Shown in pieces: positions 1-33,538 of a stretch of 33,538 nucleotides of DNA (position 1 is its first letter; every line of letters starts with the position of its first letter). Where the stretch lies: NCBI GenBank assembly GCA_007125155.1, contig SLDR01000029.1, positions 1 to 33,538 on the forward strand. The letters are read 5' to 3'. The stretch is from Candidatus Campbelliibacteriota bacterium (lineage in GTDB: Bacteria; Patescibacteriota; Minisyncoccia; Phycocordibacterales; CSBR16-193). Below the pieces are notes generated by a model that searched no databases, was not told the DNA's origin, and worked only from the letters and a program-made list of their open reading frames with translations. Position numbers and translations under genes: made by a program.

Positions 1-1
1 G

Positions 2-226
2 GCGGAAGAGGAAGTGGAAAAAAGACAAAAAGAACTTGAACGTCTAAATAAAGTTGGGAATGAAAGAAAAACTAAATACACTGAGAATACTAGAAGAAAT
101 ATAAGCGGAAGTAAAAGAGGACAGGAACGCAGGGCACTCCAGAAAGAACTTGCCAAAACCTCTCAAGATAAACAGACCGAAGCAATATTGGAAGCGATCA
201 AAAAACAACAAGAGGAGCAAAAGTAA
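2..226 (+). CDS. C-terminal fragment of a charged protein, 5' truncated by window edge; possibly the end of a T4SS-operon gene
   Basis: Frame open from base 2 (AEEEVEKRQKELERLNK...KKQQEEQK stop), just upstream of T4SS-like genes. Confidence 0.5.
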   Translation, partial: AEEEVEKRQKELERLNKVGNERKTKYTENTRRNISGSKRGQERRALQKELAKTSQDKQTEAILEAIKKQQEEQK

Positions 227-250
227 ATATTTTATTAAAGACCCGGTGAC

Positions 251-802
251 ATGAGCGAAAACAAACAAAAAACTACCCTGGAAAAAGTCGTGGCGCGACT
301 GCCGGATGATGTTCAAGAGTATCTTGTTTCGGGCCAATTTCAGAGTGAGATAAAGGAAATATCCGAACGATACGCATTGGATAAAGAACAGGAAAGGAGG
401 TTCGAGGAAGAGATACTTTTTACTTTGATGGGACTGGAAGACCTGGAGGATATATCTTCAAACCTGACCGATGTCATACCCGAGAACGAGAATCGGCGGC
501 TTATCGTTAACGATGCCGTCGTAGCCCTGGAGCCTTTCATTCAGAGTCTGGAAAAGATAAAGGCCGAGATATCTGATAACAACGAAGAGGAGTCGCTAAA
601 AAATGAGGTTCCGACGCCCCCGCCAAAACCCGCACCCTTGGTATACAAAGACGAAAATACCGTAAAAGACGAAAACTCGGATAGAACAAGAAAGAAAGGT
701 TTGCAAAAGGAGAGATCGAACATTCGGAAAGCGATAGAGACCTCAAACGACCGGCGCGAAACTTTGGGGGATTCGGACAAGGATGCCGATGAAAAGAAAT
801 AG
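251..802 (+). CDS. Hypothetical acidic/charged protein in T4SS-like operon
   Basis: 183-aa ORF, operonic position; no family recognised. Confidence 0.6.
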   Translation: MSENKQKTTLEKVVARLPDDVQEYLVSGQFQSEIKEISERYALDKEQERRFEEEILFTLMGLEDLEDISSNLTDVIPENENRRLIVNDAVVALEPFIQSLEKIKAEISDNNEEESLKNEVPTPPPKPAPLVYKDENTVKDENSDRTRKKGLQKERSNIRKAIETSNDRRETLGDSDKDADEKK

Positions 803-829
803 GTCCGGTTTTTTGAATGTTTCCGACCC

Positions 830-865
830 CCATATTAAGCGGACGCCGGTTCGGCATTAATATGG
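830..865 (+). other. Intergenic hairpin CCATATTAA...TTAATATGG with inner GCCG-GTT-CGGC
   Basis: Perfect 9-bp outer inverted repeat read directly. Confidence 0.6.
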
Positions 866-875
866 AGGTGTCATT

Positions 876-903
876 TTGAAATAAGAAAAAACAATATTAT
901 AAT
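876..903 (+). promoter_or_regulatory. Putative sigma70-type promoter upstream of PrgI-like gene
   Basis: TTGAAA - 16 nt - TATAAT, short leader to ATG at 921. Confidence 0.5.
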
Positions 904-920
904 GTTCCGATAAGATAAAT

Positions 921-1370
921 ATGAGATTTAAAGTTCCGCAGTTTATAGAGATAGAAGACAGAATATTCGGACCCCTTAGCTTCAAGCAGTTCATTTACGT
1001 TGTCGGCGGAGGGGGGATCATAGTTCTGTTGTTTTTTTATCTGCCTAATTTTCTGGCCGCAATATTGGGCATTCCGGTCGGGGTTTTTGCCGCCGCACTG
1101 GCTTTCTATAAGGTGAACAAGAGGCCTTTCATCATAACCGTTGAAGCGGCATTCAAACATTTCTTTAGAAACAAGATATATGTTTGGAAAAAAGACTCGG
1201 GTCAGGGATACTTCTCAGAGAGTACATTAGCCCCATCCGAAGGTCACGCGCCGTCATCCCTTAAGGACAAGACCTTTCTTTTGGGAATGGATAAGGGGAT
1301 CGATCCCACCAGCAAACAGGCACCCCTGAAAAGAAAAGAAAAAGAAGGTGATTCTCAGAAAAATGAATAA
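921..1370 (+). CDS. PrgI family / VirB3-like inner membrane protein
   Basis: MRFKVPQFIEIEDRIFGPLSFKQFIYVVGGGGIIVLLF: typical PrgI-like N-terminus with two TM segments, upstream of VirB4. Confidence 0.75.
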   Translation: MRFKVPQFIEIEDRIFGPLSFKQFIYVVGGGGIIVLLFFYLPNFLAAILGIPVGVFAAALAFYKVNKRPFIITVEAAFKHFFRNKIYVWKKDSGQGYFSESTLAPSEGHAPSSLKDKTFLLGMDKGIDPTSKQAPLKRKEKEGDSQKNE

Positions 1371-1407
1371 AAAATTCTTAAAGATCATTTCAAACCAATA
1401 AACTTTC

Positions 1408-2046
1408 ATGCCTTTAACAAAACACACCCCGACCCAATCATTCGTTCCGATAAAAGAGGTTCGCGATAACGTCGTGATCCTTGAGGACGGTTCTTTCAGA
1501 TCCATTCTTATGGTGTCGACCATAAACATCGCTCTGAAATCCGAAGACGAGCGAACGGCTATCTTGATGCAATTTCAAAGCTTTCTGAATACCATTGATT
1601 TTTCGATCCAGATATTCATGGAGTCGCGAGAGTTGGACATAAGGCCTTATCTTCAATTACTCGAAGAGCAATATAAAAAGCAAGAGAACGAACTTTTAAG
1701 GATCCAAATAACGGAGTACATAGATTTCATAAAAAAGTACACGGAAAGTGTCAACATCATGACCAAGGCCTTCTTCGTTGTGGTGCCCTATAGTCCTTCC
1801 ATAGTAAGCTCGAAAAGCAAGTCGGGATTCTCGGTTCTTTCCAAAAAATCGGAAGATGAAAAAGAAAAGGCCTCGGAGAAATCATTCGAAGAATATAGGA
1901 CCCAGCTCGGACAAAGGATAACCGTGGTGGACCAGGGTTTAAGACGTTGCGGTCTGAGAACCGCCACTCTTCAAGGAGAGGAGATCAAAGAGCTTTTCTA
2001 TAATCTTTTCAATCCCGGTGAAGAAAGGGTTGATCTAATAAATTAA
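1408..2046 (+). CDS. VirB4/TraC-like N-terminal domain protein (split VirB4)
   Basis: 212 aa; PTQSFVPIKEVRDNVVILEDGSFRSILMVSTINIALKS resembles TraC/VirB4 N-terminal domain; immediately upstream of the ATPase half. Confidence 0.65.
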   Translation: MPLTKHTPTQSFVPIKEVRDNVVILEDGSFRSILMVSTINIALKSEDERTAILMQFQSFLNTIDFSIQIFMESRELDIRPYLQLLEEQYKKQENELLRIQITEYIDFIKKYTESVNIMTKAFFVVVPYSPSIVSSKSKSGFSVLSKKSEDEKEKASEKSFEEYRTQLGQRITVVDQGLRRCGLRTATLQGEEIKELFYNLFNPGEERVDLIN

Positions 2047-2048
2047 AT

Positions 2049-3866
2049 ATGGGTATTATCGACATTTTCAAAAAACAACAAGACAAAAAGAACAAGATAG
2101 ATGAACTTGTTGGAAAGGAAGAGGGCGGTCTTATGATCAAAGACATAATCGCCCCCAGTGCTTTGAAGATAAACTCCCGTGAAATAAACCTGGGTACTAA
2201 AATAATGAGGACATTTTTTGTAATTTCTTACCCCCGTTTTTTGAACGAAGGGTGGTTCTCGCCCATAATCAACCTCGAGGGTGTATATGATGTCTCCCTC
2301 TTCATTCATCCGGTCGAAACTGAACACATACTAAGAAAGTTCCAAAAGAAGGTGGCCGAGATACAGAGTCAGATAAATGAACGTGAAGAAAAAGGTCAGG
2401 TCAGAAGCCCTCAACTTGAAACTGCTTACCACGACCTGGAAGATCTTCGAGACCGATTGCAACAGGCGCAGGAGAGGCTTTTCAGTGTCGGGTTGTATGT
2501 TTCCATCTATGGGAACAATGAAATAGAGTTGAACCGGGCCGAATCTGAGATAAGATCTATATTCGAATCAAGATTGGTGTACTTGAAACCCGCTCTGTTC
2601 CAGCAGGAAGAAGGACTGAGAAGCATATTCCCGGTTGGAACCGATCTGTTGGAGGTTCACTCAAAACTCAACTCCGAACCTCTTTCAAGCATCTTCCCAT
2701 TCGTATCTTTCGATCTGACTTCAGATAAGGGGATACTCTTCGGCGTAAACCGTCACAACTCCAGTTTGGTGATCTTTGATAGATTCTCATTGCCTAACTA
2801 TAATTCGGTCATATTTGCGACTTCCGGTGCCGGGAAATCGTACGCTGCAAAACTTGAAATATTAAGAAGCTTGATGTTTGAGACCAACATAATTGTCATA
2901 GACCCCGAAAAAGAATACGAATACATGGCAAAAGCGGTAGGAGGTAGATTTTTCGATATTTCTTTAACATCAGAACACACCATAAATCCATTTGAGCTTC
3001 CCAGGCCTTCGGAAGATGAGTCTTTCGCCGGCATATTAAGGTCTCACAGCATCCACCTTACCGGTCTATTCAGGATAATGCTTGGAGGCCTTACCTCCGA
3101 AGAGGACGCAATAATTGATAAGGCGATATCTGAGACTTACGCTCTTAGGGATATCACTCCCGATACCGATCCGACTTCTGACTTTCAGGAACCTCTGCTA
3201 TCGGATTTCGAGATGGTTCTGAAGGGTATCGAGGGTGGAGATCGACTGGCACAGAGGCTGAGCAAATATACGGAGGGCACCTGGTCGGGCTTCATAAACA
3301 AACCCAGTAATATAAATTTGGATTACAAGTTCGTGGTTTTCTCCTTGAGAGACATGGAGGATGAACTGAAATCCGTTGCTATGTACATAATTATGAACCA
3401 TATATGGAGCATGGTCAGAAAAGACATTAAAAAAAGACTCCTGGTTGTCGATGAGGCCTGGTGGATGATGAAATCTGAAGATACGGCGGCCTTTCTACTT
3501 AATCTGGCTAAACGCGGAAGAAAGTATTACCTGGGACTGTCAACGATAACCCAGGACGTGGGCGACTTTCTAAACTCACCCTATGGAGTGCCCATAATAA
3601 CCAACTCCTCGATCCAATTGCTTTTGAAACAATCCGCAACCACCATCGACAGACTGCAGAAAACATTCAACCTTACCGATGAAGAAAAATATCTGCTTAT
3701 TGAGTCCCAGGTCGGTGAAGGGGTCTTCTTCGCCGGTATAAAGCACGTAGCAGTCAGGATCATCGCATCCTATACCGAAGATCAGATAATTACCTCAGAT
3801 CCTTCACAGATCCTTGCCATAAAGCAAGAGAAAGGGAAGATAGGAGAAATGTCGGCTAACGATTAA
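2049..3866 (+). CDS. VirB4-family type IV secretion ATPase
   Basis: Walker A ATSGAGKSYAAK, Walker B-like RLLVVDEAWWMM, downstream ITQDVGDFL motif. Confidence 0.85.
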   Translation: MGIIDIFKKQQDKKNKIDELVGKEEGGLMIKDIIAPSALKINSREINLGTKIMRTFFVISYPRFLNEGWFSPIINLEGVYDVSLFIHPVETEHILRKFQKKVAEIQSQINEREEKGQVRSPQLETAYHDLEDLRDRLQQAQERLFSVGLYVSIYGNNEIELNRAESEIRSIFESRLVYLKPALFQQEEGLRSIFPVGTDLLEVHSKLNSEPLSSIFPFVSFDLTSDKGILFGVNRHNSSLVIFDRFSLPNYNSVIFATSGAGKSYAAKLEILRSLMFETNIIVIDPEKEYEYMAKAVGGRFFDISLTSEHTINPFELPRPSEDESFAGILRSHSIHLTGLFRIMLGGLTSEEDAIIDKAISETYALRDITPDTDPTSDFQEPLLSDFEMVLKGIEGGDRLAQRLSKYTEGTWSGFINKPSNINLDYKFVVFSLRDMEDELKSVAMYIIMNHIWSMVRKDIKKRLLVVDEAWWMMKSEDTAAFLLNLAKRGRKYYLGLSTITQDVGDFLNSPYGVPIITNSSIQLLLKQSATTIDRLQKTFNLTDEEKYLLIESQVGEGVFFAGIKHVAVRIIASYTEDQIITSDPSQILAIKQEKGKIGEMSAND

Positions 3867-3882
3867 TGAAATATTTGCAAAA

Positions 3883-4290
3883 ATGCCTGATGTTTCAGAA
3901 CTAAATAGACAGGTGGAAGCGGGCCGAAGCCCTGCAACATTCATTTTGGCGATGATGCTGGCCACCTTCAAGGATTTTATTGATGTTGTATTTGTGAGCC
4001 TGAAAGGTCTTCTCGGATTCACGGGTTTCGGGATAGCCATAGCGCTTCCTTTGGTCATAATAACTTGGGCAATAAGCTTATTTTTAGCGGTTTTCATATA
4101 TTTCATGTTGCGAAACCAAGGATGGCTAACAGGAATTAAAAGCCGAATATATTTTGGCCTGTTTGCCGTAATCATCGGTTCACTGCCGATCGTGAGCGCT
4201 CTGCCGATAACTTCGATATTCGTATACTGGAAGTGGCATTCCGTCAAAAAAAGAGCCGAGCTGGCGGAGAGAAGGTTAAATATGTTTTAA
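3883..4290 (+). CDS. Hypothetical membrane protein
   Basis: 135 aa with several hydrophobic segments; operonic position. Confidence 0.6.
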   Translation: MPDVSELNRQVEAGRSPATFILAMMLATFKDFIDVVFVSLKGLLGFTGFGIAIALPLVIITWAISLFLAVFIYFMLRNQGWLTGIKSRIYFGLFAVIIGSLPIVSALPITSIFVYWKWHSVKKRAELAERRLNMF

Positions 4291-4329
4291 AGGTGCCAAA
4301 ATGGCAAAAAATTAAAAATAAAGATTTTT

Positions 4330-5547
4330 GTGCAAACAAATCAATTTAGAGTTTTCAACACCTTCAAACCATTAAAAATCTTTATGAATGATATAATTAA
4401 GGCAATGTTGAAAAAGCTGTTCAATAAAGTAACCTTTGCTTTACTCGTGGTTTTTTGTCTGGGAGTAAGCTTAATTGCCACTCCACTTATCTCAAAAGCA
4501 TATATGGATGCCATCTTCGAACAGCTTGAGATCGTCGGACTTACTGATTTTCTTGATGAAGGTGAACTTATCGAAATGATGAAACAGGCCGATGAGTTTG
4601 ACAGATACTTAAGGGAGAATTTCAACTTGGAAGCGGTCAGAGGGGAGACAACCTACCTTATTTTCGAACCCGCAGACCCTTCGGCTGACGAAACAGTAAG
4701 AGCGGGAATAAAAAGCAACATCGACTATGACAGATCGGTGATAAGCTGGTACATTGACGGTGAGTTGCAAAAAAGTGCTTACGGACTAAGGTTTTTTGAT
4801 TTTTCAGTCGGAGATATTGGGGAATCATCCGTTGTCAGGGCAGAGATATTAACGGATTCGGGAATAAGGAAAAACATAACTGACAGGATAACTCCGATAG
4901 AGGTCGATATCCTGTGGCAAGCGAGCACACTTACACCGGCACCATACAAAGGAAAGAGTTTGACATCTCCTACAGATAAAGGAGTAATAGAGTTCATCGC
5001 ACTTCCGAAATTCACCGGACCGGAGACGGTAGAAGATCCGGATAACTACATTTTTTCCTGGAAGTTGAACAATACGGTGGTAAGGGGCGCATCCGGACGC
5101 GGAAGAGACACCTTCAGTGTGGACCTTTCCGATCTTTTAAGAAGAACCTATGTTTCGGTCGAGGTTACGGATATAAACACCGGTATTAAGACGTCCGAAA
5201 GGATATCGTTCCCTCGTTCAGGGTCTCCCGAGGTCTTGATATATGAAAAAAATAAATACGGCATAAACTACGGAAAAGCAATAGATCGAGTTGGAAGATA
5301 TACTCCCGAAGATCGTGATATACGAGTTGTCGCTAATCCTTTCCACTTTACGGGCCATAAGGACAAACCCCTGGAGATCGACTGGTCCATGAATGAACAA
5401 CCGGTCCCTCGTTTCGAGAATTCCATTGAAGCTCATTTCACCGTCGACAGGAATTTTACCGGTGAATCATTGGTATCGGTCAATATTAGAAGCCTTAAAA
5501 ACACCAGAGAAGGGGCCTCTTCGGAGGTGATCTTTTCGATCAGATGA
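4330..5547 (+). CDS. Hypothetical membrane-anchored extracellular protein (T4SS operon)
   Basis: 405 aa, N-terminal hydrophobic segment (VTFALLVVFCLGVSLIATPLI), beta-rich repeat-like remainder. Confidence 0.6.
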   Translation: MQTNQFRVFNTFKPLKIFMNDIIKAMLKKLFNKVTFALLVVFCLGVSLIATPLISKAYMDAIFEQLEIVGLTDFLDEGELIEMMKQADEFDRYLRENFNLEAVRGETTYLIFEPADPSADETVRAGIKSNIDYDRSVISWYIDGELQKSAYGLRFFDFSVGDIGESSVVRAEILTDSGIRKNITDRITPIEVDILWQASTLTPAPYKGKSLTSPTDKGVIEFIALPKFTGPETVEDPDNYIFSWKLNNTVVRGASGRGRDTFSVDLSDLLRRTYVSVEVTDINTGIKTSERISFPRSGSPEVLIYEKNKYGINYGKAIDRVGRYTPEDRDIRVVANPFHFTGHKDKPLEIDWSMNEQPVPRFENSIEAHFTVDRNFTGESLVSVNIRSLKNTREGASSEVIFSIR

Positions 5548-5559
5548 TAGCTTAATATC

Positions 5560-6060
5560 ATGTTATTTTTAAAAGAAAAGTTAAAGAAAGGGTCTCAGAG
5601 GTATTCCGATTCCGTCTCCGTTCCATTGCATTTATTTATTTTTATTTTGTTTTTTTCCTTTTTCTTCTTCGGCCCCGGTGTTGAAAAGATCTTCGCATCC
5701 GGAGAACCCCTTCAGGAGCTACCGGGAGTTCTAACACCTTCACAGGGAGCCGACTTCTTTACTTATATTTCCGGCATTGTGAATCTTCTCATAGCCATAG
5801 CGGCAATTTTATCTGTGATATTCATAGCGATCGGAGGAGTTAAATACGTTACTACCGATTCTATTAGCGGAAAAGAAAGCGGAAAAGAAACCATAACCAA
5901 TGCTCTTTTGGGTCTACTGTTAGCCCTTGCTTCGTGGTTGATACTTTATACGATAAATCCGCAACTTTTAGAGTTCAACCTTGATCCGCCTGCCGGTGCG
6001 GGAGATTTTAATTATTCAGACCCTCTAGCAGTTGATAAAAACAAGATTAAAAGTATATGA
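5560..6060 (+). CDS. VirB2/TrbC-like pilin family protein
   Basis: Two-TM pattern IVNLLIAIAAILSVIFIAIGGVKYVTTDSISGKESGKETITNALLGLLLALASWLILYTINPQLL. Confidence 0.65.
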   Translation: MLFLKEKLKKGSQRYSDSVSVPLHLFIFILFFSFFFFGPGVEKIFASGEPLQELPGVLTPSQGADFFTYISGIVNLLIAIAAILSVIFIAIGGVKYVTTDSISGKESGKETITNALLGLLLALASWLILYTINPQLLEFNLDPPAGAGDFNYSDPLAVDKNKIKSI

Positions 6061-7301
6061 ACAAAAAAGGAATAGTCGCCGTAATTATTGGAGTGATATT
6101 GGTCATAAGCGGATTAATTCTTGTTTTATATCTTTTCTTCTTTGCCGAAGACCCCGAAGAGGTTGTACAGGGTCTGCGTGACGCCCTTCCTTTCGGCGAC
6201 AGGAGTTCTTCGATACGAGACTCCGATTCAGTTGACGTTCCCGACGAACCTTCCCGTCCGGTTGATAAAGAGCGGGTTTTAAGAAGACTCTCCGAGCATC
6301 CCGTCGCCGAGGGAGGAGCTTACTCTTTCGTAAAGGACGGTGAAACATACGTTCGCTACATATCAAGAGGTGAAGGAAATCTTTACGAGCTCAAATTGAG
6401 CGAATACGAAGGTCACGATACTCTTCTTGGGAACAATGAGGGGCTTTTTTCAGGGGCTCACAAGGTTTCCTGGATTGATGAGAACAACGTGATCATATAT
6501 TCCCTTGAGAATGACGGTTATGTTGCAAACATCGCAACCGTAAGCTTCTCTGAAGACGGTGACGGTTTAGTATGGAGCGGTGGACAGCTTCCTGACGAAA
6601 CCTTAACTTATGCCATTTCACCCGAAGATAGAACCTTCTTTTACGCCATTCGTGAAGATTCGGGTATCAGAGGATTCACCGCTTCCTTCGGAAGCGTCGG
6701 AACAGTAACGGGTAGGCATGTTTTCTCGTCCCCATTCAGAGAATGGACGGCGGACTGGCCATCAAGAAACGTTGTGACATTGACAACAAAACCGTCAGGT
6801 CATGTTCCGGGCCATATGTATACCCTTGATCCGACAAGTGGATCGGTTTCGCATGTCCTGAGGGGAATATACGGCCTCACAACCAATACCAACAATGACG
6901 CTTCGTTTATCCTCTACAACGAAAGTGTCGGCAACGGCGTATCAATAAATTTCTACGACAATCAAGAAAAAGCACACAATAACATTAAGGATATCGTAAC
7001 GATGGCTGATAAATGTCTGTGGAAGGAAAAAGATATTCTGATCTGTGCAGTTCCCGCATCTATACCTTCGGCAACCTATCCCGACGCTTGGTACCAAGGT
7101 AAGGTGTCCTTCAACGATGACGGTTTTAAAAAGGTTAATATCAGTAATAACACCGTTAAAAAATACTTCACTCCCGGTGATCTGAGAACCGGGGTCGAGG
7201 AAATGGATGCCTACGAACTATTCTTTGATGACGAAAAAAAGAACCTGTTCTTTATAGACAAAAAAACCGGACACCTTTGGGTATATCATATACCCGAATA
7301 A
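6057..7301 (+). CDS. Membrane-anchored hypothetical protein, possibly beta-propeller-like
   Basis: N-terminal TM (GIVAVIIGVILVISGLILVLYLFFF) then repeats such as SWIDENNVIIYSL, ISPEDRTFFYAI. Confidence 0.55.
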   Translation: MNKKGIVAVIIGVILVISGLILVLYLFFFAEDPEEVVQGLRDALPFGDRSSSIRDSDSVDVPDEPSRPVDKERVLRRLSEHPVAEGGAYSFVKDGETYVRYISRGEGNLYELKLSEYEGHDTLLGNNEGLFSGAHKVSWIDENNVIIYSLENDGYVANIATVSFSEDGDGLVWSGGQLPDETLTYAISPEDRTFFYAIREDSGIRGFTASFGSVGTVTGRHVFSSPFREWTADWPSRNVVTLTTKPSGHVPGHMYTLDPTSGSVSHVLRGIYGLTTNTNNDASFILYNESVGNGVSINFYDNQEKAHNNIKDIVTMADKCLWKEKDILICAVPASIPSATYPDAWYQGKVSFNDDGFKKVNISNNTVKKYFTPGDLRTGVEEMDAYELFFDDEKKNLFFIDKKTGHLWVYHIPE

Positions 7302-7357
7302 GGATCACCTGATCAGGGGGCAACTGAAGCTTCTCATTTGAATACCATTAAATAAAA

Positions 7358-7383
7358 ATAAAAAGTTTTTTAAAACTTTTTAT
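7358..7383. terminator. Bidirectional terminator between convergent T4SS-like and jag operons
   Basis: ATAAAAAGTTTT-TT-AAAACTTTTTAT perfect inverted repeat between convergent genes. Confidence 0.5.
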
Positions 7384-7419
7384 CGAATTTAAAAACCTTT
7401 TATGAGGCTATTTTTAGTG

Positions 7420-7908
7420 TCAGTCTCCGAGTCCGTTTTCCACTTCTTTTTTAATGCTTACAACTATCCTTCTTTCACTTCCGACACCCTTGGACCGAGT
7501 CGCTATATCTGAACCTTCACCGAAAAGTGAGTGAACGAATCTTCTTTCAAAAGGATTCATGGGTTCCAGCTCCATATCAACCTGATAAGATCTGACCCTC
7601 TCCGCGACCATTATGGCTTTTTTTCTTATCATATCAAGGTTCTCTTTGTAATAATCATTAACATCAACGAATAACTGGACCTCATTGCCGTGCTTTCTTT
7701 TGGCTATGAGGTTAAGAATTCTGGACAAAGACATTAAATTGGCGCCGGAACGACCTATTAGGATCTTCGAGTCTTTTTTGGTATATATGGCAATCGTCGT
7801 TCTGCCTTCCTCTTCTTCAACATTAATACTCTCATAAGATATACCCATTGCATCAAGTATATCTCTTGCAATGTCTTTTGTTTTTTTACTTTCTTGATCT
7901 TCTTCCAT
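7420..7908 (-). CDS. jag: Jag / KhpB-like KH-R3H RNA-binding protein
   Basis: KH segment (ILIGRSGANLMSLSRILNLIAKRK) and R3H segment (MNPFERRFVHSLF); next to yidC, rnpA, rpmH. Confidence 0.85.
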   Translation of the reverse strand: MEEDQESKKTKDIARDILDAMGISYESINVEEEEGRTTIAIYTKKDSKILIGRSGANLMSLSRILNLIAKRKHGNEVQLFVDVNDYYKENLDMIRKKAIMVAERVRSYQVDMELEPMNPFERRFVHSLFGEGSDIATRSKGVGSERRIVVSIKKEVENGLGD

Positions 7909-8788
7909 ACTTTTTTTTCCTTTTACCTCTATATGGTCTCTGTCTGTCCTTGTTTTCGTCTTCTTTGGCTTTTTCCTCTTTATCCTCTTCCTTCTCTTCC
8001 TTCTCTTCCTTCTCTTCCGACCCCTCGGATCCTTCTTTTTTCTCCGAGTTTCTTCTTTCCATTTCCTCCTTGAATTTTAACTTATGTTTCCTTAAAAACA
8101 ACTCCTGGGATATGGTAAAAACGTTACTTGTTAGAAGATAAAGGGCCACGATGGCGGAAAGAAAATAAGCGATACCACCAATAATGAAAGGGAAGAAATA
8201 CCGCATCTGAATATTCATATTCCTTGCCAGATCATCTTTGAAGGATGAATCTTTCTTTCTTTCCTGTATTGGAGGCATCGATAGGCGAAGTTGAATAAAA
8301 CTGGTTATACCCGCCAAGACCGCAAGGATCAAACTCCTTTCCGAGATATCCATGATTCCCAAAAAAACCATACTTATCTCATCAGGTTTTGGAACGAAAT
8401 CATAAAGAAGGTCCATGCGTATCTCAGGAAGATTTGCATGCAAAAATATCAGATATAAAGATATGATTATCGGCATCTGCACCAGAAGAAGGAGAATGGT
8501 TGAAAACGGATTTATACCTTTATCTTTATAAAACTTAAGCATCTTTTCTGCTTGTTTCTGTTTGTCATCCTTGTATTTCTCTCTGAGATCCTTAAGATCC
8601 TGATGATAAAGTTGTAGTTTTTGTTGAGTGAATATAGCCTTTTTAGACAAAGGGAAAATTATAAATCTGACCAGAACGGTGAGGGTAACTACGGCTATCC
8701 CGGCATCTATAAAAGGAGAGAGGCTGGTGATGAAAACAAGAAGATTATATAAAGGTTCGTAAATTATCGTTTTTAGAAAAGATATCAT
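7886..8788 (-). CDS. yidC: YidC/Oxa1 membrane protein insertase
   Basis: YNLLVFITSLSPFIDAGIAVVTLTVLVRFIIFPLSKKA...ILLLLVQMPIIISLYLIF; canonical position. Confidence 0.9.
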   Translation of the reverse strand: MISFLKTIIYEPLYNLLVFITSLSPFIDAGIAVVTLTVLVRFIIFPLSKKAIFTQQKLQLYHQDLKDLREKYKDDKQKQAEKMLKFYKDKGINPFSTILLLLVQMPIIISLYLIFLHANLPEIRMDLLYDFVPKPDEISMVFLGIMDISERSLILAVLAGITSFIQLRLSMPPIQERKKDSSFKDDLARNMNIQMRYFFPFIIGGIAYFLSAIVALYLLTSNVFTISQELFLRKHKLKFKEEMERRNSEKKEGSEGSEEKEEKEEKEEDKEEKAKEDENKDRQRPYRGKRKKKYGRRSRK

Positions 8789-8896
8789 ATTTGGTAATTA
8801 ATTTTCCGTATTTATACTGTATTTGTCCGGATAGACATACATAATAGACCAGATTAACACATATAATTAAATGATTGAAGCTATTTAGATGACCTC

Positions 8897-9217
8897 CTAT
8901 ATCAATAACCTTTTAAACTCACTTTCTACATCACTAATGTCGGTATCAGCGGTTTTATTATTCACAATGATCACATACATTCCGGGTTTAATATCTTTAT
9001 AAACCGAAGATAAAGCTGAAAAAACCCTTCTCTTTAAAGAGTTTCTTTCGATCACTTTTTTTGTTACCGTTTTAGGGACAACGACGGCGAATTTAGAATG
9101 TTCAAATCCATTTAAAATCGCCAGTATTTTAAAAATATCAGAGGAGAATACTTTGGTGGGAGAAACAAAAACTTTCTTTACTTCAGGTGTTCGAAGTTTA
9201 TTTTTAACGGGGATCAT
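8897..9217 (-). CDS. rnpA: Ribonuclease P protein component
   Basis: FAVVVPKTVTKKVIERNSLKRRV motif; next to rpmH. Confidence 0.85.
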   Translation of the reverse strand: MIPVKNKLRTPEVKKVFVSPTKVFSSDIFKILAILNGFEHSKFAVVVPKTVTKKVIERNSLKRRVFSALSSVYKDIKPGMYVIIVNNKTADTDISDVESEFKRLLI

Positions 9218-9224
9218 GAAGTGA

Positions 9225-9365
9225 TTAACTCGAAACCGAGATTTTCTTCCTTCCTTTACGACGTCTTTGTTTTATGACCTTACAGCCGGAGGCTGTTCTT
9301 TGTCGTGATAAGAATCCGTGTTTTCTCTTCCTTTTTAGTTTTTTCGGTTTGTATGTAAATGACAT
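9225..9365 (-). CDS. rpmH: 50S ribosomal protein L34
   Basis: Reverse-strand translation [46 protein letters not shown]; absent from ORF track because short. Confidence 0.9.
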
Positions 9366-9508
9366 AGTTTTTAAATAGTACCACTTTTAAACAAAAAATC
9401 AAATTTATTTTTTTTATTTTAGATTATTCCTAATATTATTTTAAAGCGAATATTTTACAAAATTTGCCTTTCTTCTAAAAAAATCTTAAAATGACACTTC
9501 AGAAGGGG

Positions 9509-9517
9509 TTGTCCACA
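9509..9517 (+). promoter_or_regulatory. DnaA-box-like site TTGTCCACA upstream of dnaA
   Basis: One mismatch to TTATCCACA. Confidence 0.5.
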
Positions 9518-9605
9518 TATTATAAACAGGAGGTTAACATTCGAAATACTGGTATTGGGGGGTTTTAAAATGCTATGCTCTCAATATATTATAAAAATCT
9601 CATCA

Positions 9606-10964
9606 ATGAAAACAGTGATCATGGATAATGAAAAGCTTTGGGAGAATGTCCTATTGGAAATAGAGCTTTCAATATCAAAAGCTAATTTTAATACCTGGTT
9701 CAAAGATACTTACATAAATAAGAAAAATGAAGGAGTTATCCAAATAAGTGTTCCCAATACATTTGTAAGAGATTGGCTTTCGACGAAATATCACTCCATG
9801 ATATTAAAAAATCTTCGAAATCTTTCTCCTGATGTTTACTCCTTGGAATACGTGGTTGAAAAAGGCCGTAACAAAAAAGAAAAGAAAGATGACCTTTTCC
9901 AAGGAGATATTGCTACGGAATTACCTTTAGCTAATACTTATATTAACAAAGATAGCAACCTTAATCCCAGATATGGTTTTGATTCATTTGTCGTGGGCCC
10001 TTTCAATGAACTGGCTTACGCCGCATCCCAGGCAGTCATAAAAGATATTGGTTCCGTTTATAATCCTTTCTTTGTTTATGGAGGGACCGGTCATGGAAAA
10101 ACACATATTATACAAGCTATCGGAAACAAGATCGCTGAAAAAAATAAAGACGCTAAGGTTTTTTATGTTACATCAGAACGTTTCGTGATCGATTACGTAA
10201 CTTCTATCCAATTAAATAAAGTAACTGAATTCAAAGAAAAATACAGAAAATATGATGTATTGATAATGGATGATATTCAGTTCTTATCAAACAAAGAAAA
10301 AACACAAGAAGAGCTTTTCCATCTTTTCAACACTTTGTATGATAATAATAAACAGATAGTGTTCTCATCCGACAAACACCCCAACTACATACCGGGACTT
10401 GAGGACAGACTTAAATCAAGATTTGGCGCAGGAATGATGGTGGATATACCGGCTCCGGATCAAGAATCAAGAGCTGCTATATTAAAGAAAAAAGCTCAGT
10501 CCAATAATATATCGCTATCCGAGGATATAATAAATTATTTAGCCTATTCGATAGAAGGGAATATTCGAGACCTTGAAGGTATCTTGAATTCACTAGCCTG
10601 TCAGATGAAAATAAAAAAAGGGAATATTTCACTCTCCGAGGTTAAACATCTGGCACGAAACAGTAAAAAACCTCAAAAAAATGTTTCCCCATCGGAGGTC
10701 ATCAGAGCTGTATCGGTATTTTACAATATAGACGAAGAGTGTATTCATAGAAAAACCAGAAAAAAGGAAGTTATCAGGCCAAGACAGGTCATAATGTACC
10801 TCCTAAGAGAAGACTATAAAATATCTTACCCCTCAATAGGAGAGAAGTTGGGTGGAAGAGATCACACCACGGTCATCCACTCCTGTGAAAAGATAAAAAA
10901 AGAACTAAAGGTGAACGACAACCTGATCCAAGAATTGGAACAAATAAGAACCATGATAGGATAG
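9606..10964 (+). CDS. dnaA: Chromosomal replication initiator DnaA (start uncertain: 9555, 9570, 9606 or 9621)
   Basis: GGTGHGKTHIIQAIGN Walker A, VLIMDDIQFL Walker B, C-terminal GGRDHTTVIHSCEKI DNA-binding signature. Confidence 0.95.
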   Translation: MKTVIMDNEKLWENVLLEIELSISKANFNTWFKDTYINKKNEGVIQISVPNTFVRDWLSTKYHSMILKNLRNLSPDVYSLEYVVEKGRNKKEKKDDLFQGDIATELPLANTYINKDSNLNPRYGFDSFVVGPFNELAYAASQAVIKDIGSVYNPFFVYGGTGHGKTHIIQAIGNKIAEKNKDAKVFYVTSERFVIDYVTSIQLNKVTEFKEKYRKYDVLIMDDIQFLSNKEKTQEELFHLFNTLYDNNKQIVFSSDKHPNYIPGLEDRLKSRFGAGMMVDIPAPDQESRAAILKKKAQSNNISLSEDIINYLAYSIEGNIRDLEGILNSLACQMKIKKGNISLSEVKHLARNSKKPQKNVSPSEVIRAVSVFYNIDEECIHRKTRKKEVIRPRQVIMYLLREDYKISYPSIGEKLGGRDHTTVIHSCEKIKKELKVNDNLIQELEQIRTMIG

Positions 10965-11259
10965 TGAGATTTCCGATCGGTTTAATACATGTGGACTATT
11001 TATGGATAAACGTCTTAAAATGTATGAATAGATGTTGAAAAATAAGTTGATATGAGAAAACAAAACTGTCTATAAATTTAATTTATAAAAAAGATCTTAT
11101 TATTAATAACCTTAAAATATATAAATACCCACTGTTTTAATATAAAAATTTATTCAAAAAATCAAAGACTGTGTTTATATTTTGATCATATCCACATATT
11201 CACACAGCTAATAATAAAAAGAAAGAAAGATATTTTAAAAAAATTATTTATTTATTAAA
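10965..11259. other. oriC: Candidate oriC (dnaA-dnaN intergenic)
   Basis: AT-rich, with DnaA-box-like TGTGGACTA (10990-10998) and ATATCCACA (11188-11196). Confidence 0.55.
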
Positions 11260-12366
11260 ATGAAAATTGAATGCACAAAAGAAACCTTATCATCAGCTCT
11301 CCAAAAACTTGAAAAAGTTACGGTCAAGAATCCAACCTTACCGGTTTTGAAATGCGTATTGTTCCAAGTTGAAAAAGGTTCAATATTTCTTAAAGCCACG
11401 AATCTTGATATAGGTGTTGAAATAGAGATACCCGGAAGAGTGATCAAAGAAGGAGGTTTTGCTGTCCCGGGTGATATCATAACCCACCTTTTTACAAACA
11501 TAAATGATAAAGGGAAAATTAAAATAGAGAAAGATGAGGATAGTAATTATGCTTTGATAAAGAGTGATAAAACCTCTACAAAGATAAATATATATCCATC
11601 AGATGAATTTCCCGGCATTCCAAGATCGGAAGGGGAGATGGGATCTTTTGATATCACCTCAGATCAATTGGATGAAGGAATAAGATCGGTGTGGTTAAGC
11701 GCTTCAACATCAAACATTAAACCCGAACTTTCAAGTGTTCATCTTTATGATAGAGATAATATGTTGTTTTTTGTCGCCACCGATTTTTTTCGACTATCGG
11801 AAAAGAAGATAAACACAAGATCAGAACTTAAGGATATATCCATACTTTTACCTTATAAAAATACTCAGAACATAATAAGACTTATCGATGGTAAGGAGAA
11901 AATTAAATTTTTAATTGATGAGAATCAGGTCTCTTTAATGACAAAAAACACCTTAGTGACGTCAAGAACGATAAATGGGAGTTTTCCAGATTATATACAG
12001 ATAATCCCTAAAAAATTCAACTCAAAAGCAACTATTTTAAAAGAAGACCTTTCGGCCGCTTTAAAAGTAAACTCTATCTTTTCCGGAGAATTCAATCAAA
12101 TAAAATTCATAGTATCGAAAAAAAGTAAAAAATTGAAAGTAGAAACAAATAACGCTCATATCGGTACAAATGTTACAGAGATAGATTCAGATATAGAGGG
12201 AGATGATATGGAGATCACCTTTAACCATAAGTACATTTCGGATTGTCTTCCTTATTTCAACTCAGAGAGCATCACTCTCGGTTTTGAGGGACTTAATAAA
12301 CCCCTTTTAATAAAAGGGGTAAGTGATGATTCTCTTTGTCAGCTTATAATGCCAATGAATAAATAA
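11260..12366 (+). CDS. dnaN: DNA polymerase III beta subunit (sliding clamp)
   Basis: MKIECTKETLSSALQKLEKVTVKNPTLPVLKCVLF... ends CQLIMPMNK; downstream of dnaA. Confidence 0.95.
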   Translation: MKIECTKETLSSALQKLEKVTVKNPTLPVLKCVLFQVEKGSIFLKATNLDIGVEIEIPGRVIKEGGFAVPGDIITHLFTNINDKGKIKIEKDEDSNYALIKSDKTSTKINIYPSDEFPGIPRSEGEMGSFDITSDQLDEGIRSVWLSASTSNIKPELSSVHLYDRDNMLFFVATDFFRLSEKKINTRSELKDISILLPYKNTQNIIRLIDGKEKIKFLIDENQVSLMTKNTLVTSRTINGSFPDYIQIIPKKFNSKATILKEDLSAALKVNSIFSGEFNQIKFIVSKKSKKLKVETNNAHIGTNVTEIDSDIEGDDMEITFNHKYISDCLPYFNSESITLGFEGLNKPLLIKGVSDDSLCQLIMPMNK

Positions 12367-12377
12367 TTTTCATGTAA

Positions 12378-12635
12378 ATGAAAGAAGTTTCAAAACTCCT
12401 TGAACGTTTCAGAAAAGTATTGGATTCCGGAAGATCGGACATGATATCCGTAAGTCGATCGGTTTATGATGTTACGGGATTGAAGGTTAAAGAAAAAGAC
12501 ATATCCATACGAAACGGAAATGTTTATATAAAATGTGATTCTGTTATTAAGAATGAAATAATCTTAAACGAGGCCAAAATAATCTCTTTATTTCATAAAA
12601 AAGGAGGTTCATCTTCAGTGGTAAAAATAAGATAA
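12378..12635 (+). CDS. Small DUF721/DciA-like protein
   Basis: 85 aa; position after dnaN and pattern VSKLLERFRKVL...NEIILNEAKIISLFHKK. Confidence 0.4.
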   Translation: MKEVSKLLERFRKVLDSGRSDMISVSRSVYDVTGLKVKEKDISIRNGNVYIKCDSVIKNEIILNEAKIISLFHKKGGSSSVVKIR

Positions 12636-12721
12636 TCCTGCTTTTAATAGATATTTGAAAAAGCGAAAATATGTTTCGGATGCGAAATTTTGGATAGATA
12701 ATTTTTCTATGTAATTAATTT

Positions 12722-14983
12722 CTATTCAGTATCACCTTCCATTACTTCATCAATTTCTTCTTCAATTTCATTTTCGGTCCTAATTATACCTTGCCACTCA
12801 GCCCATCTCTGGACGGGATACTCCCAGTATATATATTGAGAATCTCTGTAGGGATTTGAAGGAGGGTCTCCTCTGGGATCCTCTCTTCTCACCCAATGAA
12901 GTATGGAATGAACTCTCACCGAAGGTGTTACCTCTTCACGTGTTTCTTCTTCATCGTCATTATTATCATTATTGTTGTTATCCCCGGAAGGATTGTTGGG
13001 AACATTGGTGTTTTCAAAGGACGTTACCCTCCAAGATCCCCTAAGAACTGGCTTTAGTTCCGAAATGTCTTCTCTTGCCGGCGTAGAAAAAGAAGAAGAA
13101 AGACCGGAATTTCTTTTATCCACCAATACAGGTTCAATGAACTCCCTCCAAAAAGGAGTAATTATAAAACTTGCCACACGTCTCTCCATAGGAGAATTAT
13201 CATTATTTCCGGCCCAAGCACCAACAACTATATCGGGAGAGTATCCAACTACCCACGCATCTCTGTAATCATTTGTCGTACCGGTCTTTACCGCCACATC
13301 GTAACCCGGGAAATTTAGAAGGGAGTTTTCACCAAAAGCCGGTGCTCTGGCGGTATTGTCTGAAAGTATGTCGGATATTAAAAGCGCGATATTTCTTTCA
13401 AGAACCCTTTCTCTTACCGGTTGACGCTCTTCGATCACCTCTCCTTGGTTATTCTCTATTTTGACTATAGGGGAAGGTTCAACCCTGATACCCTCATTGG
13501 CGAAAACACCGTAAGCGCTAGTTAGGTCAAGTAAAGAAACCTCTCCTCCTCCCAGAACCATTGTTAGTCCGTATCTATCGATATCCGTTATGCTTTCCAG
13601 GCCCATGGATCTTGCAAGCTGACCGGTTTCCCTTAATCCGGCAAGATGAAGGGTCTTTACCGCGGGAACGTTTATCGATTGAGCCAAGGCGTCTCTCATG
13701 GTCATGGGTCCTCTGAATATCCCGTCAAAGTTTCCGGGCGAGTAACAAGGGTAAGAGTGTGTAAGATCGTAAGGGCTACAGGCGGTGGAAAATTGTGTTT
13801 TAAGATCGAAAACTATTGTTTCCGGAGTGTAACCTCTTATAAACGCTTGCGCATAAGCAAAAGGCTTGAATGCCGATCCGGGCTGTCTGTAGGATGTCGT
13901 TATATTATAATTTCCGTCAATATTCGGATCCGAATAATCCCTGGAACCCACCATGACCAAAATACCGCCTGTTTTTGGATCTATAGCTGAAAGAGCTATA
14001 TTTTCAGCGTTAAAATTATCTACATTACGGTGAGCGTGCTCAAGTGCCAATCGTTCAGCCTCTCTTTGCATATCGTAATCCAGTGTTGTCGTTATACGTA
14101 GTCCACCACGATCAAATATGTCGGCTCCATATTTGTTTTCAAGGTACTCTTTAACATACATTACAAAATGGGGGGCTCTTATTCCTCCTTCTTCTCTACT
14201 TAAGAAGTCAACATCCTCCTCAATGGCCTCTTGGTATTCTTCTTCCGTGATAAATTCATTTTTAAGCATTTCTCTTAAAACAAACCTTTGTCTCTGATCG
14301 AGAAGTTCACGATTTGGGCCGTAAGGCGAGAGACGTGTCGGTGCAACAGGAAGAGCAGCCAGGTAAGCGGCTTCGGCTATTGTTACATCAGATGCGGATT
14401 TACCGAAAAAAGATCGACTCGCTTGTTCTACTCCATAATTCGTACCCCCATAAGGTGTCTCGTTAAGGTAGAACTCGAAAATGGTATCCTTATCCATTAC
14501 TCTTTCAAGTCTAATTGAGAATATCCACTCTTTTAATTTCCTGGAAATGATCTTTTCTTGAGTAAGAACCGAGTTTTTAACTACTTGCTGGGTAAGAGTT
14601 GATCCTCCTTGAGTAAAATCACCGGTTCTTAAGTTGACCAAGGTTGCTCTAAGTATGGATTTTGGCTGTATGCCTCTGTGTTCGTAAAACCTGCTGTCCT
14701 CAACGGCAAGTGTGGCGTTTTTGATATGGTCACTGATCTCTTCAAAAGGAACCTCGGTTCTTCTTGCGTGTTCAAACACATCAAAAAGCAAGGTTTCTCC
14801 ATCATTTGCATATATTTTTGTTGTTTGTTCAACCCTTCTTTCTTCAAAGGAGTCCAGGTGGGGTATTTTTAATTGTGAAACCCAAAGTGTTATTGACCCC
14901 ATTGCAAAAAGAGCAACGGAGATAACAAACATCAGACCATATTTTAAAAAAGGATGTGTGAAAATATTTTTGATAACAGACAT
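12722..14983 (-). CDS. Class A penicillin-binding protein (PBP1A-type)
   Basis: Transglycosylase motifs (AVEDSRFYEHRG, GGSTLTQQVVKN) and transpeptidase motifs (PGSAFKPF, SINV, KTGTTNDYRDAW). Confidence 0.93.
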   Translation of the reverse strand: MSVIKNIFTHPFLKYGLMFVISVALFAMGSITLWVSQLKIPHLDSFEERRVEQTTKIYANDGETLLFDVFEHARRTEVPFEEISDHIKNATLAVEDSRFYEHRGIQPKSILRATLVNLRTGDFTQGGSTLTQQVVKNSVLTQEKIISRKLKEWIFSIRLERVMDKDTIFEFYLNETPYGGTNYGVEQASRSFFGKSASDVTIAEAAYLAALPVAPTRLSPYGPNRELLDQRQRFVLREMLKNEFITEEEYQEAIEEDVDFLSREEGGIRAPHFVMYVKEYLENKYGADIFDRGGLRITTTLDYDMQREAERLALEHAHRNVDNFNAENIALSAIDPKTGGILVMVGSRDYSDPNIDGNYNITTSYRQPGSAFKPFAYAQAFIRGYTPETIVFDLKTQFSTACSPYDLTHSYPCYSPGNFDGIFRGPMTMRDALAQSINVPAVKTLHLAGLRETGQLARSMGLESITDIDRYGLTMVLGGGEVSLLDLTSAYGVFANEGIRVEPSPIVKIENNQGEVIEERQPVRERVLERNIALLISDILSDNTARAPAFGENSLLNFPGYDVAVKTGTTNDYRDAWVVGYSPDIVVGAWAGNNDNSPMERRVASFIITPFWREFIEPVLVDKRNSGLSSSFSTPAREDISELKPVLRGSWRVTSFENTNVPNNPSGDNNNNDNNDDEEETREEVTPSVRVHSILHWVRREDPRGDPPSNPYRDSQYIYWEYPVQRWAEWQGIIRTENEIEEEIDEVMEGDTE

Positions 14984-15086
14984 TTTTATTGTGTTCTTTC
15001 AAAAAAGATAAAGATCTTAACGGAATTTACATAATAAAACCATTTTGATTTAAGGTCAAATTCGGAATTTCAAGACCTATTTCAAA

Positions 15087-15116
15087 AAACCCCTAAAAAA
15101 GGGTTTTTTAGTTATA
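15087..15116 (-). terminator. Rho-independent-like terminator
   Basis: AAAAAACCC-ctaaaaaa-GGGTTTTTT inverted repeat just 3' of the small minus-strand ORF. Confidence 0.5.
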
Positions 15117-15136
15117 TTCGTTGGGGGATATAATTT

Positions 15137-15313
15137 TTATTCCATGTCTTCCGGTATCTCCGGGATATCATCTTCTTCTATGTCTCCATCCGATTCATAT
15201 CGGTCGTTATAAAGTAGTTCTTCAAATGCTTTATCGGGGTCGTTTTCCTCATAATCCCATGTTTCATCTTCAGTTCTTTCAAAGATAGAGGGGTTTTCTT
15301 CAAAACTATTCAT
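15137..15313 (-). CDS. Small acidic hypothetical protein (58 aa)
   Basis: MNSFEENPSIFERTEDETWDYEENDPDKAFEELLYNDRYESDGDIEEDDIPEIPEDME stop; followed by terminator. Confidence 0.5.
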   Translation of the reverse strand: MNSFEENPSIFERTEDETWDYEENDPDKAFEELLYNDRYESDGDIEEDDIPEIPEDME

Positions 15314-15393
15314 TTTGTAAAAAATGATATTTCTTATAATGCATTATTTTTAGCAGAATTTTTAAAAATTGCAAATGTTAATAACAGCAATTT

Positions 15394-15909
15394 TTAGAGT
15401 TGTTTTTTGATCAAAAGGGTCTTGAGCGCAGCTGTACATGTCAATCCGACGGCTATGGCATCAAATTCATCGTCGTAGGTAATTTTTTTTTCAATTTTTA
15501 TTATCCTGGGTATGTTAGATATCATCTGTCTCTTTTCACATCTACCGTATCCGGTTATGGCCATTTTTACCTGCAGGGGATTGATCTCAATGGTTTCTAC
15601 ATCAAAGTGAGCAGCTCTGGAGAGAATAACGCCTCTGGCCTCGGCGACCTTTACCGCCGTTTTTTGATTGGTGTTAAAAAACAATGATTCCAGGGCCATT
15701 ATGTCGGGTTTGTATTGATTTAAGCAGTTATCAATGAAGTTGCTTAATAAAAGGAGTCTTTCCGAATGAGGTTTTTTTGGTGATGTTTTGAAACAGTCGG
15801 AAAAGATCAAGAACTCTTTACCTTTATTGGGTTTTTCTATTACCGCAACCCCGAGTCTTTCGTACCCGGGGTCTATTCCGATAACACGTACACCAACTTC
15901 ATTCCGCAT
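15394..15909 (-). CDS. ruvC: Crossover junction endodeoxyribonuclease RuvC
   Basis: VRVIGIDPGYERLGVAVIE, ALESLFFNTNQKTAVKVAEARGVIL, YDDEFDAIAVGLTC. Confidence 0.92.
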   Translation of the reverse strand: MRNEVGVRVIGIDPGYERLGVAVIEKPNKGKEFLIFSDCFKTSPKKPHSERLLLLSNFIDNCLNQYKPDIMALESLFFNTNQKTAVKVAEARGVILSRAAHFDVETIEINPLQVKMAITGYGRCEKRQMISNIPRIIKIEKKITYDDEFDAIAVGLTCTAALKTLLIKKQL

Positions 15910-16429
15910 TGTTGTAAATTGCTTGAATATCCACACTTTCTTCCAGTTCGTTCAAAACGGAGGAAAGTTTTTCCTTTGCTTCTTCTGATATTTTTACGGA
16001 GGTCGTACTTTTGTATCCCTCATCGGTCTTTTCGAAGGCCCAAGAGGCCGAACCCGGTTGGGCCAGTTCCATACCATTTCTATTAAGTATACTTTTTATC
16101 TCGGCAGCTGTCCTGTTCCTGTTATCCGTAAGTCCTTCTATTATGACGGCCACCCCCTCGGGTCCGTAAAATTCATAAACCACCGATTCCATATTCTGAA
16201 TATCCGATTGCTGTGCTCTTTTTACGGCTTTTTCTATGTTCTCGTTAGGCATGTTCACGGATTTAGCCTTCTCTATGGCTTTGCGTACGCAGGGATCGTC
16301 TCTGTCGCCCCCCGCTTTTTTAACCTCAACCGTTATAAGTCGAGACAGTTTTGAGAACTGCTTGCTTTTCTGTGCATCGCTGGTAGCTTTTTTATTTTTT
16401 ATTTTAGACCATTTATTATGTCCGGCCAT
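15899..16429 (-). CDS. yebC: YebC/PmpR family protein
   Basis: MAGHNKWSKIKNKKATSDAQKSKQFSKLSRLITVEVKKAGGD signature. Confidence 0.92.
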   Translation of the reverse strand: MAGHNKWSKIKNKKATSDAQKSKQFSKLSRLITVEVKKAGGDRDDPCVRKAIEKAKSVNMPNENIEKAVKRAQQSDIQNMESVVYEFYGPEGVAVIIEGLTDNRNRTAAEIKSILNRNGMELAQPGSASWAFEKTDEGYKSTTSVKISEEAKEKLSSVLNELEESVDIQAIYNNAE

Positions 16430-16438
16430 ATTTATTAA

Positions 16439-17446
16439 TTATTTATTGAACAAAGATCGATCATTGGACGAAATTTCTTTGTTGAGATGTTCATAAGCTT
16501 TTTGTGTTGCCATCCGACCTCTTGGCGTTCTTTCAATAAATCCTACCTGTATAAGGTAAGGTTCATTATATTCTTCCAGGGTCCCTTTATCTTCCGATAA
16601 TGAAGCGGCTACCGTGTTTAGACCGACGGGACCTCCGCCGAAGTTCATGATTATTGTCTCCAACATTGTTCTGTCGGCCTTGGTCAAACCTATTTCATCA
16701 ATTCCCAAAAGGGAAAAGACTTTCTCGGTCACATCAAGATCAATGACCCTTCTTTTGTGTATTTGTGCATAATCTCGACATCGTTTAAGGAGGTAATTTG
16801 CCGATCTTGGTGTAAAACGGCTTCTTTTGGCTATGTCGAAAACACTCTTGTTATCAACCTCAATATTTAACATTTTTGCCGATCTTCTCAGTATCTCCGA
16901 TATCTCTTCTTCGGTATAGAACTCCAATTTGAAAACTCCACCGGAAAATCTGCTTCTTAAAGGAGAAGACAGAAGTGATATTTTTGTTGTGGCCGCAATA
17001 AGAGTGAATGGAGGCAGTTCCAACTGAATGGTGCGCGCCGAAGGACCTTTTCCGATTATTATATCAAGCGATCCGGATTCCATGGCGGGATACAGGACTT
17101 CCTCAACACTTTTGTTAAGTCTGTGAACCTCGTCAATAAAAAGAATGTCATTAGGCGAAAGGTTGGTGATGACCGATGCCAGATCCCCAACCTTCTCTAT
17201 GGCAGGCCCGGATGTAATTTTTATTTGGTTTCCCGTTTCTTTGGCGACCAGGTGAGTAAGGGTCGTCTTTCCCAGACCCGGAGGACCGTAAAATAGCAAA
17301 TGTTCGGGCGATTGTTTCCTTTCTTTAGCCGCTTTTATCAGTATCGAAAGGTTTTCTTTTACGGACCTTTGGCCGATGTAATCGTCCCACTTTTCCGGTC
17401 TTAATGTCGCATCCAGGGAACCGTTTCGAATCTGATTGCTTGACAT
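16439..17446 (-). CDS. ruvB: Holliday junction helicase RuvB
   Basis: LRPEKWDDYIGQ, LLFYGPPGLGKTTL, FIDEVHRL, GGGPVGLNTVAASLSEDKGTLEE. Confidence 0.95.
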   Translation of the reverse strand: MSSNQIRNGSLDATLRPEKWDDYIGQRSVKENLSILIKAAKERKQSPEHLLFYGPPGLGKTTLTHLVAKETGNQIKITSGPAIEKVGDLASVITNLSPNDILFIDEVHRLNKSVEEVLYPAMESGSLDIIIGKGPSARTIQLELPPFTLIAATTKISLLSSPLRSRFSGGVFKLEFYTEEEISEILRRSAKMLNIEVDNKSVFDIAKRSRFTPRSANYLLKRCRDYAQIHKRRVIDLDVTEKVFSLLGIDEIGLTKADRTMLETIIMNFGGGPVGLNTVAASLSEDKGTLEEYNEPYLIQVGFIERTPRGRMATQKAYEHLNKEISSNDRSLFNK

Positions 17447-17535
17447 AAAAATATTAATATGATATATTTTGCAAAATCATTGATGCTTTTTGAATTTAAA
17501 GCACCTTAAAAACAAAAAATATAAATTTTCGGCAC

Positions 17536-17649
17536 CGAACCTCCAAGCAACATTTTTATAGCGTTGTTAATGTCGAGGACATTCTGGGTTTTCTGGGGTT
17601 ATCCTTAGGTATTAACTGATAGCTAGCTTTGTTGTTGCTTGGAGGTTCG
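17536..17649. repeat. 17-bp perfect inverted repeat CGAACCTCCAAGCAACA / TGTTGCTTGGAGGTTCG
   Basis: Arms at 17536-17552 and 17633-17649 in the ruvB-pilB intergenic region. Confidence 0.85.
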
Positions 17650-17788
17650 AGGCTTGAAATATCCTTAAAAAAGACACTTCCTAAGTCTTTCTTCGGAGTA
17701 CTTTTATTATTACCCAACAGGCCTTCCAAATCAAGTAAGAGAACCTTTGTTTCTTTAAAAAGAGGCAGGAGATCTACTCTGATCCACC

Positions 17789-19471
17789 CTAATCTATGCC
17801 TTGCAGGGAGACTATTCTCGAAACCTCTTTATATGAAGTTATACCCTCAAGGACCTTTAAAATTCCATCCTGTTGCATCGTCATTATGCCTTGAGGTATT
17901 GCCGCTCTTTTTATTTCTCTTTCACTGGGATTTCTTGTCACCATCTCTTCTATCGCGGAATCCATTTTGATCCCTTCAAAAACACCGATCCTTCCCTTGT
18001 AACCGGTCTGATGACATTTTTCGCATCCGACATTATCCCAAACATATTCCTTTTGCACTTTTTCAACCGTTTTTTTGTTTTCTATGGAGTTCAGGACCGT
18101 CTCTATCAGAGACTTTTCTTTTTCATTAATTTTTCTTTTGTTTTTACAATTTTCACAAAGCCTTCTTACCAACCTCTGAGCCATTGAAAGATTGACCGCC
18201 GAACCCAGTGTTTTCTCATTTATTCCCAGATCTATAAGTCTGGGAAAAGTTCCGGCCGCATTATTGGTATGTAGGGTTGAGAATACGATGTGTCCCGTAA
18301 GCGCAGCGTTCACTGCGATCTCGGCCGTCTCCTCATCTCTTATCTCACCGACCATTATTATGTCCGGGTCTTGTCTTAAAGCTGAACGAAGACCGTCGGA
18401 AAACCCATAACCTCGGGCATGATCCGTTTGGGTCTGAACAATTCCTTCAAGATGATATTCAATCGGATTCTCTATTGTTAGTATCTTTTTCTGCGGAGTG
18501 TATATCTTTTTAAGAGATGCATAAAGAGTAGTCGTTTTACCTGAGCCCGTAGGACCGGTGGTTAGTATCATACCATTAGGTCTGCTTATTTCTTCGATAA
18601 AAACACTGTACATCTCCTTCCTCATACCCATCTCTTCGAGCGAGATAGAGATGTTCTCAGGGTCCAATATTCTAAGGACCACGGATTCTCCGTTACCACC
18701 CGGGATCACCGATGTTCTGATCTCTATATCCACTTTACCCGTGTCAATGCTAAAACGGCCATCTTGGGCCTTGGTGTCAATGTTAAGCTTCAACTTGGAA
18801 AGCAGTTTTATTCTTGCAAGTATCTGTTTGTAGATGTTAAGTGGAAGGGTCGATATGTCTATCAAAGAACCGTCTATTCTATACCTTAGACGGAGTTCGT
18901 TTTCCGTTGGCTCAAAATGTATATCGGATGACCTTAGGCCGAAAGCTCCGGCCAGTAAGGCTTCAAGTATCGTTGAAGTGTCGGAAAAGCTTTTTTTGGA
19001 GGTAAGTTCCTCGAGGAGAACATTAACATCATCAGTTGTTTTAAGTTGTTTCTTGAATCTTTCGACAGCCTCCGGAGATATCTGAAATGAACCGATGTTC
19101 TTTTTCTTCGTGAACTTAAGATCGCTGTATATATTCCAAGATATTCGCAAACTTTCTTCGGAAACAACATATACTTCAACTATGTATCCCTCTTCTTCAA
19201 GTTCTTTCAGGACCTCCTTTGCTTTTTCATACTCAGGAGAAAGAACACCCACCTTTATTTTTTTGTTAATTTTATCAAAAACGACCAAATGTGCCTCTCG
19301 GGCCTTTTTTTCGGGAATGATACCCACGGCGCTCGTCTTCAAAGAAACCAAAGAAAGATCGACATAAGACAGTCCGCTCTTTTCCGCCAAGCGACGAGCA
19401 AGATGTTCTTGTTCTTGTTTTTTGAAATCGCTTAATCTTTCTTTCTGCTTTTCTTCATTAAAAATAGGCAT
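17789..19471 (-). CDS. Type II secretion / type IV pilus assembly ATPase (GspE/PilB family)
   Basis: TGPTGSGKTTTLYA, HARGYGFSDGLRSALRQDPDIIMVGEIRDEETAEIA, zinc-binding CENCKN...CEKCHQTGYKGR. Confidence 0.93.
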   Translation of the reverse strand: MPIFNEEKQKERLSDFKKQEQEHLARRLAEKSGLSYVDLSLVSLKTSAVGIIPEKKAREAHLVVFDKINKKIKVGVLSPEYEKAKEVLKELEEEGYIVEVYVVSEESLRISWNIYSDLKFTKKKNIGSFQISPEAVERFKKQLKTTDDVNVLLEELTSKKSFSDTSTILEALLAGAFGLRSSDIHFEPTENELRLRYRIDGSLIDISTLPLNIYKQILARIKLLSKLKLNIDTKAQDGRFSIDTGKVDIEIRTSVIPGGNGESVVLRILDPENISISLEEMGMRKEMYSVFIEEISRPNGMILTTGPTGSGKTTTLYASLKKIYTPQKKILTIENPIEYHLEGIVQTQTDHARGYGFSDGLRSALRQDPDIIMVGEIRDEETAEIAVNAALTGHIVFSTLHTNNAAGTFPRLIDLGINEKTLGSAVNLSMAQRLVRRLCENCKNKRKINEKEKSLIETVLNSIENKKTVEKVQKEYVWDNVGCEKCHQTGYKGRIGVFEGIKMDSAIEEMVTRNPSEREIKRAAIPQGIMTMQQDGILKVLEGITSYKEVSRIVSLQGID

Positions 19472-19654
19472 GAGTTACATTTTATCAGCTTTTTTTATTT
19501 GTAAAAACATCTTTTCTTTTATTGATCATACCTTTTATGTTAATTCGGATCATTCAAAGACGCAAGTTTCAAGAGGGATATTTCCCCGAGTCTAATTAAA
19601 AAGGAGAGAAAACGATCTTTAACAATTTATTTGCTTTTTTGCTACAATAGTTCA

Positions 19655-20098
19655 ATGGATGTGATAACCGGAAGTGAAGAAGAGACTGAAAAAAAGGCTT
19701 GGGAAATATTAAAAAAAGCTTTAAAAAACAGAGGTGACAGCAAAAAAGCTTCGGTCATAACCTTTTCAGGGGACCTGGGAAGCGGTAAGACCGTTCTTGT
19801 GAAAGGGGTGGCGAAAGCTTTGGGTGTAAAGGAGAGAGTTTTGAGTCCGACCTTTGTCATAGAAAGACGTTATAAATTGAAGGGAAACAGCAATTATTCT
19901 TTATTAATTCATATAGACGCTTACAGGTTATCCTCCGCTGACGACCTAAAGGCCATTGATTGGGAAAGATCCATTCTTTCTCCGGATAATATAATATGTT
20001 TGGAATGGCCGGAGAATGTTCTTTCCGCCATTCCTCAGAACTCCATAAATGTTCATTTGGAAGTTATTTCGGAAAGTGAGCGTCTTTTGAAATATTGA
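19655..20098 (+). CDS. tsaE: tRNA threonylcarbamoyladenosine biosynthesis ATPase TsaE
   Basis: FSGDLGSGKTVLVKGVAKALGV, SPTFVIERRYKL, LIHIDAYRL. Confidence 0.88.
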   Translation: MDVITGSEEETEKKAWEILKKALKNRGDSKKASVITFSGDLGSGKTVLVKGVAKALGVKERVLSPTFVIERRYKLKGNSNYSLLIHIDAYRLSSADDLKAIDWERSILSPDNIICLEWPENVLSAIPQNSINVHLEVISESERLLKY

Positions 20099-20099
20099 T

Positions 20100-22481
20100 A
20101 TGTCTAAAAATAAAGAAAAAACAGAGAAAGAAAGCAAAAAACTGGTTCTCCTTGATGCACATGCGATAATTCATCGAGCCTATCATGCTCTTCCCGATTT
20201 CTCATCGCCCGGAGGTGAACCGACAGGGGCTCTTTATGGGTTGGCATCAATGCTTTTGAAAACCATAAATGATCTAAAACCCGATCATATTATTGCTTGT
20301 TTTGATGTTCCGGAGCCCACTTATCGCCATAAGGCGTACGAACAATATAAGGCCGGAAGGCCAAAGGCTGATGAGGCTTTGATAATGCAACTTAAGAGGG
20401 CCAAAGATGTTTTTGATGCATTCGGGATCCCAATATATGAGGTGGCCGGATTTGAGGCTGATGATATTATCGGAACCATTGCCGAAGAGACCAAGGACAA
20501 CAAGGCTCTTTCTATCATAATAGCTTCCGGGGATATGGACACCTTGCAGCTGGTGGACGGAGAGAGAGTGAGAGTTCTGACCTTGAGTAAAGGAATAAAA
20601 GATACCGTTATGTATGATGAGAGGTCGGTAAAAGAAAGATTCGCTTTTGCTCCTCATCTTCTTTCAGACTTTAAGGGACTTCGAGGTGATCCTTCTGATA
20701 ACATACCGGGTGTCCGGGGAATAGGAGAGAAGACCGCCACCAAGTTAATAACTTCATTCGGTGATCTCGAAAGCATAATCAAGGTGGCCAAAGAAGACCC
20801 CGAGAGAATAAAAGAGGTCGGTTTTAATGACCGTATCGTAAAACTTTTAAATGAGAATGTTGAGGAGGCTCGTTTTTCCAAGATGCTTGCCACCATAAGG
20901 ACGGATGCCCCCATCGAATTCTCTTTGCCTGAACATGAATGGAGGGAAGGGTTTGATCTAAATAAGGCGATATCCGTTTTTTTGGAGCTTGGTTTCAGAA
21001 GTCTTGCCGGACGCTTAAAGGAGATAGAGGGCATAAAGAGAGAAATCCATGAGGGTGTTGAAGGTGAGAAGATCGATGAACAAAGAAAAAAAGAACTTCT
21101 TATTGCCACGTGGCTTGTAAATTCGGACATTACCCAACCCAAAGAAGATGACGCACTGGATCTTTTTAATTGCAGAAGCCTTTCCGAGGCCTATTTCAAG
21201 GCGATGGAGACCTTGAAGAGAGACGGTCTGATGTATGTCTTTGAAGAGGTTGAAAAGCCACTTATTCCCATAGTTGAAAAGATGAGAGAGAGGGGGATAA
21301 AAGTGGACAAAAAGGAACTTAAGAAAATTAAAAAGGAATACGAAAGAGAACTTAAGATTCTGGAAAAGAAAATATGGAAACTTGCCGGGAGGGAGTTCAA
21401 TATAAATTCACCCAAGCAGATGGGAGAGGTCCTCTTTGGGGATATCGGTTTGACCTTGAAGAATCACAAAAAAACTTCAACCGGGGCCAAATCGACCCGT
21501 GAATCGGAGCTTGAAAAGCTTAGAGGAGAGCATCCGATCATTGAAGAGATCATCGCTTATCGCGAGCTGGCAAAGATCGTTTCCACTTACATCGAGCCGA
21601 TCCTTTCCATGGTCGACAAGGAGGGCAGGCTTCATGCGGAGTTTGTACAGACAGGTACCACCACAGGAAGATTTTCCTCCAATAAACCGAATCTTCAAAA
21701 TATACCCATAAGCTCAGATAAGGGAAGAAGGATAAGGGATGTTTTCATTGCCGAACCCGACCACAGCCTGATCGCCTTCGATTATTCGCAAATAGATCTT
21801 CGGGCCGCCGCGCTTCTTTCCGGTGATGAAAAACTGATATCAGTTTTCAGATCAAAAGGGGATGTTCATTCGGCGGTTGCGTCCGAGGTTTTCGGAGTAC
21901 CCGAGAGGGAAGTTGACAGCGAGATGAGAAGAAAGGCGAAGGTAATAAATTTCGGTATTTTGTATGGAATGGGAGTAAATTCTTTAAGACAGAATTTGGG
22001 AACATCTCGCTCGGAAGCACAGCAATTTTTAGAAAAGTACTTTGAGCGTTTTTCAACCCTGGCCGATTATATAGAAAAAATTAAAAGATCCGCCCATGAG
22101 CTTGGTTATACGAAGACCTTAATGGGACGTCGAAGGTATGTTGCCGGTCTGAACTCTTCAGTCCCTTATATTCGGGCGGGCGCTGAAAGAATGGCGGTAA
22201 ACGCACCCATACAAGGGACCGCGGCCGACATAATAAAAAAAGCTTCCGTCGCCATTCAAAGATCTCTTAATGAAAAAAACAAGAACGAAGAAGCTTTTCT
22301 TATTCTTCAGGTTCATGACGAACTTGTCTTTGAGGTTTTAGAAGGGTTTGTTGAAGAATTCATTGATTCGACAAAGACCGTTATGGAATCCGTATTGGAG
22401 AAAGAGGGCCGTTCCGAGGTTCCTTTGGAGGTGCATGTTAAAGTTGGTAAAAGTTGGGGTAAGATAGAAAAAATAAGATAA
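20100..22481 (+). CDS. polA: DNA polymerase I (5'-3' exonuclease + polymerase)
   Basis: N-terminal 5' nuclease (LVLLDAHAIIHRAYHALP, GDPSDNIPGVRGIGEKTA) and family A polymerase motifs (TTTGRFSSNKPNLQNIP, DYSQIDLR, QVHDELVFEV). Confidence 0.95.
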   Translation: MSKNKEKTEKESKKLVLLDAHAIIHRAYHALPDFSSPGGEPTGALYGLASMLLKTINDLKPDHIIACFDVPEPTYRHKAYEQYKAGRPKADEALIMQLKRAKDVFDAFGIPIYEVAGFEADDIIGTIAEETKDNKALSIIIASGDMDTLQLVDGERVRVLTLSKGIKDTVMYDERSVKERFAFAPHLLSDFKGLRGDPSDNIPGVRGIGEKTATKLITSFGDLESIIKVAKEDPERIKEVGFNDRIVKLLNENVEEARFSKMLATIRTDAPIEFSLPEHEWREGFDLNKAISVFLELGFRSLAGRLKEIEGIKREIHEGVEGEKIDEQRKKELLIATWLVNSDITQPKEDDALDLFNCRSLSEAYFKAMETLKRDGLMYVFEEVEKPLIPIVEKMRERGIKVDKKELKKIKKEYERELKILEKKIWKLAGREFNINSPKQMGEVLFGDIGLTLKNHKKTSTGAKSTRESELEKLRGEHPIIEEIIAYRELAKIVSTYIEPILSMVDKEGRLHAEFVQTGTTTGRFSSNKPNLQNIPISSDKGRRIRDVFIAEPDHSLIAFDYSQIDLRAAALLSGDEKLISVFRSKGDVHSAVASEVFGVPEREVDSEMRRKAKVINFGILYGMGVNSLRQNLGTSRSEAQQFLEKYFERFSTLADYIEKIKRSAHELGYTKTLMGRRRYVAGLNSSVPYIRAGAERMAVNAPIQGTAADIIKKASVAIQRSLNEKNKNEEAFLILQVHDELVFEVLEGFVEEFIDSTKTVMESVLEKEGRSEVPLEVHVKVGKSWGKIEKIR

Positions 22482-22484
22482 AAA

Positions 22485-23204
22485 ATGATCATATTTTTAC
22501 ATGGAAACGCCTTTGATAAGCGACAGAAAAAATTTGAAAGAATAATTTCGTCCTTAAGAAAAAAAAGACCCACGTCAGAGCTTTTTTCTTTGAATGAAGA
22601 AAACTTCAGCGAAGGTCAGATGGAAGAACTGCTTTTTGGATCGGGCCTTTTTGACGAGAAGCATATTGTTATTTTGAATAACATTACTCGCATAAAAGAT
22701 ACGGGGGGTCGGATCTTTGGAAAATTGGATAAAATGGCTGAATCTGTGCATGTTTTCATCATTTTGGAAGATGAACCGACACCCGATATTTATAAGAAGA
22801 TATCGGAAAGAGCTCACATGACAGAGGGATTCGAAAGGATTGAGAAAAGAGAAAGGGAGCCGAACGTATTCTCTTTCACCGATGCTATCGGCGAGAGGGA
22901 CAGACGTAAGGCCTGGACGCTTTTCAATTTGAATATTTTTCACGGCAGGGACCCTGAGGAATTTCACGGTTTGGCTCTTTGGATGATCAAGAACATGCGC
23001 GCCGCAAAGGTCTCAATGTCCCCCAAAGACGCCGGTATGAAGCCTTATCCTTACAAAAAGGCCAAAGTTTACAGCGAAAATTACTCAAGCGGGGAGCTGG
23101 AAGAACTTTCAATGGATTTGATCGAAGCCTTAAGAAAGGATAGGAGAGGAGAAACACCCCTCCGATCATCCTTGGAAAGGATATTGTTGGAGATAGAAGT
23201 CTGA
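22485..23204 (+). CDS. DNA polymerase III delta subunit-like protein
   Basis: MIIFLHGNAFDKRQKKFERIISSL... LFGSGLFDEKHIVILNNI; HolA-like N-terminal pattern. Confidence 0.55.
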   Translation: MIIFLHGNAFDKRQKKFERIISSLRKKRPTSELFSLNEENFSEGQMEELLFGSGLFDEKHIVILNNITRIKDTGGRIFGKLDKMAESVHVFIILEDEPTPDIYKKISERAHMTEGFERIEKREREPNVFSFTDAIGERDRRKAWTLFNLNIFHGRDPEEFHGLALWMIKNMRAAKVSMSPKDAGMKPYPYKKAKVYSENYSSGELEELSMDLIEALRKDRRGETPLRSSLERILLEIEV

Positions 23205-23228
23205 TATGTTTTTATTTAACTCTTTTGT

Positions 23229-23300
23229 CCGCCCACCAGGGATCGAACCTGGGACCACCGGCTTAAAAGGCCGTTGCTCTACCAGCTGAGCTATGGGCGG
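23229..23300 (-). tRNA. tRNA-Lys (anticodon UUU)
   Basis: Reverse strand CCGCCCA...TGGGCGG acceptor; loop CTTTTAA; T-arm CCAGG-TTCGATC-CCTGG. Confidence 0.93.
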
Positions 23301-23360
23301 TCTGCGGTATTTTAAATTCAAATATAAAAATACTACGTTTCAAAATATACTAAAAATAAG

Positions 23361-23855
23361 ATGTCAAGTCAAAGAATTTCAAAACAAAACGACCTTTATC
23401 TTGTACTGCACAATGTAAGGAGCGCTCATAACGTGGGATCGATATTCAGAACAGCCGATGCGGTTGGAGTAAAAAAAATATACTTGACCGGATACACTCC
23501 GACCCCGGTGGATAGACTGGGCAGATCAAGGAATGATGTTGCCAAAACAGCACTCGGTTCCCAGAACCATGTTGCGTGGGAGCATTTTGAAAGAGTGGGT
23601 ACTCTGTTGGATGGGTTGAAGAGAAAAAATATAAAGATCCTTGCCTTGGAGCAGTCAAAGGAGGCCGTCGATTACAAGAGCGTAACCGTTCGACATTCGT
23701 CTGCCCTTGTGGTGGGCAACGAAGTAAGAGGTCTTTCTTCGAACATATTATCAAAGGTTGATCTTATTATTGAAATTCCGATGAAAGGAAAAAAAGAATC
23801 TCTGAACGTTTCGGTGGCGTGCGGGATCGCACTTTTTCGCCTTTGTGATGTATAG
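23361..23855 (+). CDS. SpoU/TrmH-family RNA 2'-O-methyltransferase
   Basis: LVLHNVRSAHNVGSIFRTADAVGV, LVVGNEVRGLS, IPMKGKKESLNVSVACGIALF. Confidence 0.9.
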   Translation: MSSQRISKQNDLYLVLHNVRSAHNVGSIFRTADAVGVKKIYLTGYTPTPVDRLGRSRNDVAKTALGSQNHVAWEHFERVGTLLDGLKRKNIKILALEQSKEAVDYKSVTVRHSSALVVGNEVRGLSSNILSKVDLIIEIPMKGKKESLNVSVACGIALFRLCDV

Positions 23856-23869
23856 AGTTTATTAAGTTA

Positions 23870-24808
23870 TTATTTGGAATTATATAGGATCTGATGTTCA
23901 CAGCAAAAGAATGTACTTCTTCCTTTTATCATGCGGCGTACTATCGTACCGTTACAGTTGCGTCTGGAGCATTTCCGGCCTTTTTTTTGATAAGCCTTGT
24001 GCCGGTACTGGTAAGAGCCCTTTTTTCCATCGGGCTTTCTGTAATCGGAAACCGAGTTTCCGCCCAGGTCTATACCTTGGTGGAGTATGAATTTCATTGA
24101 AGAGAATATTTTATAGAGTTTTTTTTGGGGTATCGCCTCAATTGAACTTTCAGGGTGTACGCCTGCCGACCAAAGTATCTCATCTGAGTAAATGTTGCCT
24201 ATACCCGATATCACAGTCTGTTCCAAAAGAGTTTGTTTTATTTGTTTTCCTACTAAAAAAGGAAAACATTCGAGAAATTTTTTAAAAGTGAAGTTTTTCT
24301 GTAAGGGATCGGGTCCCAGTTTCATCAACGATACCGGAGGGTCTTTGGTGTTGTATATGAAGACCGTTGCGAATTTTCTCGCATCGGAAAGAACCAAATG
24401 GAGGCCGTTGGAGAGAGTGAAGACCAACCTGATAAACCTATTGAAAGGATCGTCTCTCATAGGCCCCTTCTTAACAGCTATCCAGTTTTCAAAAGTAACC
24501 CTTTTCTCTTTTCGGTTGGTCCTTCTGTATTCCCCATAAAGTAAATGACCCGTCATTTTCATGTGGATCAGAATAGTAACGTCTCCCGAAAGATGGATAA
24601 GAATATTTTTTCCTTTTCTTTCGACGTCTGAGATGGTCCGCCCTCGGACCTCTTTCTTCATTTTTTTGAAGTAGTTCTTATCTTTTATGTTCTCCTTGTT
24701 CTTGTAAAAAGGGGAATCATAGCAACTCCAGACATCTTTTATTGAGAGACCGGAAATTTCTCTTTTGAGATAATTAACGGTCGTTTGTACTTCAGCTAGT
24801 TCCGGCAT
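23870..24808 (-). CDS. mutM: Formamidopyrimidine-DNA glycosylase
   Basis: MPELAEVQTTVNYL, ISGIGNIYSDEILWSAGVHPE, C-terminal zinc finger region CSRRNCNGTIVRRMIKGRSTFFCCEHQ. Confidence 0.92.
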   Translation of the reverse strand: MPELAEVQTTVNYLKREISGLSIKDVWSCYDSPFYKNKENIKDKNYFKKMKKEVRGRTISDVERKGKNILIHLSGDVTILIHMKMTGHLLYGEYRRTNRKEKRVTFENWIAVKKGPMRDDPFNRFIRLVFTLSNGLHLVLSDARKFATVFIYNTKDPPVSLMKLGPDPLQKNFTFKKFLECFPFLVGKQIKQTLLEQTVISGIGNIYSDEILWSAGVHPESSIEAIPQKKLYKIFSSMKFILHQGIDLGGNSVSDYRKPDGKKGSYQYRHKAYQKKGRKCSRRNCNGTIVRRMIKGRSTFFCCEHQILYNSK

Positions 24809-24886
24809 GTTAATAATATTAGTTATAATAATATTTGCAACATCAGCCGTAAAAACTTCCCTGTGTGCTGAATATCGGATAGCTAT

Positions 24887-26179
24887 TTATTCATTTTGAT
24901 CATATCTTTTCATTACGTTTCTTAACTCCTCGGTGGCAACTCCCACATCGCTCCAGGGCTCTTTTTTTCCTTTCGGACCCATGATGTATGGATCGGTTCC
25001 TTTTCCGGTTATGAGCACCGAAACACTTTTGTTCTCTTGGGAAATTTCGAGGGCCTTCCCAAGAGCTTCTTTTATGGCCTCGCGTCTATCCATTATGATC
25101 TCGGGATCTTTGTTTTCTACGCCTCTCTTTACGTCCTCGACGATCTTTTCCGGAGATTCATCATAAGGATCCTCGTCGGTGAGAATGATGTGACGGCAAT
25201 ATCTGTCGGCTATTTTACCCATCTCGGGCCTCTTCCAGGCGTCTCTTCCTCCACCGGCGCTTCCCAGAACGCAGATCTTTTCCTCTTTGAAGACATTGTA
25301 TAGTTTCTCAAGCGAATCCGGCGTGTGGGCGTAGTCGACATAAACCCTGAAGGGTTGGCTTTTGGAAACCTTCACCTCTTCAACCCTACCTTTCACCGTT
25401 TCCGTAAGAGCTATAGCTCGTTTTGCGACCGAAAGAGGAAGATCCAAACATTCCGTGGTTCGAAGGGCGGCGCAAATATTGGATACGTTGAATTTACCTC
25501 GCAAAGAAGAAACGATGTGCTCCTTGTTATACACAAAAGAAACTCCATCTTCCGTCTCTTTTAATTCGCAAGCCTGATCGATCGAGAAAGAAGCCTTCTC
25601 CTCAACGTTGACCGAAAGAAAATCCTTGGATTCTTTATCGTCCGAGTTAACTATAATGGATCTTTTCGGTTTTGAGGAACTCTCTAATGACCGTGCCAGA
25701 GAAAGCTTTGCCTGCTTGTATTTCTCATATGATCCGTGAGATTCGATGTGTTCGGGAGACAAGTTTAAGAATAACAGAATATCCATATCAATAAAAGCAT
25801 GTCTATACTGTTTTGCACCTTCCGAGGTCATTTCCAGGACCGCATGAGTGCACCCTTCCTTGACGGCCTCGGAAAGGAATCTTTGCATAAAAGATCTTCC
25901 GGGCATCGTCATCTTTTTTTTGTTACTTATCTTCTTGTTTCCGATGGAGAATTCGATTGTGCTGGTTGAAGCGGTCTTGTATCCGGCAGTGTTCAGTATT
26001 GCGGTAAGTAGCTCGACAGTGGTCGATTTACCTTTGGTTCCGGTAACTCCTATTACAAAGATCTTTTTCGATGGAAACCGATATATAACCGCCCCTGAAA
26101 GAGCGAGAGTATAGTGATAGATCGGACGGAAGACATCCATCATATTTTTGGGAATCAAAGATCTTAAGGAATTTAACAT
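24887..26179 (-). CDS. Mur ligase, MurE-like
   Basis: VIGVTGTKGKSTTVELL, LNLSPEHIESHGSYEKY, YVDYAHTPDSLEKLY, LGSAGGGRDAWKRPEMG. Confidence 0.85.
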   Translation of the reverse strand: MLNSLRSLIPKNMMDVFRPIYHYTLALSGAVIYRFPSKKIFVIGVTGTKGKSTTVELLTAILNTAGYKTASTSTIEFSIGNKKISNKKKMTMPGRSFMQRFLSEAVKEGCTHAVLEMTSEGAKQYRHAFIDMDILLFLNLSPEHIESHGSYEKYKQAKLSLARSLESSSKPKRSIIVNSDDKESKDFLSVNVEEKASFSIDQACELKETEDGVSFVYNKEHIVSSLRGKFNVSNICAALRTTECLDLPLSVAKRAIALTETVKGRVEEVKVSKSQPFRVYVDYAHTPDSLEKLYNVFKEEKICVLGSAGGGRDAWKRPEMGKIADRYCRHIILTDEDPYDESPEKIVEDVKRGVENKDPEIIMDRREAIKEALGKALEISQENKSVSVLITGKGTDPYIMGPKGKKEPWSDVGVATEELRNVMKRYDQNE

Positions 26180-26181
26180 GC

Positions 26182-26751
26182 TCAGGATCCTAATATTTTT
26201 AAAGCGTCTTTTATTCTTTTCTGCGTCTCTTCGTTTTTGTCGGGCATCTTTATTATTACGTCTCTGGCTTCCTTGGCCGAGTAACCTAGACTTGTAAGCG
26301 CTTCGAAAACTTCCGCGTCTGAATTTTCCGTACTTACGGTTTCGCCTTCTTTCAATTTTAATTTACCTCGGAGTTCTATTATGATCTTTTCGGCTATTTT
26401 TTTACCAATACCTGATACGCCGGTGAGTGGTGAAGTGTCGCCCGAAGCCACCGCCTGTCTCAAAAGGGTCGGATTCGTGGCATCCATTATAGACAGGGCG
26501 GATTTCGGACCTATGCCGGATACGGAAATAAGCAACTCAAAGATCGCCAGTTTTTCGGTGGTATTAAAACCGTAGAGGTCGAGGGCATTCTCTCTGACTA
26601 TCAAATGCGTCCAAACCGACAGTTTTTCGTTTTCTTGGATACCACTGTATATGTCTTGTTCCAGGTATACCTTATAACCAACACCGTCGGTGTCAAGAAT
26701 TATCCAAGAGTTGCTTTTGTATGAAACTTTTCCCGTGAGTTTTGCGATCAT
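26182..26751 (-). CDS. ruvA: Holliday junction DNA helicase subunit RuvA
   Basis: MIAKLTGKVSYKSNSWIILDTDGVGYKVYL, SVSGIGPKSALSIM, VSGIGKKIAEKIIIELRGKL. Confidence 0.93.
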   Translation of the reverse strand: MIAKLTGKVSYKSNSWIILDTDGVGYKVYLEQDIYSGIQENEKLSVWTHLIVRENALDLYGFNTTEKLAIFELLISVSGIGPKSALSIMDATNPTLLRQAVASGDTSPLTGVSGIGKKIAEKIIIELRGKLKLKEGETVSTENSDAEVFEALTSLGYSAKEARDVIIKMPDKNEETQKRIKDALKILGS

Positions 26752-26850
26752 GCCGTTTGTCAGTTATATTACCCTAAATAAACCATACTATAAAGTTGAA
26801 GATCGCATGGGATTGATTTTTATAATATTTTAAGTTACTATATTCGCGTT

Positions 26851-27123
26851 ATGCCAAACACAAAAGGAGCCCGAAAAGCATTGAGATCTTCCAAGAGAAA
26901 GGCGGTCTTTAATCTTCGACGTAAAGTGGAGATGAAAAAAAGGGTCAAAAGTTTCAGGGAGCTGATAAGGGCTGAAAAATTCAAAGAGGCCAAAGAAGAA
27001 GAACCATTGGTTTATAAAGCTATTGATAAAGCGCAAAAGCGCGGAATAATAAAGAAAAATACCGCTTCCAGAAAAAAATCAAGACTCTCTTCTCTTCTAA
27101 ATAAGTCGCAGGCAAAAAAATAG
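26851..27123 (+). CDS. rpsT: 30S ribosomal protein S20
   Basis: MPNTKGARKALRSSKRKAVFNLRRK... DKAQKRGIIKKNTASRKKSRLSSLLNK. Confidence 0.88.
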   Translation: MPNTKGARKALRSSKRKAVFNLRRKVEMKKRVKSFRELIRAEKFKEAKEEEPLVYKAIDKAQKRGIIKKNTASRKKSRLSSLLNKSQAKK

Positions 27124-27139
27124 TGATCTTATAAAGATA

Positions 27140-27439
27140 ATGAAAGCCTCGTCTTTCAAAAACGGAAAAACAAAGCGCATACACGCCTTCGTTTCGGGTA
27201 AGGTGCAGGGGGTATTTTTCAGGGCAAGTACCGCTGAAGAAGCAAAAAAAGAAGGAATAGACGGATGGGTCCGCAACACTAACGACGGTCGTGTAGAGGT
27301 TGTGGCTGAAGGTGACGAGGAGGCGCTGAAAAAATTCATTGAATTTTTGAAAAAGGGACCCGCGGGGGCTTGGGTTGAAGGTGTTACAATCAAAGAAGAA
27401 AAGCAGTTGAGGGAGAAAGGATTTACCATAAAGCGATGA
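27140..27439 (+). CDS. acyP: Acylphosphatase
   Basis: HAFVSGKVQGVFFRASTAEEAKKEGIDGWVRNTNDGRVEVVAEGDEEAL. Confidence 0.92.
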   Translation: MKASSFKNGKTKRIHAFVSGKVQGVFFRASTAEEAKKEGIDGWVRNTNDGRVEVVAEGDEEALKKFIEFLKKGPAGAWVEGVTIKEEKQLREKGFTIKR

Positions 27440-27542
27440 TCCTCATTCGACTCGGCCTTAGTTTTATTTGCTTTTTTTATTTGTTTTCTCCGGTGCGGTT
27501 TTTTTGATCATTTGCGCAGACCATAATTCATAGTATTCGTGT

Positions 27543-27613
27543 GCTCCCGCCAGGAATCGAACCTGGATTGCCGGTTCCGCAAACCGGAGTTCTATCCATT
27601 AAACTACGGGAGC
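27543..27613 (-). tRNA. tRNA-Arg (anticodon read as GCG)
   Basis: Reverse strand GCTCCCG...CGGGAGC acceptor, anticodon arm CCGGT-TTGCGGA-ACCGG, T-arm CCAGG-TTCGATT-CCTGG. Confidence 0.88.
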
Positions 27614-27800
27614 GACAGATTCAGACCTCATATGCAGGGGTCTGAAAAAACATTCTTTTATTTTTTCTTTTGCCAGTATAACCGTTTGTCACCCCATCGG
27701 CAATAAATGGAGATTCTGAAATAAATAAATCGTTATATTTTTTTAGATTCGTTTTTAAGTACTAAGATCTCTTATTTAAAAAACGAACTCCGATCAGCGT

Positions 27801-28292
27801 TCAGAAACCCATTCGCTCCATAAGCCAATGAAAGAAAGGTTCATATATTTCTTCTTCTTCAAGATATTGGCCGAGGTGCTTTTTTACATCTTCTTCTTTA
27901 ACACCTATGATCTCGATCACCAAAAGGGGTGAGAAAAACTTCTTTGATTTTAAGAGAAGTCTCGGAGGATCTTCCATCTCATTTATCCAAAAACTTTCCA
28001 GGGTTGTGAACGGATACCTGTAAGGACCTATTACGACACCTCCTTTAGTGATCGAAACGTTTATTTCTTTGGGTGGAATGGTTTCAATAAGCAACAAAGC
28101 TATTGTTGCGACCGAGATAAGGATCGCCAATATAATATTACTGAATATTGCAGCTGATATTGCCAGAGCTCCTCCTATTATGGCAACAGAGGCGTACCAC
28201 TCCCCGGACTTATGCCAAAAAGGGTGCTCGGGCGCCTTCCATTTCAGTCCCTCGTATTCTTCACTTATTTCACTTACTTCATTTTCACTCAT
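27801..28292 (-). CDS. Hypothetical two-TM membrane protein
   Basis: 163 aa; ASVAIIGGALAISAAIFSNIILAILISVATIALLLIE. Confidence 0.6.
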   Translation of the reverse strand: MSENEVSEISEEYEGLKWKAPEHPFWHKSGEWYASVAIIGGALAISAAIFSNIILAILISVATIALLLIETIPPKEINVSITKGGVVIGPYRYPFTTLESFWINEMEDPPRLLLKSKKFFSPLLVIEIIGVKEEDVKKHLGQYLEEEEIYEPFFHWLMERMGF

Positions 28293-28429
28293 GGTAATTT
28301 AATTCTACTATCTTTATTGAAAAATAAAAACAAAAAGTAGGCTTAAAGCTCCATTATCAATTCTGTTTTCGGAGAAAGTAAACTTTACAACTTCAGTGAA
28401 GGTTTTCGGTACTTAAATGACTTTGTTCT

Positions 28430-28564
28430 TAAAATACCCGAAGAATTTTTTCGAGTTCCGACGCAGAAGCGGAAATGCTTCAGCTTCCCCTCCTTACACA
28501 CTTCGTTCGTTGCGGGCTACGTGGGTTAAGTACCCACACGATCAAGCCCTGTAAGGGTATTTTA
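28430..28564. other. Nested inverted-repeat structure at core/accessory junction
   Basis: TAAAATACCC (28430-28439) / GGGTATTTTA (28555-28564) enclosing GGGCT-GTGGGT...ACCCAC-AGCCC. Confidence 0.6.
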
Positions 28565-28640
28565 GCATATTCTCGCCATTAAAATTTAGCTTTGTGGGTC
28601 GCTAATTGTTTTAAGGGTTTGTATTTTTTATAATGTAAAA

Positions 28641-29060
28641 ATGGATAAAACAACAGAGTTTAAGAAATTAATGACAAAGGTTTCTTCTGATACCAATACT
28701 ACGCTACCTCAAGGGTATCAGTACAGATATGCCCCATATAACTGCTGGAAATGTAGCAAGGAGATCATTATATATAAATGGGCTAATTCGCTTCTAGAGG
28801 GAGAGATGAGCGAACCACCAGCGCCAATTCCTGTAACTTTAAAACAAAGACATACCGCAATGAGTGATGAAACTTACTGGGCAAATGTTTGTCCAAGCTG
28901 CGACAGTGTACAGGGTGACTTCTTTATCAACCATGAACCAGATTCTCCCTTTTTTGTATTAGATGAAATCATAGATGATGAAAAATCGTTCAATAAGGAT
29001 TTGGAACAAATTGCAGATTATTATTACGGACAAATTGTTTCTTGGCCTCTGCAAAATTAA
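28641..29060 (+). CDS. Hypothetical protein with CxxC-CxxC zinc-ribbon-like pairs
   Basis: NCWKC ... NVCPSCDSVQGDFF. Confidence 0.6.
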   Translation: MDKTTEFKKLMTKVSSDTNTTLPQGYQYRYAPYNCWKCSKEIIIYKWANSLLEGEMSEPPAPIPVTLKQRHTAMSDETYWANVCPSCDSVQGDFFINHEPDSPFFVLDEIIDDEKSFNKDLEQIADYYYGQIVSWPLQN

Positions 29061-29117
29061 CGTGAATTTTAGTAATAAGCATTGCCAAATACCAACAAAT
29101 GCCAATTTTTTGGTATA

Positions 29118-29840
29118 ATGGCAAACATGACAGTTGGAGAATTAGTATACAAACAAGCCATAGAACAAGGGCACAACCCTGATTTATTTAAAGGGCTTGT
29201 TTCCCCTTTAGACAGGGTGATGGAGTCATACAGAAATGCTTTTGAGAGATTAGTGGAGCCTATTGAGAGAGTTAACTCTGCTGTTGATTCTATAAGACCT
29301 CAGATAGAGGCGATGCAGAATATGAAGTTGCCAGATGTGTCTGGAATTATCCCGTCATACATGTTCCACGAACAAAGAAAATTTACTCTACCTGAGTTTA
29401 ATAAAGTTCAGGACGTACGAGTAATTAATGCAGAAGAAATTGCGGGCGCGTCAGAAAAGAAAGAGGGTGAATTTGTGCTTTGCTCATATACACTTCCTAA
29501 AAATGCAACTTGGGAATCTTTGTACATCAAGTTTTTAGACGGTCATGTAGTTAAAGTTGAGTACCCGGGAATGAAGACCAAAAAGTTTAATTTTAAAGAG
29601 ATGGGGTTCTCAAATGGAAAGACAACGAGACCTAATATGAAATGGGTACTACTTCAGGCAATCGCAGGAAATGAAGGAGCACTAACAAATGCTAGTTGGG
29701 ATAAAAAGTTTGGGAGAAACGTCAAATATGAACTCAATGAAGGATTGAAAAGATTTTTTGGAATGGATTCACCACCAATTCCTCGCTACACAAAAAAACA
29801 CGGATATAGACCCCTATTTACTATAAAATCAGACAGATAG
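29118..29840 (+). CDS. Hypothetical protein (start 29118 or 29127 rather than 29082)
   Basis: Good ORF; a TATAAT-like element overlaps the upstream in-frame ATG region, favouring a later start. Confidence 0.6.
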   Translation: MANMTVGELVYKQAIEQGHNPDLFKGLVSPLDRVMESYRNAFERLVEPIERVNSAVDSIRPQIEAMQNMKLPDVSGIIPSYMFHEQRKFTLPEFNKVQDVRVINAEEIAGASEKKEGEFVLCSYTLPKNATWESLYIKFLDGHVVKVEYPGMKTKKFNFKEMGFSNGKTTRPNMKWVLLQAIAGNEGALTNASWDKKFGRNVKYELNEGLKRFFGMDSPPIPRYTKKHGYRPLFTIKSDR

Positions 29841-29860
29841 TCATTTGATATAAAATGACG

Positions 29861-29903
29861 ATACAAAAGACCTTTTGTCGATAGTGCAAAAGGTCTTTTG
29901 TAT
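29861..29903. terminator. Strong hairpin / probable terminator
   Basis: 16-bp perfect inverted repeat ATACAAAAGACCTTTT...AAAAGGTCTTTTGTAT just after the stop at 29840. Confidence 0.6.
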
Positions 29904-30013
29904 TAAGGATTTTTTAATATTCATTTCTGCACGAAAAAAAGAAAATTGTCATTTTGTCATTCAATGACGAATAAGGGTAGAAGAGATTAATAAGACCCTC
30001 TTCTCAAATTATT

Positions 30014-31186
30014 ATGTCTAAACAACAAAAGATCACATGGTCATCCTCTGCTCGCAAGTTGAATGATCTGATCAAAAATGGATACAATCCGCGTAAGTTA
30101 AGCGAGAACGAAAAAAGAGACCTAGAAAAATCGGTAAAGGAGTTTGGAACGGTTGTTCCTGTTGTCGTAAATATTGGATCAAGAACCAATATTATTATTG
30201 GGGGTGAACAAAGAGCAAAAGTCTATGCTGACCTTGGTATAGAAAGTATCGAGTGCATGGTTCCTTCTCGAGAACTAACGCTCGAAGAAGAGAAAGAACT
30301 CAATCTCCGCCTCAACAAAAATACAGGCTCATGGAATGAAGAACTTTTAAAAGAATTCGATATGAGTTTGCTCCTTGATGTCGGATTTGGGGACGATGAA
30401 CTCCAAAATTTATTTGATGATGTCGATGTTATCAATGACGACTTTGATATTGAGAAAGCACTCGAGGAAACAATTACACCGAGAGTAAAATCGGGAGAGA
30501 TTTGGGAACTTGGAAATCATAGATTTCTTGTTGGCGATTCTACCAACCAAAAACTTGTACAGAAACTTATGAAGGGAGATTTGGCGGACATCGTCTACTG
30601 CGATCCGCCGTACAACATCGGACTAGATTATTCCAAGGGAGTTGGAAATAAAGAAAAATATCAGGGCTCGTATTCCGCAAAAGATGACTCTAAAAAAGAT
30701 TCTGTCTATATGGAGTTTTTGGACAAGAGCCTTGAAACTGCAAAAAGCGTGAGCAAGACAAACGCCCACTATTTCTATTGGTGTGATTCTTCATACATTT
30801 GGATGACTCAGACTTTGTACGCCAAGCACAAGATTAATGCTAAGCGTGTAGTTCTGTGGCTCAAGAACAATCAAAATCCGACTCATAAAATTGCATTTAA
30901 TAAAGTATATGAACCGTGCATCTATGGAACCACTGGGAAACCATATCTCAACACTGGAATGAATAATTCTAATGAGATCCTTAACCAAGAAGTGACCACT
31001 GGCAATCAGGTTCATGACGAAATACTCGACATGATAGATATATGGATTGAAAAAAGAGATAACGCCCAAGCGTATCAGCACCCCACCCAGAAGCCTGTAA
31101 CTTTAAATGAAAAGCCGTTTAAAAGATGTAGCGCACCTCTCCATATTGTCTTCAGTGGATTTGCTAATAATGGCCTAGGCAGATAG
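30014..31186 (+). pseudogene. ParB-like N-terminal domain fused to DNA methyltransferase; C-terminus truncated
   Basis: ParB-like NPRKLSENEKRDLEKSVKEFGTVVPVVVN...GGEQRAKVYADLG; DIVYCDPPYNIGLDY (DPPY motif IV); ends HPTQKPVTL...HIVFSGFANNGLGR stop where an FxGxG motif I is expected. Confidence 0.75.
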
Positions 31187-31203
31187 CAAAAAGCTCCCCG
31201 CCA

Positions 31204-31371
31204 GGCAGATGGGCGTAAACCCATCCATGCCGGTTTCCCGACACGACCGTCCAAGGTACTCCTGACGAGGAGTTCTTTACCTTGGACGGATTTCTAAGCC
31301 ATACCCACCGAAATTATCAATGGGGTTAGGCCGTATTCAATTGTCAATTGAATTCTACCAATTTAACGGCC
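31204..31371. other. Three consecutive stem-loops upstream of the DGR target promoter
   Basis: GATGGG/CCCATC with GGCA/TGCC; CCGTCCAAGGTA/TACCTTGGACGG; GGCCGT/ACGGCC enclosing ATTCAATTG/CAATTGAAT. Confidence 0.7.
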
Positions 31372-31448
31372 GAATTCCTAGCTTCCTTATAGCTTAAATG
31401 ATAGGGTTTGCGAAGAGGAGTTGCCAAGGTCGGGACATTGCCCAGCCC

Positions 31449-31476
31449 TTGACAGAATGGTTAGTTATGATATAAT
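31449..31476 (+). promoter_or_regulatory. Consensus sigma70-type promoter driving the DGR target gene
   Basis: TTGACA - 16 nt - TATAAT. Confidence 0.75.
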
Positions 31477-31508
31477 ATCAAAATAGTTCTTTGATATTAG
31501 GTTCAGGA

Positions 31509-31561
31509 CATGAGGTGAGCTTTTTGTGGCTTTATACAGGCCTTAGAAAGCTCGCCTCATG
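31509..31561 (+). promoter_or_regulatory. Structured 5' leader hairpin of the DGR target
   Basis: CATGAGGTGAGCTTT (31509-31523) / AAAGCTCGCCTCATG (31547-31561): 15-bp stem with one G-T wobble. Confidence 0.75.
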
Positions 31562-31618
31562 TTGAGGCAAGTCGCTTGTCCGAGCGGTTCGGATAATCAA
31601 ACGAAAGGAGATAACGTC

Positions 31619-32518
31619 ATGACGACGATTACTCAGCAGTCCGCAACCACCGGCCAGATCAAGCAGATCAACCGGTTCGGGTCCGATGCTATCGAGAAGG
31701 TTCTCGAAGATCTCGGCCTCGACAACCCCGGCGCCCAGCGCGTCATTGAGCACGGCGACGAGTTTGCCCGTGCGATCCACGAAGCGGCCCTCACCTCGCT
31801 CAAGGACCTGTCGGTCACCGACAAGTACAAGAACGAGGAAGTCGCCTCGAACTACGGCTACCTCTCCGGCTACACGAAGCCCAAGTCGATCACGGAGCAG
31901 TGCAACATTCTGCGCCAGATCTTCCCGGGTGTCGGGTACGCTGATGAGAAGCTCGCCGAACGCGAAGTGCCGAAGCACGCCGAAGGATGGTTCGCCATCC
32001 CGAAGTGGCAGACGGTCGCCCCGACCTACGCCGAGGCGGTGCAGAAGGTGCTCGACGCGATCAAGAAGGCCCGAAACGGCAAGTTCTACAACTACCGTGA
32101 CGGCCAGATCGTGAACGAGCGTCTGCGCCAGACGGCCAAGACGGAGGCCATGTTCGGCAAGCTCGGCAACGAGCAGAAAGATCACGACATCCTCGTGGTC
32201 GCCGCCCAGTTCGGTCTGCGTCATCGCGGTCGCTCGGTTCGCCGGGCACGCGAGGTCATGCAGGCGAACGAGTGCGGTCTCGGTGCCTTCGCTGTCGGGA
32301 TCATGATCCTGACGCATCCCGAGCGTCTCCAGCATCTGGACGATCTCTGGATCGACTGCGCTGGTGACGAGTTCGACGATCCGGATGCCGACGATCGCTT
32401 CGATCACGCCCCGTACTTCTTCTTCGACGACGGCAAGGTCGAGTTCGACGCGTTCTGGTACGGCTACGCCTACGTCAACGGTGGTGGGTCGGTGTCGGCC
32501 TTCGTTCCGCAGTCCTGA
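31619..32518 (+). CDS. DGR target (variable) protein with C-terminal variable region
   Basis: AAGGAG RBS upstream of ATG 31619; 299 aa; the last ~45 codons are a diversified copy of the TR at 32917-33048. Confidence 0.93.
   Translation: MTTITQQSATTGQIKQINRFGSDAIEKVLEDLGLDNPGAQRVIEHGDEFARAIHEAALTSLKDLSVTDKYKNEEVASNYGYLSGYTKPKSITEQCNILRQIFPGVGYADEKLAEREVPKHAEGWFAIPKWQTVAPTYAEAVQKVLDAIKKARNGKFYNYRDGQIVNERLRQTAKTEAMFGKLGNEQKDHDILVVAAQFGLRHRGRSVRRAREVMQANECGLGAFAVGIMILTHPERLQHLDDLWIDCAGDEFDDPDADDRFDHAPYFFFDDGKVEFDAFWYGYAYVNGGGSVSAFVPQS
32379..32513 (+). repeat. DGR variable repeat (VR)
   Basis: 135 nt aligned to the 132-nt TR; nearly all mismatches at TR adenines; shared 3' block GGGTCGGTGTCGGCCTTCGTTCCG as candidate IMH. 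Confidence 0.93.
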
Positions 32519-32564
32519 ACCTTGAGGGCTTGATTGCTTGACACTTTTGAGTCCTTGAACCTTT

Positions 32565-32579
32565 GTCCGCGAAGCGGAC
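32565..32579 (+). other. Short GC-rich hairpin downstream of VR
   Basis: GTCCGC-GAA-GCGGAC perfect 6-bp stem. Confidence 0.6.
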
Positions 32580-32582
32580 TCG

Positions 32583-32617
32583 CCGGGTTATCCACATGTT
32601 GGATAGCCCGGTTTTTT
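32583..32617 (+). terminator. Rho-independent terminator of the target gene
   Basis: CCGGGTTATCC...GGATAGCCCGG followed by TTTTTT. Confidence 0.75.
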
Positions 32618-32620
32618 CTT

Positions 32621-32649
32621 TTCAAATACCTATGAATTTTTGATACAAT
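32621..32649 (+). promoter_or_regulatory. Putative promoter for the TR transcript
   Basis: TTCAAA - 17 nt - TACAAT upstream of a long non-coding leader to TR. Confidence 0.35.
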
Positions 32650-32916
32650 AACGAGTGAGATTAGGCTCATGAACAGTAGTTTACGGATTGCTGTCGCCGA
32701 ACTCTCTCTTCAAGTAAGAGAAATAACAACCAGCGTCTTAGAGATCATGGTTTCTAAGAGAGTGTTGTATTGAGGAGACACTGCTTGTTTCCGTCTGGTG
32801 AAGGTGTTGAGAATATTTTTCAACTGCTTCCATATAAAATACAGGAGTGAGAGCGTGCCCTATTTCCAGTAGGGACCATGTTCAAGCTCTGGTGGCATGG
32901 ATGGACGGAGACAATT

Positions 32917-33048
32917 ATCCGGATGCCGACGATCGCTTCGATCACGCCCCGTACTTCAACTTCAACGACGGCAAGGTCAAGTTCGACACGAACTGGTACG
33001 ACAACGCCAACGACAACTATGGGTCGGTGTCGGCCTTCGTTCCGAAGT
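32917..33048 (+). repeat. DGR template repeat (TR)
   Basis: AAC-rich copy of the VR (...TACTTCAACTTCAACGACGGCAAGGTCAAGTTCGACACGAACTGGTACGACAACGCCAACGACAACTATGGGTCGG...). Confidence 0.93.
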
Positions 33049-33061
33049 TTCTCCCCAAAGC

Positions 33062-33086
33062 AAAAAGCACCTACACGGTGCTTTTT
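33062..33086. terminator. Bidirectional terminator between TR and convergent avd
   Basis: AAAAAGCACC-TACAC-GGTGCTTTTT. Confidence 0.75.
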
Positions 33087-33089
33087 GTA

Positions 33090-33434
33090 TTAGTCGTTCT
33101 TAAGAGAGCGTATCCAGCCACCGAGCATGCGTCCGATCTCGTCAACTTCGCCCTGTACCACTGTGTACTTCTTGTTATCAAGCGCTTTCGTGTCCTTCAT
33201 GAGCCGTATGAACACACGAAAAAGATTAAGATCAACACTTACTTGCTCGAGCGTCGGTATCTTTTCTTTCTTCGACTGTCCGCTTGCTCGAAAGATACCA
33301 GACATGACATCGAGTAAGACGCTTTCTGAGCGCTCAAAGGTGGTGAAGCGATCTTTCTTGGGTATCAAACGATGATACTCGTGGAAAGTCTTATACAAGT
33401 CGTATGACTTTTTAAATATTGGCAGGTACCCCAA
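33090..33434 (-). CDS. avd: Avd-like four-helix-bundle DGR accessory protein
   Basis: LPIFKKSYDLYKTFHEYHRLIPKKDRF...LDNKKYTVVQGEVDEIGRMLGGWIRSLK; C-terminal pattern as in bAvd (AEVGRILGSWIARV); start codon uncertain (TTG). Confidence 0.85.
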   Translation of the reverse strand: MGYLPIFKKSYDLYKTFHEYHRLIPKKDRFTTFERSESVLLDVMSGIFRASGQSKKEKIPTLEQVSVDLNLFRVFIRLMKDTKALDNKKYTVVQGEVDEIGRMLGGWIRSLKND

Positions 33435-33436
33435 AT

Positions 33437-33538
33437 CTAGGACACCAATTCTTTCTCCAATAATACTTCACTTTGCCTGGCAAAGGCAACCGGTGCCATA
33501 TTTAAGGCGGTATGTATCCGCTTAGTGTTGTAATAATA
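33437..33538 (-). mobile_element. C-terminal fragment of DDE transposase/integrase core (IS3/IS481-like), truncated by window edge
   Basis: Reverse-strand frame YYYNTKRIHTALNMAPVAFARQSEVLLEKELVS stop, typical of the integrase-core C-terminus. Confidence 0.7.

Follow-up and report, generated by a model that had tools for sequence, protein, structure and literature searches.

Near one end of a 33,538-nt contig from an ultra-small Candidatus Campbelliibacteriota bacterium (SLDR01000029.1; this whole stretch is the window in what follows), the last coding stretch of a gene is repeated almost unchanged in a non-coding segment downstream. Do the two copies belong to a diversity-generating retroelement (DGR), how is its template RNA organised, and what has become of it in this genome? 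DGRs are common in Patescibacteria, and to our knowledge detailed insight into how they work comes mainly from a single phage element. The reading that we favour, at a probability of about 0.85, is that the locus is a DGR belonging to a type widespread in Patescibacteria, working by the mechanism proposed below and damaged in this genome by an insertion sequence (IS).

The TR/VR pair and its target gene

The features of the target gene and its repeats are as follows.

31449-31476 (+): promoter-like site of the target gene, TTGACA-16-TATAAT, 12/12, consensus match only
31619-32518 (+): DGR target gene, 299 aa, with homologues in relatives
32379-32513 (+): VR, 3' coding end of the target, in frame (repeat comparison, alignment)
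32582-32612 (+): terminator-like hairpin of the target gene (terminator scan)
32917-33048 (+): TR, non-coding (repeat comparison, alignment)

A repeat search returned exactly the VR and TR coordinates proposed in the first-pass annotation, and VR is, as had been claimed there, the coding C-terminal end of the target, in frame with the rest of the 299-aa gene. The core alignment of TR with VR contains 14 substitutions which, tabulated by TR base, are not spread evenly: 13 are at adenines and one at a thymine (hypergeometric p = 1.3e-8 for a TR with 32 A in 132 bases). The only non-adenine substitution noticed by eye, beside a 3-nt insertion in VR, was recovered at the thymine. At 32480-32484 TR reads TAT and VR GGTGGT, that is, one non-adenine change plus the 3-nt insertion; the two nearest relatives, the loci L021 and G026, carry no change and insertion of this type, and the insertion perhaps arose by slippage during cDNA synthesis.

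The earlier count of 13 adenine substitutions is correct, but one of them had been misread as mutagenesis. The terminal AAG>CAG change (A33045>C) occurs likewise in L021 and G026, with AAG in TR and CAG in VR, and is therefore a fixed 3'-end difference of the IMH/IMH* type. When it is set aside, 12 of 13 substitutions remain at TR adenines (p = 7e-8). Before the indel, the TR adenines occupy codon positions 1 and 2 only, with none in position 3, so adenine changes there mostly alter the amino acid.

In relatives the genes are arranged as target (+), TR (+), avd (-) and RT (+), where avd and RT start back to back and the RT is of the DGR type. Over 2.3 kb (31157 to 33422) L021 is about 96% identical to the window; the TRs are one base apart and the VRs 22 columns apart, mostly at TR adenines. 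The contig L021, an almost exact match to the window's DGR, comes from a MAG labelled Loktanella, an alphaproteobacterium; most likely it was binned there in error. Two IMG/VR phage contigs (L170 and L171), which carry targets of the same family, have 9,516 bp in common with 22 differences, 20 of them in the 131-bp VR and two just upstream of it, and their TRs are identical. Fifteen of the 20 VR differences are at TR adenines. DGRs of this type thus work in nature, as relatives rather than reads of this genome demonstrate; the variability check called for in the first pass was positive in these close relatives, with VR varying and TR constant. The DGR reading itself is upheld by the adenine bias, the presence of Avd, the complete cassette of relatives with its DGR-type RT, and VR hypervariation over an invariant TR. 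The first pass missed three features taken up below: the lack of an RT together with an IS at the start of avd, a structured RNA 5' of TR, and CTTGA repeats 3' of VR.

In genome G101, VR and TR are on separate contigs, and 20 of their 21 mismatches are at A. A remote VR acting in trans was considered and set aside, since both repeats lie at contig ends and a contig break suffices to explain the split. Another locus, L028, has tandem target genes (348-1166 and 1482-2303) before one TR, with an adenine-biased VR in both.

DGR targets are usually expected to be binding proteins. The target protein here had no matches in Pfam, NCBIfam, PHROG or PDB, and Foldseek returned none with its AlphaFold2 models, which are of low confidence (pLDDT 57 for the full protein, under 40 in the VR domain, and 40 for the C-terminal 120 aa alone). 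These models speak neither for nor against a C-type lectin fold, the fold looked for in the variable domain of a DGR target. Many Patescibacteria MAGs have homologues, as do phage contigs, and genes near these homologues encode, by inspection, terminase, portal-like and recombinase proteins; a search of annotated phages with the target gave no match.

The target gene has a GC3 of about 0.84 (A at 4% of third positions) versus about 0.35-0.45 for the genome. A higher GC3 in the target body than in flanking genes was observed in 38 of 45 DGRs from the order and related loci (means 0.55 vs 0.41, Wilcoxon p = 2.5e-7), and RT genes have no such elevation. The elevation is level along the whole coding sequence of the target and ceases outside it. 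Avoidance of adenine as its cause is unsupported, with thymine depleted too and the elevation flat over the gene.

A folded RNA leader 5' of TR and the 3' flank of VR

Upstream and downstream of TR, and downstream of VR, the following features were located.

32521-32558 (+): CTTGA motif array, 8/17-bp spacing, directly 3' of VR (counts versus shuffles)
32565-32579 (+): perfect 6-bp hairpin GTCCGC-GAA-GCGGAC, 51 nt from VR, present in some relatives and absent from others
32621-32649 (+): promoter-like site for the TR RNA, TTCAAA-17-TGnTACAAT, consensus match only
32770-32916 (+): structured RNA leader 5' of TR, about 145 nt (alignment, folding, covariance model)
32774-32778 (+): 5' strand of P0, at the 5' edge of the leader (leader fold)
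32785-32796/32903-32914 (+): strands of P1, closing a junction with two arms (leader fold)
33050-33054 (+): 3' strand of P0 (UCUCC), a proposed helix (own-versus-swapped partner tests)
33062-33086 (+): terminator-like hairpin AAAAAGCACC-TACAC-GGTGCTTTTT, found by inspection and not flagged by the terminator scan

The TR flanks of 25 DGRs with an antisense avd were aligned, and most of them contain a conserved non-coding block abutting the 5' end of TR. Its consensus fold consists of the closing stem P1 and two arms, with compensatory changes in 22 of 27 pairs, and single-sequence folding of the window leader alone gave a z-score of -4.36. A covariance model built from 18 loci matched 40 loci at E up to 0.1, and matches with a known TR abut it on the same strand. 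The model recognised 15 of 22 held-out loci with an antisense avd and none of the eight with a same-strand avd (Fisher p = 0.001), the latter giving no meaningful match. Across the class it matched 60 of 384 genomes; all 27 new loci examined in unseen genomes had an antisense avd downstream, and 21 of them had a VR within reach; of the 400 mismatches in these pairs, 373 were at adenines. In 38 sequences outside model building, 96.6% of cells were paired and 298 were double-changed, versus 40-56% paired and 39-68 double-changed cells in a slid-partner control with the same 38 sequences; for these RNA tests A5 was fitted to the covariance model's own structure, and permutation p-values are optimistic because the sequences are related. 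The leader matched no family in Rfam 15 and appears to be an undescribed RNA, as far as the papers searched go, Yan et al. 2019 and Roux et al. 2021 among them.

The gap between TR and avd is 41 nt with a hairpin in the window and 41-64 nt with a hairpin in the 25 antisense-avd loci. Complementarity between the two P0 strands was greater for own than for swapped partners, both in the dereplicated first set (p = 0.0018) and in 24 unseen loci (p = 0.00025), kinship making both p-values optimistic.

The flank of VR has a signature of its own. CTYGA motifs occur 65 times in 21 VR downstream flanks versus a shuffled mean of 3.0, mostly at a spacing of 8 or 17 bp, and just four follow TR across 16 TRs.

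Avd, the missing RT and the insertion sequence

The end of the contig downstream of TR contains two overlapping features.

33090-33434 (-): avd, antisense to TR, with IS sequence in place of native codons 1-7 (profile matches, comparison with L021)
33421-33538 (-): IS end, terminal repeat and transposase C-terminus finishing in ...YYYNTKRIHTALNMAPVAFARQSEVLLEKELVS and a stop, common to the ends of contigs C27 and C31

Avd was identified by matches to NF033474 (equivalog; 81 bits, cut-off 80) and PF22296 (63.6 bits, cut-off 40). At the same junction, L021 has an intact avd start and the first RT codons. The truncated avd could use a TTG start inside the IS end. The window's contig ends where relatives carry RT, and neither PF00078 nor a DGR RT query detected an RT in the 745-kb assembly (98.95% complete); the same PF00078 search recovered RTs in relatives. 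Repeated sequences are places where assemblers fail. The same 109-bp IS end is present on three contigs of the genome (the window's contig, C27 and C31), and since the other two also end in these 109 bases, the assembly probably broke at the repeated IS. The assembly yielded no further copy of the IS end and no IS end next to RT sequence. The RT of this genome is either unassembled beyond the IS or gone. Because the IS cut avd and no RT was found, this copy of the DGR is probably broken (or its RT unassembled), and because IS entry separated avd from RT, VR is probably frozen here unless an intact RT lies beyond the break. The IS has damaged the locus, and we infer a loss of function in this genome.

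A LOOT RNA (RF03000, 88 bits), the genome's sole copy, is located just 5' of the target at 31208-31332 (-). LOOT also lies beside the DGR in L021 and in the phage contigs L169-L171, and seven of 68 LOOTs are within 3 kb of an avd versus 0.7 expected (p = 1e-5). As a general DGR part it was rejected, being enriched near avd but mostly found elsewhere. Further upstream, a phage-like gene with ParB-N and DNA methyltransferase parts (30014-31186) is cut off near 31157, the position at which identity to L021 starts. The phage contig L169 has a related methyltransferase ahead of terminase-like genes and the DGR, and this order together with the cut-off suggests a prophage remnant. Next to another copy of the IS end, contig C27 of this genome (L172, 5814-7719) carries a terminase-like fragment together with a large serine recombinase, possibly the other part of the same remnant.

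Three other explanations of the locus were weighed. The absence of an RT from the assembly, the one non-adenine substitution and the 3-nt insertion in VR count against the favoured reading, and the last two, together with the arrangement of TR and VR as direct repeats 538 bp apart, speak for ordinary duplication or gene conversion. TR would then be a decayed partial copy of the target end and its bias a matter of chance or selection. Such an origin fits poorly with an adenine bias of p about 1e-8, with a TR that is conserved while VR changes (L021; L170/L171), with the linkage to Avd and RT in relatives and with the same bias (373/400) in unseen loci, and we regard it as exceedingly improbable. 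The conserved block 5' of TR could alternatively be promoter or regulatory DNA, or an mRNA leader, rather than belong to the template RNA. In favour of this are its upstream, non-coding position and the promoter-like sites further 5'; the covarying pairs of the 27-pair consensus, among which G-U pairs on the TR strand are numerous, point to an RNA instead, as do the exact end of the block at TR, its P0 pairing with the TR 3' flank and its absence from same-strand-avd DGRs, so that this explanation seems unlikely to us.

Better placed than either, though still doubtful, is the idea that the DGR remains active here, with the IS present in only part of the population or an intact RT beyond the IS on an unassembled or unbinned contig, and with a TTG-started Avd that works. 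The contig breaks at an IS end whose 109 bp are found on three contigs, VR and most of avd are open, and L021 has an intact avd/RT junction, all of which is compatible with activity. Against it are the failure to detect RT in a 98.95%-complete assembly by a search that finds it in relatives, and the assembly's lack of an extra IS-end copy or of an IS end beside RT sequence.

Proposed mechanism and comparison with known DGRs

On the favoured reading, that of a Patescibacteria-type DGR interrupted by an IS, a short non-coding RNA would be transcribed across the folded leader and TR and would end soon after TR. RT and Avd would bind the folded leader, which the long-range helix P0 would tie to the 3' edge of TR. 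RT would then copy TR into cDNA, misincorporating opposite adenines, and this cDNA would take the place of VR in the 3' end of the target. What distinguishes VR from TR would be its 3' sequence, probably the CTTGA array. In this genome, entry of the IS into avd would have separated avd from RT.

The locus resembles the DGR of Bordetella phage BPP-1 (mtd, avd, TR, brt) in the adenine-specific transfer from TR to VR (here deduced from sequence), a VR that lies in the target's 3' coding end, the presence of Avd and a DGR-type RT (the latter here in relatives), and a GC-rich invariant 3' end (IMH/IMH*). The BPP-1 TR-RNA contains avd coding sequence 5' and a folding spacer 3' that recruits bRT-Avd and primes cDNA (PMC12875486). 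Unlike BPP-1, the window has avd in antisense, a folded RNA 5' of TR and only 41 nt from TR to avd, and it is without a folded spacer 3' of TR, where the 25 antisense-avd loci have 41-64 nt and a hairpin. By analogy, the leader may do the job of the BPP-1 spacer, with P0 bringing it to the 3' edge of TR.

In BPP-1, an 8-bp hairpin located 4 nt after VR guides retrohoming (PMC3240598). BPP-1-type hairpins have 7-10 bp and a GRNA loop and lie 4-34 bp after VR, whereas that of the window has 6 bp, a GAA loop and a distance of 51 nt. The hairpin at 32565-32579 is a possible counterpart of the BPP-1 cruciform; a BPP-1-like hairpin after VR as the site mark was rejected, as its presence is inconsistent among relatives. 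Also unlike BPP-1, the VR of the window is followed by CTTGA repeats, and this array is probably what tells VR from TR, making it a candidate for the task of the BPP-1 hairpin.

Roux et al. 2021 described DGR clade 2 as cell-encoded Patescibacteria DGRs with targets without transmembrane or other recognisable domains (PMC8144416). The window DGR resembles this clade in its host and in a target without a recognised domain; unlike the cell-encoded description, relatives of the target are also found on phage contigs. The terms 'RNA structure', 'orientation' and 'accessory' are absent from the main text of that paper (PMC8144416). The cassette patterns of Yan et al. 2019 comprise TR, VR and RT only, and non-prototypical orders were already known from that work (PMC6642488); an antisense avd and a leader RNA of TR are not part of the scheme.

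For a large class of Patescibacteria DGRs, and for phages with the same cassette, we lean, with some reserve, towards a common organisation, in which a folded domain 5' of TR would recruit RT-Avd and start cDNA synthesis, the long-range helix P0 would bring this domain to the 3' edge of TR, the RNA would end right after TR, and a CTTGA array with 8-bp spacing rather than a cruciform would mark the VR site. The covarying leader provides a concrete RNA for testing RT-Avd binding and priming. Its model can serve to find DGRs without recourse to the RT or to a comparison of TR with VR, and the CTTGA array offers a testable target-site mark, including for sites far from a TR.
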